A DNA stretch of 64,000 nucleotides from Geminicoccus roseus DSM 18922 (lineage in GTDB: Bacteria > Pseudomonadota > Alphaproteobacteria > Geminicoccales > Geminicoccaceae): assembly GCF_000427665.1 (NCBI RefSeq), contig NZ_KE386572.1, positions 3,906,373 to 3,970,372 of the forward strand, read 5' to 3'. Each line of letters begins with the position of its first letter. Positions within the stretch are counted from its first letter, which is position 1. The translations under genes and the position numbers were made by a program. The notes under the pieces are model-generated. The model did not search any database. It saw only the letters and a program-made list of their open reading frames with translations, and was not told the origin of the DNA. This document shows, piece by piece, positions 1-64,000 of this stretch.

Positions 1-2571
1 CAGGCCGCCGAAGGGCTGGAGGAGCGGCTGCGCCAGGCGGTGTGGACCGAGGGGATGGACGACGCGGCCCGGGAGGAGGCGGCCAGGCCCTATCGCGAGC
101 GCCTGGTGTTCGAGTGCGACGTCATTGCCCAGATGAAGTTCCCGGGCTACTTCCTGATCGTGTCGGACTTCATCAAGTGGGCGAAGGCGAACAGCATCCC
201 GGTGGGCCCTGGCCGCGGCTCCGGCGCCGGCTCGGTGGTGGCCTGGTCGCTGTCGATCACCGATCTGGACCCGCTGCGCTTCGGCCTCCTGTTCGAGCGC
301 TTCCTCAACCCTGAGCGCGTGTCGATGCCGGACTTCGACATCGACTTCTGCCAGGACCGGCGCGACGAGGTGATCCGCTATGTGCGCGACCGCTACGGCC
401 ATGACCGGGTGGCGGCGATCATCACCTTCGGGAAGCTGCAGGCCAAGGCGGTGATCCGCGACGTCGGCCGGGTGCTGGGGCTGCCCTATGGCCTGGTCGA
501 CAAGATCTCCAAGCTGATTCCGAACAACCCGGCCAACCCGCCCACGCTGGAACAGGCGATGGTGATGGAGCCGCGCTTGATCGAGGCGCGGGATAGCGAC
601 CCGCAGGTCGAGCGGATGATCGAGATCGCCCGCAAGCTGGAGGGGCTGCCCCGCCATGCCTCGACCCATGCCGCGGGCGTGGTGATCGGCGACCGGCCGC
701 TCCAGGAGCTGGTGCCGCTCTACCGCGACCCGCGCTCGGACATGCCGGTCACCCAGTTCAACATGAAGGACGTGGAGACCGCGGGCCTGGTGAAGTTCGA
801 CTTCCTGGGCCTGACCACGCTCACCATGCTGACCATGGGCGAGCGGCTGGTGCGCGAGCGCGGCCGGGAGCTTGAGCTGGCCAAGCTGCCGCTGGACGAC
901 CGGCGCTCCTACGAGCTGCTGGCACGGGCCGAGACCGCTGGGGTGTTCCAGCTGGAAAGTGCCGGCATGCGCGACGCCCTGCGCAAGCTGAAGCCGGACG
1001 TGTTCGAGGACATCATCGCGATGGTGTCGCTCTACCGCCCGGGCCCGATGGACAACATCCCGCGCTACATCGCGGTCAAGCACAAGACCGAGGAAGCCGG
1101 CTACCTCCACCCGATGCTGGAGCCGATCTTAAGCGAGACCAACGGGGTCATCATCTACCAGGAACAGGTGATGCAGATCGCCCGGGAGCTGGCCGACTAC
1201 TCCCTTGGCGGCGCCGACCTCTTGCGCCGGGCGATGGGCAAGAAGATCAAGGAGGAGATGGACGCCCAGGGCGCCATCTTCATCAAGGGCGCTGCCGCGC
1301 ATGGCATCGACCAGGACCTGGCCCAGGTGATCTTCGACCAGGTGGCGAAGTTCGCCTCCTACGGGTTCAACAAGTCGCACGCCGCGGCTTATGCGCTGCT
1401 CGCCTACCACACGGCCTACCTCAAGGCGAACCACCCCCACGAGTTCTTCGCGTCCTGCATGACCATGGACATGGCCAACCAGGACAAGCTCTTGATGTTC
1501 CAGCAGGAGCTGCGCTCGGCCGGGATCACCCTCTTGCCGCCGGACGTGAACGCGTCGCAGGTCAAGTTCTCGGTGGAGGACCATGAGGGTGCGCCGGCGG
1601 TCCGCTATGCGCTGGCGGCGATCAAGGGGGTCGGCAGCGGCGCGGTGCAGGCGCTGGTCGAGGAGCGCGAGCGGGGCGGGCCGTTCCAGGACCCGTTCGA
1701 CCTGGTCCGCCGGCTGGGCGGCAAGGTGCTCAACCGCCGCCTGCTCGAGGCGCTGGCCAAGGCCGGCGCCTTCGACCGGCTGCTGCCCAACCGCCGCCAG
1801 ATCACCGAGGGCGCCGAGACCCTGCTGCGCGCCGCCCAGGCGGCGGCCGAGGAGGCCGAGAGCGGCCAGGAAAGCCTGTTCGGCGGGATGCCCTCGGTGC
1901 CGACCTCGCCCAAGCTGCCCGACGTCCCGGACTGGCCGGCCCTGGAGCGGCTGCAGGCCGAGATGGAGGCGATCGGCTTCTATCTCTCCGCGCACCCGCT
2001 GGACGGCTACACCGCCGCCATGGAGCAGTACGGGATCACCCGGTCCGACCGGATCGTCGAGCGGCTGACTTCCGGGCGGCCCGGCCGGCTGAAGCTGGCC
2101 GGCGTCGTGCTGTCCAAGCAGGAGCGGGCGACCGAGCGGGCGCGCTTCGCCCATGTCGCGATGAGCGACCCGTCCGGCCAGTTCGAGGTCACCCTGTTCT
2201 CCGAGCTGCTGGCGGCGACCCGCGAGCTGATCGAGAGCAAGGTGCCGCTGGTGATCGAGGCGGACGGCCGGGTCGACGGCGACATGGTGCGGCTCACCGC
2301 GCACAAGGTCGAGGCGCTGGAAGCCCTGCTGACCCCGCATGTCCCGGACCTGCTGATCCGCCTGTCCTCGGTCGAGGCCGCCCTGGCGATGCAGCCGCTG
2401 CTGGCACCCAAGACCACAAGGCAGGGCCGCCTGCGCCTGGTGCTGGCGCATCCCTGCGGCGAGGTGGTGCTGTCCCTGCCCGAGGGGCTGGGCCTGCCGC
2501 CGGCAAGACGGCCCGACCTGGAGCGGATGGCCGGCGTGGTCGAGGTGCGCGAGACGGCCACGGTGCACTGA
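1..2571 (+). CDS. dnaE: DNA polymerase III subunit alpha (5'-truncated by window edge)
   Basis: Replicative DNA polymerase catalytic subunit. The reading frame is open from base 1, so the start and the N-terminal PHP domain lie upstream; about 857 codons are visible, against a usual length of roughly 1150. The polymerase core shows GPGRGSGAGS (about 205-234) and PDFDIDF (about 328-348), whose two Asp residues are the metal-binding catalytic pair of C-family polymerases. Further motifs include FGKLQAKAVIRD, HASTHAAGVV and NKSHAAAYA. An OB-fold-like region (GRLKLAGVVLSKQ) follows near codon 690. The bacterial DnaE1 type is inferred because no DnaE2-specific context (imuA/imuB) is present. The gene ends at TGA 2569-2571 and converges on the channel gene. 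Confidence 0.96.
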   Translation, partial: QAAEGLEERLRQAVWTEGMDDAAREEAARPYRERLVFECDVIAQMKFPGYFLIVSDFIKWAKANSIPVGPGRGSGAGSVVAWSLSITDLDPLRFGLLFERFLNPERVSMPDFDIDFCQDRRDEVIRYVRDRYGHDRVAAIITFGKLQAKAVIRDVGRVLGLPYGLVDKISKLIPNNPANPPTLEQAMVMEPRLIEARDSDPQVERMIEIARKLEGLPRHASTHAAGVVIGDRPLQELVPLYRDPRSDMPVTQFNMKDVETAGLVKFDFLGLTTLTMLTMGERLVRERGRELELAKLPLDDRRSYELLARAETAGVFQLESAGMRDALRKLKPDVFEDIIAMVSLYRPGPMDNIPRYIAVKHKTEEAGYLHPMLEPILSETNGVIIYQEQVMQIARELADYSLGGADLLRRAMGKKIKEEMDAQGAIFIKGAAAHGIDQDLAQVIFDQVAKFASYGFNKSHAAAYALLAYHTAYLKANHPHEFFASCMTMDMANQDKLLMFQQELRSAGITLLPPDVNASQVKFSVEDHEGAPAVRYALAAIKGVGSGAVQALVEERERGGPFQDPFDLVRRLGGKVLNRRLLEALAKAGAFDRLLPNRRQITEGAETLLRAAQAAAEEAESGQESLFGGMPSVPTSPKLPDVPDWPALERLQAEMEAIGFYLSAHPLDGYTAAMEQYGITRSDRIVERLTSGRPGRLKLAGVVLSKQERATERARFAHVAMSDPSGQFEVTLFSELLAATRELIESKVPLVIEADGRVDGDMVRLTAHKVEALEALLTPHVPDLLIRLSSVEAALAMQPLLAPKTTRQGRLRLVLAHPCGEVVLSLPEGLGLPPARRPDLERMAGVVEVRETATVH

Positions 2572-2573
2572 GG

Positions 2574-2611
2574 GCCGGCCCGGGTTCGTTTGTGGAAGCG
2601 GGTGGCCCGGC
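2574..2611. terminator. possible weak bidirectional terminator between dnaE and the channel gene
   Basis: GCCGG at 2574-2578 can pair with CCGGC at 2607-2611, with two more G-C pairs inside after a C/C mismatch. The position fits a shared terminator of two convergent genes, but the stem is short and there is no T-run. The degenerate copy of the dispersed repeat lies in the loop. Confidence 0.3.
2579..2594 (+). repeat. degenerate copy of the CTCGGGTTCGTTCGTG dispersed repeat
   Basis: The sequence CCCGGGTTCGTTTGTG differs from the consensus at two positions. It lies in the 61-bp gap between dnaE and the channel gene, on the same strand as the other four copies. Confidence 0.55.
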
Positions 2612-2632
2612 AGACCCTGGAGGATGGGCTGC

Positions 2633-3757
2633 TCAGCCCTGCGCGGCGGTAACGTCCGCCTTGTGGGGCGCGATCTCGGGCCAGGGCAGGGCCATGTAGG
2701 CCGCCATGCTGCGCAGGTCCGCGTCCCATTGGCGGCGGAGGGCCACGTAGCGGTCGGCGCCGGATGCGGGATCGGCGGTGGTGGCGAGGCCGGCGGCCTG
2801 GAACTGGCGGAGCGCCTGCTCGAAGCGCTGCCGCCAGCGCTGCTCGTCGTCGCCGGAGCAGGCGAGCCCGTCCGGGCCCTCCTGCTCGGGCCGGCGGCGC
2901 GGGACGATCTGGCGGGAGCCTTCGAGCAGGCGCAGGCCGCTGCCCCACAGCGCCTCGAGCGGGGCGGAGCGCAGGAAGGCGGCGTGGCGCTCGTGATCCA
3001 GCGCGGTGCGGGCGAGGCTGGCGGTGTCCAGGGCCAGGAGCCCGACCCTTGCCATGGCGAACAGGGGCTCCCGGCGGCGAAAGTAATGCAGCGCCGGGTA
3101 GGCGTGGTGGGCCTCCAGGATCGAGAGCAGCTGGGTGGTGACCGAGAGCACCTCGGAGCGGGCCGAGCCGAACGCGCCGCCAGGCCCCAGATGGGCCAGC
3201 AGCATGGCCGGGTTCCCCGTCCGGCCCGACATCTGGTGGATCAGCAGGGCCGTGCTGTCGCGCTGCAGGAGGGCGCTGTAGAGCGACATGACATAGGTCA
3301 GGGTCAGGGTCAGGACCGAGAAGCCGATGCCGGCCTCGACCACAGTGAGGAGCCGGTAGAAGCTGGTCTTGGGCGTGAAGTCGCCCACGCCCAGCGTGGT
3401 GAGGTTGAAGCCGCTGAAATAGAGCGCGGCCCAGAAATCGGTGGGGGTCGGCCCCTGGCTGGCCTGGATGTTGGTGCCGAGGGCCGGCCAGCAGATCAGG
3501 GCGAAGCCGGCGGTCAGGAGGACCATCCAGCCAAGCACGGTCGCCACCAGCAGGCCGGGCCCGACATAGGACAGGAAGGCGCGGGCCTGCCCGCCCGGCA
3601 GCGTCCGCGCGCAGCGGCACGCCAGCCGCCACAGCCCGGCATTCAGGTTGCGGGAAATGAACCCGCCGGCACCGCGCGACTGGAGCACGGTCAGGAAGAT
3701 GTCGGCGAGGGCGGCGGCGAGCAGGGCCAGCCCGGCCAGCGGCGCCAGCCAACTCAT
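2633..3757 (-). CDS. two-pore-helix potassium-channel-like membrane protein (Ion_trans_2 type)
   Basis: Predicted inner-membrane ion channel of 374 aa. From the N-terminus: a hydrophobic helix (about 1-24), a second helix (about 50-78), a pore segment with the filter-like TLGVGDFTP (about 100), then a helix at about 112-138 (FSVLTLTLTYVMSLYSALL). A cytoplasmic tail of about 230 aa without a recognisable RCK/TrkA domain follows. The filter corresponds to TVGYGD of K+ channels, but V replaces Y, so selectivity cannot be assumed. ATG at 3755-3757 was chosen because the frame upstream is low-complexity and runs through three copies of an intergenic repeat. It converges on dnaE. Confidence 0.72.
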   Translation of the reverse strand: MSWLAPLAGLALLAAALADIFLTVLQSRGAGGFISRNLNAGLWRLACRCARTLPGGQARAFLSYVGPGLLVATVLGWMVLLTAGFALICWPALGTNIQASQGPTPTDFWAALYFSGFNLTTLGVGDFTPKTSFYRLLTVVEAGIGFSVLTLTLTYVMSLYSALLQRDSTALLIHQMSGRTGNPAMLLAHLGPGGAFGSARSEVLSVTTQLLSILEAHHAYPALHYFRRREPLFAMARVGLLALDTASLARTALDHERHAAFLRSAPLEALWGSGLRLLEGSRQIVPRRRPEQEGPDGLACSGDDEQRWRQRFEQALRQFQAAGLATTADPASGADRYVALRRQWDADLRSMAAYMALPWPEIAPHKADVTAAQG

Positions 3758-3902
3758 GGCCGCGCCCGGCAGGGCAGGAGGCCGGCGGTGGTGGGTGGCA
3801 CGAGGCGGGGGTTCCTTTCTGGACGATCGGGAGCGGGCAGGGCGGCGGCGGGCCATGCCGGTTCCGGCCAGCGCGGCCTGCTTCCTGCCTGCAGCGAGGC
3901 GG

Positions 3903-3918
3903 CTCGGGTTCGTTCGTG
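3903..3918 (+). repeat. dispersed repeat copy B, CTCGGGTTCGTTCGTG
   Basis: Exact consensus copy followed by TAA. It lies 146 bp upstream of the channel start, in the channel gene's leader if read on the minus strand. Confidence 0.8.
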
Positions 3919-3995
3919 TAAACGTCGCCCAGGCCCCGGGTTGCATCATCCGCGGCAGCCCGCTCCGGCCGGGCCACCTGGAGCGGCCGGGCTGT

Positions 3996-4011
3996 CTTGG
4001 GTTCGTTCGTG
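3996..4011 (+). repeat. dispersed repeat copy C, CTTGGGTTCGTTCGTG
   Basis: One mismatch to the consensus, followed by CAGG. It starts 93 bp after copy B. Confidence 0.8.
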
Positions 4012-4033
4012 CAGGCCGCGCGGGGGGCGGGGG

Positions 4034-4049
4034 CTCGGGTTCGTTCGTG
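4034..4049 (+). repeat. dispersed repeat copy D, CTCGGGTTCGTTCGTG
   Basis: Exact consensus copy followed by CAAGG, like copy E at 50216. It starts 38 bp after copy C. Confidence 0.8.
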
Positions 4050-4310
4050 CAAGGGGCTGGCCGGATCATGCTCCGGTCCTGCCGAAACCCTCCGACGCCA
4101 TGTCGACATGGTTCAACGTTTCCTGACAGGGGCGAATGGGCCCGAGCATCCGGCGGGCCTGGCCCCGGTGCTTGCCGGTAAGTCGCACATGAAGGATACT
4201 GCCGACGTTTTTCCCGCCTTGCGTCGGGGTGCTGCCATGACCGGTCCGCTGGCCGCGAGGTCGTCCGGACGCCGCCGCCTGCCGCGGCGGCCAGGCTGAC
4301 GGCGGCCGCG

Positions 4311-5291
4311 ATGTTCGGCGAACTGCCCAAGCTGTTCGACCGCAACTTCGCCGTGGGCTTCCTCCTGCCGGCCGCCCTCTTGTGCGTCCTGGTCTTCCTG
4401 CTGCTCGGCAGCTACGGGCTGGCCTACATTCCCTGGTCGGTGGAGGGCATCAACCGCCTGTCGGGCGCCGTCTCGGCGTTGCTGGTGATCTGGTTCGTGG
4501 CGCTGCTGCTGCTGGCGGTGAACGGGCTGGTCTACCGCTTCATGGAGGGCTACCCGCTCCTGGCGGCGATCCGCGGGCTCGGCCGGCTGTCGCCGCGAAC
4601 GGAAACCCGGATCCGTCAGGCGATCACCCGGCGCTTCGAGCGCGACGCGGCTCCCGCCCACCGGCTGCAGGCCACCATCGACGACGCCCGCGCGCATGGC
4701 CGGCCGGAGCCGGCCATCCCGGCGGATCATGCCTATCGTCTGCTGCGGGCGGTGGAGCGGTTTCCGACCAGGGTGGAGGAGGTGCTGCCCACCCGGTTCG
4801 GCAACCGCTTCCGGGCGATCGAGGTCTATCCCCGCGTCCTCTACGGCCTGGACGCGGTGCCGGCCTGGCCGCGCCTGCACGCGCTGCTGCCCGAGCATGT
4901 CCGCCAGATGATCGCCGACAGCAAGGCCCAGCTCGATTTCTGCGCCAACGTCATGGTGGCCGGCCTGGTGGCGACGCTCGCCTGCCTGGGCCTCATTCTC
5001 TGGCATCAGCGGCTGCCGGAGTGGTGGCTGATCCTGGCCGGGCCGGCCGGCGCGGCGGCGGGCTACCTGCTGGCGCTGGGGGCCGCGATCCCGTTCGGGA
5101 ACTACATCAAGACCAGCTTCGATCTCCACCGCGGCGACCTTGCCCGCGCGCTGGGCCTGGAGATGCCGCGGGCGAACGACCAGGAGCGGGTCATGTGGGT
5201 CATCGTCAGCCGGATGATGATCTACCGGTCGGCGGCCAGGGCCAGCGAACTGACCCGATTCCGGCCGCACCGGCCAAGGGAGATGCCCTAG
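4311..5291 (+). CDS. membrane protein of unknown function, 326 aa
   Basis: I do not recognise the family by name. There are two N-terminal hydrophobic segments (about 16-40 and 56-76) and a soluble middle of about 140 aa with the striking stretch TRFGNRFRAIEVYPRVLYG (about 163-181). Two more hydrophobic segments follow (about 217-237 and 243-266), then a short basic tail. The middle domain therefore lies on one side of the membrane between two helical hairpins. ATG 4311 is the first methionine of the frame. A 38-codon ORF with its own strong ribosome-binding site follows 64 bp downstream and may share the transcript. Function cannot be inferred from context. Confidence 0.7.
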   Translation: MFGELPKLFDRNFAVGFLLPAALLCVLVFLLLGSYGLAYIPWSVEGINRLSGAVSALLVIWFVALLLLAVNGLVYRFMEGYPLLAAIRGLGRLSPRTETRIRQAITRRFERDAAPAHRLQATIDDARAHGRPEPAIPADHAYRLLRAVERFPTRVEEVLPTRFGNRFRAIEVYPRVLYGLDAVPAWPRLHALLPEHVRQMIADSKAQLDFCANVMVAGLVATLACLGLILWHQRLPEWWLILAGPAGAAAGYLLALGAAIPFGNYIKTSFDLHRGDLARALGLEMPRANDQERVMWVIVSRMMIYRSAARASELTRFRPHRPREMP

Positions 5292-5355
5292 ATGCCGCAG
5301 CGGCCCGGCGGCTGCGCCGGTCTCTTTCCGGCTCGCAGATGAAAGGAGAAGCGCC

Positions 5356-5472
5356 ATGACGGCTACAGCCCGACCGGTCCGGGGCAACGGCCCGGCGGAG
5401 CCCCACCCGAAGCCGCCCGATCCCAAACCGCCGATCATCAGCCCCTGGGGCGACCCGACCACGCCCCCTTGA
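5356..5472 (+). CDS. small proline-rich ORF, 38 aa
   Basis: A short ORF with an unusually good ribosome-binding site: AAAGGAGAA lies five bases before ATG 5356. The product is rich in proline (PHPKPPDPKPP, then SPWGDP near the end), has no signal peptide or membrane segment, and stops at TGA 5470-5472, 13 bp before the convergent nuclease-like gene ends. A small hairpin (GCCGG 5316-5320 with CCGGC 5328-5332) precedes it. Only the Shine-Dalgarno sequence and codon structure support it; I know of no family. Chance occurrence remains possible. Confidence 0.45.
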   Translation: MTATARPVRGNGPAEPHPKPPDPKPPIISPWGDPTTPP

Positions 5473-5485
5473 GGCCAGAGCGGCG

Positions 5486-5992
5486 CTAGAAGCGCGAATC
5501 GTCGCCCCAGTCATTGAGTTCCGGCACCAGCAGGCCGGACCACACCCCGACCTCGCGGGCCTGGGCCACCGCCTGCAGGGCCTCGTATTCCGGCGGGGCG
5601 TAGCGCAGGGCGATCGCCATGCCCTCGTTGACCAGCCAGGCGCCCAGGTCCTGGCGGGGGCGGAAGCGGTCGCGGCCCTCGATGGTGCAGATGCCCTCGG
5701 CGACGCCGTCGCTGGCCTGGCGGACGATCTGGCAGTGGACGAAGCCGGTGATCTTGCGCTCCAGCATCCGCTTGACGTTGAAGTCGGAGCAGGTGCGGCC
5801 GCGCGCATCGTCGATGCACAGGATCCCGAGCTTTGGGATGGTGATTCCGTAGAGGCGGATGCGGGTGCCGCCGATCGCGAGCGTGCCGTCGTCGTTGACG
5901 ATCGCCAGGCCGTCGACCTGCTTTTGCTGGGCCTGGCCGGCCCCGGGCAGGGCCAGCAGGAGGAGGAGGGCCAGCAGGGTCAGCGTACGCAT
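5486..5992 (-). CDS. secreted nuclease-fold (SNase-like) protein
   Basis: A 168-aa protein with a clear signal peptide (hydrophobic Leu-rich residues 3-16, probable cleavage after GQA at about 21). The mature part starts with a beta-rich module containing IRLYGITIPK, which resembles the RLxGIDxPE element of thermonuclease-like OB folds, and later GVWSGLLVP. Four cysteines suggest disulfides in the periplasm. The catalytic Arg/Glu set of staphylococcal nuclease is not evident, so enzymatic activity is uncertain. The ATG at 5990-5992 overlaps the end of mtgA by 13 bp, so the two are probably co-transcribed. Confidence 0.6.
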   Translation of the reverse strand: MRTLTLLALLLLLALPGAGQAQQKQVDGLAIVNDDGTLAIGGTRIRLYGITIPKLGILCIDDARGRTCSDFNVKRMLERKITGFVHCQIVRQASDGVAEGICTIEGRDRFRPRQDLGAWLVNEGMAIALRYAPPEYEALQAVAQAREVGVWSGLLVPELNDWGDDSRF

Positions 5993-6747
5993 GCGTCGAG
6001 GGCTCCCAGGGCCTTGGCGCGCGCGTCGATCCGCTGGCCGCGGGCCCGCATGTTGGCCGTCGCCGGCTCCGCCTTCCAGGTCCTGGGCGCCGGCAGGAGG
6101 GCGATGATCCGCGCCATCTGCCCCCTGGAAATGGCATCGAGATCCCGGTCGAACCAGTGGCGGGCGGCCGCGGCCACGCCATAGACCCCGGGCCCGGTCT
6201 CGGCGATGTTCAGATAGACCTCGATGATCCGGCGCTTGGGCCAGAGCAGTTCCAGCTGCAGCGTGTACCAGGCCTCCAGCGCCTTGCGCAGCCAGCTCCG
6301 GCCATCCCACAGGAACAGGTTCTTGGCGGTCTGCTGGCTGATCGTGGACGCCCCGCGGGTGGTCTCGCCGGCGCGCATCCGGTCGAACTGCCGCTCCAGC
6401 GCCTTCCAGTCGAAGCCGTGATGGGCGCAGAACAGCTGGTCTTCCGAGGCCAGCGCCATGGAGCGGATCGGCGGCGGGATCTCCTCCAGCGGCGTCCAGA
6501 CCCGCTCCAGGCCCTCGCCCTCGGCCAGGCGCAGGGCCATCAGCGGGGTGTACCAGACCGGCAGGAACCGGCCGGCCAGCAGGAGGGGCACGGGCAGGAA
6601 CGCCACCAGCAGGACCAGGACCAGCAGGGCCCGCCCGACGCGGCGCGGCCAGCCGGCGGACCCGACGGTCAGGCGCGGGCGCCACCAGCGCCTGGGCGGC
6701 AGTTCGGCCACCACCGGCGGCCTGGCGGCCGGCGGCCGTTTGGCCAT
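5980..6747 (-). CDS. mtgA: monofunctional biosynthetic peptidoglycan transglycosylase
   Basis: GT51 glycosyltransferase that polymerises lipid II into glycan strands at the inner membrane. One N-terminal membrane helix (about 35-57) is followed by the GT51 signatures: ASEDQLFCAHHGFDW with the catalytic Glu, TTRGASTISQQTAKNLFL, and KRRIIEVYLNIAETGPGVYG. Length 255 aa from the ATG at 6745-6747, close to the family norm. An ATG at 6805-6807 would add 20 residues, and neither has a strong ribosome-binding site. It overlaps the downstream nuclease-like gene and is divergent from the DMT transporter at 6868. Confidence 0.9.
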   Translation of the reverse strand: MAKRPPAARPPVVAELPPRRWWRPRLTVGSAGWPRRVGRALLVLVLLVAFLPVPLLLAGRFLPVWYTPLMALRLAEGEGLERVWTPLEEIPPPIRSMALASEDQLFCAHHGFDWKALERQFDRMRAGETTRGASTISQQTAKNLFLWDGRSWLRKALEAWYTLQLELLWPKRRIIEVYLNIAETGPGVYGVAAAARHWFDRDLDAISRGQMARIIALLPAPRTWKAEPATANMRARGQRIDARAKALGALDACVR

Positions 6748-6867
6748 CTTGCTGGTGCGGCGGGGGCTCGTTAAACGTGCCGGTTTGCTTTTGGGATCGG
6801 CCATCATCGAACGCTGGCGGCGCGGCTGCCGGGATGGCGGCCGCTCGGGATCAGGGAGAACAAGGTC

Positions 6868-7791
6868 GTGGGCAAGCCGGACAAGGACGCGCTCGTCGGG
6901 GTGGGTCTGCTCTTGCTGGCGTTCTCGATCCTGCCGATCCTGGACGGGATCGCCAAGATCATGGGCGAGCGGTTCCACCCGATGCACATCACCTGGGGCC
7001 GCTATGTCTTCAACATGCTGGTGCTCCTGCCGATCGTGGCACCGCGGTTCGGCTGGCGGATGTTCGCCCCGCCCAGGCTCGGGCTGCAGGTGATCCGCGG
7101 CGCCTGCCTCCTGGCGGCGACCATGCTGTTCTTCACAGCGCTGATGTACCTGACCATGGCGGAGACCCTGGCGCTGGCCTTCGTCTACCCCCTGATCGTG
7201 ACGATCGCCGCCCCCTGGGTGCTGGGCGAGCGGCTGAGCGCCGCCAAGCTGGTCGCGGCGGTGGTCGGGCTGTGCGGGGCCATCCTGATCATCCGGCCGG
7301 GCGCCGCGGTGTTCCAGCCGGCCTCGCTCCTGGCGTTCTCCACCGCGTTCGTGTTCTCGGTCTACATCATGCTGACCCGCAAGCTGGCGGGCCTGGCGCC
7401 GCATCTGCAGTCCCTGTTCTTCACCGCCTTCGTCGGCACGGTGGTGATGACGCCGATCGCACCGTTTGTCTGGAACCACCTGTCCTGGCTGGACTGGCTG
7501 GGGTTCGCCGCGATCGGGACGATCGCCGCCACCGGGCACCTGATCATCCTGCGCGCCTATGAGCGGGCGCCGGCCAGCGTGCTGGCGCCCCTGGGCTATT
7601 TCGAGATCGTCAGCACGGTGGCACTCGGCTGGCTGCTGTTCGACGACCTGCCGGATGCCTGGACCTGGGCCGGCATCGTGGTGATCGTGGCGTCGGGCAT
7701 CTTCGTGACGGTATGGACCAGCCAGCGGGAAAAGGCGGCGGAGGCGCCGCCGCCGGTCACGCGGACCGACGGGCAGGCGGCCGCCGGCTGA
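6868..7791 (+). CDS. DMT-superfamily (EamA) transporter
   Basis: A 307-aa inner-membrane protein with about ten hydrophobic segments arranged as two EamA repeats. It includes the typical RGACLLAATMLFFTAL and LAFVYPLIVTIAAPWVLGE of the first half, and SVLAPLGYFEIVSTVALGWLLF of the second. The start is GTG 6868, preceded by AGGGAGAA. Substrate unknown; this family exports metabolites or amino acids. Its last 35 bp overlap the end of a second, opposite EamA gene. Confidence 0.85.
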   Translation: MGKPDKDALVGVGLLLLAFSILPILDGIAKIMGERFHPMHITWGRYVFNMLVLLPIVAPRFGWRMFAPPRLGLQVIRGACLLAATMLFFTALMYLTMAETLALAFVYPLIVTIAAPWVLGERLSAAKLVAAVVGLCGAILIIRPGAAVFQPASLLAFSTAFVFSVYIMLTRKLAGLAPHLQSLFFTAFVGTVVMTPIAPFVWNHLSWLDWLGFAAIGTIAATGHLIILRAYERAPASVLAPLGYFEIVSTVALGWLLFDDLPDAWTWAGIVVIVASGIFVTVWTSQREKAAEAPPPVTRTDGQAAAG

Positions 7792-8596
7792 CCAGCGCCA
7801 CCCCCGCCGCCGCCACCGCCATGCCGGCCAGGTCGCCCGCCTCCAGCGCCTCGCCGAACAGGAGCCAGGCGAGCAGAGCGGTGACCGGCGGGACCAGGAA
7901 GAACAGGGCGGAGACCCGCGACACCTGGCCGTCGCGGATCATGGTGAACAGCAAGGAGATCGCCCCCAGCGACAGGACGATCACCAGCCAGGCCAGGGCG
8001 AACACCACCTCGCCGTTCCAGCCCATCCGGCCGTCCTCGAGTAGCCACGCAGCGGCGATCGAGACGATGGCGGAGGCGCCGAACTGGATCACCGAGCCGG
8101 TGCGCAGGTCCAGCGTCGGGCAGAAGCGCTTTTGCCAGAGCGTGCCGAGCGTGATCCCGAGCAGGCCGGCCAGGGCATAGCCGATGCCGGCGGCCGAGCC
8201 CGGTGCGAGCGAGCCCGCGACCACCATGACCACGCCCGCCACGCCAAGGGCGATCCCCAGCCATTGCCGGCGGGACAAGGGCTCGGCCAGGAGCGGCCCC
8301 GCCACCGCGGCCACCAGGACCGGCTGCATCGACGCGATCAGCGAGGTGGTCCCGGCGGAAAGCCCGTGCACCAGGGATTCGTAGACGCCGGCCAGGTAGA
8401 TCGCTTGCAGGAAGATCCCGGCCAGGGCGACATGGCCAGCCTGCCGCCAGCTGGACGGCCAGGGTGCCCGGGTCGCCAGCGCCACCGCCAGCATCACCAG
8501 GGCGACGATCGCGAAGCGCCAGGCCAGGAAGGTCAGCGGCTCGGCATAGGGGGCCGCGTACTTCATGCCGATGAAGCCGGTGCTCCACAGGAACAC
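7757..8596 (-). CDS. second DMT-superfamily (EamA) transporter, start uncertain
   Basis: About 279 aa with EamA repeats: FIGMKYAAPYAEPLTFLAWRF, SLIASMQPVLVAAVAGPLL and GYALAGLLGITLGTLWQKRF. The only usual start in frame is GTG 8594-8596, which cuts into the first membrane helix. The frame stays open upstream to a stop at 8678-8680 and would add PAIAPALF, part of that helix, but offers no ATG, GTG or TTG. Either a non-standard start or a damaged 5' end is possible. It converges on, and overlaps by 35 bp, the transporter at 6868. Confidence 0.78.
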   Translation of the reverse strand: MFLWSTGFIGMKYAAPYAEPLTFLAWRFAIVALVMLAVALATRAPWPSSWRQAGHVALAGIFLQAIYLAGVYESLVHGLSAGTTSLIASMQPVLVAAVAGPLLAEPLSRRQWLGIALGVAGVVMVVAGSLAPGSAAGIGYALAGLLGITLGTLWQKRFCPTLDLRTGSVIQFGASAIVSIAAAWLLEDGRMGWNGEVVFALAWLVIVLSLGAISLLFTMIRDGQVSRVSALFFLVPPVTALLAWLLFGEALEAGDLAGMAVAAAGVALVSRRPPARRSA

Positions 8597-8731
8597 GAAC
8601 AGGGCCGGGGCGATGGCGGGCAGGAGGCGGCGCAGGATGGGTCTCGTCGCAAAGGAAGGGAAGGTGGGCGCCCGGCTCTACGGGAAGAGCGCGGCCACCG
8701 CCAGCGCGTCCCGACGAACGCCTTCGCGCCC

Positions 8732-9139
8732 TCAGCCGTCCCCGGCCACCTCGTGCAGCTCCCAGAAGCAGACCAGGTCCGGATCGACCATCTCGAGGTC
8801 GGCCTGGCGGGCCCGGTGGATGCCGGGTGGGGCCGGCCGGTAGTTGCCCGGCCAGGGCGGCAGCTGCCGCTGCTCGCCATCCGGCGCCTGCACCGTCACG
8901 CCGTGCTCCTCGCTGGCGGCGACGATCGTCCCGCCGAACTGGGTGCGGTCGTACTCGTCGCCGGCCTGGTCGTGGAAGGTGACGCCGATGAACACGGACT
9001 TGCCCGCCAGCATGGCGAGCGCGTCGCCGTCCCACTCCATGCCGGGCAGCGCCCGGTCGGGCTGGTCCGCCTCGGCGGGCCGGAACACCGCCCCGGTCGG
9101 GCGGAACACGAAGCCGGGCGGATCCCAGGGAGCGGCCAT
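8732..9139 (-). CDS. conserved hypothetical protein, 135 aa
   Basis: Start chosen at ATG 9137-9139 because it is preceded by AAGGAGGTG, a near-perfect Shine-Dalgarno sequence; upstream in-frame codons look non-coding. The product has no signal peptide or membrane helix. The central part ([17 protein letters not shown], then [16 protein letters not shown], then [12 protein letters not shown]) recalls a family of small uncharacterised proteobacterial proteins of the same layout. That is a match from memory, without a name or function. It is transcribed away from rpsB. Confidence 0.65.
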
Positions 9140-9247
9140 GCGCGCACCTCCTTGCGCCGGCTTGGGCAGCCGGCGGCGCGCCCGGCCAGGCCGGCAACCT
9201 AGCACGGGCCGGATGCCGCACCGAGCCTTGGATGGGGCCGCCACGGC

Positions 9248-9276
9248 TTGCGCAACCAGGCCTCCGCCTGTAAAGA
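9248..9276 (+). promoter_or_regulatory. candidate promoter of the rpsB operon
   Basis: TTGCGC at 9248-9253 and TAAAGA at 9271-9276 are separated by 17 bp in the 256-bp gap before rpsB. The match to sigma-70 consensus is moderate. It would give a leader of about 110 nt. Confidence 0.3.
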
Positions 9277-9303
9277 GCGCGCCATCTCACACGCGGGCGT
9301 CGT

Positions 9304-9320
9304 CGTGCCGTCTTGGCACG
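9304..9320 (+). other. hairpin in the rpsB leader
   Basis: CGTGCC (9304-9309) and GGCACG (9315-9320) form a perfect 6-bp stem with loop GTCTT. It is a candidate part of an S2 autoregulatory leader, which is known for rpsB in other proteobacteria; no specific RNA family was recognised here. Confidence 0.35.
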
Positions 9321-9395
9321 CCCTCATTCGGTGCGTCGGGTCCTCCCGGCGTTCTCGCCCGCGGAGGTAGCAACCGACCCGAGGAATCTGGGCTC

Positions 9396-10364
9396 ATGAC
9401 CTTCCCGACCTTCACCATGCGCCAGCTGCTGGAAGCCGGCGTGCATTTCGGCCATCAGACCCGCCGCTGGAACCCGGCGATGGCGCCGTTCATCTTCGGC
9501 GTCCGCAACGGCATCCACATCCTGGATCTGACCCAGACCGTCCCGCAGCTGGACCGCGCCCTGCGCACCGTGCGCGACGTGGTCGCCGGCCGTGGCCGCG
9601 TCCTGTTTGTCGGCACCAAGCGCCAGGCGCAGGGCCCCGTCGCCGACGCCGCGCGTCGCTGCGGCCAGTATTTCGTGAACCATCGCTGGCTGGGCGGCAC
9701 GCTCACCAACTGGAAGACCATCAGCCAGTCGATCAAGCGCCTGCGCGAGATCGAGGCGCGGGTCGAGGGCGGCCAGGGCCACCTGACCAAGAAGGAGTTC
9801 CTGAACCTCGGCCGCGAGCGCGATAATCTCGAGCGTTCGCTGGGCGGGATCAAGGACATGGGCGGGCTGCCCGACCTGATCTTCGTGATCGACACCAACA
9901 AGGAAGAGATCGCGATCGCCGAGGCCAACAAGCTCGGCATCCCGGTGGTGGCGATCTGCGACAGCAACAGCAACCCGAACAACGTCCGCTTCCCGGTTCC
10001 GGGCAACGACGACGCGGCGCGGGCGATCAACCTGTATCTCGACCTGGTGGTCGGGGCGGTCCTGGACGGCATCACCGCCGACCTGACCGCGTCGGGCACC
10101 GACATCGGCGAGGCGGTGGACCTGGGCGAGGGCGACATCGGCGAGGTCGAGCCGCTCGAGGCGAGCCCGTCGGTCGCCGAGCCGGACATGGACGCGCAGC
10201 GCGAGATCGAGCCGATCGCCACCACCGAGGACCCGGCCGCCGCCATGGGCAACCCGGACGCGATCTCCGAGCAGGCGCCCGCCGGCGACCATGCCACCAC
10301 CGGCACCGAGCCTGCCGCCGCCGAGCCGGCCCAGGAGGAGGCTGCGGCTCCCGCCGCCAGCTGA
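9396..10364 (+). CDS. rpsB: 30S ribosomal protein S2 with acidic C-terminal extension
   Basis: Ribosomal protein S2, first gene of a long operon. Family signatures are clear: [16 protein letters not shown] near residue 15, [21 protein letters not shown] and [17 protein letters not shown] 9396 follows GAGGAA. Length is 322 aa against about 240-260 usually. After the conserved core ends at about 230, a roughly 90-residue Ala/Glu/Asp/Pro-rich, low-complexity tail follows to the stop, without a recognisable domain. tsf follows after 39 bp. Confidence 0.97.
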
Positions 10365-10403
10365 CCCGCCAAGCCAACGCCGACGTTCAGGAATCGAGAT
10401 ATC

Positions 10404-11333
10404 ATGGCTGAGATTACCGCCGACCTCGTCAAGCGCCTGCGCGAGCAGACCGGGGCCGGCATGATGGACTGCAAGAAGGCCCTGCAGGCCACCGACGGCG
10501 ACTACGAGGAAGCCGTCGACTGGCTGCGCAAGAAGGGCCTGGCCGCGGCCGCGAAGAAATCCGGGCGCACCGCCGCCGAGGGCCTGGTCGGCCTGGAGCT
10601 GGCCGGCACCAAGGGCGCCCTGGTCGAGATCAACGCCGAGACCGACTTCGTGTCGCGCAACGAGCAGTTCCAGGCGATCGTCCGCGAGGCGGCCAAGCTG
10701 ACGCTGGATGCGGGCGACGACGTGGAGAAGCTCAAGGGCCTCACCGTGCAGTCGACCGGCCGCACCATCGCCGACGAGATCACCAACGGCATCGCGGTGA
10801 TCGGCGAGAACATGACCCTGCGCCGCTCCACGACCGTTGCGGTCGAGGACGGCGTGGTCGCCGGCTACATGCACGGCCAGCTGGCGCCGGGCCTGGGCAA
10901 GATCGGTGTGCTGGTCGGCCTGCAGTCGAGCGGCGACAAGGACAAGCTCGCCGAGATCGGCAAGCAGATCGCCATGCACGTGGCGGCGACCAACCCGCAG
11001 TCGGTCTCCACCGACGACCTCGACCAGAACGTCGTGGCGCGCGAGCGGGCGATCTTCGCCGACCAGGCGGCCGCCTCGGGCAAGCCCGCCAACATCATCG
11101 AGAAGATGGTCGACGGTCGGATCCGCAAGTTCTACGAGGAAGTCGTGCTTCTGGAGCAGGTCTTCGTCGTGAACCCGGACCAGCGGGTCAAGGACGTGAT
11201 CGCCCAGGCGTCCAAGGACGTGGGCGCGCCGGTGACGCTCACCGCGTTCGTGCGGATGCAGGTCGGCGAGGGCATCGAGAAGGGCCCGGGCGACGACCTC
11301 GCCGCCGAGGTGGCGAAGCTGGCCGGCGTCTGA
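10404..11333 (+). CDS. tsf: translation elongation factor Ts
   Basis: Guanine-nucleotide exchange factor for EF-Tu. The N-terminal UBA-like module and signature [18 protein letters not shown] (about 10-27) are intact, followed by the core motif [13 protein letters not shown] (about 79-91) that contacts EF-Tu. 309 aa, the normal length. It lies 39 bp after rpsB and just before pyrH, the usual rpsB-tsf-pyrH-frr order. Confidence 0.98.
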
Positions 11334-11391
11334 ATCATCTACTGGTGGCATCTATGGTCGACGGATGTCGGCGAGAGGGAGCGGCGACGCG

Positions 11392-12159
11392 ATGAGCGAG
11401 GATAGCGTCACTTCCGACGAGACATCCGCGGCCGGAAGGCCGCGCTGGAAGCGGGTGCTGATGAAGATGTCCGGCGAGGCCCTCCTCGGCGGACAGGCTT
11501 CCGGCCACGACCGGGCAGTCCTGGAGCGGCTGGCCGCCGACATCGCGGCGGTGCAGGCGATGGGCGTCCAGCAATGCCTGGTGATCGGCGGCGGCAACAT
11601 CGTGCGCGGCGCCAGCCTGGCCGGCTCCGGCATCGACCGGGCCAGCGCCGACTACATGGGCATGCTCGGCACCGTCATCAACGCGCTGGCGGTGCAGGCC
11701 TTCATCGAGCGGGCAGGCGTGCCGACCCGGGTGATGTCGGCGATCCCAATGGCGGCGGTGTGCGAGCCCTATATCCGCCGCCGGGCGATCCGCCACCTGG
11801 AGAAGGGGCGGGTCGTGCTGTTCGCGGCGGGCACCGGCAACCCGTTCTTCACCACCGACACCGGGGCGGCGCTGCGCGCGGCCGAGATGAACTGCGACGC
11901 CATCCTGAAGGGCACGCAGGTCGACGGCGTCTATTCCGCGGACCCGAAAAAGGATCCGCATGCGACCCGCTACGAGCGCCTGAGCTATCAGAAGGTGCTG
12001 GCGGACGATCTCAAGGTGATGGACGCTTCCGCGATCGCCCTGGCGCGCGAGAGCCGCATCCCGATCGTGGTGTTCCGGGTACGGGAGGCCGGCGCCTATG
12101 CGCAGGTGGTCGAGGGACGCGGACCGCATACGGTGATCGACGGGGAGGAGCAGAGATGA
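11392..12159 (+). CDS. pyrH: uridylate kinase (UMP kinase)
   Basis: Hexameric UMP kinase of the amino-acid-kinase fold, UMP to UDP, for pyrimidine nucleotides. Motifs: [12 protein letters not shown] (phosphate binding, about 22-33), [42 protein letters not shown] and [15 protein letters not shown] 11392 (MSEDSV...) was preferred: it is preceded by GAGAGGGAG and gives 255 aa. An ATG at 11365 would add nine residues. The stop overlaps the frr start as ATGA. Confidence 0.96.
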
Positions 12160-12719
12160 GCGTGAAGACTTTCGACCTCGAATCCGTCAACAAGCGGATG
12201 GACGGCGCCATCGAGGCGCTGAAGAAGGAATTGTCGGGCGTGCGCGCCGGGCGGGCCTCCACCGCGATGCTGGAGCCGGTGATCGTCGAGGCCTACGGCG
12301 CCGAGATGCCGCTGGCGCAGTGCGCCACCATCACGGTGTCGGACGCGCGCCTCCTGCAGGTGCAGGTCTGGGACCGCGGCCTGGTCAAGGCGGTGGAGAA
12401 GGCGATCCGCTCGGCCAATCTGGGCCTGAACCCGCAGGTCGAGGGCCAGGTGATGCGGCTGCCGCTGCCCGAGATGTCGCGTGAGCGGCGGCAGGAACTG
12501 GCCAAGCTGGCGCAGAAGTATGCGGAGAGCACGCGGATCGCGATCCGCAACGTGCGGCGCGACGGCATGGACCAGTTGAAGAAGCTGGAAAAGGACAGCC
12601 ACATCTCGCAGGATGAGCAGTCCAAACATTCCGACGATATTCAGAAGCTGACCGACAAGCACATCGAATTGGTCGGGCAGTTGCTTGCGCAGAAAGAAAA
12701 GGACATCATGCAGGTCTGA
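12156..12719 (+). CDS. frr: ribosome recycling factor
   Basis: Splits post-termination ribosomes together with EF-G. 187 aa, matching the family. It carries [21 protein letters not shown] (about 28-48), [18 protein letters not shown] and the C-terminal helical arm. ATG 12156 overlaps the pyrH stop by 4 bp, so translation is coupled. Confidence 0.98.
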
Positions 12720-12739
12720 GCGCCTCGGGGGCCATCGCG

Positions 12740-13492
12740 TTGTCCATCTTGCCGTCCACCGCACCGGGCACTCCGTCCTCCCTGCCCGTGCACGTCGCCA
12801 TCATCATGGACGGGAACCGTCGCTGGGCCCGGGCGCGGGGCATGCCGGCCGTCATGGGCCATCGCCGCGGCGCCGATTCCGTACGCCGCGCCATCCGCGC
12901 CGCGGTGCGCGAGGGCGTGCGCTACCTGACCCTGTTCGCCTTCAGCTCGGAGAACTGGCGCCGGCCGGCCTTCGAGGTCGGCGAACTGATGAACCTCCTG
13001 CGCTTCTACCTGCGCAAGGAACTCTCCGAGCTGCACAAGGAGGGGGTCCGCATCCGGGTGATCGGCGACCGCACCCGGCTCGCCAACGACATCCAGCTGA
13101 TGCTGGCCGAGGCCGAGGCGCTCACCGCCAGCAACGACCGGCTCGACCTGATCCTGGCGCTGAACTACGGCTCGCGCTGGGAGATCACCGAGGCGGTGCG
13201 CCGGATGGTCGACGACGCCCGGGCCGGCCGGCTGGAATCCGGTGCGGTGGACGAGGACCTGATCAGCCGGCACCTGAGCACCTTCGACATCCCCGACCCG
13301 GACCTCCTGATCCGCACCTCCGGCGAGCAGCGGATCAGCAACTTCCTGCTCTGGCAGCTGGCCTATACCGAGATCGTCTTCCTGGACGTCGCCTGGCCGG
13401 ACTTCGACGAGCAGCATTTCCGCGCCGCGCTGCTCGAGTTCGCCCGCCGCGAACGCCGCTATGGAGCGTCCAGCAGCGCCCAGGTCGGCTGA
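12740..13492 (+). CDS. uppS: undecaprenyl diphosphate synthase (isoprenyl transferase)
   Basis: Cis-prenyltransferase that makes the C55 carrier lipid for peptidoglycan and LPS. HVAIIMDGNRRWAR (about 19-32) contains the catalytic Asp. TLFAFSSENWRRP, the LLIRTSGEQRISNFLLWQ signature and YTEIVFLDVAWPDF follow. 250 aa from TTG 12740; no ATG precedes the catalytic motif except at IIMDGN, so the exact start is inferred. It sits 20 bp after frr and 6 bp before cdsA. Confidence 0.95.
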   Translation: MSILPSTAPGTPSSLPVHVAIIMDGNRRWARARGMPAVMGHRRGADSVRRAIRAAVREGVRYLTLFAFSSENWRRPAFEVGELMNLLRFYLRKELSELHKEGVRIRVIGDRTRLANDIQLMLAEAEALTASNDRLDLILALNYGSRWEITEAVRRMVDDARAGRLESGAVDEDLISRHLSTFDIPDPDLLIRTSGEQRISNFLLWQLAYTEIVFLDVAWPDFDEQHFRAALLEFARRERRYGASSSAQVG

Positions 13493-13498
13493 GCCAAG

Positions 13499-14329
13499 GT
13501 GAAGGTGACCCGGGACTTCGATCCGGCCTTCTACAAGCGCCTGACCTCCGGCCTGGCGCTGGTGACCCTGGCGATCGCCGGGCTTTGGACCGGCGGCTGG
13601 GCGTTCGACCTGCTGGTGGTCGCCGCGGCCGCGTTCATGGCCTACGAGTATGGCCGGATCGTGGCGCGGCTGCGCGGCGACACCGGGCTGAACGAGCCGG
13701 CGATCCTGACCACCGCCGCGGCGACCCTTCTGGGCGTGGTCGGCCTCTACCGGGGCGGCGCCGCGGAAGGGATGGCCGCCATCGCCCTGGTGGCGCTGGC
13801 CGCGGTCGCGATCCGCGCCCTGTTCGGGCGCACCGACGGCAACCGCGCCGGGTTCGGCGCGGTCTACATCGCCCTGCCATGCCTGGTGATCATCGACCTG
13901 CGCCTGGTGGAGCCGCAGGGCTTCTCGATCGTGCTCTGGATGTTCGCGGTGATCTGGTCCACCGACACGGTGGCCTACCTGGTGGGCCGCAGCGTCGGCG
14001 GGCCCAAGGTCGCGCCGGCGATCAGCCCGGGCAAGACCTGGTCCGGCTGCATCGGCGGGGCGGTCGGCGGCGTCGTGGCCGGCATGGTGGTGGCGATGGC
14101 CACCGAGGGCAGCCCGGCAGCGGCGGGCGTGGCGGCCTTGTTCGTCTCGATCGCCGGCCAGATCGGCGACCTGTTCGAATCCCGCCTCAAGCGCGTCGCC
14201 GGCCTGAAGGATTCCGGCAGCCTGATCCCGGGCCATGGCGGCTTCCTGGACCGCCTGGATGCGGTGCTGTTCGCAGCGCCGGTCACCGCTTTGTTTGTCT
14301 ACATCCTGGGCCCGGGCGTGCTGACATGA
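13499..14329 (+). CDS. cdsA: phosphatidate cytidylyltransferase
   Basis: Integral membrane enzyme making CDP-diacylglycerol from phosphatidic acid and CTP, for phospholipid synthesis. 276 aa, multiple membrane segments, and the C-terminal CdsA signature ESRLKRVAGLKDSGSLIPGH with GGFLDRLDAVLF directly after it. Start GTG 13499, six bases after the uppS stop; the stop overlaps the dxr ATG by 4 bp. Confidence 0.95.
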   Translation: MKVTRDFDPAFYKRLTSGLALVTLAIAGLWTGGWAFDLLVVAAAAFMAYEYGRIVARLRGDTGLNEPAILTTAAATLLGVVGLYRGGAAEGMAAIALVALAAVAIRALFGRTDGNRAGFGAVYIALPCLVIIDLRLVEPQGFSIVLWMFAVIWSTDTVAYLVGRSVGGPKVAPAISPGKTWSGCIGGAVGGVVAGMVVAMATEGSPAAAGVAALFVSIAGQIGDLFESRLKRVAGLKDSGSLIPGHGGFLDRLDAVLFAAPVTALFVYILGPGVLT

Positions 14330-15507
14330 CCGGGCTCACCGTGCTGGGCGCCACCGGCTCGATCGGCCAAAGCACGCTGTCGCTGGTCGACGAGCATCCC
14401 GACCGCTTCCGGATCCGGGCGCTGACCGCCCATTCCCGGCCGGACGAGCTGGCCGAGCTCGCCCTGCGCCACCGGCCCGACCTCACCGTGATCGGCGACG
14501 ACGCCCATCATGCCCGGCTCAAGGAACGCCTGGCCGGCAGCGGGCTTGCCACCGCGGCCGGGCTGGACGGGCTGCTGGCCGCGGCGGAACTGCCGGCCGA
14601 GCGGGTGGTGGCCGGGATCGTCGGGATCGCCGGGCTGGCGCCGACCCTGGCCGCGGTGCGCCGGGGAGCAGTGGTGGCGCTGGCCAACAAGGAATGCCTG
14701 GTGGCGGCGGGAGACCTGTTCCGCGCCGCCGTGGCGCGCCATGGTGCAAAGCTGCTGCCGCTGGATTCCGAGCACAACGCCCTGTTCCAGGCGATGGTCG
14801 GCAGCGACGGCGCCGATGTCGAGAAGCTGACCATCACCGCGTCCGGCGGGCCGTTCCGCACGGCACCCCTGGCGGAGATGCGCGCCGCCAGCCCCGAGAC
14901 CGCGCTACGCCACCCCAACTGGTCGATGGGGGCGAAGATCAGCATCGACAGCGCCACCATGATCAACAAGGGCCTGGAGCTGATCGAGGCGCACCAGCTG
15001 TTCGGCCTGCCCGACGACCGCCTGGACGTGCTGGTGCACCCGCAATCGGTGGTGCACGGGATGGTGCATTATCGTGATGGCTCGGTGATCGCCCAGCTGG
15101 GATGCTCCGACATGCGGGTGCCGATCGCCTATTGCCTGGGCCATCCGGCCCGGCTGCCTTCCTCGGTGCCGCGCCTGGACCTGGCCCGGCTGGCCACCCT
15201 GACCTTCCAGGCGCCCGACCACGAGCGCTTCCCGGCGCTGCCGCTCGCCAGGGCGTGCTTGCGGGCGGGCGGTGCCGCACCTACGATCCTCAATGCCGCC
15301 GATGAGGTGGCGGTCGCAGCCTTCCTGGACCGGCGCATCGGCTTTCTCGACATCGTCGCGGTGATCGAGGAGGTGCTGGCGGGGTCCGATGCCGGTGCGC
15401 CCGCCGATCTCGACGCGGTCTATGCCATCGACGCAGAAGCCCGCCGGGCCGCCCTGCAGGCGGTGGCGCAACGTTCGCATCGTCCCGTTTCGGAGCTCGC
15501 GTCATGA
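14326..15507 (+). CDS. dxr: 1-deoxy-D-xylulose 5-phosphate reductoisomerase
   Basis: Second step of the MEP isoprenoid pathway, DXP to MEP with NADPH. The N-terminal nucleotide motif GATGSIGQSTL (about 8-18) is followed by ANKECLV, LPLDSEHNALFQ (metal-binding), ASGGPFR, and HPNWSMGAKISIDSATMINK with GLE directly after it, the full active-site set. 393 aa, normal length. ATG 14326 overlaps the cdsA stop, and the stop overlaps the rseP ATG. Confidence 0.97.
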   Translation: MTGLTVLGATGSIGQSTLSLVDEHPDRFRIRALTAHSRPDELAELALRHRPDLTVIGDDAHHARLKERLAGSGLATAAGLDGLLAAAELPAERVVAGIVGIAGLAPTLAAVRRGAVVALANKECLVAAGDLFRAAVARHGAKLLPLDSEHNALFQAMVGSDGADVEKLTITASGGPFRTAPLAEMRAASPETALRHPNWSMGAKISIDSATMINKGLELIEAHQLFGLPDDRLDVLVHPQSVVHGMVHYRDGSVIAQLGCSDMRVPIAYCLGHPARLPSSVPRLDLARLATLTFQAPDHERFPALPLARACLRAGGAAPTILNAADEVAVAAFLDRRIGFLDIVAVIEEVLAGSDAGAPADLDAVYAIDAEARRAALQAVAQRSHRPVSELAS

Positions 15508-16619
15508 TCGGCACGCTCTTTCAGTATATTGTGCCGTTTCTGATCATCCTGACCATCGTCGTGTTCGTGCACGAATACGGCCACTTCCGGGTGGCGCGGG
15601 CCTGCGGGGTCCGGGTCGACGTGTTCTCGGTGGGCTTCGGGCCCGAGCTGTTCGGCTGGACCGACAAGCACAACACCCGCTGGAAGTTCAGCGCCATCCC
15701 GCTTGGCGGCTACGTCAAGATGCATGGCGACCTGGACGCCGCCAGCGCGCGCAGCGATTCCGCCACGGTGGCCGACCCCACCGCGTTCCCGGCCAAGACG
15801 GTCTGGCAGCGGGCCGCCATCGTGTTCGCCGGCCCGGCCGCCAACTTCGTGTTCGCGATCGTGGCGCTGACCTTCCTGTTCGTGGTGAGCGGCCGGCCCT
15901 TCACCCCGCCGGTGGTGGGCCAGGTGGTCGAGGCCAGCCCGGCCGCCGAGGCCGGCATCCTGCCGGGCGACCGGATCGTCGCGATCGACGGCACCCCGGT
16001 CGACAGCTTCGAGCAGTTGCAGACCCTGGTCTCGCCGCGTCCGGACGAGACGGTCATGGTGCTGCTGCAGCGCGAGGGCGAGGAGATCGAGCTGCCGCTG
16101 GTGCCTGAGCTCACCGAGTTCACCGACCGGTTCGGCAACGAGCACCGGGTCGGCCGGATCGGCATCGGCAGCGGCGGGATCGAGTTCAGGCGCAGCTCGC
16201 TCTTGACCGCCCCGGTGGAGGCGGTGACCGAGACCTGGCGGATGATCGCCGGCACGTTTGCCGGCCTGTGGGAGATGATCGTCGGCTCGCGCGGCACCCA
16301 GGAACTGGGCGGCCCGATCCGGATCGCGCAGATGTCCGGCGAGATCGCCCAGGACGGCCTGGTCCCGGCGATCTGGTTTACCGCGGTGCTCTCGATCAAT
16401 CTGGGGTTGATCAACCTGTTTCCGATCCCGATGCTCGACGGCGGCCACCTGGTGATGTACGCGGCCGAGGCCATCCGTGGCCGTCCCCTGGCCGAACGGG
16501 CCCAGGAAATCGCGTTCCGTTTCGGACTGGCCATGGTGCTTTCCCTCATGGTATTCGCCACTTGGAACGATTTGGTGAACCTTAAGGTCATCGAGTTCCT
16601 TAAAGGGTGGGTTTCCTGA
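15504..16619 (+). CDS. rseP: site-2 intramembrane zinc metalloprotease RseP
   Basis: Inner-membrane protease of the sigma-E-type envelope stress cascade and signal-peptide clearance. HEYGH (about 23-27) in the first membrane helix is the zinc-binding HExxH. A PDZ domain is seen around GQVVEASPAAEAGILPGDRI (about 130-149). NLFPIPMLDGGHL near 310 supplies the third zinc ligand (LDG). 371 aa. The position between dxr and bamA is the conserved one. Confidence 0.96.
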   Translation: MIGTLFQYIVPFLIILTIVVFVHEYGHFRVARACGVRVDVFSVGFGPELFGWTDKHNTRWKFSAIPLGGYVKMHGDLDAASARSDSATVADPTAFPAKTVWQRAAIVFAGPAANFVFAIVALTFLFVVSGRPFTPPVVGQVVEASPAAEAGILPGDRIVAIDGTPVDSFEQLQTLVSPRPDETVMVLLQREGEEIELPLVPELTEFTDRFGNEHRVGRIGIGSGGIEFRRSSLLTAPVEAVTETWRMIAGTFAGLWEMIVGSRGTQELGGPIRIAQMSGEIAQDGLVPAIWFTAVLSINLGLINLFPIPMLDGGHLVMYAAEAIRGRPLAERAQEIAFRFGLAMVLSLMVFATWNDLVNLKVIEFLKGWVS

Positions 16620-16666
16620 TCGAGGCGTGTTCGCCCGCTGGAGCGGTGAGCCGCTGGGGTAGGCAC

Positions 16667-18967
16667 ATGCTGACAGGCCGCGCTACGTGCCGGACTTTGA
16701 CCGCGCTCTGGTTGTCCACATCGCTGCTCACGGGGACCGCCGCCTACCGGGCGGCGATGGCGCAGGAGCAGTCCACGGCGCTCACCGAGATCGTGGTCCA
16801 GGGCAACCAGCGCATCGAGCGGGCGACCATCGAGAACTATCTCTCGATGCGGGTGGGCGACCCGATCACCGACGACAAGATCGACGATTCCCTCAAGACC
16901 CTGTTCGCCACCGGGTTGTTCGACGACGTCCGCATCGAGCGGGAAGGCTCGACGGTGGTGGTGACCGTGGTCGAGAACCCGATCATCAACCAGGTGGCGT
17001 TCGAGGGTAACGACCGGATCACCGACGAGGTGCTGAGCCAGGAGGTGCAGCTGCAGCCGCGCACGGTGTTCACCCGCGCCCGCGTCCAGGCCGCCGTCAC
17101 CCGCATCCTCGACATCTACCGCTCCAGCGGCCGCTACGGCGCCACGGTTGAGCCCAAGGTGATCGAGCTCGACCAGAACCGCGTCAACCTGGTGTTCGAG
17201 ATCAAGGAGGGACCGCTCACCGGGGTGGGCGGCATCAGCTTCATCGGCAACGAGAACTATTCCGACTCGGCCCTGCGCGGCGCGATCCAGACCAAGGAAA
17301 GCGCCTGGTACCGGTTCTTCACCTCCGACGACACCTACGACCCGGACCGGCTGGCCTATGACGAGGAGCTGCTGCGCCGCTTCTACACCAGCCGCGGCTA
17401 TGCCCAGTTCGAGGTGCGCTCGGCGGTGGCCGAGCTGTCGCCGGACGGCACCGACTTCTTCATCACCTTCACGGTCGACGAGGGCGAGCTGTTCGACTTC
17501 GGCGAGATCGAGGTCAGCAGCAACGTCCGGGATGTCCAGCCCGAGGAGCTGCAGGCCCTGCTGGTGCCGGAGGTCGGCACGACCTACGACAGCGACCAGA
17601 TCGAGAAGACCGTCGACGACCTGACCGACCGGCTGTCGGTGCTGGGCTACGCCTTCACCAAGGTGAACCCGGTGCAGCGCCTGGATCCCGAGGCGAAGAC
17701 CGTCTCGGTGAATTTCGCGATCGACGAGGGGCCGCGCGTCTATGTCGAGCGGATCGACATCCGCGGCAACGTGCGCACCCTGGACCGGGTGATCCGCCGC
17801 GAGTTCCGCCTAGCCGAGGGCGACGCGTTCAACGCCGACCTCCTGCGCCGCTCGCAGCAGCGCGTCCGCGCCCTGGGCTTCTTCGACAATGTCGGGGTCA
17901 ACACCCTCCAGGGCTCCGCCCCGGACAAGGTGGTGATCACCGTGGACGTGACCGAGCGCTCCACCGGCGAACTCTCGTTCGGCGCCGGCTACTCGACCTC
18001 GGACGGCGTCTTGGGCGACGTGCGGCTGCGCGAGCGCAACCTGCTCGGCCGCGGCCAGGACCTGGACGCCCAGTTCACCTTCTCCGGCCGCCGCCAGGAC
18101 ATCGGCCTGGGCTTCACCGAGCCCTACTTCATGGGCCGCGACCTGTCGGTCGGCATCGACCTGTTCTCGCGCCAGACCGACTTCCAGGACGAATCGTCGT
18201 TCGACGAGCGCAACGTCGGCGGCACCCTGCGCGCCAACTACCCGCTCACGGAGAACTGGCGCCACGGCGTGCGCTACACGCTGCGCAACGACAAGATCTT
18301 CGACGTCGCCGAGGACAGCTCGCCCTACATCCGGGACGAGGAGGGCGACCGCACCTCCTCGATCATCGGCCAGACCTTCACCTACGACACCCGCGACGAC
18401 CGCTTCCTGCCCAATGCAGGCGTGCTGTTCCGCTACGACCAGGACCTGGCCGGGCTGGGCGGCGACAACCAGTGGTTCAAGCAGGAGCTCCGGGCCGACT
18501 GGTACTACTCGATCGTTCCGGACGTGGTGCTCAACCTGGCAGCCTCGGGCGGCTACATCTTCGCCTTCGGCGGCGAGGAAGTGCACCTGTCCGACCGGTT
18601 CTTCATCGGCGGTTCCAGCTTCCGCGGCTTCGAGTTTGCCGGCATCGGCCCGCGCGACGTGGACTATGACGACTCGCTGGGCGGCAACCTCTATTATGTC
18701 GGCACCGCGGAAATGCGCTTCCCGCTGGGCCTGCCCGAGGAACTTCAGATCTTCGGTCGCGGTTTCGCCCAGGCGGGTACGCTGACCGACATCGACATCA
18801 GCGGGCCGGGGCTCGAGGATTCCGGATCGATCCGTGCCTCGGCGGGCGTCGGGATCTCCTGGATCTCTCCGCTTGGACCTTTGGCGATTGATTTCGCCGT
18901 GCCCTTCGCCAAAGAAGACTATGACCAGACCGAGGAGTTCCGGCTTTCCTTCGGCACCCGGTTCTGA
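16667..18967 (+). CDS. bamA: outer-membrane protein assembly factor BamA
   Basis: Omp85-family core of the BAM complex, which inserts beta-barrel proteins into the outer membrane. A signal peptide (cleavage probably after AMA at about 32) is followed by five POTRA repeats (about 38-425) and a C-terminal barrel. The barrel contains the conserved loop-6 element SFRGFEFAG and ends in a terminal Phe (GTRF). 766 aa. ATG 16667 was chosen because it gives a proper signal peptide; the frame stays open upstream to 16607 in non-signal sequence overlapping rseP. Confidence 0.96.
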   Translation: MLTGRATCRTLTALWLSTSLLTGTAAYRAAMAQEQSTALTEIVVQGNQRIERATIENYLSMRVGDPITDDKIDDSLKTLFATGLFDDVRIEREGSTVVVTVVENPIINQVAFEGNDRITDEVLSQEVQLQPRTVFTRARVQAAVTRILDIYRSSGRYGATVEPKVIELDQNRVNLVFEIKEGPLTGVGGISFIGNENYSDSALRGAIQTKESAWYRFFTSDDTYDPDRLAYDEELLRRFYTSRGYAQFEVRSAVAELSPDGTDFFITFTVDEGELFDFGEIEVSSNVRDVQPEELQALLVPEVGTTYDSDQIEKTVDDLTDRLSVLGYAFTKVNPVQRLDPEAKTVSVNFAIDEGPRVYVERIDIRGNVRTLDRVIRREFRLAEGDAFNADLLRRSQQRVRALGFFDNVGVNTLQGSAPDKVVITVDVTERSTGELSFGAGYSTSDGVLGDVRLRERNLLGRGQDLDAQFTFSGRRQDIGLGFTEPYFMGRDLSVGIDLFSRQTDFQDESSFDERNVGGTLRANYPLTENWRHGVRYTLRNDKIFDVAEDSSPYIRDEEGDRTSSIIGQTFTYDTRDDRFLPNAGVLFRYDQDLAGLGGDNQWFKQELRADWYYSIVPDVVLNLAASGGYIFAFGGEEVHLSDRFFIGGSSFRGFEFAGIGPRDVDYDDSLGGNLYYVGTAEMRFPLGLPEELQIFGRGFAQAGTLTDIDISGPGLEDSGSIRASAGVGISWISPLGPLAIDFAVPFAKEDYDQTEEFRLSFGTRF

Positions 18968-18982
18968 ACGGAGGCAGCTGGC

Positions 18983-19651
18983 TTGCCGAGCACAATCTTG
19001 ACCATGATCAGCACCGAAACGCGGGCGGGCCTCCGGCTCGCCGGCCGCGCGGCCCTGGTCGTCCTGGCCGCCGGCTTCGCCGCGCCGGCCCTGGCCCAGC
19101 AGGCCGCCACCCCGCCGGCCGTGGACGCCGGCGTGGAGGAGAGCCTGCCGCCGGCCGTGGTCGGCATCATCGACTACCAGAAGATCCTGCGTGACGCGAA
19201 GGCGGCCGCCAGCATCCGCGACCAGGTGGAGGCGCGGCGCAAGTCCTACCAGGAGGAGATCGGCCAGCAGGAGCAGGAACTGCGCGAGCAGGACCAGGCC
19301 CTGGTGAAGCAGCGCACCGTGCTCTCGCCCGAGGCGTTCAGCGCCAAGCGTGGCGAGTTCGAAAAAGAGGTCGCCGAGGTCCAGAAGAACGTCCAGGCGC
19401 GCCGCCGCGAGCTGGACGAGGTCACCGCGGTGGCCCTGGCCGAGGTGCGCGAGGCGATCATCCAGGTCGTCTCGCAGCTGGCCGAGGCCAAGGGCTTCAA
19501 CGTCGTGGTGCCGTCCTCCACCGTGCTGGTGTTCTCGCCCCGGATCGACATCACCATGGACGTGCTGCAGCGCCTGGACGAGCGCCTGCCCGACGTGAAG
19601 GTGGCCGAGACGGCGCCGGAACTGTCGCAGCAGCCCCAGCAGCCGCAGTGA
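18983..19651 (+). CDS. skp: periplasmic chaperone OmpH/Skp
   Basis: Periplasmic chaperone that holds outer-membrane proteins for BamA. Signal peptide with RAALVVLAAGFAAPALAQ, then VVGIIDYQKILRDAKAA and a long coiled coil (about 75-150, rich in Gln, Glu and Lys) as in Skp tentacles. 222 aa from TTG 18983, which is preceded by GGAGGC. ATG 19004 would also leave a complete signal peptide but lacks a ribosome-binding site. It lies between bamA and lpxD as usual. Confidence 0.9.
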   Translation: MPSTILTMISTETRAGLRLAGRAALVVLAAGFAAPALAQQAATPPAVDAGVEESLPPAVVGIIDYQKILRDAKAAASIRDQVEARRKSYQEEIGQQEQELREQDQALVKQRTVLSPEAFSAKRGEFEKEVAEVQKNVQARRRELDEVTAVALAEVREAIIQVVSQLAEAKGFNVVVPSSTVLVFSPRIDITMDVLQRLDERLPDVKVAETAPELSQQPQQPQ

Positions 19652-19657
19652 TCGACG

Positions 19658-20701
19658 ATGGCCGATCCCAGATTTTTCGACCGGACCGGCCCCTGCCGGC
19701 TGGGTGAGCTGGCGGAGCTGGTCCAGGCGACGCTGGAAGGCGATCCGGACCTGCTGATCGAGGACGTGGCGAACCTGGCCTTGGCGGGCCCGGCCGACCT
19801 GTCGTTCTTCGACCACCGCCGTTATGCCGCCGATCTCGCCGCCACCAAGGCCGCCGCGGTGGTGGCCAGGCCTGCCAATGCCGAGGCGATCCCGGCCGGC
19901 AAGGCCCGGCTGCTGGTGCGCGACCCGCAGCTGGCGATGGCGCTGATCGCGGCGCGCTTCTACCCGGGCGAGCTGGCGCAGGACGGGGTGCCCGGCGAGA
20001 CCCGCATAGCGCCCGGCGCCCATGTGGATCCCAGCGCCCGGCTGGGGGCTGGCGTCGAGGTGGGCCCGGGTGCCGTGGTCATGGCCGAGGCGGAGCTTGC
20101 CGAGGGCGTGCAGGTGGCGCCCAACGCCGTGATCGGCAGCCATGTCCGGATCGGCGCCTGGAGCCGGATCGGCGCGGGTGCTACCCTGTCCCACTGCCAG
20201 CTCGGCGCCCGGGTGGTGATCCATCCCGGGGTGCGGATCGGCCAGGACGGGTTCGGCTTCGCCATGGGCGCCAGCCACCGCAAGGTCCCCCAGCTCGGCC
20301 GCGTCCTGGTGGAGGACGACGTGGAGATCGGCGCCAACAGCACGGTCGATCGCGGCAGCGGCTCGGACACGGTGATCGGCCGCGGCAGCAAGATCGACAA
20401 CCTGGTGATGATCGCGCACAACGTGCGGATCGGCGCGCACTGCGTCGTGGTCGCCCAGTCGGGCATTTCCGGCAGCACCTCGATCGGCGACCACAGCGTG
20501 CTGGCGGCCCAGTCCGGGGTGACCGGGCACCTGACCATCGGGCCGCGCGTCCAGCTCGCCGCGCGCAGCGCCGTGAAGGACGACCTGCCCGGCGACGCCA
20601 TCTATGGCGGCGCCCCGGCAGTGCCGGTGGGCGAGTGGCGGCGGCAGGTCGCGGCGGTCCAGATGCTTGGCAGAAGAAAGAAGAGAGGAGACGGCCGGTG
20701 A
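19658..20701 (+). CDS. lpxD: UDP-3-O-(3-hydroxyacyl)glucosamine N-acyltransferase
   Basis: Third lipid A step, adding the N-linked hydroxyacyl chain. 347 aa: N-terminal uridine-binding domain (about 1-105), then a left-handed beta-helix of hexapeptide repeats ([11 protein letters not shown] and similar). [17 protein letters not shown] carries the catalytic His. A short basic C-terminal helix ends in GRRKKRG. The stop overlaps the fabZ GTG. Confidence 0.97.
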
Positions 20702-21189
20702 GCCAGCAGGGTCGGTTCGAGCCGGGTACGCCGCTTCCCGACATCGACTATACGGGCGTCCTCCAGCGGATCCCGCATCGCTATCCCATGCTGATGGTCG
20801 ACGGGGTGACCGAGATCGAGGCGTTCAAGCGCGCGGTCGGCATCAAGAACGTCACCTTCAACGAGCCGTTCTTCCAGGGCCATTTCCCCAGCGACCCGAT
20901 CATGCCGGGCGTGCTGGTGATCGAGGCGCTGGCCCAGGCGGCGGCGGTGCTGGTGGTGGCCTCGCTGGGTCCGGACTTCGAGGGAACCCTGGTCTATTTC
21001 TCCACCGTGGACGAAGTGAAGTTCCGCCGCCCGGTCCGTCCGGGCAACCAGCTCAAGCTTGAGGTGGTGCTCGAGCGCTCCAAGCTGATGATCTACAAGT
21101 TCCGCGGCCGCGCCATGGTCGGCGACAACCTCGCCACCGAATGCTCGTTCTCCGCCAAGGTGATGGCGGGGGGACGCAGCGGTGGCTGA
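20698..21189 (+). CDS. fabZ: 3-hydroxyacyl-ACP dehydratase FabZ
   Basis: Dehydratase of fatty acid elongation. The hot-dog fold shows [11 protein letters not shown], the active-site [20 protein letters not shown] (His in GHFP, Glu in IEALAQ), and [14 protein letters not shown] 20698 is preceded by GAGAGGAG and overlaps the lpxD stop; it gives 163 aa. Its location between lpxD and lpxA couples fatty-acid and lipid A synthesis. The last 8 bp overlap lpxA. Confidence 0.96.
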
Positions 21190-21985
21190 GATCCATCCCA
21201 CCGCGATCGTCGACAAGAAGGCCGAGATCGCCCAGGACGTGGAGATCGGCCCCTACTGCATCGTCGGGCCGAACGTGACGCTGGAGGCCGGCTGCAAGCT
21301 GGTGGCCCACGTGGTGCTGGACGGCCATACCACGGTGGGCGAGGGCACCCGCATCCACCCGTTCGCCTGCATCGGCCAGCCGCCCCAGCACCTGCGCTAC
21401 AAGGGCGAGCCGTCCACCATCACGATCGGGCCGCGCTCCTGGATCCGCGAGCACGTCACCATCCATCCCGGCACCGAGGGCGGGCGGATGGCGACCACGG
21501 TGGGTGCGGAGTGCCTGCTGATGGCCAGCATCCACATCGCCCATGACTGCATCGTCGGCAACGGCGTGGTGATGGCCAACAACGCGACGCTGGGTGGCCA
21601 TGTCACGGTCGGCGACTATGCCTTCCTGGGCGGCCTTTGCGCGGTGCACCAGTTCGTGCGGATCGGCCAGTACGCCATGCTGGGCGGGCTGTCCGGGGTC
21701 GAGAACGACGTGATCCCCTACGGGCTGGTGATGGGCAACCGGGCGCACCTGTCCGGGCTGAACAACGTGGGCATGAAGCGGCGCGGGGTCAGCCGGGACG
21801 AGATCCGCCAGATGCGCAACGCCTACCGCACCCTGTTTGAGGGCGAGGGCGCCTTTGCCGACCGCCTGAACGAGGTGGCCGAGGTGTTCGCCGACCAGCC
21901 CAGGGTGATGGAACTGGTCGACTTCATCCAGAAGACCTCCTCGCGCGACCTCTGCCACCCCCGGGCCGGCGACCGTCTGCTCTGA
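21182..21985 (+). CDS. lpxA: UDP-N-acetylglucosamine acyltransferase
   Basis: First lipid A step, O-acylation of UDP-GlcNAc. 267 aa with hexapeptide-repeat helix and HIAHDCIVGNGVVMANN, whose HIAHD contains the catalytic His. GGLCAVHQFVRIGQYAMLGG and the C-terminal helical region MRNAYRTLFEGEG follow. GTG 21182 overlaps fabZ by 8 bp. Confidence 0.97.
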   Translation: MAEIHPTAIVDKKAEIAQDVEIGPYCIVGPNVTLEAGCKLVAHVVLDGHTTVGEGTRIHPFACIGQPPQHLRYKGEPSTITIGPRSWIREHVTIHPGTEGGRMATTVGAECLLMASIHIAHDCIVGNGVVMANNATLGGHVTVGDYAFLGGLCAVHQFVRIGQYAMLGGLSGVENDVIPYGLVMGNRAHLSGLNNVGMKRRGVSRDEIRQMRNAYRTLFEGEGAFADRLNEVAEVFADQPRVMELVDFIQKTSSRDLCHPRAGDRLL

Positions 21986-22005
21986 CCGGAAAGAACGGCA
22001 CCTCC

Positions 22006-22827
22006 TTGGCCCCCAGGCTCGCGATCGTCGCCGGCAGCGGCCCGATGCCTAGGCGTCTGGCGGACAGCGCGCGCGCGGCCGGCCGCGACGTGTTCATCCT
22101 GAACCTGGACGGTGTCACCGACCCGGCCACCGCCGACGGGCTGCCCAGCGCCACGGTCGGGATCGGCCAGCTGGGCCGGGCGATTGAGATCCTGCACCGC
22201 GAGAACATCGCCGAGATCTGCATGATCGGGCCGGTCAAGCGGCCGTCCCTGTCGGCGATCGGGCTGGACAAGCGCGCCATCGCGCTCCTGCCCAGGCTGA
22301 TCCGCCAGGGACGGGGCGACGACGCGCTGCTGCGGGTCGTCGTGGGCGAGCTGGAAGGCGAGGGCTTCCGGGTGGTGGGCGCCCACGAGGTCGAGGCTTC
22401 GCTGCTGGCGCCCGCCGGCCGGCTCGGCCGCCACGCCCCGGATGCCGAGGCCGAGCAGGACGTGGCGCTGGGCGTCCGGGTCGCCCGCGCGCTGGGCGCC
22501 CTGGATGTCGGGCAGGCCGTGGTGGTCCAGCAGGGCCAGGTGATCGGCGTGGAGGCGGTCGAGGGCACCGACCGGCTCCTGGAGCGCTGCGGCGCGCTGC
22601 GCCTGGCCGGGCGCGGCGGGGTGCTGGTCAAGCTGAAGAAGCCGCAGCAGGAGCGGCGCGCCGACCTGCCGACGGTCGGCACCGACACGGTCGCCCGGGC
22701 CGCCGCAGCCGGCCTAGTCGGGATCGCGATCGAGACCGGCCAGACCCTGCTGGTCGACCGGGAGGCCACCATCGCCGCCTGTGACGCGGAAGGCCTGTTC
22801 CTGCTCGGCATCGATCCCGGGCCATGA
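22006..22827 (+). CDS. lpxI: UDP-2,3-diacylglucosamine pyrophosphatase LpxI (DUF1009)
   Basis: Makes lipid X from UDP-2,3-diacylglucosamine. LpxI is the alphaproteobacterial replacement for LpxH. It starts LAIVAGSGPMPRRLA (about 5-19), continues with ICMIGPVKRPSL, and ends with the family hallmark KKPQQERRADLPTVGTDTV (about 217-235) and GIAIETGQTLLVDRE. 273 aa from TTG 22006. No LpxH-type calcineurin phosphatase is present in the cluster, which supports the assignment. Confidence 0.93.
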   Translation: MAPRLAIVAGSGPMPRRLADSARAAGRDVFILNLDGVTDPATADGLPSATVGIGQLGRAIEILHRENIAEICMIGPVKRPSLSAIGLDKRAIALLPRLIRQGRGDDALLRVVVGELEGEGFRVVGAHEVEASLLAPAGRLGRHAPDAEAEQDVALGVRVARALGALDVGQAVVVQQGQVIGVEAVEGTDRLLERCGALRLAGRGGVLVKLKKPQQERRADLPTVGTDTVARAAAAGLVGIAIETGQTLLVDREATIAACDAEGLFLLGIDPGP

Positions 22828-24038
22828 GCGCGCTGGTGCCGGACGAGAAGCCGTTTTGCCTGTTCGTGGTGGCGGGCGAGCCGTCCGGCGACCAGCTGGC
22901 CGGGCGGTTCGTCCAGACCCTGCGCCGGCTCCTGGCGCCCCGGCCGGTGGAGGTCCACGGCGTGGGCGGCCCCCGCCTGGCGGCGCTCGGGCAGCGGACC
23001 CTGCTGCCGCTGGAAGACTTGGCGCTGATGGGCTTTGCCGAGGTGCTGCCCAAGATCCTGGCGATCCGCCGGCACCTGCGCGACGTCGAGGCGGCGGTGC
23101 GCCGGCTCCAACCGGACCTGCTGCTGACCGTGGACGCGCCGGGCTTCAACCTGCGCCTCCTGGAGCGGCTGCGCGACCTGCCGGTGCGCAAGGTGCACTA
23201 CGTGGCGCCGCAGGCCTGGGCCTGGAAGGAGGGCCGGGCCAGGAAGCTGCCGGGCCTGGTCGACCATGTGCTCTACATCCTGCCGTTCGAGCCGGCCTTC
23301 TTCGACCGGTTCGGCGTGTCCGGCAGCTTTGTCGGCCATCCGGTGGTCGAGGAGCCGGCCGAGGCACCGGACGGCGGCCGCTGGCGCGCGGCCAACGCGG
23401 TGCCGGCCACCCGCCGGCTCCTGTGCCTCCTGCCCGGCAGCCGGCGCTCGGAGGTGAGCCGGCACCTGCCGATCCTGCGCGAGGTGGCGGCCGACCTGGC
23501 GGTCGATCATGCCGATCTGGGGGTGGTGCTGCCGACCGTGCCCTCGGTCGAGGCGCTGGTGCGGGAAGGGGTGGCGGACTGGCCGGTGGCGGCGCATGTC
23601 ACCACCGACCGGGAGAACCGCTTCGACCTGTTCGCCGCCTGCGACGTGGCGATCGCCGCGTCCGGCACGGTGACGCTGGAACTGGCGCTGGGCTCCTGCC
23701 CGACCGTGGTGATCTACCAGACTTCGGCGGTCTCGGCCTGGATCGCCAGGCGGCTGGTGAAGGTGCGCTATGCCGCGCTGGTGAACCTGATCGCCGGCCG
23801 GGAGGTGCTGCCGGAACTGCTGCAGGAGGCCTGCACCGCGCCGGCGATCGCCCGGGAGGTGTCGCTCCTGATGGAGGACCCGGACGAGGCCCAGGCGCAG
23901 CGGCGGGCGATGGGTGCCGTGGTGCGCTCGCTGATGCCGCCGGGCGGCTGGCTGCCGAGCGAGGCGGCGGTGCGGGCGGCGCTGGGGCCAATGCTGCCGG
24001 ATCCAGGCCATGGCGCCGAAGCTGGCGACACGATCTAG
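22824..24038 (+). CDS. lpxB: lipid-A-disaccharide synthase
   Basis: GT19 enzyme joining lipid X and UDP-diacylglucosamine. Motifs: VVAGEPSGDQLAGRF (about 10-24), APQAWAWKEGRARKL, SFVGHPVVEE, LLPGSRRSEVSRHLP, and ASGTVTLELAL near 295. 404 aa. ATG 22824 overlaps the lpxI stop, ending the operon; its last 4 bp overlap the convergent phosphotransferase gene. Confidence 0.96.
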   Translation: MSALVPDEKPFCLFVVAGEPSGDQLAGRFVQTLRRLLAPRPVEVHGVGGPRLAALGQRTLLPLEDLALMGFAEVLPKILAIRRHLRDVEAAVRRLQPDLLLTVDAPGFNLRLLERLRDLPVRKVHYVAPQAWAWKEGRARKLPGLVDHVLYILPFEPAFFDRFGVSGSFVGHPVVEEPAEAPDGGRWRAANAVPATRRLLCLLPGSRRSEVSRHLPILREVAADLAVDHADLGVVLPTVPSVEALVREGVADWPVAAHVTTDRENRFDLFAACDVAIAASGTVTLELALGSCPTVVIYQTSAVSAWIARRLVKVRYAALVNLIAGREVLPELLQEACTAPAIAREVSLLMEDPDEAQAQRRAMGAVVRSLMPPGGWLPSEAAVRAALGPMLPDPGHGAEAGDTI

Positions 24039-24874
24039 CCGAGCAGGCGACGAGCGATTGCATGGACTACGAGATCGATGGCAGCGCCCTTGTGGTCGCT
24101 GTCGCCGATGAACCAGGCTGCCGATAAGCCCGTCCACGCGACGATCCAGCGAAGGAGCCGCCCAGGCTCGACCCCTGTTGCCTCGATCACGACATCCAGC
24201 CGGGCTTCCAGCCGGCCCGGCAAGGTGGCGAGCGGCCGGTCCGGATCGCTGAGATCCGGGTTGGTGAACATGTTGGCGTAGTCGAAGGTTCGCTCGCCCA
24301 GCAGCCCGTGGGGGTCGATCGCCAGCCATCCCCGCTCGCCGAAATACAGCACGTTCTCGTGGTGGAGGTCGCCATGGAGCGGACACACGGCCTGTGGGTC
24401 CGCCAGGAGCTGGCGTGCCGTATCGGCGGCGGGGACAAGCGCCGCGTGTGCCGGGGTAAGCTGGAAGAGCGGCTGGAACCAGGCTTCCAGCGGGTGCAGA
24501 TCCGGGATCGGGCGGTGCTGCGCTGCATGCAGCCGGGTCGCGGTGCGGCAGAGGATCCGGCAGGCTTCGTCATCCTGGCCCGACCATGCCATCTGTGCGA
24601 GACCGGGGGTGCCGGCTGCCGCCCGTTCCATGAGCAGGGCGTCCGTGGACGAGGCGAAGATCCTGGCGGCGCCCTGGCCATCCCACCAGGTCATGAGGCG
24701 ATAGCCCGCCTGCTCGTCGGGCATGCGAGCGACCTTCAGCATCCTGGGCGAGCCCTCGTGCCGTACCGGAACAACCCAGCTGGACCGGGTCGTCCGCAGG
24801 GGGGCGTCCGGGACCAAGCGCCACGCCTCCAAGAACTTCCTGACCTTCGGCGGGAGGGCAGCAGGCACGCTCAA
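24035..24874 (-). CDS. aminoglycoside/streptomycin 6-phosphotransferase-like kinase
   Basis: A 279-aa kinase-fold protein. The catalytic loop PLHGDLHHENVLYFG (about 164-178) has the HGDxHxxN of Brenner-type phosphotransferases. WLAIDPHGLLGERTFDYAN follows with the metal-binding Asp. The layout (RSSWVVPVRHEGSPRMLKVA near the N-terminus, then DEQAGYRLMTWW) resembles APH(6) streptomycin kinases; this is a family-level match and the true substrate may be a cellular metabolite. The start is TTG 24872-24874, preceded by GAGGTGAG. Codon third positions look less GC-saturated than in neighbours, by eye, which may indicate later acquisition. Confidence 0.75.
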   Translation of the reverse strand: MSVPAALPPKVRKFLEAWRLVPDAPLRTTRSSWVVPVRHEGSPRMLKVARMPDEQAGYRLMTWWDGQGAARIFASSTDALLMERAAAGTPGLAQMAWSGQDDEACRILCRTATRLHAAQHRPIPDLHPLEAWFQPLFQLTPAHAALVPAADTARQLLADPQAVCPLHGDLHHENVLYFGERGWLAIDPHGLLGERTFDYANMFTNPDLSDPDRPLATLPGRLEARLDVVIEATGVEPGRLLRWIVAWTGLSAAWFIGDSDHKGAAIDLVVHAIARRLLG

Positions 24875-25022
24875 GGAAAGCTCACCTCAGCTGGCTGTCC
24901 GCTACGGGACAGGCTATCCGAAAGGACTGCCCGAGCGAACGCGCCCAGACCCTCGCGAGCCTCGCTTCCGCACGCCTGGGATGAGCTGGACCGGCCATGC
25001 GCGCCCTTCGGGCCGACACCGT

Positions 25023-25817
25023 CTACTCGGCGGCGCGAAGGGCGGCGCCGGCGGCCCGTGCGGCGGCCAGGATCTCGGCCTCGCTCACGTTGATGCCGGT
25101 GCGGGCCTGGGCCAGGGCGGTGTTGTAGGCGAACTCGTCGTAGGGATTCACGGCATCGACCACCAGCCGGCCCTCGCCATAGCCGGCGATCACCGCCTCG
25201 GCCAGCGCCGCGCAGTGCAGCGACCGGCCGGCACCGACATGGACGATCCCGCCCCGGCGCCTGGTCGCCAGCGCCGCGATCATGGCGGCCGCCTGGGCCA
25301 CCGGGACGAAGTCGCGCCGGGTCGAGCCGGCCATGTCGAAGCGGATCAGGCCCTCCCGCTTCAGCCGGTCCAGCATGGCGCCGAAGAAGGTGGAGCGGCC
25401 GGGCCACTCGAAGCCGAACACGTTGGACAGGCGCAGGATGCACAGGCGCTGGCCCAGCAGCACCTGGCCCGCCTGCTCCAAACGGAGCTTGTTGCGGCCA
25501 TAGGCCGAGGCCGGTGCCGGGAGATCGCTCTCGCGCAGGCGCCGGCCCTCGGCCGGGCCGTAGACCGCGCGGCTGGACAGCATGACGTAATGGGCCGGGT
25601 GGCGGGCCAGCCGGGTCAGGAGCAGGTGCTCCACATCATCCGCCAGCCGCCAGGCCTCGGTGCCGATGCCGGCGGCCCGGCCGGCATGGATCACCAGCTC
25701 GACCCCCTCCAGGGGAACGTCCGGGATCGCCTGGTGCGGCACCGGCGCGGCGTCGGGCAGGGCCGCCAGCAGGTGGCGGCCGATGAAGCCGGAGGCGCCG
25801 GTGACCAGGATCCGCAC
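25023..25817 (-). CDS. NAD-dependent epimerase/dehydratase family protein
   Basis: Extended short-chain dehydrogenase of 264 aa. Rossmann motif VTGASGFIGRHL (about 5-16), MLSSRAVYGPAEG, the catalytic YGRNK (about 120-124), and ILRLSNVFGFEWPGRSTFF. It is shorter than the typical 310-330 aa sugar epimerase, with a trimmed substrate domain. The substrate is not predictable. It lies 12 bp downstream of rnd on the same strand, so co-transcription is likely. The tail ends in a helical Ala/Arg stretch. Confidence 0.82.
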   Translation of the reverse strand: MRILVTGASGFIGRHLLAALPDAAPVPHQAIPDVPLEGVELVIHAGRAAGIGTEAWRLADDVEHLLLTRLARHPAHYVMLSSRAVYGPAEGRRLRESDLPAPASAYGRNKLRLEQAGQVLLGQRLCILRLSNVFGFEWPGRSTFFGAMLDRLKREGLIRFDMAGSTRRDFVPVAQAAAMIAALATRRRGGIVHVGAGRSLHCAALAEAVIAGYGEGRLVVDAVNPYDEFAYNTALAQARTGINVSEAEILAAARAAGAALRAAE

Positions 25818-25829
25818 CGCCCCCTCCCG

Positions 25830-26984
25830 TCAGGCCCGCACGGCCTGGCGCGGCTCCACCACCACCCGGCGGCCGCGCACGCCCAGCACCAGCTCGCCGC
25901 GCTTGAGCGCCAGGGCCTTCTCGCCGAACAACTCGCGGCGCCAGCCGGACAAAACCCGGGCATCCGGCTGGTCGTCCAGGGCCACCGCCTCCAGGTCGTC
26001 GCCGTTGGCGATCAGCCGGGGCGAGATGTCGTTCTCGTCGGCGACCTGCTTGAGCAGGACCCGCAGCAGGTCGACGATCGCCGGGATGCCGCGCGGCAGG
26101 TCCTTGACCGGCTCCAGCACCGGCAGCTCCGAGGCGGGCAGCTTCAGCGCCTCCGAGATCGCGTCGGCCACCGCCTGGGCGCTGGCGCGGTCCAGGGAGA
26201 CCCGGGGCAGGTCCTTCAGCGCGTCCACCGTGGTCGGCCGGTTGGCGGCGATCTCCATCAGCACGTCGTCGCGCACGATCCGCTGGCGCGGCAGGTCCTT
26301 GGCCCGGGCGACCCGCTCGCGCCAGGCGGCCAGGGCCTGGACGATGGCGATGAAGCGGGTGTCGCGCGAGCGGACCTTCAGGCGCCGCCAGACCGTTTCC
26401 GGGTCGACATCGTACAGGCTGGGATCGAACAGGGCTGCATGCTCGTCCTCCAGCCAGTGGCGCCGGCCGGCCTTGACCATCTCCCGGTCGAGCTTTTCCC
26501 AGATCTCGCGCAGGTGGATCACGTCGCCCAGGGCGTACTGGACCTGGTTTGGCCGCAGCGGGCGGTGCGACCAGTCGGAGAAGCGCGAGCTCTTGTCGAC
26601 CTTGGCCTTGGTCAGCCGGGTCACCAGCGCCTCGTAGCCGACCTCCTCGCCGTAGCCCAGGATCATCGCGGCGATCTGGGTGTCCACCAGCGGGGCCGGC
26701 AGCTTGCCGTCCATCAGGTGCCAGAAGATCTCCAGGTCCTGGCGCGCCGCGTGCATCACCTTGAGGACGTTCGGGTTCGCCATCAGCTCCAGGAGCGGCG
26801 CCAGGTCGATCCCCGGGGCCAGCGTGTCGATCGCCACCGCCTCCTGCGCGCCGCCCAGCTGCACCAGGCACAGCCTGGCGTAATAGGTCTTGTCGCGCAT
26901 GAATTCGGTGTCGACGGTGACGAAGTCTTCGTCCGCCAGCCGCGCGCAGACATCGGCGAGCGACGCATTATCCTGGATCAGCAT
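25830..26984 (-). CDS. rnd: ribonuclease D
   Basis: 3'-5' exoribonuclease for tRNA 3' maturation. The DEDDy exonuclease motifs are seen in order: [20 protein letters not shown] (about 18-37), [18 protein letters not shown] (about 76-93), and [16 protein letters not shown] (Exo III, YxxxD, about 151-166). An HRDC domain around [17 protein letters not shown] (about 223-239) follows. 384 aa. It is divergent from aspS across 107 bp, an arrangement seen in other alphaproteobacteria. Confidence 0.95.
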
Positions 26985-27091
26985 TCGGGTATGGAATCCA
27001 CGGGCAGGGAGAGGCTTGCTTTACGTGCGTGGTCGGTGAGGCTAGACGCGCGATCGAGATATCCGGTCGGACCGGAGGATACGAGGAACAG

Positions 27092-28933
27092 ATGCATCTT
27101 TACCGCACCCACACCTGCGGCCAGCTTCGCGCCGAGGATGTCGGCAGCACCGTCCGGCTGTCGGGCTGGGTCCAGCGCAAGCGCGACCACGGGCAACTCC
27201 TGTTCATCGACCTGCGCGACCATTACGGCATCACCCAGCTGGTCTTCCAGCCGTCCGCCGGGTTCTTCGACGAGGCGTCGAGGGTCCGGGCGGAGAGCGT
27301 GATCACCGTGACCGGCAGGGTGGTGGCCCGCGAAGCGACCACCGTCAACCCGGCACTGCCGACCGGGGCGATCGAGGTGGTGATCGAGAGCCTGAACGTG
27401 GAGAGCCAGGCCGACACGCTGCCGCTCGAGGTGGCGACCGACCGGGACTATCCGGAAGAGACCCGGCTGCGCTACCGCTTCCTCGACCTGCGCCGGCAGA
27501 AGATCCACGACAACATCGTGCTGCGCTCCAAGATCATCACCTCGCTGCGCCAGCGCATGGTCGCCCAGGGCTTCACCGAGTTCCAGACGCCGATCCTGAC
27601 CGCGTCCAGTCCTGAGGGTGCCCGCGACTTCCTGGTGCCGTCGCGCCTGCATCCCGGCCATTTCTACGCGCTGCCGCAGGCCCCGCAGCAGTACAAGCAG
27701 CTGCTGATGATCAGCGGCTTCGACCGCTACTTCCAGATCGCCCCCTGCTTCCGCGACGAGGACGCCCGCGCCGACCGCAGCCCCGGCGAGTTCTACCAGC
27801 TCGACGTCGAGATGAGCTTCGTCACCCAGCAGGACGTGTTCGACGCGGTCGGACCGGTGATCCATGGCGTGTTCGAGGAGTTCAGCGACTGGGAGGTTAC
27901 GCCCTACCCGTTCCCGCAGATCACCTATCGCGACGCGATGCTGCATTACGGCTCGGACAAGCCGGACCTGCGCAATCCGATCAGGATCCAGGACGTGACC
28001 GAGGTGTTCGCCGGCAGCGGCTTTGCCGTGTTCGCCCGGGCGATCGAGGGCAAGGGTGCGGTAGTGCGCGCCATCCCGGCCCCGGGTGCGGCCGCGCAGC
28101 CGCGCTCCTATTTCGACAAGATGGTGGCGTTCGCGCAGAGCCTGGGTGCGCCCGGCCTTGGCTACATCATCTTCCAGAATGGTGCTGCCAAGGGGCCGGT
28201 CGCCAAGTTCCTGGACGAGGAGCGGCTGGCACGGCTGAAGGATCTCGCCGGCCTTGCCGACGGCGACGCGGTGTTCTTCGTCTGCGACCAGAAGGCCGGC
28301 GCGGAGAAGCTGTCCGGGCAGGTGCGGGTCCAGGCCGGCGAGCAGCTCGGCATCTGCGAGAAGAACGCCTACCGGTTCTGCTGGATCGTCGACTTCCCGA
28401 TGTTCGAGTACGACGAGGACCTCAAGCAGGTGGTGTTCTCGCACAACCCGTTCTCGATGCCCCAGGGCGGCATGGAGGCGCTGAACGGCAAGGACCCGCT
28501 GGAGATCAACGCGTTCCAGTACGACATCGTCTGCAACGGCATCGAGCTGTCCTCGGGCGCCATCCGTAACCACCGGCCGGACATCATGTTGCGTGCCTTC
28601 GAGGTGGCGGGCTATGGCCGCGAGGAACTGGAGAACCGGTTCGGCGGCATGTTCCGGGCGCTGCAGTACGGCGCCCCGCCGCATGGCGGCATCGCCCCCG
28701 GCGTCGACCGGATCGTGATGCTGCTGGCGGACACGCCCAACATCCGCGAGGTCACCGCCTTCCCGCTGAACCAGCAGGCGCAGGAACTGGTGCTGGGCGC
28801 GCCCTCCACCGTGTCCGACAAGCAGCTCAAGGAGCTGAACCTGCAGCTCAGCCCGCTGGCGCGCGAGAAGCTGCGCGGCGACAAGGAGCCCGCCCCGGCC
28901 AAGCCGGCCGAGGATTTCGCGGCGCCCAACTGA
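27092..28933 (+). CDS. aspS: aspartyl-tRNA synthetase
   Basis: Class IIb tRNA synthetase. An N-terminal OB-fold anticodon domain ([20 protein letters not shown], about 22-41) leads to motif 2 ([20 protein letters not shown], about 222-241), a GAD insertion domain (about 320-420), and motif 3 ([18 protein letters not shown], about 531-548). 613 aa from ATG 27092, preceded by GGAGG and a second AGGA. Bacterial-type AspRS; whether it is non-discriminating (Asp/Asn) cannot be told without gatCAB context. Confidence 0.97.
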
Positions 28934-28943
28934 GCCCGGGCGA

Positions 28944-28969
28944 AGGGGCCGCCCGCGCGGGCGGCTCCT
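28944..28969. terminator. GC-rich hairpin between aspS and the GntR gene
   Basis: GCCGCCC (28948-28954) and GGGCGGC (28959-28965) form a perfect stem with a GCGC loop, extended outward by four more pairs including one G-T. It sits just after the aspS stop and before the end of the convergent regulator, so it may serve both. GCTTTCCCC follows rather than a T-run. Confidence 0.6.
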
Positions 28970-28991
28970 CGCTTTCCCCGGCGCCCGACGC

Positions 28992-29690
28992 TCAGTCCTG
29001 CAGGGCGTCGGCCTGGGCGTCGGCCACGGTCGGCAGTTCCTCGAACCATTCCTGGTGGGTGCGGGCCAGCGTGCAGGCCTGCTCCACGTCGCCCATGGCG
29101 ATGGCGTCCACCAGCGGCTGGTGGGTCTCGGCGATGGCCAGCAGGTCCAGGCCGGGCGCCAGCAGGGTGATGATGGTGCGGGTCTCGATCTGCAGCGACG
29201 TCCACATGCTGAGCAGGAGCGCGTTGCCGGACGCCTCGACGATCTGGCGGTGGAACGCCACGCTGTGCGTGCACATGGCGTCCAGGTCGCCGGCCTGGGC
29301 GGCAGCGCGCATCGCATCCACGCTGGCCTGCAGCCGCCGCGTGTCCTTGGCGAGCCTGGGGGTGGCCAGCCGGGTGGCGGCTTCCTCCAAGGCACCTCGC
29401 ACCACGTAAACCTCGCGCAGGCCGGCCTCGGAGAAGTCGCGGACGATGGTGCCGCGATGCGCCCGGGTGGTGACGAAGCCGATCGCCTCCAGTTCGCGCA
29501 GGGCCTCGCGCACCGGGGCCTGACTGGTCCCGAATTCCTCGGCAATCCGCATCTCGACCAGGCGCTCGCCTGGCCGGATCCGGCCGGAGGTGATCCGGCT
29601 GACCAGCGCGTCCTTGATCTGCTCGCGCAACGTCTTGCGTTTGACTGCCACGGCCACTCCAAGCAGGCGTTCTTCGGCCCGGTCGATCAT
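28992..29690 (-). CDS. GntR-family (FadR/FCD subfamily) transcriptional regulator
   Basis: A 232-aa regulator. The N-terminal winged helix-turn-helix (REQIKDALVSRITSGRIRPG, then GTSQAPVREALRELEAIGFV, about 23-73) is followed by a helical FCD ligand domain with the metal-ligand histidines in VAFHRQIVEASGN, AETHQPLVDAI and ARTHQEWFEEL. FCD regulators usually repress an adjacent operon and release DNA on binding an organic acid or similar ligand. It is transcribed away from the molybdenum hydroxylase operon, whose promoter carries a matching palindrome 66 bp from this start, so autoregulation and control of that operon are inferred. Confidence 0.92.
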   Translation of the reverse strand: MIDRAEERLLGVAVAVKRKTLREQIKDALVSRITSGRIRPGERLVEMRIAEEFGTSQAPVREALRELEAIGFVTTRAHRGTIVRDFSEAGLREVYVVRGALEEAATRLATPRLAKDTRRLQASVDAMRAAAQAGDLDAMCTHSVAFHRQIVEASGNALLLSMWTSLQIETRTIITLLAPGLDLLAIAETHQPLVDAIAMGDVEQACTLARTHQEWFEELPTVADAQADALQD

Positions 29691-29740
29691 GCCTGGACCT
29701 TAGCGGCGCCGCGCGCACCGAGATAGGGGCGGATGGCCCG

Positions 29741-29768
29741 TTGACAAGCTGCATCGATTATCGATAAT
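29741..29768 (+). promoter_or_regulatory. promoter of the molybdenum hydroxylase operon
   Basis: A perfect TTGACA (29741-29746) and GATAAT (29763-29768) are spaced by 16 bp, the best sigma-70 match seen in the window, within an AT-rich island. Predicted transcription start is near 29775, giving a leader of about 174 nt before the FAD subunit. Confidence 0.7.
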
Positions 29769-29769
29769 C
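29756..29769. promoter_or_regulatory. palindromic operator candidate for the GntR regulator
   Basis: GATTATCGATAATC is a perfect 14-bp palindrome that covers the -10 box. ATCGAT also occurs at 29753, 29760 and 29772. The size, AT-rich symmetric arms and position between regulator and operon suit a FadR/FCD repressor site. Confidence 0.65.
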
Positions 29770-29781
29770 AAATCGATCCAA

Positions 29782-29923
29782 ACTGTCCGGAGGATCCGGG
29801 GACGCGGCTGGCCGCGGCATCCAGGCAAGTCCGGACAGTCGATCGACAGCAACGTGAAGAACAGGGCCGGCTCCGCCAAGAGAAGCCGGAAGATCAGGGG
29901 TGGCGCAGCCGCGATGACGGCTG
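29782..29923 (+). other. structured leader of the molybdenum hydroxylase operon
   Basis: Three hairpins can be drawn. ACTGTCCGGA (29782-29791) pairs with TCCGGACAGT (29830-29839), enclosing GGAT/ATCC and CGCGGC/GCCGCG stems. CCGGCT (29867-29872) pairs with AGCCGG (29884-29889). CAGCC (29906-29910) pairs with GGCTG (29919-29923), just before the AAGGGAGG ribosome-binding site. I do not recognise a known riboswitch family. Confidence 0.45.
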
Positions 29924-29948
29924 GCCGTGAACCAAGGGAGGCGTCGCG

Positions 29949-30752
29949 ATGCTGACGTCCTTGCACCTGCCGCGCGACGCCGCGGAGGCGGCGCTTCTGG
30001 CTGCCCAGCCCGGCAGCGCCGTGCTTGCCGGAGGAACCGTCGTGATGCCGGCCGTCAATGCGGGAGCCCATGGCTGGACCCAGCTGGTCTGCCTGGCGCG
30101 CAGCGTCCTGGCGGGGGTGCGGATCGAGAACCGCCGGGCGCAGATCGGCGCCGCCACCACCCTGGCCGAGATCGGCCGCCACCCGGAGCTGGAATTCCTC
30201 CAGGCGGCCATCGAGAGCATCGGCTCGCCCAACCTGCGCAACCTCGCCACCATCGGCGGCAACCTGTTCGTGGCGCAGCCCTACGGCGACCTCGCCGTCT
30301 GCCTCCTGGCGCTGGAGGCGACGGTCGCGGTGCAGTCCACCGAGGGTGTGCGCGAGCTGCCGGTCGAGGCGGTGATCGCGGACGGGGTGGGCGACGGCAT
30401 CGTGGTCTCGGTGGGGTTCGAGCTGCCGGCCCAAGGGAGCTGGTTCTACCGCAAGGCCATGCGCCGCCAGCAGAACTCCGGGGCGATCGTGACCATCGCT
30501 GCGTGGCTGCCGGTCGAGGACGGCAAGGTCGCGAAAGCCCGGGTGGCGCTGGGCGGCTGCGGGCCCAGGCCCAGGCGGGCGCCCAGCGCGGAGGCGGCGC
30601 TGATCGGGCGAAAGCTCGATGCCCAGGCGGTCGAGGCGGCGGCGGCAGTGATCGGCGGGGACGCAGAGCCGTTCACCGACGCCCTGGCCAGCGCCTGGTA
30701 CCGGGCGCGGGTGCTGCCGGTGCATTTCCGCCGCGCCCTCCTGGGCGAGTGA
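29949..30752 (+). CDS. xanthine-dehydrogenase-family FAD-binding subunit
   Basis: Medium subunit of a molybdenum hydroxylase, passing electrons from the iron-sulfur subunit to an acceptor through FAD. 267 aa with both FAD motifs: LAGGTVVMPAVN (about 25-36) and TIGGNLFVAQPYGDLA (about 98-113). A C-terminal CO_deh_flav_C-type domain (ALGGCGPRPRRAPSAE, about 200-215) follows. It is preceded by AAGGGAGG. First gene of an eight-gene operon; the 2Fe-2S gene follows after 34 bp. Confidence 0.92.
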   Translation: MLTSLHLPRDAAEAALLAAQPGSAVLAGGTVVMPAVNAGAHGWTQLVCLARSVLAGVRIENRRAQIGAATTLAEIGRHPELEFLQAAIESIGSPNLRNLATIGGNLFVAQPYGDLAVCLLALEATVAVQSTEGVRELPVEAVIADGVGDGIVVSVGFELPAQGSWFYRKAMRRQQNSGAIVTIAAWLPVEDGKVAKARVALGGCGPRPRRAPSAEAALIGRKLDAQAVEAAAAVIGGDAEPFTDALASAWYRARVLPVHFRRALLGE

Positions 30753-30786
30753 CCACCCGACCCGCTTTCCTTGGGGGAAACCTGCG

Positions 30787-31281
30787 ATGCGATCCACCGC
30801 GATTGCGATCGACGTCAACGGCCAGGAGCAGGAGGCGCTGGTGCGGCCGGCGACCACGCTGCTGGCGCTCCTGCGCGACCAGCTGGGCCTGACCGCCGCC
30901 AAGCGCGGCTGCGAGCAGGGCGGCTGCGGGGCCTGCTGCGTGCTGCTGGACGGCAAGCCGGTGATGAGCTGCCTGGTCCCGGCCATGGCCGTGGACGGCC
31001 GCTCGGTGCGTACCCTGGAGGGGCTGGCGCATGGCGAGGAGCTTCATCCGGTCCAGGAGGCGTTCCTGGAGGAATGGGCCACCCAGTGCGGCTTTTGCAC
31101 CTCGGGCATGATCATGACCGCGCTGGCGCTCCTGGAGGAGCGGCCGGACCCCAGCCGCGACGAGGTGGTGCGGGCCTTGTCCGGCAATGTCTGCCGCTGC
31201 ACCGGCTATGAGGCGATCATCGACGCGGTGATGGCGGCGGCGGGGCGGATGCAGGCGCCGATGCGCCAGGCGGCGGAGTGA
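30787..31281 (+). CDS. molybdenum hydroxylase 2Fe-2S subunit
   Basis: Small electron-transfer subunit of 164 aa with two 2Fe-2S clusters. The plant-ferredoxin cluster ligands are Cys42, Cys47, Cys50 and Cys62 (RGCEQGGCGACC); the second cluster ligands are Cys101, Cys104, Cys136 and Cys138 (QCGFCTSG and VCRCTGYE). Complete and of normal length. The molybdopterin subunit begins 4 bp after its stop. Confidence 0.95.
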   Translation: MRSTAIAIDVNGQEQEALVRPATTLLALLRDQLGLTAAKRGCEQGGCGACCVLLDGKPVMSCLVPAMAVDGRSVRTLEGLAHGEELHPVQEAFLEEWATQCGFCTSGMIMTALALLEERPDPSRDEVVRALSGNVCRCTGYEAIIDAVMAAAGRMQAPMRQAAE

Positions 31282-31285
31282 GGCG

Positions 31286-32677
31286 ATGACCAGGCTGGAA
31301 GGCATCGACCGCAGCTTCTTTGTGCCGGAGAACAACGAAGGGCTGGACGTGGTGGGCACCGCGGTGCCGCGGGTGGACGCCCGCGGGCATGTTACCGGGC
31401 GGACCCGCTACTACGAGGACTGGTCGTTCCCGGGCATGCTGCACCTGAGAATCGTGCGCTCCACCCGGCACCACGCCCTGATCCGCAGCGTCGACCAGCG
31501 CGCGGCGCTGGCGGTCCGGGGCGTGGTCCGGATCCTTTCCTGGCAGGACGTGCCGAACAATTGGTACACGATCCTGCGCCTGATCGGGGTGCAGCCGGAC
31601 GACGAGCCGGTGCTGGCCGAGGACCGCGTGCTCTATGTGGGCGAGCCGATCCTGGCGGTGATCGCCGAGAGCGCCGAGGCCGCGGCGCTTGCCGCCGACA
31701 AGGTCGAGATCGAGTACGAGGACCTGCCGGCGGTGTTCGACGTCGAGGCGGCGGTGGCACCGGGGGCACCGCTGGTCAATCCCCGCCAGGGCAACAACTG
31801 GTTCACCTACGAGGGCCATCACTGCCGTCGGATCCGCTTTGGCGACGCCGACGCGGCGCTGGCATCGGCCGACCATCGCTGGCGCTATCGCTACGACAGC
31901 TCCCCGATCGAGCATGCGCCGACCGAGACCACCGGCTGCATCGCCAAGCCCGAGGGTAATGGCCGGATCACCGTCTATTCCAACACCCAGGCGCTCTACT
32001 TCACCCTGGACAACAGCGCGCTGACGCTGGGCATCCCGTTCAGCCGGCTGCGGATGATCGGCGGCACGGTGGGCGGCGGGTTCGGCGGCAAGGTCGACGT
32101 GATGGTCGAGCCGCTGGCGATCCTGGCGGCGATGCAGACCGACCGGCCGGTGAAGTTCGCCTACAGCCGGGCCGAGGAGATGCAGGTCTCCTCGCCGCGG
32201 GCGGCCGAGCGGATCTATATCGAGGACGGGGTGATGGCGGACGGCCGGATCGTCGCCCGCAAGGTGACCCTTTATGTCGATGCCGGCGCCTATGCCCGGC
32301 ACTCGCCCTACGGCACCACCAAGGCCGCGGCGCACATGCCGGGGCCCTACACCATCCCGAACGTCCATGTGGACGCCTTCTGCGTGTTCACCAACCGCAC
32401 GCCGTCCTCGGCGATGCGCGGGTTCGGGGTGACGATCGGCGACTTCGCCCTGGAGAGCCAGATGGACCGGATCGCCCGGCATCTCGGCATGGACCCGCTC
32501 CAGCTGCGGCTGATCAACGCCTATCGCGACGGCGACACCAAGGCGCACCGCAAGAAGGTCAGCGGCGCCGCCCTGGTCGAGGTGATCCAGGCGGCGGCCG
32601 GCGAGACCGGCCAGGAACTGCCGGCGCGCTTTACCGCGATGAGCTCGACCCGGCGGGAGGAGAGCGCCCATGGCTAG
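31286..32677 (+). CDS. molybdenum hydroxylase large subunit, N-terminal half
   Basis: A 463-aa protein equal to the first part of a xanthine-dehydrogenase-type large subunit. It starts with the a/b hammerhead domain (RVDARGHVTGRTRYYEDW, about 30-47) and continues into the molybdopterin-binding domain. YSNTQALYF (Gln that contacts Mo in XDH), GGTVGGGFGGK (about 259-269) and AMRGFGVTIGDF (about 373-384, substrate-site Arg) follow. It stops normally instead of running on into the second half. The active-site loop is not the AYRCSFR of CO dehydrogenase. The gene overlaps the next by 8 bp. Confidence 0.9.
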   Translation: MTRLEGIDRSFFVPENNEGLDVVGTAVPRVDARGHVTGRTRYYEDWSFPGMLHLRIVRSTRHHALIRSVDQRAALAVRGVVRILSWQDVPNNWYTILRLIGVQPDDEPVLAEDRVLYVGEPILAVIAESAEAAALAADKVEIEYEDLPAVFDVEAAVAPGAPLVNPRQGNNWFTYEGHHCRRIRFGDADAALASADHRWRYRYDSSPIEHAPTETTGCIAKPEGNGRITVYSNTQALYFTLDNSALTLGIPFSRLRMIGGTVGGGFGGKVDVMVEPLAILAAMQTDRPVKFAYSRAEEMQVSSPRAAERIYIEDGVMADGRIVARKVTLYVDAGAYARHSPYGTTKAAAHMPGPYTIPNVHVDAFCVFTNRTPSSAMRGFGVTIGDFALESQMDRIARHLGMDPLQLRLINAYRDGDTKAHRKKVSGAALVEVIQAAAGETGQELPARFTAMSSTRREESAHG

Positions 32678-33674
32678 GCTGCACGGCCGCGGCGTGGCCG
32701 CGGTGAACTACCCGACCGGCATGAACCTGGGCGGCGACCCGTCCCAGGCCCTGGTCCACGCCACCACCACCGGCGGCTTCGTGATCACGCTCAGCTCGGT
32801 CGACCTTGGGCAGGGGATCAAGACCGTGGCGGCGCAGATCGCGGCGGAGACGCTGGGGGTACCCTGCGACACTGTCTGGGTCGACACCGCCGACACCGAC
32901 ACCGGCCCGCACTGCATGGGCACCTTCGCCTCGCGCGGGACCCACCGGATCGGCAACGCGGTGATCATGGCCGCCAAGGAGGCGCGCGCGGTGATGCTGG
33001 AGGCGGCCGCCGAGGAGCTGGAGGTCGATCCGCTGGACCTGGAGACCGACGGCAAGGGCAGGATCCAGGTCAAGGGCGCACCGGAGCGCTCGATCTCGGT
33101 GCTGGACGTGGCGCTGGCCGCCCACTTCAAGCAGGGCCGCACCATCTCCGGGCGTGGCATCTTCCTCAAGCCCAAGTCCGAGCCGGTGCCGGAGACCGGC
33201 GAGATGGACCCGGACAGCTGTCAGGCCCATGCCTGCACCATCGCCGAGGTCGAGGTCGACGACGAGACCGGCGAGGTGACGGTGCTCTCGCTGGTCAACG
33301 CCTACGAGGTCGGCCGGGCGATCAACCCGGCCATGGCGCACCAGCAGATCGTGGGCGGCGCCTGGATGGGCATCAGCCATGCCCTGTTCGAGACCACCGA
33401 GCCCTACTACCCCGACCGCAGCCACGGGCCGACCGACTTCGCCAGCTACCTGATGCCGGGCCCGGCCGACTGCGCCCGGATCAGCTCGGTGATCATCGAG
33501 CGGCCGGCCGAGAACGGGCCCTACGGCGCCAAGGGCATCGGCGAGATGACCGCCAACTCGCCGATCCCGGCGATCGCCAACGCGATCTTCGACGCCACCG
33601 GCGTGCGCGTGGAATCGCTGCCGATCACCCCGGAAAAGATCCTGCGCGGCCTGGACGCGCTCAGGACGGCCTGA
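32670..33674 (+). CDS. molybdenum hydroxylase large subunit, C-terminal half
   Basis: A 334-aa protein equal to the second molybdopterin-binding part of the large subunit. It shows VDLGQGIKTVAAQIAAETLG (about 45-64), GTFASRGTHRIGNAV (about 85-99), and GPYGAKGIGEMTANSPIPAI (about 286-305), whose Glu is the catalytic base of the family. It has its own ATG 32670, preceded by GGGAGGAGAG within the end of the upstream gene, in the +1 frame relative to it. A natural split with coupled translation is therefore more likely than a frameshift. Sizes resemble NdhL/NdhM of nicotinate dehydrogenase. Confidence 0.9.
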   Translation: MARLHGRGVAAVNYPTGMNLGGDPSQALVHATTTGGFVITLSSVDLGQGIKTVAAQIAAETLGVPCDTVWVDTADTDTGPHCMGTFASRGTHRIGNAVIMAAKEARAVMLEAAAEELEVDPLDLETDGKGRIQVKGAPERSISVLDVALAAHFKQGRTISGRGIFLKPKSEPVPETGEMDPDSCQAHACTIAEVEVDDETGEVTVLSLVNAYEVGRAINPAMAHQQIVGGAWMGISHALFETTEPYYPDRSHGPTDFASYLMPGPADCARISSVIIERPAENGPYGAKGIGEMTANSPIPAIANAIFDATGVRVESLPITPEKILRGLDALRTA

Positions 33675-33711
33675 CGGCCGGAAACCCATCTTCAGGAAGG
33701 AAACGGACAGC

Positions 33712-34017
33712 ATGCTCAAGGTGATCTCGTTGATGAAGCGCAAGCCCGGCATGAGCTTCGAGGAGTTTAGGCACTGGCTCACGGTCGAGCATGTCGAACT
33801 CGGCAAGAAGCTGCCGGGCGTGCGCAAGTACACGGTCAACGTCCTCCAGGAGGAGAGCGCCGATGCCCCCTATGACGGGGTGAGCGAGCTCTGGTTCGAC
33901 AGCAACGAGGCGCGGCTGGAAGCGTTCGGCACCGAGGCCGGCAAGGCGGCGGGCGCCGACGCCGCGGCCCACGCCGACCGCGTCCACCTCCTGACGTCCG
34001 AGCACGTGCAGATCTGA
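33712..34017 (+). CDS. EthD-family protein
   Basis: A 101-aa alpha/beta-barrel (dimeric ferredoxin-like) protein. ISLMKRKPGMSFEEFRHWLT (about 5-24) and WFDSNEARLEAF fit EthD/REDY-type proteins, which include small isomerases and heme- or polyketide-related enzymes. Its role here is not known; position in the operon suggests it acts on the oxidised product. ATG 33712 follows AGGAAACGG. The stop overlaps the ATPase start (TGATG). Confidence 0.8.
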   Translation: MLKVISLMKRKPGMSFEEFRHWLTVEHVELGKKLPGVRKYTVNVLQEESADAPYDGVSELWFDSNEARLEAFGTEAGKAAGADAAAHADRVHLLTSEHVQI

Positions 34018-34907
34018 TGTCCCAGCCGGACCCTGGCCGCCTCGCGCGGCCAGGCCAGCCCGAGGCGCTGGCCGGCGACCTGGAGCGGCTGGGCTATTTC
34101 GCCGGTCCGGGCCTTGCCACCGCCCTGGCGCTGGCGCTGCATTTCAACAAGCCGCTCTTGCTCGAGGGCGAGCCCGGGGTCGGCAAGACCGAAGTCGCCC
34201 AGGTCCTGGCGACCTGGCTGGAGCGGCCGCTGATCCGGCTGCAATGCCATGACGGGATCGACGCCGGCCAGGCGCTCTACGAATGGAACCATGCCCGCCA
34301 GCTCCTGGCGATCCGCAGCCAGGAGGGCGCCCGGCTGGACGATCTGTTCGACCCGTCCTTCCTGATCGAGCGGCCGCTGCTCAAGGCCCTGCGCATGGAC
34401 CAGGGGGCGGTGCTGCTGATCGACGAGATCGACCGCGCCGACGCCGAGTTCGAGGCCTATCTCCTGGAGTTCCTGGCCGACTTCCGCATCACCGTGCCCG
34501 AACTCGGCGCGATCGCCGCGAAGGTGCCGCCGGTGGTGGTGCTCACTTCCAACCGGACCCGCGAACTGCACGACGCGCTGAAGCGGCGCTGCCTCTACCA
34601 CTGGATCGACTTTCCCGAGCCCGCGCGCGAGCGGCGGATCCTGGAGGCGAGGGTGCCCGGGCTGCGCGCGCAGGCCGCCGCCGCCCTGGTGGAGGCGATC
34701 ACGACGGTGCGGCGCCTGCCGCTGGCCAAGCGCCCGGGCATCGCCGAGACCGTCGACTGGGCCCGCGCGGTTACCGTCCTGGAAGGCGAGGGGGTCGCCT
34801 GGCCGGACTGCCTGCGCCGCAGCCTGGGCCTCCTGCTCAAGGACCAGGACGACCTGCGCCAGGTCCTGGCCTGCGACCTGGCCTGCCAGCCCGGACCCGG
34901 CGAATGA
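34017..34907 (+). CDS. MoxR-family AAA ATPase (CoxD-like)
   Basis: A 296-aa AAA+ chaperone. Walker A GEPGVGKT (51-58), Walker B AVLLIDEIDRAD (about 132-143), sensor VLTSNRTRELHDALKRRCLY (about 179-198). MoxR ATPases paired with a VWA protein are known from CODH clusters (CoxD/CoxE), where they are needed to complete the metal site. The same maturation role is inferred here because both lie downstream of the molybdenum hydroxylase genes. Confidence 0.9.
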   Translation: MSQPDPGRLARPGQPEALAGDLERLGYFAGPGLATALALALHFNKPLLLEGEPGVGKTEVAQVLATWLERPLIRLQCHDGIDAGQALYEWNHARQLLAIRSQEGARLDDLFDPSFLIERPLLKALRMDQGAVLLIDEIDRADAEFEAYLLEFLADFRITVPELGAIAAKVPPVVVLTSNRTRELHDALKRRCLYHWIDFPEPARERRILEARVPGLRAQAAAALVEAITTVRRLPLAKRPGIAETVDWARAVTVLEGEGVAWPDCLRRSLGLLLKDQDDLRQVLACDLACQPGPGE

Positions 34908-36028
34908 GCGAGCAGGCCGCCGCCCTGCTGGACGGCTTCGTGCTGGCGCTGCGCGGCATGGGCGTAGCAGTGCCCATGGAGGCCCACGCCCAGTTCCTCG
35001 CCGGCCTGCGCGCGTTGCCGCCGGCCTCGATCGACGGGCTGTACTGGTTGGCGCGCACCAGCCTGCTGCGCTGCCGGGACGACATCGAGCCGTTCGACCA
35101 GCTGTTCCAGGCCTGGTTCAAGGAAGGCCGGGTCGGGGTGGAGACCGATGGCGAGACGGCGCCGGACGCGGAGGATCGCCCGGCGCCGGCTGGCCGGGAG
35201 ATGGGCGGCCCGCTGCCGGTCATGCCGGGCGAGGGCACCGGCAAGGCGGCCGCCAGCGACGATCTGCGGGGCGCCCGGGCGGAGGCGGATGACCTGGAGC
35301 AGGACCCGGGCCTGCGCCGGTTCGGGCGGGAGGTCGTGGCGGCGCTGCCGGAGCGGCGCTCGCGGCGGCTGCGCCCCGACCGGCACGGCCGGGCCATCGA
35401 CCTGCGCCGGACCGTGCGCGCCGCGGTCCGCCAGGGCGGCGAGATCACCGGTCTTGTTCGGCGCGGCCGCCCGGCGCGCAAGCGGGCGCTGGTGCTGCTG
35501 GTCGACGTGTCGGGCTCGCACCAGGGGCTGATCGACGGCCACCTGCGGATGGCGCGGGCGATCTCGGAACAGACGCCCTGCGAGGTGTTCTGCTTCGGCT
35601 CACGGCTGACCCGGCTGACCCGGGCGCTGGCCGGGGCCAGCGCGCAGGCGGCCCATGAGCGTGCCCTGGCCGCGATCCCCGACTTTGCCGGCGGCACCCG
35701 GATCGGCCCGGCCCTAGCGGCGCTGCTGGGCGAGCCGCGCTTTGCCGGCCTCCTGCGCGGCGCCGTGGTCATGGTGGTCTCGGACGGGCTGGAGCGCGGC
35801 GACCCGGCGATCATGGCGGCGTCGGCCCGCCGAATCGCCCGGCTCGCCCACCGGCTGGTCTGGCTCACGCCCCTGGCGGGCGACCCGCGCTTTCGCCCGC
35901 GCACCCGCGGCCTGCTGGCGGTCCTGCCGCATCTGGACCGGCTCGGCAGTGCTGCCGACCAGGCCGCGATCCTGGCCGAGTTCGGCCGCCTGCGCGCACT
36001 GGAACGAACGGGGAGGACCCTGGCATGA
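34904..36028 (+). CDS. VWA-domain protein (CoxE-like)
   Basis: A 374-aa partner of the MoxR ATPase. The helical N-terminal part is followed by an acidic linker (about 80-135), then a von Willebrand A domain with the MIDAS LLVDVSGSHQG (about 197-207, DxSxS), GTRIGPALAAL and VVMVVSDGLERGDP. The last motif carries the third MIDAS Asp. ATG 34904 overlaps the ATPase stop; the stop overlaps the amidohydrolase start. No signal peptide, so cytoplasmic. Confidence 0.88.
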   Translation: MSEQAAALLDGFVLALRGMGVAVPMEAHAQFLAGLRALPPASIDGLYWLARTSLLRCRDDIEPFDQLFQAWFKEGRVGVETDGETAPDAEDRPAPAGREMGGPLPVMPGEGTGKAAASDDLRGARAEADDLEQDPGLRRFGREVVAALPERRSRRLRPDRHGRAIDLRRTVRAAVRQGGEITGLVRRGRPARKRALVLLVDVSGSHQGLIDGHLRMARAISEQTPCEVFCFGSRLTRLTRALAGASAQAAHERALAAIPDFAGGTRIGPALAALLGEPRFAGLLRGAVVMVVSDGLERGDPAIMAASARRIARLAHRLVWLTPLAGDPRFRPRTRGLLAVLPHLDRLGSAADQAAILAEFGRLRALERTGRTLA

Positions 36029-36924
36029 TCCCGATCATCGACGCCCACCACCATATCTGGCGCAAGAACGACCTGGCCTGGCTGTCCGGGCCAATGCAGC
36101 CGCGCATCTTCGGCCCCTACGAGCCGATCCGGCGCGACTACCCGATCGAGGAGTACCTGGCCGACCTCGACGGGTGCGGGGTGGTGGGCTCCGTCTATGT
36201 CCAGACCAACTGGCCCAAAGGCGGCGAGCTGGACGAGGTCCGCTGGGTGGAGGCGGAGGCCCGGCGCAGCGGCTGGCCGCAGGCGATCGTCAGCTACCTG
36301 GACCTCCTGGACGTGAAGGGGGCGGAGGCGATGCTGGACGCCCAGCAGGCCGCCTCGCCCCGGCTGCGCGGGGTCCGGATGCAGCTGCACTGGCACGAGA
36401 ACCCGCTCTACCGGTTCGCGGCCGACGCGAACCTGATGGGCGACGCGCGCCTGCGGCGAAACCTCGCCATGATCGCTGAGCGCGGCCTATTGTTCGATTT
36501 CCAGATCTTCGCCAGTCAGATGCGGGACGGCGCGGCGCTGGCGGCGGACCTGCCCGGGCTGCCGTTCGTGCTGATGCATGCCGGGATGCTGGAGGATCTG
36601 AGCCCGCAAGGCCGCTCGGCCTGGCGGGAGGGCATGCGGCGGCTGGCCGACCAGCCGAACGTGCATGTGAAGCTCAGCGGGCTCGGCACCTTCCTGCATC
36701 GCTGCGATCCCGCCCATGTCGAGGACGTGACGCTGCAGACGGTGGAGATGTTCGGACCAGAGCGCTGCGTGTTCGGCAGCAACTTCCCGATCGAGAAGCT
36801 GTGGACCAGCTACCCGGCCCTGGTGGAGGCGCACCGGCGGGCGCTGTCATCCCTGGATGAAACCGCGCAGCGACGGATCCTGCACGACAACGCGGCGAGC
36901 CTGTACCGGCTGGCCGGCGCTTGA
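36025..36924 (+). CDS. amidohydrolase-2 family hydrolase (TIM barrel)
   Basis: A 299-aa metal-dependent-hydrolase fold protein. DAHHHIW (6-12) supplies the first metal ligands; RGVRMQLHWHEN, FVLMHAGMLED (about 187-197), KLSGLGTF and VFGSNFPIEKLW (about 249-260) follow. Relatives hydrolyse lactones such as 2-pyrone-4,6-dicarboxylate or decarboxylate aromatic acids. The usual GSDxP aspartate is Asn here. As the last gene of the operon it probably hydrolyses a lactone or amide made after hydroxylation; the substrate is unknown. Confidence 0.85.
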   Translation: MIPIIDAHHHIWRKNDLAWLSGPMQPRIFGPYEPIRRDYPIEEYLADLDGCGVVGSVYVQTNWPKGGELDEVRWVEAEARRSGWPQAIVSYLDLLDVKGAEAMLDAQQAASPRLRGVRMQLHWHENPLYRFAADANLMGDARLRRNLAMIAERGLLFDFQIFASQMRDGAALAADLPGLPFVLMHAGMLEDLSPQGRSAWREGMRRLADQPNVHVKLSGLGTFLHRCDPAHVEDVTLQTVEMFGPERCVFGSNFPIEKLWTSYPALVEAHRRALSSLDETAQRRILHDNAASLYRLAGA

Positions 36925-36932
36925 ACATGCGA

Positions 36933-36960
36933 CCGGCCGGCCCCGCGAGGGACCGGCCGG
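36933..36960. terminator. hairpin ending the molybdenum hydroxylase operon
   Basis: CCGGCCGG (36933-36940) pairs with CCGGCCGG (36953-36960). Inside, after one mismatch, CCC (36942-36944) pairs with GGG (36949-36951) around a GCGA tetraloop. It lies 8 bp after the amidohydrolase stop and before the end of the convergent PRC-barrel gene. Confidence 0.65.
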
Positions 36961-36996
36961 CAGCCGGATCATCCGTTCGGCAGAAAGCCTACGGGA

Positions 36997-37701
36997 TCAC
37001 TGATTGGTGGTGGCGGGCATCGCGTCGTCGGTGGCGGCCGGCATGCCGTCCATCGGAGCCGCGGGGACCGCCTCGGTGCGGGTCGCCCAGCCGCCGTCGG
37101 TCTCCTCGATCTCCGGCAGGGCCTCGACCTGCTCCTTGCTCATCGAGACCACCAGCTCATCGGCGTCGCCCTGGGCCATCTGGATCTGGTTCAGGTCGAG
37201 GGCCACGGTGCGCTGGCCGATCCCGAGGAAGCCGCCAACATCGACCAGGACGTTCTGGATCGAGCCGTCGTCGCCGATCAGCAGGTCGCTCACCTCGCCG
37301 ACCGAGTTGCCCTCGGCGTCGACGATGTTGGCGTCCATCAGGTCGTCGGCGCTGTAGTTGCCGGCGATGGTGCCGGCGAAGCTGCCGGGCTCGGTGCCGC
37401 TGTAGGACTGGTAGCGCTGGGCATCGGCGTTGGTCATGCTGGGCGCGGTGCCCATGCTGCCGTCGTCAGTCTCGGTCATCTCCGGGCCAGCGCCCTCGAT
37501 GCCCTGCTCGACTTCCTGAGCGGCGCCCTCCGCCATGTCGCCGGCCTGGTCGGCGGTGTTCTCGACGCCCTGCTGCATCTCCTCGACAGCGTTGCCGGCA
37601 CCCATTGCCGGGTCCGTCGTCGTCGCATTCTCTTGAGCATAGGCGAAACTGGCGGTGGTGAGGCCGACCACGGCGACACTGGCGAGAAGTGACTTTCTCA
37701 T
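36997..37701 (-). CDS. secreted PRC-barrel domain protein
   Basis: A 234-aa exported protein. A signal peptide (LLASVAVVGLTTASFAYA, cleaved at about 22) is followed by an acidic low-complexity stretch (about 25-95, Glu, Thr, Met and Ala). A PRC-barrel-like domain then spans about 115-200: DLMDANIVDAEGNSVGEVSD, LLIGDDGSIQNVLVDVGGFL, and RTVALDLNQIQM. The tail is Ala/Met/Pro-rich. Such proteins are common in alphaproteobacteria, with no settled role. The start is the ATG at 37699-37701, before which GAGGAACC is seen. Confidence 0.85.
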   Translation of the reverse strand: MRKSLLASVAVVGLTTASFAYAQENATTTDPAMGAGNAVEEMQQGVENTADQAGDMAEGAAQEVEQGIEGAGPEMTETDDGSMGTAPSMTNADAQRYQSYSGTEPGSFAGTIAGNYSADDLMDANIVDAEGNSVGEVSDLLIGDDGSIQNVLVDVGGFLGIGQRTVALDLNQIQMAQGDADELVVSMSKEQVEALPEIEETDGGWATRTEAVPAAPMDGMPAATDDAMPATTNQ

Positions 37702-37753
37702 GACCTTGGTTCCTCTGCTCCGATTGTTGCTGCGATCTGATGATCGACTGCCA

Positions 37754-37766
37754 GAGCAACTTGCTC
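37754..37766. promoter_or_regulatory. inverted repeat upstream of the PRC-barrel gene and phaA
   Basis: GAGCAA-C-TTGCTC is a perfect 6+6 inverted repeat in the 262-bp divergent gap. No clear -10/-35 pair was found nearby, so a regulator site is only a possibility. A direct repeat GCGGGTGGA (37899 and 37917) lies nearer phaA. Confidence 0.3.
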
Positions 37767-37813
37767 CCACGGCGCGAGGTTCCGAGATATTCTGAGAAAA
37801 TCCACACAGCTAA

Positions 37814-39139
<1,326 letters not shown>

Positions 39140-39156
39140 GCATTTTTGCCGATCGT

Positions 39157-39183
39157 CCCGGCCGGACCTTCTTTCCGGCCGGG
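39157..39183 (+). terminator. strong hairpin between phaA and phaB
   Basis: CCCGGCCGGA (39157-39166) and TCCGGCCGGG (39174-39183) form a perfect 10-bp stem with a 7-nt loop. It follows the phaA stop by 17 bp. Because phaB lies downstream on the same strand, it may be a partial terminator or an mRNA-stabilising structure. No T-run follows. Confidence 0.55.
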
Positions 39184-39244
39184 CACGCGTTCATGTTCTG
39201 AACGAAGGTCTGCAACGACCTCGGTCCGATTAGGGAGAACGATC

Positions 39245-39970
39245 ATGGCCCGCGTCGCACTCGTCACCGGGGGATCCCGCGGTATCGGAGCCGCCATTTC
39301 GGTGGCCTTGAAGGAAGCAGGCTATCAGGTCGCCGCGAACTACGCGGGCAACGACCAGGCCGCCAACGAGTTCTCCAAGCAGACCGGCATCCCGGTGTTC
39401 AAGTTCAGCGTCGCCGAGTTCGACGCCTGCAAGGAAGGCGTGGCCAAGGTCGAGGCCGAGCTCGGCCCGATCGACGTGCTGGTCAACAATGCCGGCATCA
39501 CCCGCGACACCAGCTTCAGCAAGATGACGCCCGAGCAGTGGCGCGAGGTGATGGCGACCAACCTGGATTCGCTGTTCTTCATGTCGAAATGCGTGTTCGA
39601 CGGCATGAAGAAGCGCGGCTTCGGCCGGATCATCACCATCGGCTCGGTGAACGGCCAGAAGGGCCAGTTCGGCCAGACCAACTATGCCGCGGCCAAGGCC
39701 GGGGCGGCCGGGTTCACCAAGTCGCTGGCGCAGGAGGGGGCCCGCTCCAACATCACCGTCAACGTCGTGGCCCCCGGCTATATCGGCACCGACATGGTCA
39801 AGGCGGTGCCCCAGGAGGTGCTCAACGCCAAGGTCCTGCCGCAGATCCCGGTCGGCCGCCTGGGCGAGCCCGAGGAGATCGGCCGCTGCGTGGTGTTCCT
39901 GGCCAGCGACGATGCCGGCTTCATCACCGGCTCCACGCTCACCGCCAATGGCGGCCAGTACATGACCTGA
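39245..39970 (+). CDS. phaB: acetoacetyl-CoA reductase
   Basis: NADPH-dependent short-chain dehydrogenase giving (R)-3-hydroxybutyryl-CoA for PHB. 241 aa. VTGGSRGIGAA (about 7-17), NNAGITRDTSF, the catalytic Ser in IGSVNGQKGQFGQTNYAAAK with Tyr/Lys, and PGYIGTDMV. ATG 39245 follows AGGGAGAAC. The close match to PhaB and the phaA neighbour separate it from FabG. Confidence 0.93.
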   Translation: MARVALVTGGSRGIGAAISVALKEAGYQVAANYAGNDQAANEFSKQTGIPVFKFSVAEFDACKEGVAKVEAELGPIDVLVNNAGITRDTSFSKMTPEQWREVMATNLDSLFFMSKCVFDGMKKRGFGRIITIGSVNGQKGQFGQTNYAAAKAGAAGFTKSLAQEGARSNITVNVVAPGYIGTDMVKAVPQEVLNAKVLPQIPVGRLGEPEEIGRCVVFLASDDAGFITGSTLTANGGQYMT

Positions 39971-39979
39971 GCGGCGGGC

Positions 39980-40009
39980 GGCCGGCGTCGGGGCTTCCTG
40001 GCGCCGGCC
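39980..40009 (+). terminator. hairpin after phaB
   Basis: GGCCGGCG (39980-39987) pairs perfectly with CGCCGGCC (40002-40009) around a 14-nt loop, 9 bp after the phaB stop. It separates phaAB from the next dehydrogenase. No T-run. Confidence 0.5.
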
Positions 40010-40081
40010 GGCTCGGCTAGTGGTGCTGCGCGGCCGGAGCCGACGGGCCGGCCCTTTCCCGTTATTTCAGGAGATCATCGG

Positions 40082-40822
40082 ATGACTGGACGGCTCGCGG
40101 GCAAACGCGTGCTTGTGACCGCTGCGGCCCAAGGCATCGGCCGCGCGATCGCGCTCTCCTTCGCGCGCGAAGGCGCCGACGTGCTCGCGACCGACGTGAA
40201 CGCCCATCTGCTGGTCGACCTGGAGGCCGAGCAGGGCATCCGGACCGAGCGGCTGGACGTGCTGTCCGCCGATGCGATCCGCGCCTGCGCCGAGCAGAAC
40301 CCCGGCATCAACGTCCTGGTCAACGTCGCGGGCTATGTCCACAACGGCACGATCCTGGACTGCACCGACGAGCAGTGGGACTTCGCGTTCGACCTGAACG
40401 TCCGTTCGATGTTCTGGATCATCAAGGCGTTCCTGCCGAAGATGATCGAGCAGGGCGGCGGCTCGATCGTCAACGTCTCCAGCGTGGCCGGCGCCTTCAA
40501 GGGCGTGCCGAACCGCTTCACCTACGGCGCCTCCAAGGCGGCCGTGCAGGGGCTGACCAAGTCGGTCGCGATCGACTTCGTGAAGCAGGGCATCCGCTGC
40601 AACGCGATCTGCCCGGGCACGGTGCAGTCGCCCTCGCTGGACGACCGGATCAACGCGGCGGCCGACCCGGTGCAGGCCCGCAAGGACTTCATCGCGCGCC
40701 AGCCCATGGGCCGGCTCGGCAAGGCCGAGGAGATCGCCGCCCTGGCGCTCTACCTGGCCTCGGACGAGAGCGCCTACACCACCGGCACGCTGCAGGTGAT
40801 CGACGGCGGCCTGACCATCTGA
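40082..40822 (+). CDS. BDH2/DHRS6-like short-chain dehydrogenase
   Basis: A 246-aa SDR. VTAAAQGIGRAIALSFAREG (about 12-31) uses the AAAQGIG form of the nucleotide motif, with Asp in ATDVN favouring NAD. NVAGYVHNGTILDC, NLNVRSMFWIIKAFLPKM, VSSVAGAFKGV, YGASK and the tail ASDESAYTTGTLQVIDGG follow. From memory the whole pattern is very close to animal BDH2/DHRS6 and to bacterial 2-keto-3-deoxy-L-fuconate dehydrogenases. The substrate (3-hydroxybutyrate, 4-oxoproline or a deoxy sugar acid) is undecided. ATG 40082 follows AGGAG. Confidence 0.85.
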   Translation: MTGRLAGKRVLVTAAAQGIGRAIALSFAREGADVLATDVNAHLLVDLEAEQGIRTERLDVLSADAIRACAEQNPGINVLVNVAGYVHNGTILDCTDEQWDFAFDLNVRSMFWIIKAFLPKMIEQGGGSIVNVSSVAGAFKGVPNRFTYGASKAAVQGLTKSVAIDFVKQGIRCNAICPGTVQSPSLDDRINAAADPVQARKDFIARQPMGRLGKAEEIAALALYLASDESAYTTGTLQVIDGGLTI

Positions 40823-40829
40823 GGTCCCG

Positions 40830-40857
40830 CCGGCCTGCCGGATCCCCGGCAGGCCGG
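40830..40857. terminator. bidirectional terminator between SDR and upp
   Basis: CCGGCCTGCCGG (40830-40841) and CCGGCAGGCCGG (40846-40857) form a perfect 12-bp stem with loop ATCC, placed between two convergent genes. It is the longest uninterrupted stem seen in the window. Confidence 0.75.
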
Positions 40858-40865
40858 TGCTTCCG

Positions 40866-41495
40866 TCAGCGGGTGCCGTAGATGCGGTCGCCGGCGTCGC
40901 CCAGGCCCGGCATGATGTAGCCGTGGTCGTTGAGCTGGCGATCCTGGGCGGCGGTGAAGATCGGCACGTCCGGATGGGCGTCGTGGAATTTCTTCACCCC
41001 CTCCGGCGCCGCCAGCAGGCAGGCGTACTTGATCTCGGTGGCGCCCGAATCCTTGACCTTCTGGACCGCGGCGATCGCGGAATTGGCGGTCGCCAGCATC
41101 GGGTCGACCAGGATCACCTGGCGGTCGGCGATGTCGCTCGGCACCTTGTAGTAGTACTCCACCGGCTTCAGGGTCGCAGGATCCCGGTACAGGCCGACAT
41201 GGCCGACCCGGGCGGACGGGATCAGGTCGAGCATCCCCTCCAGGAGGCCGTTGCCGGCGCGCAGCACCGAGACCAGGCAGAGCTTCTTGCCGGCCAGCAT
41301 CCGCACCTTGGTGACCTCCAGCGGAGTCTCGACCTCGACTTCCTCGGTGGGCAGGTCGCGGCAGATCTCGTAGCCCAGCAGCAGCGCGATCTCCTTGACC
41401 AGCCGGCGGAACTCCGCGGTGGAGGTCTCCTTGCGCCGCATCAGGGACAGCTTGTGCTGGACCAGGGGATGGTCGACCACGACGAGCTTGGACAT
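40866..41495 (-). CDS. upp: uracil phosphoribosyltransferase
   Basis: Salvages uracil to UMP with PRPP. 209 aa. [20 protein letters not shown] (about 9-28), [34 protein letters not shown] (PRPP loop, about 121-140) with LATANS directly after it, and the uracil-binding C-terminus [17 protein letters not shown]. The ATG at 41493-41495 is preceded by GGAGAA. Divergent from the ABC transporter operon. Confidence 0.97.
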
Positions 41496-41575
41496 GCGGT
41501 TTTCTCCGGGGCAGGGGGCGCGGCCCCGTTTAAGGCAGCCCGGGCCCAGAGGGCAATGCACCGGCGCCGTCGCCC

Positions 41576-41603
41576 TTGACGCGCGGCAGCGCGGCGATAC
41601 CGT
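41576..41603 (+). promoter_or_regulatory. possible promoter of the ABC transporter operon
   Basis: TTGACG (41576-41581) is followed after 16 bp by TACCGT (41598-41603) in the 145-bp divergent gap. The -35 is good and the -10 poor. Confidence 0.25.
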
Positions 41604-41640
41604 CCAGCGAAGTGGGGTGATCCAGCTTTGGAGTGTGCCG

Positions 41641-43248
41641 ATGAGACGCCGGACGACGTTCGCCGCGATGGCCTTGAGCCTTGGCCTCTCGACCGGGCTC
41701 CTGGGCGCCCTCGGCCCGGCCCTGGCGGCCACGCCGCCCGACACGCTGGTGATGGCCAAGAACATCGACGACATGATCACGCTGGACCCGGCCGAGTGCT
41801 TCGAGTTCAGCGGCGGCGAGATCGTGGCGCAGATGTACACCCGGCTCGTCACCCCCGACCCGAAGGACTTCAGCCAGCTGGTCGGCGGGGTCGCCGAGAG
41901 CTGGGAGATCTCGCCGGACGGCGACAAGCTGACCTTCAAGATCCGGCCCGGCCTGAAGTTTCATTCCGGCAACCCGGTCACCGCCGAGGATGCCGCCTGG
42001 TCGCTGCAGCGGGTGATCATCCTCGACAAGACGCCGGCCTTCATCCTCTCGCAGTTCGGCTGGACCGCCGACAACGTGAAGGCGCATGTCGTGGCGACCA
42101 CGCCCGACACGCTGGAGATCACCCTGGTCAACAAGTTCGCGCCGACCCTGGTGCTGAACGCGCTGTCCGCCGGGGTGGGCTCGGTGGTCGATTCCAAGCT
42201 GGTGCTGGAGCACGAGGAGAATGGCGACCTCGGCTATGGCTGGCTGAAGAACCAGTCGGCGGGCTCGGGCGCGTTCAAGCTGCTGACCTGGAAGGCCAAG
42301 GACGCGGTGGCGCTGGAGGCGAATCCGGACTTCTACCTGGGCGCGCCCGCGATGAAGCGGGTGATCGTGCGCCATGTCGGCGAGCCCGCCACCCAGCAGC
42401 TCCTGATCCAGAAGGGTGACGCGGACATCGCCCGCAACCTCAGCCCCGACCAGATCGCGGAGCTGACCAAGAGCCCGGATTTCGAGCTGCAGGCCGAGCC
42501 CAAGCAGAGCGTGCTCTATCTGGGCCTGAACCAGAAGAACGAGATCCTGGCCAACCCGAAGGTGCGGGACGCGCTGCGCCATGCCGTCGACTACGAGGGG
42601 CTGGCCACCAACCTGCTGCAGGGGCAGTGGAAGGTGCACCAGTCCTTCCTGGGCGAGGGCACGTTCGGCGCGCTCAACGACAATCCGTACAGCTTCGACG
42701 TCGAGAAGGCGAAGGCGCTGCTCGCCGAATCCGGGGTGGGCGCCGACCCGAAGATCACCTTCGACGTGCCCAACACCTCGCCCTACATCGACATCGCCCA
42801 GGCGATCCAGGGCAGCTTCGGCCAGGCCGGGGTCGGCGTGGAGCTGGTCCAGGCCGACCAGAAGCAGATCCTGACCAAGTACCGGGCGCGCAACCACGAC
42901 ATGGTGCTGATGTACTGGTCGCCGGACTACCTGGACCCGCACTCCACCACCGACTACTTCGCCAACAACCCGGACAACAGCGACCAGGGCACCGCCAAGA
43001 CCATCGCCTGGCGCAATGCCTGGGACATCCCGGAGCTGAGCAGGCAGACCGGCGAGGCGGCGCTGGAGCTCGATCCCGAGGCGCGCGAGGAAACCTATCT
43101 GGACATCCAGCGGCAGGTGCAGGACGAGGGTGCCTACGTGCTGATGTTCCAGCAGGTCGAGCAGACCGTGGTGCGGGCCAATGTCGAGGGCTTCGTGTCC
43201 GGGCCGACCTTCGATACCGTCACCTATGCGGGCGTGACCAAGCAGTAG
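41641..43248 (+). CDS. ABC transporter substrate-binding protein (dipeptide/opine family 5)
   Basis: Periplasmic binding protein of 535 aa. A signal peptide ([20 protein letters not shown], probable cleavage after ALA at about 30) is followed by the family-5 pattern: [68 protein letters not shown] and [12 protein letters not shown]. Such proteins bind peptides, opines, glycosides or other small organic ligands; the ligand is unknown. First gene of a five-gene importer operon. Confidence 0.92.
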
Positions 43249-43261
43249 ACAGGGCCTTTCC

Positions 43262-44344
43262 GTGGCGCTGTCGCCCGAAGCCGACCGCCCTGCCGACCTG
43301 CCCGCCGAGGAGGCGACCGCGCACAGCGCGTTCCTGCGCCTGTCGCGCCGGGCGGCGTCGCTGATCGGCTCGGTCGTCCTGACCGTGCTCGGCCTGCTGA
43401 TGGTGACCTTCACCATCGGCCGGGTCGTGCCGGTCGATCCGCTGCTGGCGGTGGTGGGCGACCGGGCGCCGGAGCATGTCCGCGAGCGCGCCGCGATCGA
43501 GCTTGGCCTGGACCAGCCGCTCTGGCGGCAGTTCCTGCGCTACCTGGGCGAGGTCCTGCAGGGCGATTTCGGCAACTCGGTGCTGAGCGGCCAGCCGGTG
43601 CTCACCGACATCGCCCGATTCTTCCCGGCGACGCTGGAGCTGGCCACCACCGCCACCATCATGGGCGTGTTCCTGGGCGTGCCGCTGGGGGTGCTGGCGG
43701 CGACCCGGCACGGGCGCTGGCAGGACCAAGTGATCCGGGTCGTGGCGCTGGCCGGCTACTCGGTGCCGGTGTTCTGGCTGGGCCTGGTCGGGCTGCTGCT
43801 GTTCTACGCCGAGCTCGGCTGGGTGGCGGGGCCCGGGCGGATCGACGTGGTCTACGAGTACACGATCGAACCGGTGACCGAGCTGATGCTGGTCGACACG
43901 CTGCTCGCCGGCGACACCGACGCGTTCTTCGACGCGGTCTCGCACCTGATCCTGCCGGCCTCGGTGTTGGGCTATTTCTCGCTGGCCTACATCACCCGGA
44001 TGACCCGCTCGCTCATGCTGGGCGAACTCGGCCAGGAATACATCGTGGCGGCGCGGGTGAAGGGCCTGTCGGAGACCCGGGTGATCTGGCGGCATGCCGT
44101 CGGCAACATCATGGTGCCGCTGATCACCACCATCGCCCTGTCCTATGCCTATCTCCTGGAAGGGGCGGTCCTGACCGAGACCGTGTTCGCCTGGCCGGGG
44201 CTGGGGCTCTACATCACCCAGTCCCTGTTCAGCGCCGATCTCACCGCCGTGCTGGGCGCCACCATCGTGATCGGCCTGGTGTTCATCGGCCTGAACCTGC
44301 TCTCCGACCTGCTCTACACCCTGGTCGACCCGAGGGCGAAATGA
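43262..44344 (+). CDS. ABC transporter permease (DppB-like)
   Basis: Inner-membrane permease of 360 aa. The N-terminal 32 residues are polar and unusual, then the first helix with VLTVLGLLMVTFTIGRVVPV. Later come GDFGNSVLSGQPV, GYSVPVFWLGLVGLLLFY and the EAA loop EYIVAARVKGLSETRVIWRH (about 259-278) that contacts the ATPases. GTG 43262 lies 13 bp after the binding-protein gene; the stop overlaps the next permease. Confidence 0.92.
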   Translation: MALSPEADRPADLPAEEATAHSAFLRLSRRAASLIGSVVLTVLGLLMVTFTIGRVVPVDPLLAVVGDRAPEHVRERAAIELGLDQPLWRQFLRYLGEVLQGDFGNSVLSGQPVLTDIARFFPATLELATTATIMGVFLGVPLGVLAATRHGRWQDQVIRVVALAGYSVPVFWLGLVGLLLFYAELGWVAGPGRIDVVYEYTIEPVTELMLVDTLLAGDTDAFFDAVSHLILPASVLGYFSLAYITRMTRSLMLGELGQEYIVAARVKGLSETRVIWRHAVGNIMVPLITTIALSYAYLLEGAVLTETVFAWPGLGLYITQSLFSADLTAVLGATIVIGLVFIGLNLLSDLLYTLVDPRAK

Positions 44345-45243
44345 GCGCCGTCACCGCCTGGCTGACCACCGAAACGCCGGCCTCCCGCGCCCAGGCCCGC
44401 GCCGGGCGCTTCTACCAGGGCAGCAGGGCGCTGCTGGCCAACCGGCTGGCCGCGACCGGGATCGTGATCGTGGCGGTGCTGCTGGTGGTGGCGCTGCTGG
44501 CCCCGCAGCTGGCGCCGTTCGAGCCGGACGCGCAGAACCTGTCGGAGCGGCTGCTGCCGCCTTCCTGGACCCATCCGTTCGGCACCGACCAGCTGGGGAG
44601 GGACATCCTGAGCCGGGTGATCTGGGGCAGCCGGATCACGCTCACCATCATCGCGCTGGCGGCGGTCACCGTGGCGCCGATCGGGCTGACGGTCGGGATC
44701 GTCGCCGGCTACCGGGGCGGGCTGGTCGACCAGGTGCTGATGCGGATCACCGACGTGTTCATGGCGTTCCCGCGCCTGGTGCTGGCGCTGGCGCTGGTGG
44801 CGGCGCTGGGGCCGGGCATCGAGAACGCGATCATCGCGATCGCCGCCACCGCCTGGCCACCCTATGCGCGCCTTGCCCGCGCCGAGACCCTGACCCTGCG
44901 CAAGCAGGACTTCATCGCGGCGGCGAAACTGCAGGGCGCCTCGCACCTGCGCATCCTGTTCCACCACATCATGCCGCTCACCGTCTCCACCATCCTGGCC
45001 CGGCTGACCCTGGACCTGGCCGGAATGATCCTGATCGCCGCAGGGCTCGGTTTCCTGGGCCTGGGCGCCCAGCCGCCCTCGCCGGAATGGGGGGCGATGG
45101 TGGCCTCGGGCCGCGAGTTCCTGACCCAGCAATGGTGGGTGGCGACCATGCCGGGTGCCGCGATCTTTTTGGTCAGCCTCGCCTTCAACCTGATCGGCGA
45201 CGGGCTGCGCGACGTGCTGGACCCCAAGGCGGCCGGCCGATGA
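44341..45243 (+). CDS. ABC transporter permease (DppC-like)
   Basis: Second permease of the importer, 300 aa. An N-terminal helix (TGIVIVAVLLVVALLAPQLA) precedes HPFGTDQLGRDILSRVIWGS (about 79-98), a DppC/OppC hallmark. The EAA loop DFIAAAKLQGASHLRILFHH is at about 191-210, and GAMVASGREFLTQQWW lies near the C-terminus. Overlaps the neighbouring genes by 4 bp on both sides. Confidence 0.93.
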   Translation: MSAVTAWLTTETPASRAQARAGRFYQGSRALLANRLAATGIVIVAVLLVVALLAPQLAPFEPDAQNLSERLLPPSWTHPFGTDQLGRDILSRVIWGSRITLTIIALAAVTVAPIGLTVGIVAGYRGGLVDQVLMRITDVFMAFPRLVLALALVAALGPGIENAIIAIAATAWPPYARLARAETLTLRKQDFIAAAKLQGASHLRILFHHIMPLTVSTILARLTLDLAGMILIAAGLGFLGLGAQPPSPEWGAMVASGREFLTQQWWVATMPGAAIFLVSLAFNLIGDGLRDVLDPKAAGR

Positions 45244-46076
45244 GCGCGCCGCTTTTGGAGGTGGACGGGCTGACGGTGAGCTTTCCCGGCCGCGACGGGC
45301 CGAGGGAGGTGGTGCGCGACGTGTCGTTCACGGTCGGGCGCGAGAAGGTCGGGATCGTCGGCGAGAGCGGCTCCGGCAAGTCGATGACCGCGCGGGCAAT
45401 CCTCGACCTGATCCCGCCGCCCGGGACGGTGTCGGCCAGGCGGCTGGCGTTCGACGGGCGCGACCTGGCGCGGATGGGCCGAAGAGAGCGGATGCGCCTG
45501 CGCGGGCGGGACATCGCCATGGTGCTGCAGGACCCGCGCCACGCGCTGAACCCGGTGATGACGGTGGGCGCACAGCTGGTCGAGACCTTCCGGGTCCACC
45601 ACCGGCTGGGCTTCAAGGAAGCGCGGACCCGCTCGATCGAGGCGCTGGATACGGTGCATATCCGCGACCCGGAGCGGGTGTTCGACCTCTATCCCCACGA
45701 GATCTCCGGCGGGATGGGCCAGCGGGCGATGATCGCGATGATGCTGGCCCCAAACCCGCAGCTGCTCCTGGCCGACGAGCCGACCTCGGCCCTGGACGCC
45801 ACGGTGGAGGCCGGGATCCTGGAAACGCTGGACGAGCTGGTGACCGCGCGCGGCATGGGGCTGGTCCTGGTCAGCCACGACCTGGACCTGGTCGGCGCGT
45901 TCTGCGACCGGGTGCTGGTGTTCTATGCCGGGCGGATCGTCGAGGAACTGGCGGCCCACGAGCTGGCGCGGGCGCAGCATCCCTATACCCGGGGCCTTCT
46001 CGCCTGCGTGCCGCGCCTGGGCGAGCGGCGCGGCGAGCTGCCGGTGCTCCAGCGCGATCCGGACTGGGCGTCATGA
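45240..46076 (+). CDS. ABC transporter ATPase (DppD-like)
   Basis: A 278-aa nucleotide-binding protein. Walker A GIVGESGSGKSM (about 39-50), signature ISGGMGQRAMIAMML (about 157-171), Walker B LLADEPTSALDA and switch His VLVSHDLDLV. The C-terminal oligopeptide-type extension HPYTRGLLACVPRLGERR is present. It pairs with the next ATPase to form the heterodimer of the importer. Confidence 0.94.
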   Translation: MSAPLLEVDGLTVSFPGRDGPREVVRDVSFTVGREKVGIVGESGSGKSMTARAILDLIPPPGTVSARRLAFDGRDLARMGRRERMRLRGRDIAMVLQDPRHALNPVMTVGAQLVETFRVHHRLGFKEARTRSIEALDTVHIRDPERVFDLYPHEISGGMGQRAMIAMMLAPNPQLLLADEPTSALDATVEAGILETLDELVTARGMGLVLVSHDLDLVGAFCDRVLVFYAGRIVEELAAHELARAQHPYTRGLLACVPRLGERRGELPVLQRDPDWAS

Positions 46077-46843
46077 CCGAGCCTTCCATCGGGATCTCGG
46101 ACCTGCGGGTGCGCTATGGCCGCCTGAACGCGCTGGACGGCGTGTCGCTGGCGGTGGAGCCGGGAGCCTGCCTGGGCCTGGTGGGCGAGAGCGGGTCGGG
46201 CAAGTCCACCGTACTGCGCGTGCTGACCGGGCTGGTCGAGGAATGGCAGGGCCGGGTCCAGGTGGCCGGGCGCCCGGTCTCGGGCAGTGATCGCGACCTG
46301 CGCTTTTGCCGCGAAGTGCAGATGGTGTTCCAGGATCCCTACGGGTCCCTGCACCCGCGCCGCACCATCGACGCGATCCTGGACGAGCCGATCGCGATCC
46401 ACCGCCTGGGCGATCCGGCAAGGCTGATCCCGCAGGCCCTGGCCGATGTCGGGCTGCCGGCCGAGGTGCGCTTCCGCTACCCGCACCAGCTCTCCGGCGG
46501 GCAGCGCCAGCGCGTCGCCATCGCCCGCGCCCTTCTGCCCGAGCCCTCGATCCTCCTGCTCGACGAGCCGACCTCGGCGCTGGACGTCTCGGTGCAGGCG
46601 GAGATCCTGAACCTGCTGGTGGCAATCCAGCAGCGCCGCCGGCTGACCGCGATCCTGGTCAGCCACAACCTCGCCGTGGTGGCGCATATGTGCCCGCGCG
46701 TGCTGGTGATGGACCGGGGCCGGATCGTCGAGGAACTCAGCCGCGACGCGCTGGACGCCGGGCAGGCCGTCTCGGCGCAGGCCAGGGCGCTGATCGCGGC
46801 CAGCCGCCATGTCCGGACACAGGCTTCAAAAGTCGGACGATAG
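46073..46843 (+). CDS. ABC transporter ATPase (DppF-like)
   Basis: A 256-aa second ATPase. GLVGESGSGKSTVLRVLTGL (about 37-56), QMVFQDPYGSLHPRRTI (Q-loop), HQLSGGQRQRVAIARALLPE (about 140-159), LLLDEPTSALDVSVQAEILN. The usual DppF C-terminal extension is cut short. Last gene of the transporter set; a 43-bp gap leads to the FAH-family gene, which may share the transcript. Confidence 0.94.
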   Translation: MTEPSIGISDLRVRYGRLNALDGVSLAVEPGACLGLVGESGSGKSTVLRVLTGLVEEWQGRVQVAGRPVSGSDRDLRFCREVQMVFQDPYGSLHPRRTIDAILDEPIAIHRLGDPARLIPQALADVGLPAEVRFRYPHQLSGGQRQRVAIARALLPEPSILLLDEPTSALDVSVQAEILNLLVAIQQRRRLTAILVSHNLAVVAHMCPRVLVMDRGRIVEELSRDALDAGQAVSAQARALIAASRHVRTQASKVGR

Positions 46844-46886
46844 CGTCTAAGGGCTTGCCTCGTGTTTTTGGGAGGATGGAGCGCAG

Positions 46887-47732
46887 ATGAAGCTCGTGCG
46901 TTACGGCACCCCGGGTGCCGAGAAGCCTGGTATCGTGGACAAGGACGGCGTGATCCGTTCGCTCGACGGGATCGTTCCCGACATCGCCGGTGCCGCACTC
47001 TCGGACGAGGGCCTGTCGAAGATCCGCGCGGTCGATCCGACCACCCTGCCGAAGGTTCCGGAGAACACCCGGCTCGGCCCCTGCGTGGGCGGCACGGGCA
47101 AGTTCATCTGCATCGGCCTGAACTATGCGGACCATGCGGCCGAGAGCAACCTGCCGGTGCCGAACGAGCCGGTGGTGTTCATGAAGGCGACCTCGGCGAT
47201 CATCGGGCCGAACGACCAGGTGAAGATCCCCAGGACCTCGGTGAAGACCGACTGGGAGGTCGAGCTCGGCGTCGTCATCGGCAAGACCGCCTCCTATGTC
47301 AGCGAGGCCGAGGCGCTGGACTATGTCGCCGGCTACTGCGTGATCAACGACGTGTCCGAGCGGGCCTTCCAGGCCGAGCGCGGCGGCCAGTGGACCAAGG
47401 GCAAGTCCTGCGACACGTTCGGCCCGACCGGCCCGTGGCTGGTCACCCGCGACGAGGTGCCGGACCCGCAGAACCTGCACATGTGGCTGGAGGTCGACGG
47501 GCACCGCTACCAGAACGGCTCCACCAAGACGATGGTCTTCGACGTGAAGCACATCGTGCACTACCTGAGCCAGTTCATGTCCCTGCAGCCGGGCGACATC
47601 ATCTCGACCGGCACCCCGCCGGGCGTGGGCATGGGCCAGAAGCCCGAGCCGATCTACCTCAAGGCCGGCCAGGTCATGCGCCTGGGCATCGAGGGCCTGG
47701 GCGAGCAGCGCCAGGAAGTCGGCGAGGCCTGA
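46887..47732 (+). CDS. fumarylacetoacetate hydrolase family protein
   Basis: A 281-aa FAH-fold hydrolase or lyase. Metal ligands are in DWEVELGVVIGK (about 118-129); FICIGLNYADHAAES, NDVSERAFQAERGGQW and DIISTGTPPGVGMGQKP (about 238-254) follow. The closest pattern from memory is the ureidoglycolate lyase / 2,4-diketo-3-deoxy-L-fuconate hydrolase group. This suggests cleavage of a 2,4-diketo acid, though the substrate is not fixed. ATG 46887 is preceded by GGAGGATGGAG. Probably processes what the upstream importer brings in. Confidence 0.9.
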   Translation: MKLVRYGTPGAEKPGIVDKDGVIRSLDGIVPDIAGAALSDEGLSKIRAVDPTTLPKVPENTRLGPCVGGTGKFICIGLNYADHAAESNLPVPNEPVVFMKATSAIIGPNDQVKIPRTSVKTDWEVELGVVIGKTASYVSEAEALDYVAGYCVINDVSERAFQAERGGQWTKGKSCDTFGPTGPWLVTRDEVPDPQNLHMWLEVDGHRYQNGSTKTMVFDVKHIVHYLSQFMSLQPGDIISTGTPPGVGMGQKPEPIYLKAGQVMRLGIEGLGEQRQEVGEA

Positions 47733-47749
47733 GCCTGGCCGGCAGCCGC

Positions 47750-47778
47750 GCAGGGATGGCTCACGGAGCCGTCCCTGC
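47750..47778. terminator. bidirectional terminator between FAH and GNAT genes
   Basis: GCAGGGA-T-GGCT (47750-47761) pairs with AGCC-G-TCCCTGC (47767-47778), one G-T inside, giving 12 bp with a 5-nt loop. It overlaps the 3' end of the convergent GNAT gene. Confidence 0.65.
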
Positions 47779-48294
47779 CGCTGCCCCGACCGGCACGCCG
47801 GGCTCCAGCGATCGGCGCATGAAGATCGTCCCGGCCACCGGCGTGTCGTAATAGGGCTCGACGATCTCGAAGCCGAGCCTGCGGTAGAGCGCCTGTGCTC
47901 CCGCCATGGACGGAAGTGTGTCCAGGCGCATCTCGCGATAGCCGATCCGCCGGGCCTTCCCCAGGATCGCCTCGACCAGTCGCACGCCCAACCCCATGCC
48001 CCGGCCTTCGGGGGCGACGTAGAGCCGCTTCATCTCGCAGCAGCCATCCGGCGCTATGGGCCTGAGCGCGACGCAGCCGGCCGGGACGCCGTCGGAATGG
48101 CGGGCCAGCAGCAGCTCTCCTTCCGGAGGCGCGTACTTGCCCGGCATGGAGCGCATCTCCGCCTCGAAGCCCTGGTAGGCCAGGTCCACGTCGAGCGACG
48201 CCGCATAGGCCCGGAACAGGTCCACCGCCGCCGCCAGCTCGCCGGGCGTCCGGACGGCGACGATGCGGAAGGCGGGCGGCGGGGTCATGGTCAC
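47761..48294 (-). CDS. GNAT-family N-acetyltransferase
   Basis: A 177-aa acetyltransferase-fold protein. The acetyl-CoA loop is VAPEGRGMGLGVRLVEAILG (about 93-112), preceded by EMKRLY and followed by MAGAQALYRRLGFEIVEPYY. The GTG at 48292-48294 overlaps the otnC stop (GTGA); an ATG at 48286-48288 is an alternative. Its target is unknown; the position at the end of the otnK-otnC set may be incidental. Confidence 0.85.
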   Translation of the reverse strand: MTMTPPPAFRIVAVRTPGELAAAVDLFRAYAASLDVDLAYQGFEAEMRSMPGKYAPPEGELLLARHSDGVPAGCVALRPIAPDGCCEMKRLYVAPEGRGMGLGVRLVEAILGKARRIGYREMRLDTLPSMAGAQALYRRLGFEIVEPYYDTPVAGTIFMRRSLEPGVPVGAAAGTAP

Positions 48295-48932
48295 TTGATC
48301 GGGTATTTCGCCTCGATCTCGGCGACCTGCTCGGGCGTGAGCAGGCGCGGGTTCAGGTTGCGCAGCATCAGGTAGAGCTTCGCCGTTTCCTCCAGCTCCT
48401 CCACCGCGTTGGTGGCGGCCTCCAGGTCCTTGTCGGCGACGACGGGGCCGTGGTTGGCGAGCAGCACCGTGCTGGCGCGGCCGGCAACCCCGCGGATCGC
48501 GTCGCCGAGCTTGGGGTCGCCCGGGATGAAGTAGGGGAGCAGGGGGACCCGGCCGCAGCGCATGCAGTAATAGGCGGTGAGCGGCGGCAGGACGTTGTCC
48601 GGGTCGACCTCCGGCAGCATCGAGACCGCCACCGAGTGGGTCGAGTGCAGGTGGACGATGGCCCCGGCCGACGCCCGCTCGTCGTACATCGCCGAATGGA
48701 GCGGGATCTCCTTGGACGGCGGGTCGCCGGACAGGAGCCTGCCATTCGCGTCGAGCCGGCTGATCCGGGCGGGATCCAGGCGGCCGAGCGAGGCGTTGGT
48801 GGGGGTCATCAGCCAGGTGCCGTCGTCCAGCCGGGCGCTGATGTTGCCGGTCGAGCCCGAGGTCAGGCCGCGGTCGAAGATCGAGGCGCCGATCGTGCAG
48901 ATCTGCTCGCGGAGCCTGCTTTCCTCGCTCAT
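48291..48932 (-). CDS. otnC: 3-oxo-tetronate 4-phosphate decarboxylase (class II aldolase family)
   Basis: Class II aldolase/adducin fold, 213 aa. GLTSGSTGNISARL (about 22-35, phosphate loop), VHLHSTHSVA with HxH metal ligands (about 92-101), and LLANHGPVVADKDLE with the third His. Adjacency to OtnK identifies it as OtnC, which decarboxylates the 4-phosphorylated 3-oxo-tetronate to DHAP or a related triose phosphate, rather than fuculose-phosphate aldolase. The ATG overlaps the otnK stop by 4 bp. Confidence 0.88.
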   Translation of the reverse strand: MSEESRLREQICTIGASIFDRGLTSGSTGNISARLDDGTWLMTPTNASLGRLDPARISRLDANGRLLSGDPPSKEIPLHSAMYDERASAGAIVHLHSTHSVAVSMLPEVDPDNVLPPLTAYYCMRCGRVPLLPYFIPGDPKLGDAIRGVAGRASTVLLANHGPVVADKDLEAATNAVEELEETAKLYLMLRNLNPRLLTPEQVAEIEAKYPIK

Positions 48933-50200
48933 GGGCGCCTGCCCGGCATGAAGCCGAACGCCTTGGACAAAAAGTCCGGGGTGCCGAAGTTGCCGGATTT
49001 CAGCGCCAGGGCCAGCGGCCGCTCGCCCACCGAGACGGTGGCCGGCACGCCCGGGTCGATCTTCTCGCCGATGCGCAGGGCCGACACCTTCAGGGCCGCC
49101 ACCACCGCACCGCTGGTCTCGCCGCCGGCCACCACCAGCCGGCGCACGCCGCGCTCGACAAGACTGGTGGCGAGCAGGCCCATGGCGCGCTCGACCAGCT
49201 CGCCGGCGCGATCACGGCCCAGGATTGCCTGGGCGGCGGAGACCTCGGCCGGGTCGGCGCTGGCATAGAGCAGCACCGGGCCGTCCTGCATGTGCTCCTG
49301 CGCAAACGCCAGGGCCTGCTCGATCTGGGCGTCGCCGTCGCTCAAGGATTGCGGGTCGAGCTGGAAGGCCGGGCGCTTGTTCTTGAAGTCGGCGACCTGG
49401 CCGCGGGTCGCGACCGAGCAGCTTCCGGCCAGCACTGCCTCCAGGCCGTCGACGTCGGGCAGGATGCCGGCCTGGTGATGGCCGAGCTGGCCCTGGCGCC
49501 TGAAGTTCTCGGGCAGGCCAAGGGCGATCCCGGAGCCGCCGGTCACCAGCTTCAGGTCGGCGGCGGCCTCGCCCAGGATCCGCAGGTCCTGATCGTCGGT
49601 GACGTCGGTGACGAGATGGACGATGCCCTGGCCGCGCAGTTCCTCCATGCGCGCCCGCACCGCGGCAGCACCCTGGTGAACGATGTCGTAGCGGATCAGG
49701 CCGACCTTCTGCCGGCTCTGCGCCGCCATCACCCGCACCAGGTCGGAATCGGTCATCGGGTTGAGCGGATGCTTCTCCATCCCGCTCTCGGACAGCAGCT
49801 TGTCGCCGACGAACAGGTGGCCGCGGAAGATCGAGCGCTGCAGGGTCGGGTAGGCCGGGCAGACCATGGTCAGGTCGGCACCCAGCTCCTTCAGGAGCGC
49901 CTCGGCGACCGGGCCGATATTGCCGTCCGGGGTGGAATCGAAGGTCGAGCAGTACTTGAACAGGATCTGCCTGGCGCCGCGCTCCTGCAAAAAGCGCAGC
50001 GCCTGGAGCGACTGGCGGACCGCGTCGGCCGCCGGGATCGAGCGCGACTTCAGCGCGACCACCAGGGCGTCGACCTCGCCGGTCTCGGTGCCGGGCTCCG
50101 GCACGCCGATCGTCTGGACCGTGCGCATGCCTTCCTGGACCAGCACCGCGGCCAGATCGGTGGCGCCGGTGGAATCATCGGCGATGCAGCCGAGCAGCAT
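48929..50200 (-). CDS. otnK: 3-oxo-tetronate kinase (four-carbon acid sugar kinase, DUF1537)
   Basis: A 423-aa acid-sugar kinase. The N-terminal substrate domain starts GCIADDSTGATDLAAVL (about 4-20); FKYCSTFDSTPDGNIGPVAE and VTGGSGIALGL follow. The C-terminal ATP domain has RRLVVAGGETSGAVVAAL (about 370-387). It phosphorylates 3-oxo acids derived from threonate or erythronate. The usual dehydrogenase (LtnD/DenD) and isomerase (OtnI) are absent nearby. It is preceded by a repeat copy in a 39-bp junction with cobN. Confidence 0.92.
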   Translation of the reverse strand: MLLGCIADDSTGATDLAAVLVQEGMRTVQTIGVPEPGTETGEVDALVVALKSRSIPAADAVRQSLQALRFLQERGARQILFKYCSTFDSTPDGNIGPVAEALLKELGADLTMVCPAYPTLQRSIFRGHLFVGDKLLSESGMEKHPLNPMTDSDLVRVMAAQSRQKVGLIRYDIVHQGAAAVRARMEELRGQGIVHLVTDVTDDQDLRILGEAAADLKLVTGGSGIALGLPENFRRQGQLGHHQAGILPDVDGLEAVLAGSCSVATRGQVADFKNKRPAFQLDPQSLSDGDAQIEQALAFAQEHMQDGPVLLYASADPAEVSAAQAILGRDRAGELVERAMGLLATSLVERGVRRLVVAGGETSGAVVAALKVSALRIGEKIDPGVPATVSVGERPLALALKSGNFGTPDFLSKAFGFMPGRRP

Positions 50201-50215
50201 GGGTTCTCCGCCTCC

Positions 50216-50231
50216 CTCGGGTTCGTTCGTG
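50216..50231 (+). repeat. dispersed repeat copy E, CTCGGGTTCGTTCGTG
   Basis: Exact consensus copy followed by CAAAAG, 46 kb from the other copies. It fills most of the 39-bp junction between cobN and otnK. In the minus-strand reading it lies in the otnK leader, just before GGAGGCGGAGAA. Confidence 0.8.
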
Positions 50232-50239
50232 CAAAAGAC

Positions 50240-53200
50240 CTAGCGCCTGGAGGCGCTGCCGGCGAGCAGGTCGGTGAGCTGCTGGTGGACGCTGTTGCGG
50301 GCCGGACGCCAGAGGCCCCGCTCGATCGCCTCGGCGAACCTTGCCGCCATCTCGCTCAAACCCTCGGGATTGGCCTCCCGCAGGAAGCCCCGGACCCGCT
50401 CGTCCTGCAGGTAGGCGTCGAACAGCTGGTCGAAATGATGGTCCTCGACCACCCGCGCGGTGGCGGCGAAGGCGAACAGATAGTCGACCGTCGCCACCAT
50501 CTCGAAGGCGCCCTTGTAGCCGTGGCGCATGACGCCTGCGATCCAGCGCGGGTTGGCGGCGCGGCCGCGCACGATCCGGCCGATCTCGTCGGCGAGCCGC
50601 CTGGGCTTCGGCGTCTCCGGGCGGCTGTGGTCGACATGAAAGGCTTCGGGCTGGCGGCCGCTCAGAGCGCGCACCGCCGCGATCACCCCGCCCTCGAACT
50701 GGTAGTAGTCGTCGCTGTCGAGCAGGTCGTGCTCGCGGTTGTCCTGGTTGTGCAGGACCAGCTGGACCCCGGCCAGGCGGCGCTCCAGCTGGTCGCGGTC
50801 GGCGATCCCGTCGCGGCCCTGGCCATAGGCATAGCCGCCCCAGGTCAGGTAGCCCTCGGCGAGATCGGCATCGGTCTGCCAGTGGCGCTCGTCGATCAGC
50901 GCCTGCAGCCCGGCGCCATAGGCGCCCGGCCGGCTGCCGAACACCCGGGCCGAGGCCCGGTGGCGGGCTTCCCCGGCGTCCTGGCCCTTTGCCACCAGCC
51001 ACGCGGTTTCCGCCTGAACGTTGGCCGCCAGCGGGTTCTGGCCGGGCGGCTCGTCCAGCGAGGCCACCAGCCGCGCCGCCTCGTCGATCAGGGCGATCTG
51101 GTGGGGGAAGGCGTCGCGGAAGAAGCCGGAGACCCGGAAGGTCACGTCGATGCGCGGCCGGCCCAGGGCCGAGAGCGGCAGGACCTCCACGCCGGTGACC
51201 CTGCCGCCGGCCCCGTCCCAGACCGGCCGGCAGCCCATCAGCGCCAATGCCTGGGCGATGTCGTCGCCGCCGGTGCGCATGTTGGCGGTGCCCCAGGCGG
51301 ACACCACCAGGGCTTTGGGCCAGTCGCCGTGGCGCTCGGTGTAGAGCTGCACCACCGAGGCGGCCGAGGCCCAGCCCAGGCGCCAGGCGGTGGGGGTGGG
51401 CAGGGAGCGGGCGTCGATGGAAAAGAAGTTGCGGCCGGTCGGCAGCACGTCGGGCCGGCCGCGGCTGGGGGCGCCGGACGGGCCCGGGCGGACGAAGCGG
51501 CCGTCCAGGGCGCGCAGCAGGCCGGCGATCTCGGCCGGGCCGGAGCGGTCCAGGGCCGGGGCGATCTCCATGTGGATCCGCCGGAGGACAGATGTGGTGG
51601 CGGTCCAGTGCGGCGGGCAGGCGGGCGGAGGGTTGCCCAGCAGGGACAGGGCCAGAAGTTCCAGCCGCTCGACCGTGTCGCCCACCGTCCGCCAGGGGGC
51701 CGCAGACAGGGTGGCGAGCCGGTCCGGCCGGGGGCCGGTCCAGGCCTGGCCGGGTTCGCCTGCCGCCAGCGGGTCGAAGCCGGCCAAGTCCAGGTCCTGG
51801 GCCAGGGCGCGCAGGAGCGAGCCGTCGCCCTCACGGCTGCCGCGCGGCAGGCGGGCCAGCGCCGCCAGCATCTCGGCGCGGGGCGTGCCGGCGGGGCCCT
51901 GGCCGAACACGTGCAGGCCGTCGCGGATCTGCAGTTCCTTCAGGTCGCAGAGATAGGAATCGATCGCGAGCAGGCGCTCGTCCGGGCTGTCGGTGGTGAG
52001 GTCGAGGTCCTGGTCGATCTTCAGGCGCTGGGCTTCCTCGGCGATGGCCGTGCCCAGGGCGCGGGCGCGCTTGGGGTCGAGCTCGCGGGCCTGGGCGAAC
52101 TCGTCGAGCAGGCTCTCCAGGGCGTGCAGGTCGCCATAGAGGCCGGCCCTGGCCAGCGGCGGGGTCAGGTGGTCGATCACGACTGCGCCGGTGCGCCGCT
52201 TGGCCTGGGTGCCTTCGCCGGGGTCGTTGACGATGAACGGGTAGATCACCGGCATAGACCCGGTCAGGGCAGCGGGAAAGCAGGCCTCGGACAGGCCGGC
52301 AGCCTTGCCCGGCAGCCATTCCAGGTTGCCGTGCTTGCCGACCTGGACCAGGGCGTGGGCGCGCAGGCCGTGGCGCAGCCAGAGATGGAAGGCCAGGTAG
52401 CGGTGCGGCGGCGGCAGGGCCGGGTCGTGCCAGGAAAGTGCTGGGTCGATCTCGTAGCCGCGCGAGGGCTGCAGCGCGACCACGACCTCGCCCAGCGGCA
52501 GAACCGGCAGGACCAGGGCGTCGTCCAGGCAGAACGGGTCGGCCTCGGGCGCGCCCCAGCGCTGGGCAACCGCATCCCGGACCGGCCGGGGCAGGTCGGC
52601 CAGCCATGCCTGGTACTGGTCGAGCGGAACGCGGACGCGCTGTTCCCGGCCCGGGTTGCCCGGGTCGGCGACGTTGGTGACGCCCGCCTGGAGCTGCCGC
52701 ACCAGGGTGTCGCCATCGGGCGGAATGGATTGGATATTGTATCCAGTCTGAGCCATCGCCCGCAGGATCGCGACGGTGGAGGCGGGGGTGTCCAGGCCGA
52801 CGCCGTTGGCGAGGCGGCCGTCGCGCACCGGGTAGTTGGCGAGCACCAGGGCGACGCGGCGCTCGGCCGGGGGCGCGGCGGCGAGGTGGGCCCAGGCGGC
52901 GGCTTGGTCGGCGGCGCGGCGGATGCCTTGGGGGAAGGGCTGCCAGCGGATGATCCGGCACTGGGTGCGCGGATCGAGCTGGCCTTCGCCCTTGAAGGCG
53001 ATAGGAGCGGTGTGGACGCGGCCGTCCAGCTCGGGCAGGGCGACCTGCATGCCGAGGTCGACCGGGGCCAGGCCGCGCGGGGAGGCTTCCCAGGCCGCTT
53101 GGGTGGAGCTGGAGAGGACCAGCTGCAGGACGGGAACGCCCAGCCGGTCGAACGGGGTGGTCCAGCCGGCCTCGGCATCCGCGACGGAAAAGCCGGTGGC

Positions 53201-53989
53201 GGCCAGCAGGACGGAGGGGGCGAGGGCCTGGCAGGCATCGGCGGCGATGGCGGCCTCGGCCGGGTCCTTCAGGCTGGTGGTGAACAGGCCGACCGCGGGC
53301 AGCCCGCGCTCGGCCAGGGCGTCGAGCAGCCGGTCGACCGGGTCCAGGTCGCCGGCCAGCAGCAGGGCCCGGTAGAACAGGAGCACCGCCCGGACCGGCG
53401 GCTGGCCCTCAGCCCGGAAGGCGGCGGCGTCCGTCCAGCTCCGCCCGGCCCGGTAGAGGCCGGTGCGCGGCAGCGGCATCGGCCGGGCGGTCGGCGGATC
53501 GCCGCGCAGCAGGGCCGCGCCGTCCTCCAGGAACAGGCTTGCATTGGCGACGCCACCTTCCGCCAGACAGCGCCAAAGCCGCTGGGTAGTGGGGGCCGGC
53601 AGGGACGACCAGCCGTCCAGCGAGGGATCGGGACGGTCGTCGCCCGGCAGGACCGCCAGCTCGATGCCGCGCGCGCGGCAGGCCTGCACCACCTGGTCCA
53701 GGCCGTAGGACCAGTAGGAGCGTCCGCCGATCAGGCGCAGCACCACCAGGCGGGCATGGGCGACGGTGCGCTCGACCCAGAGATCCACCGACATCGGATG
53801 GCGCAGGAGGCGCAGCGGCGCCAGCCGCAGCGACGGGCAGGCGTCGCCCAGCCCGTCCGCGGCGGCCGCCAGGCAGGCGATCTCGGTGTCGGCGAAGGAG
53901 CCGACCACCAAGTCGCCCGGCTCCTGGGCGAGATCGAGCGCCTCGCCCTCCACCGGCGTGCCGGCGGCATCGGCGCGCAGGAGATGCAT
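50240..53989 (-). CDS. cobN: aerobic cobaltochelatase subunit CobN
   Basis: Large subunit (1249 aa, normal length) of the ATP-dependent CobNST chelatase that inserts cobalt into hydrogenobyrinate diamide. N-terminal [21 protein letters not shown] and core [19 protein letters not shown], then [32 protein letters not shown] in sequence (about 530-562). Later come [21 protein letters not shown] and the C-terminal [19 protein letters not shown] (about 1150). It lies immediately downstream of cobW. CobS and CobT are not in the window. Confidence 0.95.
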   Translation of the reverse strand: [1249 protein letters not shown]

Positions 53990-53990
53990 G

Positions 53991-55019
53991 TCAGCGCAGG
54001 GTGGCGATGGCCGCGGCGATGCCGTCCTGGTCCAGCCCCTTCTCGCCGATCACCACAAGGCGCCCGTCCCGCGCCTCGTCCGGACGCCATGGCCGGTCGA
54101 ACCCCTGGGACACCCGGCCGCCGACCCCCTGGACCGCCAGGCGCATCGGCCGGTCGGCGACCTCCAGAAAGCCCTTGAGGCGCAGGATGCCATGGCGGTC
54201 GGCGATCTCGCCCAGTCGGGCAGCCACCCGGTCCGGATCGGCCACCGCGCCCAGCGCCACCGAGAAGCTCTCGAAGTCGTCGTGGTCGTGGTCCTCGCCG
54301 TCATGGTGGGAGGGGCGGCTGTCCAGGTCGGCCTCGGCGGCCGCACCGATGCCCAGCAGCACCTCGACCGGCAGGCGACCCTCGCTGGCGCGCACCACCC
54401 GCGCCTGCGGCCGCAGGTCCTGGGCGACCGAGCCGTCCACCGCCGGCCAGTCCGCCTCGCCGACCAGGTCGGCCTTGTTCAGCACCACGAGATCGGCGCA
54501 GCCGACCTGCTCCTCGAACAGCTCCTCCAGCGGCGTCTCGTGATCCAGGTTCTCGTCGGCCAGGCGCTGGCGCTGCACCGCGGCCGGATCCGGCGCGAAC
54601 TGGCCGGCGGCCACCGCGGCGGCGTCCACCACGGTCACCACCCCGTCCACGGTGACCCGCTCGCGGATGCCCGGCCAGGCGAACGCCTTCACCAGCGGCT
54701 TGGGCAGCGCCAGGCCGGAGGTCTCGATCACGATGTGGTCGGGCGGCGGCTCCATCGCCAGGAGCTTTTCCATGGTCGGCAGGAAGTCGTCGGCCACCGT
54801 GCAGCAGATGCAGCCATTGGCCAGCTCGACCACGTCCTCCTCGCGGCAGGTGGCGTCGCCGCAGCCCAGCAGCAGCTCGCGATCGACCCCAAGCTCGCCG
54901 AACTCGTTGATCACCAGCGCCAGGCGGCGGCCGCCGGCATTCCTCAGGAGATGACGGATCAGCGTGGTCTTGCCGCTGCCCAGGAAACCGGTGACCACCG
55001 TCGCTGCAATCTTCGTCAT
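53991..55019 (-). CDS. cobW: cobalamin biosynthesis GTPase CobW
   Basis: A 342-aa G3E P-loop GTPase thought to deliver cobalt. Walker A GFLGSGKTT (11-19), the metal-binding GCICC (69-73), NKADLV, and a His/Asp-rich stretch (HHDGEDHDHDD, about 238-248) that may bind metal. The C-terminal CobW_C domain follows (RLKGFLEVADRPMRLAVQGV). Placement between cobU and cobN argues for CobW rather than a zinc-specific COG0523 homologue. The stop is 1 bp before the cobN start. Confidence 0.92.
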   Translation of the reverse strand: MTKIAATVVTGFLGSGKTTLIRHLLRNAGGRRLALVINEFGELGVDRELLLGCGDATCREEDVVELANGCICCTVADDFLPTMEKLLAMEPPPDHIVIETSGLALPKPLVKAFAWPGIRERVTVDGVVTVVDAAAVAAGQFAPDPAAVQRQRLADENLDHETPLEELFEEQVGCADLVVLNKADLVGEADWPAVDGSVAQDLRPQARVVRASEGRLPVEVLLGIGAAAEADLDSRPSHHDGEDHDHDDFESFSVALGAVADPDRVAARLGEIADRHGILRLKGFLEVADRPMRLAVQGVGGRVSQGFDRPWRPDEARDGRLVVIGEKGLDQDGIAAAIATLR

Positions 55020-55549
55020 CTTCGACCTTTCAGTTCCCAGGGAATGCCCGCGGTCACCAGGGTGACCGTGGCGGCGATCGCGGCGATCCGCTGATGCAGC
55101 CGGCCGGCATGGTCGACGAAGGCGCGCGCCATCGCGTTCATCGGCACGATGCCCTGGCCGACCTCGTTCGAGACCAGCACGACCCGGCCGGGCAGGCCGG
55201 GCAGGATGGCGACCAGCTCGTCCGAGGCCGCCGGCACGTCCTGCTCCGCGACCATCAGGTTGGTCAGCCACAGGGTCAGGCATTCCACCAGCACCACCGT
55301 TTCGGGTGCGGCATGCCGTTGCAGGCAGCCTGCGAGCGCCAGCGGCTCCTCGACCGTGGTCCAGCGCGGGTCGCGCTCCGCCCGGTGCCGGGCGACCCTG
55401 TTCGCCATCTCCGCGTCCAGCACCTGCGAGGTCGCAACATAAACCGGCGCCAGGCCGCTCGCGAGGCAGGCGGATTCGGCGTGGCGGCTCTTGCCGGAGC
55501 GGGCGCCGCCCAGGACGAGCTCGAGATGGGACGGGGGGGCGGTGATCAT
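55016..55549 (-). CDS. cobU: adenosylcobinamide kinase / adenosylcobinamide-phosphate guanylyltransferase
   Basis: Bifunctional enzyme of nucleotide-loop assembly. P-loop LVLGGARSGKSRHAE (about 10-24), PVYVATSQVLDAEMANRVA, HRAERDPRWTTVEEPLAL with the guanylylated His, VLVECLTLWLTNLM and VVLVSNEVGQGIVPMNAMAR. 177 aa from the ATG at 55547-55549. The stop overlaps the cobW start by 4 bp, giving a cobU-cobW-cobN order. Confidence 0.93.
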   Translation of the reverse strand: MITAPPSHLELVLGGARSGKSRHAESACLASGLAPVYVATSQVLDAEMANRVARHRAERDPRWTTVEEPLALAGCLQRHAAPETVVLVECLTLWLTNLMVAEQDVPAASDELVAILPGLPGRVVLVSNEVGQGIVPMNAMARAFVDHAGRLHQRIAAIAATVTLVTAGIPWELKGRR

Positions 55550-55664
55550 GATGCTGCGATGTGCAGCGGGCGGCCGGGATCGGTCAAGGCCGACACATGA
55601 GCGGTTTTCAACTGGTTCTGCCGGCTGGATCTGGTAAGCGCCCCCCGTCAGCCACGGAGCACCC

Positions 55665-56270
55665 ATGCCAGAGAATTTCATCGCAGAGTTCTATGTGTTC
55701 TTCACGATCGTGCTGATCGACGTGGCGCTGGCCGGCGACAACGCAGTCGTGGTGGGCCAGCTCGCGTCGGGACTGCCGAGTGAGCAAAAGCGGCGCGCGA
55801 TCCTGCTGGGCGTGGTCTTGGCGCTGGTGTTCCGCGTCGCCTTCGCCCTGGTCGCCGTCCAGCTCCTGCAGATCATCGGCCTGCTCCTGGCAGGCGGGCT
55901 CCTGCTGCTCTGGGTCTCCTACAAGATGTACCGCGAGCTGCGCGAGGGCAGCCAGGCCGACAATCCCGACGCTCCCCCCGGCTCGGTCGGCCGCAAGACT
56001 TTCGCCGCCGCGGCCTTCCAGATCGCGGTCGCCGACGTCTCGATGTCCCTGGACAACGTGCTGGCGGTGGCGGGCGTCGCCCGAGACCACATGACCGCGC
56101 TGATCTTCGGCCTGGTCCTGTCGATCGCCCTGATGGGCGTGGCCGCCAACTTCATCGCGCGCTGGATGGAAAAGCATCGCTGGATGGCCTGGGTGGGCCT
56201 CCTGATCATCCTGTTCGTCGCCCTGAAGATGACCTACGAGGGCGGCCACGAGGTGCTGGCCGCGCTCTGA
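55665..56270 (+). CDS. TerC-family membrane protein (YjbE type)
   Basis: A 201-aa integral membrane protein with about six helices. The two TerC acidic motifs are IDVALAGDNAVVV (about 18-30) and ADVSMSLDNVLAVAGVA (about 120-136), whose Asp and Asn residues are proposed to bind Mn2+ or Ca2+ for export. ATG 55665 follows CGGAG. A yybP-ykoY leader often precedes such genes elsewhere, but the gap here is only 115 bp and no such structure was recognised. Confidence 0.88.
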   Translation: MPENFIAEFYVFFTIVLIDVALAGDNAVVVGQLASGLPSEQKRRAILLGVVLALVFRVAFALVAVQLLQIIGLLLAGGLLLLWVSYKMYRELREGSQADNPDAPPGSVGRKTFAAAAFQIAVADVSMSLDNVLAVAGVARDHMTALIFGLVLSIALMGVAANFIARWMEKHRWMAWVGLLIILFVALKMTYEGGHEVLAAL

Positions 56271-56286
56271 GGCGTGCCGGGGCGGT

Positions 56287-56312
56287 GCCGGATCGCGTCA
56301 CGGCGATCCGGC
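56287..56312. terminator. bidirectional terminator between TerC and HugZ-like genes
   Basis: GCCGGATCGC (56287-56296) and GCGATCCGGC (56303-56312) form a perfect 10-bp stem with a 6-nt loop. It overlaps the last codons of the convergent minus-strand gene. Confidence 0.7.
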
Positions 56313-57047
56313 GCCCTGCGCCGCCCGGGCCACGCCGACCAGCCGCACCAGTTCCCCGCGCGCCTCTGCGGCGTCGCGGACCAGCCGCTCGAACGGAACC
56401 CGGATCAGCTGGCCCTCCCGGCGCAGGTCGGCGCCCTCGGGATCGATCCCGGTCATCGTCCAGCCCTCGCCGGCGGCGCCCAGATGGCGGGCGTAGAGTT
56501 GCACCGCGTCGGCATGGTCCGCGTTCATGTGCTCGACCATCCGCGCCTCGGCGGCCGCCAGCGCCTCGCATTCCCGGACATCAAACAGGATGTCGGCGGC
56601 CTCTACCCAGAAGATCCGGCCAAAGCCGGCGACCAGGTGCGCCTCGGCGACCTCGACGCGGAACAGGCTGAAATCCCTGAAGCCCGCATAGACCGCCGCG
56701 TCCGGATGGCGCCGGACGAAGCGGTCCAGCAGCAGCTTGTCGTCAATGCGGGCCGCTTTGCCCTGGACGGTGGCGCGCGCACCGGTCAAAGGCGAAGCCA
56801 GCCCGGCGGTGCCATCGAACAGGAGCGAGATGCGCGGGTCGGCCGCGAGGTTGCGGGTGTGGTCGGCCAGGTCCGAAAGCAGGAGGAGCGGGGCCACATC
56901 GTGGCCGACCGCGACGATCGCCAGCGACACGTAGGGAAAGCCGTCCTGGCCGGCCTGGCTGGTGCCGATCGCGACCTTCAGCTGCCGGCGCATCAGGTCG
57001 CGGATCAGCTGGCCGGGCGGCGCCGGGGCCAAGTCGTTCGGGCTCAT
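56298..57047 (-). CDS. HugZ-type pyridoxamine-phosphate-oxidase-fold protein
   Basis: A 249-aa protein: split-barrel FMN-binding-like N-terminal domain (VAIGTSQAGQDGFPYVSLAI, about 25-44, then LLSDLADHTRNLAADPRISL) and a C-terminal DUF2470-like domain (MVEHMNADHADAVQLYARHL, about 169-188). The join carries HLVAGFGRIFWVEAAD. HugZ homologues bind or degrade heme; the same is possible here but no heme genes adjoin it. It is divergent from the MBL hydrolase. Confidence 0.85.
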   Translation of the reverse strand: MSPNDLAPAPPGQLIRDLMRRQLKVAIGTSQAGQDGFPYVSLAIVAVGHDVAPLLLLSDLADHTRNLAADPRISLLFDGTAGLASPLTGARATVQGKAARIDDKLLLDRFVRRHPDAAVYAGFRDFSLFRVEVAEAHLVAGFGRIFWVEAADILFDVRECEALAAAEARMVEHMNADHADAVQLYARHLGAAGEGWTMTGIDPEGADLRREGQLIRVPFERLVRDAAEARGELVRLVGVARAAQGAGSP

Positions 57048-57120
57048 CTCGATCGGCTCCGTCGATCAGGGGCGGGCCCCTTGAGCGGATAAACCAACGC
57101 GCTCGAATTGAGGAGGGAAA

Positions 57121-58143
57121 GTGCCGGTGCTGCAGCGTTATCTGATGGAGGTGCCCGAGCCGGGCGTTCCGGTCCAGCTGGTGGACGGCATCTTCTGGCT
57201 GCGTCTCCGGCTGCCCTTCGCCCTGGACCACGTCAACCTGTGGATCCTGGACGACGGTGACGGCTGGACCCTGGTGGATACCGGCTTGGGCGACGCGCCC
57301 ACCAAGGCGATCTGGGACAGCCTGCTGGGCGGCTTCCTGGCCGGGCGGCCGGTCCGCCGGATCCTCGCCACCCATTTCCATCCCGACCATGCCGGCAATG
57401 TCGGCTCCCTGGTCGGCCGGACCGGTGCGGAGCTCCTGATGAGCCGCACCGAATGGCTGACCGCGCGGATGCTGGCGCTGGACACCAGCGAGGACTTTGT
57501 CGAGAGCGGGCACCGCTTCGACCTGGCCTGTGCTTTACCCGGGGACCTGCGGGCGCACCGGGCGTCGCGGGGCAACTACTATCGCCGCAATGTCGACCCG
57601 GTGCCATATGGCTTCACGCGCCTGAAGGGCGGCGATCGGCTGCGGCTGGCGGGCTCGGAGTTCCAGGTGATCATCGGCGAGGGGCACAGCCCGGAGCAGG
57701 TCACGCTGTTCTCAGCCGAACGCAACCTGCTGATCGCCGCCGACCAGGTGCTGCCCTCGATCTCGCCCAATGTCGCGGTCTGGCCGTCCGAGCCGCATGG
57801 CGACCCGCTGGGCGGCTTCCAGGCCTCGTTCGAGCGCTATGCCGGGATCGGCGACGAGGCGCTGGTGCTGCCCTCGCACAAGACCCCGTTCACCGGCGTG
57901 CAGGCCCGGATCGCGCAGCTGCAAAGCCATCACCAGGAGCGGCTGGAGGCGACGCTTGCAGCCTGCGCCACCTCGCGAACCGCCGCCCAGGTCATGCTTG
58001 CCTTGTTTCCCCGCGCCCTGGACATCCACCAGGTCGGCTTCGCCCTGGGCGAGACCCTGGCGCACCTGAACCGGCTGGTCGAGAGCGGCGCCATCCGGCG
58101 CACCATGTCCCGGGACGGGGTGAACCTCTACCGGGCCGCCTGA
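57121..58143 (+). CDS. MBL-fold metallo-hydrolase
   Basis: A 340-aa metallo-beta-lactamase-fold enzyme. LVDTGLGDAPTK (about 51-62), zinc motif THFHPDHAGN (84-93), VIIGEGHSPEQVTLF (about 183-197), ISPNVAVWPSEPHGDPLGGF, VLPSHKTPFTG, and a C-terminal winged-helix-like part (QVGFALGETLAHLNRLVESG). The layout matches glyoxalase-II-like or LACTB2-like hydrolases of unknown substrate. GTG 57121 follows GAGGAGGG. The last 16 bp overlap the convergent GGDEF gene. Confidence 0.88.
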   Translation: MPVLQRYLMEVPEPGVPVQLVDGIFWLRLRLPFALDHVNLWILDDGDGWTLVDTGLGDAPTKAIWDSLLGGFLAGRPVRRILATHFHPDHAGNVGSLVGRTGAELLMSRTEWLTARMLALDTSEDFVESGHRFDLACALPGDLRAHRASRGNYYRRNVDPVPYGFTRLKGGDRLRLAGSEFQVIIGEGHSPEQVTLFSAERNLLIAADQVLPSISPNVAVWPSEPHGDPLGGFQASFERYAGIGDEALVLPSHKTPFTGVQARIAQLQSHHQERLEATLAACATSRTAAQVMLALFPRALDIHQVGFALGETLAHLNRLVESGAIRRTMSRDGVNLYRAA

Positions 58144-58985
58144 ACCGGGCGCCGGCGCTTGTCCCGGTACATGGCCCGGTCCGACACCCGCAGCAGCGTG
58201 TCGAGATCGGTGCCCTCCACCGGGAACAGCGCCATGCCGATGCTGACGGTGGTGCTGACCTCGTGGCCGGGGATCGCGTGGGGCAGGGCCAGCAGGCGCT
58301 GCAGCCGGTCGCGGACCCGCTCGCCGCTGGCGCGGTCGCCGACCTTGTCCATCACCACCACGAACTCGTCGCCGCCCAGGCGGGCCACGGTGTCGGTCTC
58401 GCGCAGGGAGCGCAGCAGCCGGTTGCCGAAGGACTGCAGCAGGTGGTCGCCGGCCTCGTGGCCCAGCCGGTCGTTGACCGCCTTGAAGTCGTCCAGGTCG
58501 AAGAAGAACACGCAGCCGCCCTGGCCGGTGCGCCGGGACCTGGCGACCGCGCGCTTGAGCCGGTCCTCCAGGAGCCAGCGATTGGCCAGGCCGGTGAGGC
58601 GGTCGTGGGTCGCCACATGGACCAGCCGCCGGTCGTGCTCGCGCTTGCGCGCGGCCCGCTGCAGGCAGGTCACCGCGTGGGCCTGCGCCAAAGGCGAGGC
58701 GTCGCCGGCATGGGCGAAGGCCAGCACCGGCAGGCCGGGTGCGATCGACTGCAGGCGCACGAGCCCGTCCAGGCCGTGGGCGTCGGGGGTGGACAGATCC
58801 AGCAGCACCGCGCCGACCCCGTGGTCGGCGATCCGCTCGATGGCGTCGGTGAACCGGCTGACCCGGTCCAGCGCACTGGCCTCCAGCCCGGCATGGCGCA
58901 GCACCTGCCAGACCTCGGCCGGCACCTCCTGCCCACCGCTCACCAGCAGCACGCGAAACCGCGGTTCGGTGGCGTACCGCTGCAT
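58128..58985 (-). CDS. diguanylate cyclase with degenerate receiver domain
   Basis: A 285-aa signalling protein. Residues about 1-115 look like a receiver: VGAVLLDLSTPDAHG keeps the phospho-acceptor Asp, but the N-terminal acidic pair is replaced (LLVSGGQ) and no conserved Lys is seen. A GGDEF domain follows from THDRLTGLANR (about 129-139). It has FFFDLDDFKAVNDRLGHEAG, an intact catalytic LGGDEF, and the inhibitory I-site RETD five residues before it. It should make c-di-GMP. The ATG at 58983-58985 is preceded by AGGAG. Confidence 0.9.
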   Translation of the reverse strand: MQRYATEPRFRVLLVSGGQEVPAEVWQVLRHAGLEASALDRVSRFTDAIERIADHGVGAVLLDLSTPDAHGLDGLVRLQSIAPGLPVLAFAHAGDASPLAQAHAVTCLQRAARKREHDRRLVHVATHDRLTGLANRWLLEDRLKRAVARSRRTGQGGCVFFFDLDDFKAVNDRLGHEAGDHLLQSFGNRLLRSLRETDTVARLGGDEFVVVMDKVGDRASGERVRDRLQRLLALPHAIPGHEVSTTVSIGMALFPVEGTDLDTLLRVSDRAMYRDKRRRPVQAAR

Positions 58986-59317
58986 GATGGCTCCTGTCCG
59001 GCGGCGGGCCCCGGATGGCCCCTGGACCATCCTCCTATTGCAGCGGTAGCGCGGCAGGGTCGCCGGATCAACAATAACATACTGCGCTAAACTGTTTGAA
59101 AACTCCGGTAAAAATCGAACGGAATATGCCGTGGCCGCGCCGGGGGCTTGCCCGGCCTGCACCCAAGGCCGCCGTCCAGGGCCGGCCCGGCCGACGCGGC
59201 GGCAGGGATCCGACTTGGCCGACGGAATGGCCTGGATGTGTCGGAAACATTCCAAACTGGCCAGAAATCTGGTAGTTCCCAAACCAACCGTGTCACCCTC
59301 TCGCGGGAGAGAGGCGA
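58986..59317. other. 332-bp gap with AT-rich promoter region
   Basis: No gene is visible. The gap separates the divergent GGDEF gene and the small membrane protein. A stretch at about 59065-59130 is clearly AT-richer than its surroundings and likely holds promoters. An inverted repeat CCAGA-AA-TCTGG lies at 59261-59272 and could be an operator for the downstream small gene. Confidence 0.45.
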
Positions 59318-59545
59318 ATGGGTCGTCTCGTCATGCTGTTGGTTCTGGCGGCAGGATTGCCCGGGATCCTGCTGGGCACCGGCCTGGCCGCCCTGGCGTT
59401 CGGGCCGCCGCCGATCCTGCCGGACATGGCCGGCTGGACCGTCCCTGGCAGCCCCGTCGCCATGGCCGCCCTGGTCCTGGCGGCCATCGCCCTGATCGCC
59501 ACCGGCGCGATCGCCCGCGGCCGGATGGCCGCCGCATCCCAGTAA
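59318..59545 (+). CDS. small two-helix membrane protein, 75 aa
   Basis: ATG 59318 is preceded by GGGAGAGAGG. The product has two hydrophobic segments (about 4-29 and 45-66) joined by a proline-rich loop (FGPPPILPDMAGWTVPG), and a short basic end. No family recognised. It stands alone on the plus strand between the GGDEF gene and a convergent dehydrogenase. Confidence 0.55.
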   Translation: MGRLVMLLVLAAGLPGILLGTGLAALAFGPPPILPDMAGWTVPGSPVAMAALVLAAIALIATGAIARGRMAAASQ

Positions 59546-59573
59546 TGGCTCTGGCCGGCAGAACGCCCCCGGG

Positions 59574-60308
59574 TCAGTAGACGTCCTGGCCGCCGTTGAC
59601 CGGAATCTCGGCGCCGGTGATGTAGGAGACCTGGTCGCTGCAGAGATAGTGCACCACCGCGGCGACCTCTTCCGGCGAGCCCAGCCGCTTCATCGGGATG
59701 CGTTCCACCAGCGCATCGGTGCCAGGCGAGAGGATCGCCGTGTTGATCTCGCCCGGGCTGACCGCGTTCACCCGGATCCGCAGATGGGCCAGGTCGGCAG
59801 CCAGCTCGCGGGTCAGCGCGGTGAGCGCCGCCTTGGAGGTCGCATAGGCGGTGCCGGCGAACGGATGGACTCGGCTGCCGGCGATCGAGGTGATGTTGAC
59901 GATCGCCCCTGCGGTCTCGGCAAGCTTGGGGGCCATCTCCCGCGCGAACCAAGCGCAGGAAAAGAAATTGATCGCGAACACCTTCTGGAACACGTCCAGG
60001 TCGCTTTCCAGCGCCCCCAGCCGGGCGCCGCTGTCGGCCTTGGGCGAGTAGCCGGCATTGTTGACCAAGGCGTGGATCGGCCCGCCGTCCAGCAGGTCCT
60101 CGAGCTCGGCCACGACTTCCGGCAGGCGGGTCAGGTCGGCAAGATCGGCGCAGATATGCATGTGGCGCTCGCCGCGGCCGCATTGCGGCGGCACCGCGTC
60201 GCGCGAGCAGGTCACGGCGCGCCAGCCCTGCTTCACGAAATATTTGGCGGTGGCGTGGCCGATGCCCCGCGACGCGCCGGTGATGAAGACGACCTTCTGA
60301 TCCTGCAC
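59574..60308 (-). CDS. short-chain dehydrogenase/reductase
   Basis: A 244-aa SDR. VVFITGASRGIGHATAKYFV (about 6-25), VNNAGYSPKADSG, NITSIAGSRVHPFAGTAYAT (catalytic Ser and Tyr), SKAALTALTRELA with Lys, and SPGEINTAILSPG near 185. Substrate unknown. GTG 60306-60308 was chosen as start: GGAG precedes it by seven bases and the motif follows at the normal distance. Confidence 0.87.
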   Translation of the reverse strand: MQDQKVVFITGASRGIGHATAKYFVKQGWRAVTCSRDAVPPQCGRGERHMHICADLADLTRLPEVVAELEDLLDGGPIHALVNNAGYSPKADSGARLGALESDLDVFQKVFAINFFSCAWFAREMAPKLAETAGAIVNITSIAGSRVHPFAGTAYATSKAALTALTRELAADLAHLRIRVNAVSPGEINTAILSPGTDALVERIPMKRLGSPEEVAAVVHYLCSDQVSYITGAEIPVNGGQDVY

Positions 60309-60412
60309 GTGACGGCTCCGGACGTGGCGGCACCCGAGCAGATGGCCCGTCGGGCGGGCCTGCGCAAGCGCCGTCGTCCGGCCTGCCACCTCCGGTCGCG
60401 GTAAGGCCGGCG

Positions 60413-61048
60413 TCAGGGGCTGAGCCGGTCGCGGCGCCAGACGCCGCCGTCCCGCACGTAACGCAGCCGGTCGTGCAGCCGGTTGCGCCGGCCCTGCCAG
60501 AACTCGAAGTAGAGCGGCTGCACCCGGTAGCCGGACCAGAAGGGCGGACGCGCCGGCTCCGTGCCATGGCGGTTGGCCGCCTCGGCTTCCTGACGCTCCA
60601 GCTGCGCGCGATCCTGCACCACCTCCGACTGGCGCGACGCCCAGGCGGCGATCCTGCTACCGAGCGGCCGGCTGGCGAAATAGGCATCCGCTTCCGCCGC
60701 CGGGACTTGGCTGACCGGTCCCTCGATGCGGACCTGCCGGTGCAGCACGTCCCACCAGAGCAGGAGTGCGGCCTGCGGGTTGGCGGCGAGCTCCTTGCCC
60801 TTGCGGCTCTCCGCGTTGGTGTAGAAGTCGAAGCCTTCCGGGCCGAAATGCTTGAGCAGCACCATGCGCGCCGAAGGCCGTCCATCGCGGTCGACGGTGG
60901 CAACGGTCATCGCGTTCGGCTCGACCAGGTTCGCTTGCGTGGCCTCGGTGAACCAGCGGGCGAACAGCGTGATCGGATCGTCGCCCGCCAAGTCCTCGAC
61001 CAGTTCGGCACGTTCGTAGCTGACCCGCATGTCCTGCGGCTTGGTCAT
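60413..61048 (-). CDS. pdxH: pyridoxamine 5'-phosphate oxidase
   Basis: FMN enzyme oxidising PNP or PMP to pyridoxal 5'-phosphate. 211 aa with MTVATVDRDGRPSARMVLLK (about 48-67), FYTNAESRKGKELAANPQAA, WWDVLHRQVRIEG, SRIAAWASRQSEVV, and the C-terminal signature FWQGRRNRLHDRLRYVRDGG. Two adjacent ATGs (61051 and 61048 on the minus strand) follow AGGAG; the second gives 7-nt spacing. It is divergent from pdxY. Confidence 0.95.
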   Translation of the reverse strand: MTKPQDMRVSYERAELVEDLAGDDPITLFARWFTEATQANLVEPNAMTVATVDRDGRPSARMVLLKHFGPEGFDFYTNAESRKGKELAANPQAALLLWWDVLHRQVRIEGPVSQVPAAEADAYFASRPLGSRIAAWASRQSEVVQDRAQLERQEAEAANRHGTEPARPPFWSGYRVQPLYFEFWQGRRNRLHDRLRYVRDGGVWRRDRLSP

Positions 61049-61222
61049 CATCTGGCTCCTGTGCTTCGCCTTCGAGGCGGAGGTGGCGGTGCCGGGCCGA
61101 TCTGTCCACGGCCAAGCCAGGGTGGCTCCATGGAAAACCGACCGGTTGAGGCCAAACTGGATCTTTTTCCGTTGTTCATCTGGACCTAGCGTCCGGCCCA
61201 GGCACAGCATGGGAGTTTGGTG

Positions 61223-62080
61223 GTGGCGGCCGAGGGCATCCTGTCGATCCAGTCGCACGTGGCCTATGGCCATGTCGGCAACTGCGCCGCGGTGTTTCCG
61301 CTGCAGCGGATGGGGTACGAGGTCTGGGCGGTCAACACCGTCCAGTTCAGCAACCATACCGGCTACGGGGTGTGGAAGGGCCACGCCAACAGCGTCGAGC
61401 AGATCCGGGAGATCCTGGCCGGCGTGGAGGAGCGCGGCGCGTTCGGCCGCACCCGGGCGGTGGTTTCCGGCTATCTGGGCGATCCGCGCCTGGGCGATGC
61501 CGTGCTGGAGACGGTCGCCAAGATCCGCGCCGCGCGGCCAGGCGCGCTGTATGCCTGCGACCCGGTGATGGGCGATGTCGGGCGCGGCTTCTTCGTGCGC
61601 CCGGGCATCCCGGAATTCTTCCGCGATCACGCGGTGCCCGCGGCCGACATCGTGACGCCCAACGCGTTCGAACTGGCCTATCTCGCCGGCCGCTCGATCG
61701 ACAGCCTGGACGACGCGCTGGCGGCGGCCGCGGCGGTGCGGGCGACCGGGCCGTCCCTGGTGGTGGTGACCAGCCTGGAACTGCCGGGAGCGGCCGAGGA
61801 GATCCTGGTGCTGGCCGACACGCCCGAGGGCTCCTGGCTGGTGCGCACGCCCAAGCTGCCGCTCGCGGTCAACGGCACCGGCGACGCCACCACCGCCCTG
61901 GTGCTCGGCAACCGGCTCGCCACGGAGAACATCCCGCAGGTGCTGCAGCGCTCGGTGTCGGCGATGTACGAGCTGGTGCGCCGCACCCATGAGAACGGCT
62001 CGCGCGAGATCGAGCTGGTGGCGGCCCAGGCGGCCTACCAGGATCCCCCGCGCTTGTTCGAGGTGGAGCGGGTGCGGTGA
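61223..62080 (+). CDS. pdxY: pyridoxal kinase
   Basis: Ribokinase-fold kinase phosphorylating pyridoxal. 285 aa: [20 protein letters not shown] (about 5-24), [44 protein letters not shown], and [13 protein letters not shown] with the catalytic Asp. GTG 61223 is preferred because GGGAG precedes it by seven bases; TTG 61217 would add two codons. It is divergent from pdxH, so the two vitamin B6 salvage genes share a 174-bp control region. The stop overlaps the next gene by 4 bp. Confidence 0.94.
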
Positions 62081-62793
62081 GCGACCAGGGCCTGCCGGAA
62101 GCGCTGGCGCGTCGCCGCCCCTCCAGCGAACCGGTCGAGCGGCCCTTGCCGGCGAGCCCGCCGGTCCGTTCGGCACTGGCCGGCGAGCGGGTCCGCCTGG
62201 AGCCGCTGGACCCGGAGCGGCATGCCGAGGGCCTGTTCCGGGCCGGCCATGAGGACGGCCAGCCGGAGCGGTGGCGCTTCCTGGCCTACGGCCCGTTCGC
62301 CAACGCGGCCGAGATGAAGCCCTGGCTGGTCCGCAGCGCCCTGTCGTCCGACCCGCTGTTCTTCGCGATCTGCGGCCCGGACGGGACGCCGCTCGGCATG
62401 TCGGCGTTCCTCAACATCCATCCGGCTGCGGGCTCGATCGAGATCGGCCATCTCTGGTTCGGCGGCGGCCTGCAGCGCCGCCCGGCCGCCACCGAGGCCA
62501 TCTACCTGATGATCCGCCACGCGATGGAGCTGGGCTATCGCCGGGTCGAGTGGAAATGCGACGCCGCCAACCAGCCCTCGCGCCAGGCGGCCCGCCGCTT
62601 CGGCTTCGGCCATGAGGGGGTCTTCTACCGGGCCATGGTGGTCAAGGGCCGCAACCGCGACACGGCCTGGTACTCGATCCTCGACGAGGAGTGGCCCCTG
62701 GTGCGGGCCGGCTTCGAGGCCTGGCTGGACCCGGCCAATTTCGACGCTGAAGGCCGCCAGCGGCGCAGGCTGGCGGAGTGCCGCCCGGGCTGA
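62077..62793 (+). CDS. GNAT-family N-acetyltransferase (RimJ/RimL type)
   Basis: A 238-aa acetyltransferase. GERVRLEPLDPERHAEGLFR (about 27-46) starts the fold, then AFLNIHPAAGSIEIGHLWFG and the acetyl-CoA region RRPAATEAIYLMIRHAMELG, then YRRVEWKCDAANQPSRQAAR (about 151-170) and RFGFGHEGVFYRAMVVKGRNRDT in sequence. Close to the DUF1738-type RimL proteins with two-site acetyl binding; target unknown. GTG 62077 overlaps the pdxY stop (GTGA), so the two are likely co-translated. Confidence 0.88.
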   Translation: MSDQGLPEALARRRPSSEPVERPLPASPPVRSALAGERVRLEPLDPERHAEGLFRAGHEDGQPERWRFLAYGPFANAAEMKPWLVRSALSSDPLFFAICGPDGTPLGMSAFLNIHPAAGSIEIGHLWFGGGLQRRPAATEAIYLMIRHAMELGYRRVEWKCDAANQPSRQAARRFGFGHEGVFYRAMVVKGRNRDTAWYSILDEEWPLVRAGFEAWLDPANFDAEGRQRRRLAECRPG

Positions 62794-62814
62794 CGCCGGA
62801 CCAGGCACCGACGG

Positions 62815-63228
62815 TCAGTGCAGGTGATGCCGGCTTCCGGCGTTCTCCCCGGCCAGCCTGGCCGCGCGGAGGTAGAGGTCGGCGCTGGCGTCCAGCAGGC
62901 CCTGCAGCCGTGCTGGCAGGCCCGGCACCAGCGGCTGATCCAGGCAGGCCGGATCGCCGTCCAGGTCATGGGGAAGGGGCCGTCCCGCCGAGGCCATTGC
63001 CGGCCCGCCGGCCTTGCGGGTCAGCAGCCAGGCGACGACATGGCCAAGCCGGGTGGTGATCCGGTCGATCTCGCGGACATGGGGCAGCTCGCCCGGCGCC
63101 ACCGCGGGCGCCGCCGGGCGGCTCTCGAGATAGCGCCGCGTCGCATCGACCAGGGCCAGCGCCTCCGCCAGCATCTCGTCGAGCGGGCAGGCAAGGCGAA
63201 GCGCCCGATCGTCGTCGTCCTGCGTCAT
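62815..63228 (-). CDS. DUF1465 (RcdA-type) protein
   Basis: A 137-aa helical protein. EALALVDATRRYLESR (about 22-37) and EIDRITTRLGHVVAWLLTRKAG (about 53-74, one continuous block) match the DUF1465 pattern, the family of Caulobacter RcdA. RcdA is an adaptor for ClpXP-dependent CtrA degradation. The protein is shorter than RcdA (about 178 aa), so a family-level call only. It lies downstream of the lytic transglycosylase on the same strand, behind a strong hairpin. Confidence 0.65.
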   Translation of the reverse strand: MTQDDDDRALRLACPLDEMLAEALALVDATRRYLESRPAAPAVAPGELPHVREIDRITTRLGHVVAWLLTRKAGGPAMASAGRPLPHDLDGDPACLDQPLVPGLPARLQGLLDASADLYLRAARLAGENAGSRHHLH

Positions 63229-63233
63229 CGATA

Positions 63234-63281
63234 GGTCCCGTGCAGCTGCCCCGGCGGGACGCTGCCGCCGGGAGCGGGACC
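63234..63281 (-). terminator. nested hairpin after the lytic transglycosylase gene
   Basis: GGTCCCG (63234-63240) pairs with CGGGACC (63275-63281), enclosing a perfect stem CCGGCGG/CCGCCGG (63251-63257 and 63265-63271) with a 7-nt loop. It sits between the transglycosylase stop and the DUF1465 gene. Confidence 0.6.
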
Positions 63282-63283
63282 GG

Positions 63284-64000
63284 TCAACGGCTGGCGGTGT
63301 AGAATTGCTGCGCGGGCGTACCCGAGAACAAGAACGAGGGGGCGAGCGCGATGCGGCTGCCCGGCAGATCGCGCCGCAGCGGGATCAGGCTGCCGGGCGC
63401 GCGCTCGACCGCCACACCCTCAGGCGCTTCCAGGGCCGCCAGCAGCACCCCGCCGCGGGCCAGCGCCCGGGCGCGAAGGTCCCCAGGCTCCCCGACGCTG
63501 GCCGGGGCCGGCTCCCGGCCGGGATCGGCGAAGGCGGTGCGCAACTCGTCCTGGCTCCAGCCGCGATGCTGGGCCTGCAGCTTCTCGACCCTGGCCAGAT
63601 AGGCCTGGCCGCGCTCCGGGTCGCGGCTGTGATAGGCGGCCACCGCCCGGCTCCAGCTGCCGCGCTCGTCGAACAGCTCCTTCAGGAAGGCGGTGCCGTA
63701 GGCGACGTTGCGGATCGGGTCCAGCGCCTCCTCGATCGTGCGGAAGGCGTCCGGGTGCCAGTGCAGGTTGATCTGCATGCAGCCCACGTCGATGTTGCGC
63801 CGCCCCTCGGCCTGCAGCCGGCGCACCATCGCAATCGCCGCCTCCCGGCTGGGCGCATACCAGGCCTCCTTGCCCGAGGTGACTGTCCAGGGCCAGGGAT
63901 AGCTGCGGCGGTGCTTGCGGCTCCACCGCCCGGTCTCGGCGAGCATGATCCCGGTGACCATGCCCTCGGGCAGGTCGGCCAGCCGCTCGGCACGATCTGC
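63284..64000 (-). CDS. lytic transglycosylase SLT-domain protein (5'-truncated by window edge)
   Basis: Peptidoglycan lytic transglycosylase. The frame is open to base 64000, so the N-terminus lies outside the window; about 238 codons are visible. MVTGIMLAETGRWSRKHRRS carries the catalytic Glu (LAETGRW). Then YPWPWTVTSGKEAWYA, RRNIDVGCMQINLHWHPDAF, DPIRNVAYGTAFLKELF and WSRAVAAYHSRDPERGQAYL are the usual alphaproteobacterial SLT pattern. The C-terminal 110 residues are Ala/Pro/Arg-rich with no domain seen. Confidence 0.88.
   Translation of the reverse strand, partial: ADRAERLADLPEGMVTGIMLAETGRWSRKHRRSYPWPWTVTSGKEAWYAPSREAAIAMVRRLQAEGRRNIDVGCMQINLHWHPDAFRTIEEALDPIRNVAYGTAFLKELFDERGSWSRAVAAYHSRDPERGQAYLARVEKLQAQHRGWSQDELRTAFADPGREPAPASVGEPGDLRARALARGGVLLAALEAPEGVAVERAPGSLIPLRRDLPGSRIALAPSFLFSGTPAQQFYTASR

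Follow-up and report, generated by a model that had tools for sequence, protein, structure and literature searches.

A widespread molybdenum hydroxylase cassette of Geminicoccus roseus with a candidate private operator and two accessory enzymes related to lactone-converting proteins

Introduction

Genes for nicotinate dehydrogenase are accompanied by those for hydroxynicotinate reductase and enamidase. In Eubacterium barkeri the enzyme, NdhFSLM (PDB 3hrd), consists of four chains, with the molybdenum subunit split into NdhL and NdhM (PMC10331938, excerpt). The cassette described here has the same chain organization and both of its molybdenum chains find their best PDB match in NdhFSLM, but it also encodes a MoxR/VWA pair, an EthD-family protein and a COG3618 hydrolase, and its host is an alphaproteobacterium. 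Neither a hydroxynicotinate reductase nor an enamidase was found by Pfam among its nine genes.

The cox cluster of CO dehydrogenase likewise carries a MoxR ATPase and a VWA protein beside a molybdenum hydroxylase; according to the excerpted text of PMC4240915, CoxD sulfurates molybdenum and CoxE takes part in copper delivery. Compared with the cox cluster, the cassette lacks the copper-cysteine loop and CoxF, and has a split molybdenum subunit, an added hydrolase and an EthD protein. The furoate genes hmfABCDE (furoyl-CoA dehydrogenase) combine molybdenum-dependent ring hydroxylation with lactone opening and end at 2-oxoglutarate; hydroxylation of a ring and lactone opening are also proposed here. 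In contrast, that pathway acts on CoA-thioester intermediates and includes both a ligase and a thioesterase, and no gene is assigned to its lactone hydrolysis in the excerpt of PMC6678421. Pfam found no CoA ligase or thioesterase among the nine cassette genes.

4-Methylmuconolactone methylisomerase (3hds, 3hfk), in which His52 is catalytic, is matched by the cassette EthD protein in sequence profile and fold, although the latter lacks the His52 loop and has the extra invariant residues D83 and H87. The amidohydrolase AmdH matches COG3618 lactonases (4dlf) and 2-pyrone-4,6-dicarboxylate lactonases across the whole domain and keeps their HxH motif and His185, but it has Asn253 in place of the beta-8 aspartate of 4dlf, and the segments H122-W-H124 and NFPIEK mark its group. 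No description of a cassette or pathway with this gene set was found in the literature searched, in agreement with an earlier note on this DNA, which knew of none.

Organization of the cassette

The window analyzed was a stretch of 64,000 nucleotides from Geminicoccus roseus DSM 18922. Eight genes form a head-to-tail run at 29949–36924, and a ninth, encoding a GntR/FCD regulator, faces the opposite way (Table 1). Pfam domains above the cut-off were found for every one of the nine. According to the ORF table, gaps of 34, 4 and 37 nt separate FAD from FeS, FeS from MoN and MoC from EthD, and there are overlaps of 8 nt (MoN/MoC), 1 nt (EthD/MoxR), 4 nt (MoxR/VWA) and 4 nt (VWA/AmdH). Thus, the gene list of the earlier note (FAD, 2Fe-2S and split molybdenum subunits, EthD, an own MoxR/VWA pair for the hydroxylase, amidohydrolase), the tight packing with overlaps and the facing regulator were all recovered. 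That note began the unit at 29741, where the −35 box lies, so that its range of 29741–36924 leaves out the GntR gene, which is part of the unit. For comparison, related loci were collected in one scan of named genomes, of which the best 80 were kept.

Table 1. Features of the cassette and its control region (positions in the window)
Feature	Position	Strand	Evidence
GntR/FCD transcriptional regulator	28992..29690	-	Pfam GntR 62.6 bits, FCD 87.6 bits
Promoter TTGACA-N16-GATAAT	29741..29768	+	Consensus scan, 11/12 matches
Candidate operator palindrome ATTATCGATAAT	29757..29768		Overlaps −10 box; putative operator by its conserved palindrome
FAD subunit, molybdenum hydroxylase	29949..30752	+	Pfam FAD_binding_5, CO_deh_flav_C
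2Fe-2S subunit (FeS)	30787..31281	+	Pfam Fer2, Fer2_2
MoN, NdhL-like N-terminal half of Mo subunit	31286..32677	+	Pfam Ald_Xan_dh_C, MoCoBD_1
MoC, NdhM-like C-terminal half of Mo subunit	32670..33674	+	Pfam MoCoBD_2
EthD-family dimeric alpha+beta barrel protein, proposed product isomerase	33712..34017	+	Pfam EthD
MoxR-type AAA+ ATPase, CoxD-like maturation factor	34017..34907	+	Pfam AAA_5
VWA protein, CoxE-like maturation factor	34904..36028	+	Pfam VWA_CoxE 159.1 bits
AmdH, Amidohydrolase_2/COG3618 hydrolase, proposed ring-opening lactonase	36025..36924	+	Pfam Amidohydro_2

Promoter and candidate operator

The promoter is the sole sigma-70-type match found by the consensus scan within 29650–37100 (shuffled sequences gave a mean of 0.3), as expected from the single promoter proposed before. 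With up to one mismatch allowed, the candidate operator ATTATCGATAAT was found just once in the host genome of 5.7 Mb. A divergent GntR gene was present in 56 of the best 80 related loci, and the nonamer ATCGATAAT was found in 50 of 56 GntR–FAD intergenic regions (against a mean of 0.185 and at most 2 after shuffling) and in one of 1081 random stretches used as a control. Exactly one operator-type site was revealed in 29 of 35 other genomes tested, in all 29 cases between the GntR and FAD genes, and no transporter or lower-pathway gene shared the site with the cassette in the genomes searched. In addition, an alignment of 57 regulator sequences, including that of the window, showed at least 95% conservation of H147, H190 and H212.

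Judged from sequence, the cassette is best read as a ligand-induced module with its own private genetic switch; the inducible operon suggested earlier is consistent with one promoter under a dedicated candidate operator. The GntR/FCD repressor would occupy ATTATCGATAAT, covering the −10 box, until released on binding a small acid, either the substrate or a product.

Molybdenum hydroxylase and its maturation

The FAD, 2Fe-2S and molybdenum-cofactor domains, all above the Pfam cut-offs, and the conserved glutamate place the enzyme in the xanthine oxidase family. Glu292 of MoC, which we take to be the catalytic glutamate near molybdenum, lies in a GIGE-type motif (GIGEM) and is at least 98% conserved among 97 sequences. 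In all 99 loci tested, MoN stops before MoC starts or the two overlap by at most 30 nt; therefore, the split of the molybdenum subunit is not a frameshift. The best PDB match of MoN was 3hrd_A, the large molybdenum subunit of nicotinate dehydrogenase (239.5 bits; runner-up, 159.4 bits), and that of MoC was 3hrd_B (169.1 bits). The MoN loop reads AMRGFGVT, where AMRGFGV aligns to the AYRCSFR copper-cysteine loop of 1ffu, and AMRGFG was kept in at least 98% of 95 MoN sequences; the copper-binding cysteine loop of CO dehydrogenase is not present in the aligned MoN, which bears out an earlier remark that the active-site loop is of another type. With the NCBIfam CO dehydrogenase large-subunit model, MoN scored 162.7 bits against a cut-off of 991, the model spanning the whole subunit and MoN half of it. 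For the FAD and FeS chains, glyceraldehyde dehydrogenase subunits ranked first in NCBIfam, below the cut-off. The sequence matches are best explained by a putative four-chain hydroxylase of the nicotinate dehydrogenase type with its molybdenum subunit in two chains.

The AAA_5 MoxR and VWA_CoxE proteins adjoin the hydroxylase genes as a CoxD/CoxE-type pair; MoxR also matched the NCBIfam MadB model with 248 bits, below its 475-bit cut-off. This pair would mature the hydroxylase, probably by molybdenum sulfuration rather than copper insertion. Because the hydroxylase lacks the copper loop, the presence of a CoxE-like VWA protein next to it suggests a VWA role beyond copper delivery.

EthD-family protein and amidohydrolase

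The EthD profile matched best the EthD-family protein 2ftr, a structure without known function, followed by 2ifx and the methylisomerase entries 3hfk and 3hds. The predicted fold (pLDDT 96) was closest to 2ifx (putative) and to the methylisomerase structures 3hds, 3hfk and 3hf5, so that family match and fold both indicate the methylisomerase group. Residues H27, D83 and H87 were kept in 22 of 22 aligned sequences; no counterpart of the methylisomerase His52 was found in the EthD alignment, where the loop is shorter. His52 is mutated in the 3hfk structure. The protein is best read, from its model, as a relative of a lactone isomerase and as the proposed isomerase of the hydroxylase product.

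The AmdH model (pLDDT 95) could be superposed on 4dlf across 275 residues (VIA Z 35.0, rmsd 2.1), and gave Z from 27 to 24 with 2-pyrone-4,6-dicarboxylate lactonases. The sequence match to 4dlf (8.4e-25), a member of COG3618 like a known L-fuconolactonase, agrees with the fold in assigning AmdH to COG3618. The beta-8 aspartate of 4dlf was not found in AmdH: Asn253 lies at the end of beta-8, is at least 98% conserved among 82 sequences and has an equivalent asparagine in 6uvz. Since this aspartate is replaced, it is not certain that AmdH works by a plain lactonase mechanism. The nearest folds include lactonases, which supports the hydrolase part of the interpretation in the earlier note. Both accessory enzymes appear to point independently to lactone chemistry, EthD through the methylisomerase and AmdH through the fuconolactonase group and the 2-pyrone-dicarboxylate lactonases. 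Fold similarity alone shows no function.

Proposed function and alternatives

Hydroxylation would occur next to the ring heteroatom, the product being the tautomer of a lactone or lactam. The EthD-type barrel would then shift the double bond of this product, and the COG3618 hydrolase would open the ring of the isomerised compound. We tentatively prefer this explanation, a self-contained ligand-induced module in which a small ring compound is hydroxylated and the product isomerised and then opened, and give it somewhat less than an even chance; repressor binding, reaction order, chemistry and inducer are what we infer in it, on the basis of the observed gene content and order, the conserved palindrome with its one site, the block-wise presence or absence and the relations in sequence and fold. 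Since no consistent transporter accompanies the block in the loci examined and none shares the operator, the substrate probably gets into the cell unaided or is formed there. Similarly, the product probably feeds straight into central metabolism, because no consistent lower pathway was found and none shares the operator.

A rather unlikely alternative is that the small protein (EthD, YCII, ABM or SRPBCC) does not act as an isomerase and instead assists the hydroxylase in electron transfer or membrane docking, in the manner of CoxG, an SRPBCC protein. A role in bringing CO dehydrogenase to the membrane has been proposed for CoxG (PMC4240915, excerpt), SRPBCC proteins occupy the slot in type B and C loci, and a flotillin is also encoded in type B loci; however, EthD matches the methylisomerase in both sequence and fold and has three invariant residues. 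The presence of SRPBCC proteins in the sister types also counts against the preferred scheme, since the small protein could have its role in electron transfer or in contact with the membrane.

A little less probable is a module in which the molybdenum enzyme oxidises a sugar or hydroxy-aldehyde and the COG3618 enzyme acts as an aldonolactonase, as in L-fucose breakdown. The fuconolactonase group of 4dlf and the glyceraldehyde dehydrogenase ranking of the FAD and FeS chains agree with it, as do SMP-30 lactonases in type B loci, SDR and FAH genes after one type B locus and, in a reading by eye, sugar-type ABC permeases near some type C loci. However, neither a sugar transporter nor a dehydratase or aldolase was found consistently beside type A loci, nicotinate dehydrogenase is the nearest relative of MoN and MoC, and molybdenum-dependent aldehyde oxidation yields the acid directly, which makes a lactonase needless.

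The nearest solved relatives of both molybdenum chains, well ahead of the rest, are NdhL and NdhM, likewise separate chains, and this would fit a nicotinate (pyridine-carboxylate) hydroxylase operon making 6-hydroxynicotinate or a like lactam whose ring the amidohydrolase opens. We consider such an operon improbable: aromatic hydroxynicotinate is not directly hydrolysable, the anaerobic nicotinate route reduces it before hydrolysis, the cassette genes include no reductase and the hydrolase falls in COG3618. That the cassette is one piece of a more extensive system resembling CO dehydrogenase, with CO or trace gas as its substrate, as the CoxD/CoxE-type pair and the CODH-like domain of the FAD chain might suggest, is extremely improbable given the replaced copper loop, the large-subunit score of the half-subunit MoN far below the cut-off and the lack of any role for the hydrolase and EthD in CO oxidation.

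Within the preferred hydroxylation, isomerisation and opening scheme, a more specific guess, for which the chances are small, is a complete CoA-free pathway: furan- or pyrrole-2-carboxylate would be hydroxylated by the molybdenum enzyme, the butenolide or lactam isomerised by EthD, YCII or ABM to the enol, and this opened by the COG3618 enzyme to 2-oxoglutarate or its amide. If true, the completeness of the pathway would explain the absence of a consistent transporter, ligase and lower pathway as well as the single repressor site, and an enzyme would be assigned to the furoate lactone-opening step, which has no gene. The system occurs in many soil bacteria, with records of three bacterial phyla, and no assigned substrate was found for it. 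A single recognizable site conserved across phyla would allow the inducer to be searched for with the purified presumed repressor, and thereby the substrate class.

Distribution and variation of the cassette

The core gene order recurs in Alphaproteobacteria, Actinomycetota and one Thermomicrobiales MAG. The genome search proposed by the earlier note revealed the exact order FAD-FeS-MoN-MoC-EthD-MoxR-VWA-AmdH behind a divergent GntR gene in 23 of the best 80 loci, and an EthD-less version of the order, with or without GntR, in a further 43. The conserved order is not due to chance. A congener genome has the same flanking genes, with the cassette missing. The cassette is a widespread self-contained block, not peculiar to the Geminicoccus roseus genome, and is best read as horizontally transferable and catabolic or detoxifying. 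MoC and AmdH distances correlate with r = 0.906 over 80 sequences, a figure without a control. ABC ATPase genes flank 16 of 56 type A loci, six of them within 3 kb, on either side and either strand; a transporter may thus be associated with part of these loci.

The small-protein slot is filled in 75 of the best 80 loci, with EthD in 30, YCII in 21, ABM in 3 and SRPBCC in 21; no two of EthD, YCII and SRPBCC occur together in any of the 80, and EthD and YCII were exchanged at least twice on the tree. Such exchange in one slot offers a route to function for poorly understood small families. All four proteins are missing from L045 and L067, neither of which reaches a contig end. AmdH homologues with at least 53% identity were found in seven non-host places, five in molybdenum cassettes and two not; L117 and L120 (both 60%; L120 near a contig end) had no molybdenum genes in the stretch examined, and neither did three weaker homologues (44, 39 and 38%) have a molybdenum cassette. 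The occurrence of close AmdH homologues away from molybdenum genes is a counterpoint to the module reading. MoxR and VWA were both found in 71 of the best 80 loci. Of the nine loci without the full pair, L041, L044, L046, L051 and L097 reach a contig end, whereas L045, L067, L101 and L113 do not. L067 and L101 miss MoxR/VWA and keep the hydrolase, and the hydrolase is missing from L045 and L113. In L113, a transposase-like gene was seen by eye after MoxR.

Gene content and organization of the cassette

Nine genes of the window, from GntR/FCD to AmdH in the table below, form one set. The ORF table and the family matches bore out the layout described in the earlier note, namely head-to-tail packed genes facing a GntR/FCD regulator gene; the spacing varied between a gap of 37 nt and an overlap of 8 nt.

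Features of the cassette and its borders (MoN and MoC, N- and C-terminal halves of the Mo subunit; AmdH, Amidohydro_2 hydrolase)
Feature	Position	Strand	Basis or remark
GntR/FCD	28992-29690	-	ORF table and family match
FAD subunit	29949-30752	+	ORF table and family match
FeS subunit	30787-31281	+	ORF table and family match
MoN	31286-32677	+	ORF table and family match
MoC	32670-33674	+	ORF table and family match
EthD	33712-34017	+	ORF table and family match
MoxR	34017-34907	+	ORF table and family match
VWA	34904-36028	+	ORF table and family match
AmdH	36025-36924	+	ORF table and family match
aspS	27029-28933		Aspartyl-tRNA synthetase gene (read from translation), upstream of the cassette
ORF	36997-37770	-	Downstream of the cassette, then thiolase (read from translation)

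In a phmmer search against the PDB, the top matches of MoN and MoC were the two chains of nicotinate dehydrogenase, 3hrd_A (239.5 bits; runner-up 159.4) and 3hrd_B (169.1 bits; runner-up 146.1), respectively. MoN ended before the start of MoC or overlapped it by at most 30 nt in all 99 loci with both genes. Thus, the split Mo subunit claimed previously is real, and its origin from a frameshift or assembly error was ruled out. The host genome contains seven PF01315 matches, one of them below the cut-off; the open frame of the window match has 481 codons versus 788 to 913 for the others.

MoN keeps AMRGFG at the position of the cysteine loop in CutL of CO dehydrogenase, as expected from the earlier claim of a non-CODH loop. 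Therefore, copper binding as in CO dehydrogenase would be unexpected, and identity with this enzyme was ruled out. According to the abstract of PMC4240915, CoxD sulfurates Mo, while CoxE and CoxF provide copper. The pairing of a VWA protein with an enzyme lacking the cysteine loop suggests that this protein has a role other than copper supply.

Accessory enzymes and possible reaction sequence

The EthD profile best matched 2ftr (E 6e-12) and also matched 2ifx and 4-methylmuconolactone methylisomerase (3hfk/3hds, about 1e-7). The EthD model (pLDDT 96.1) gave 2ifx and 3hds as top Foldseek matches. Residues H27, D83 and H87 were invariant across 22 sequences; however, EthD does not contain the His52 loop of the methylisomerase.

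The predicted AmdH model (pLDDT 95.1) matched 4dlf (Z 35.0, 275 aligned, rmsd 2.1), 6uvz (Z 30.0), the 2-pyrone-4,6-dicarboxylate hydrolases 4i6k, 2ffi and 4d8l (Z 27.0 to 24.3) and named decarboxylases (Z 22.7 and lower); a family missing among the 50 fold matches listed was not counted as evidence. The HxH pair, H185, K216 and E257 are conserved. Asn253 of AmdH is likewise Asn in 6uvz, whereas 4dlf has Asp. A COG3618 L-fucono-1,5-lactonase was reportedly described by Hobbs et al. in 2013, and 4dlf, a COG3618 protein from Burkholderia multivorans, is presumably this enzyme.

The occurrence of two unrelated accessory enzymes resembling lactone enzymes beside a hydroxylase suggests, by analogy, hydroxylation, isomerisation and then ring opening. 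The hydroxylase could form lactone or lactam tautomers; isomerisation by EthD would follow, and AmdH would then open the ring. A ligand-induced module of this kind is tentatively preferred as a possible explanation. The occurrence of AmdH homologues away from Mo genes weakens it slightly. An AmdH-led search revealed seven places outside the host with at least 53% identity; of these, five lie within Mo cassettes (loci L019, L022, L118, L119 and L121). The homologues in L117 and L120 are 60% identical to that of the window, and the fetched stretches contain no Mo genes; the L117 gene belongs to a tandem pair (other copy 43%), and the L120 gene, close to a contig end, has SMP-30/isochorismatase as a neighbour. 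Mo genes were likewise missing at three weaker places (44, 39 and 38%). Therefore, members of the hydrolase family also occur outside the cassette.

In the furoate route described in PMC6678421, furoyl-CoA is hydroxylated by a Mo enzyme, and the lactone step lacks an assigned gene. A CoA-free furoate-like route to 2-oxoglutarate is a guess of low probability; if true, it would require only enzymes of the cassette. The literature searched for the gene set and the furoate route yielded no description of the cassette, in agreement with the earlier note, which knew of no described pathway with this exact set.

Distribution of the gene order

Named genomes were scanned with a seven-row MoC alignment and the best 80 of at least 570 confirmed stretches were kept; the counts out of 80 and the carriers named below refer to these best 80. 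The search for the conserved order proposed in the earlier note found the full window order behind GntR in 23 loci, and the order minus EthD, whether or not GntR was there, in 43. A divergent GntR gene was present in 56 loci. The small protein was EthD in 30 loci, YCII in 21 and SRPBCC in 21; two of them never occurred in the same locus (0/80), and eight loci had none. In three of these eight, all from Solirubrobacter (L052, L079 and L082), an ABM protein (Pfam ABM; homologues) follows AmdH; an ABM-like match of 33% in L085 was left out of this count, being far upstream on the opposite strand. Among the remaining five, L042, L044 and L078 reach a contig end, while L045 and L067 do not. EthD and YCII presumably both belong to the dimeric alpha+beta barrel fold group, and their kinship rests on this common group because a comparison of their profiles with hhalign gave no match (probability 0.10).

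AmdH was absent from 9/80 loci, seven of which reach a contig end; L045 and L113 are without it although neither does. A transposase-like gene was read after MoxR in L113. In L045 (11011-13122), GntR-FAD-FeS-MoN-MoC occurs without EthD, MoxR, VWA or amidohydrolase and is followed by unrelated opposite-strand genes.

By title, the carriers include Mesorhizobium, other Hyphomicrobiales and a Rhodospirillaceae isolate. Many Actinomycetota are also among them (Nonomuraea, Asanoa, Paractinoplanes and others), as are Solirubrobacter and two Thermomicrobiales MAGs; one of these MAGs is truncated after MoC. The plasmid of the haloarchaeon Salinigranum rubrum (L154, 9328-14434) combines the FAD, FeS, MoN and MoC genes with genes for SRPBCC and a cyclase-family hydrolase; MoxR, VWA and AmdH do not adjoin these Mo genes. 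With the host included, AmdH was detected at E <= 1e-60 in 9/385 sampled genomes of the class, and MoC at E <= 1e-80 in 16/398 genomes sampled from the phylum.

Locus types and phylogeny

Three locus types were told apart. Type A has GntR, together with either EthD, located between MoC and MoxR, or YCII, located downstream of AmdH (Pfam YCII in L086). In type C, FAD is preceded by an AraC-type gene and SRPBCC. In type B, genes for UPF0261, a PEP-hydrolase-like protein, flotillin and two SRPBCC proteins precede FAD; in loci not reaching a contig break, AmdH is followed by MBL and/or SMP-30/isochorismatase, the latter a fusion protein. The type B loci L024, L155, L156, L176 and L177 represent a larger sister cluster around the Mo hydroxylase set, and in L024 an ABC ATPase is fused to UPF0261 (Pfam). 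In all five type B loci examined, MoN was extended by about 100 residues, proline-rich in several cases; this extension may be a linker or a tail. In L018, L019, L022, L023, L024 and L156, the MoN tail closes with RFSS(V/I)(F/S)G(S/T/L)RRR. The Solirubrobacter loci are without divergent GntR; L052 has a same-strand GntR/FCD gene upstream, and L079 and L082 additionally contain XdhC.

A FastTree phylogeny of concatenated MoN and MoC was built for 92 loci plus the window, with a midpoint root. The actinobacterial EthD loci clustered with L078 as sister to a three-locus YCII clade, and both groups adjoin a larger YCII clade; therefore, at least two EthD/YCII changes are needed. L072 (AraC and SRPBCC) was placed within type A. 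L178, from a genome of the same class, was separated only by very short branches from the named Mesorhizobium loci around it, which points to an alphaproteobacterial host. MoC and AmdH distances correlated at 0.906 (80 sequences), an uncontrolled figure. The type A loci L067 and L101 keep AmdH and have neither MoxR nor VWA, which suggests that the MoxR/VWA maturation pair can be lost. In L067, the cassette is followed by ABC-type genes, UPF0261/PEP-hydrolase genes and a solute-binding protein (Pfam SBP_bac_1).

Regulator and putative operator

The putative operator of GntR/FCD is the palindrome ATTATCGATAAT. The nonamer ATCGATAAT was found in 50/56 GntR-FAD regions (window and 55 loci) and was absent from L042, L046, L048, L058, L067 and L078. 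In 200 shuffles, the mean was 0.185 and the maximum 2, which serves as a chance control and not as an independent test because the motif was picked from the regions counted; among 1081 random stretches from the same loci, one contained it. The window copy (29757-29768) overlies the -10 box of the sole promoter-like site found in a scan of 29650-37100, which is consistent with the single promoter claimed earlier.

This copy is the only match in the host genome (5.7 Mb) at no more than one mismatch. Among 20 other type A genomes, 14 had one copy of the exact 12-mer and six had none (L037, L040, L041, L043, L053 and L060), the latter carrying the 9-mer in their regions. The 16-mer form, at no more than one mismatch, occurred once in each of 15 actinobacterial genomes picked for having it. 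In each of these 29 genomes, the site is located in the GntR-FAD region. The 35 other genomes were chosen mostly for an intergenic region known to carry the site, so its presence was expected and the finding is the single copy only. Thus, the regulator seems to act on a single target. A wider regulon exposing a transporter was rejected, as no second site was found in the host or the 35 other genomes. Three FCD-domain histidines were conserved at a level of 95% or more among 57 GntR/FCD sequences; histidines of this kind bind metal and an acid ligand.

Genomic neighborhood

In the same-genus genome G001, a single contig carries aspS and thiolase, and the interval of about 1.1 kb that separates them contains a homologue of the 36997-37770 ORF. 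The flanks of the window and G001 aligned at 88.3% and 85.5% over 2.9 kb each, and no MoN match at E <= 1e-60 was found in G001. Therefore, the window holds a block of about 8 kb (28934-36996) that its congener lacks. A search of the window yielded no tRNA gene, and no integrase was noticed among the ORFs read.

No consistent pathway genes flanked type A in the top 40 clusters or the maps of 14 loci. The lack of consistent transporter or lower-pathway genes fits a product entering central metabolism. A defence system was also rejected, its models giving just weak AAA matches. The flank clustering was full of opposite-strand shadow ORFs, and its largest cluster is probably ABC ATPase genes. A direct search located such genes in the flanks of 16/56 type A loci, at a distance of no more than 3 kb in six of them; both sides and both strands were represented.
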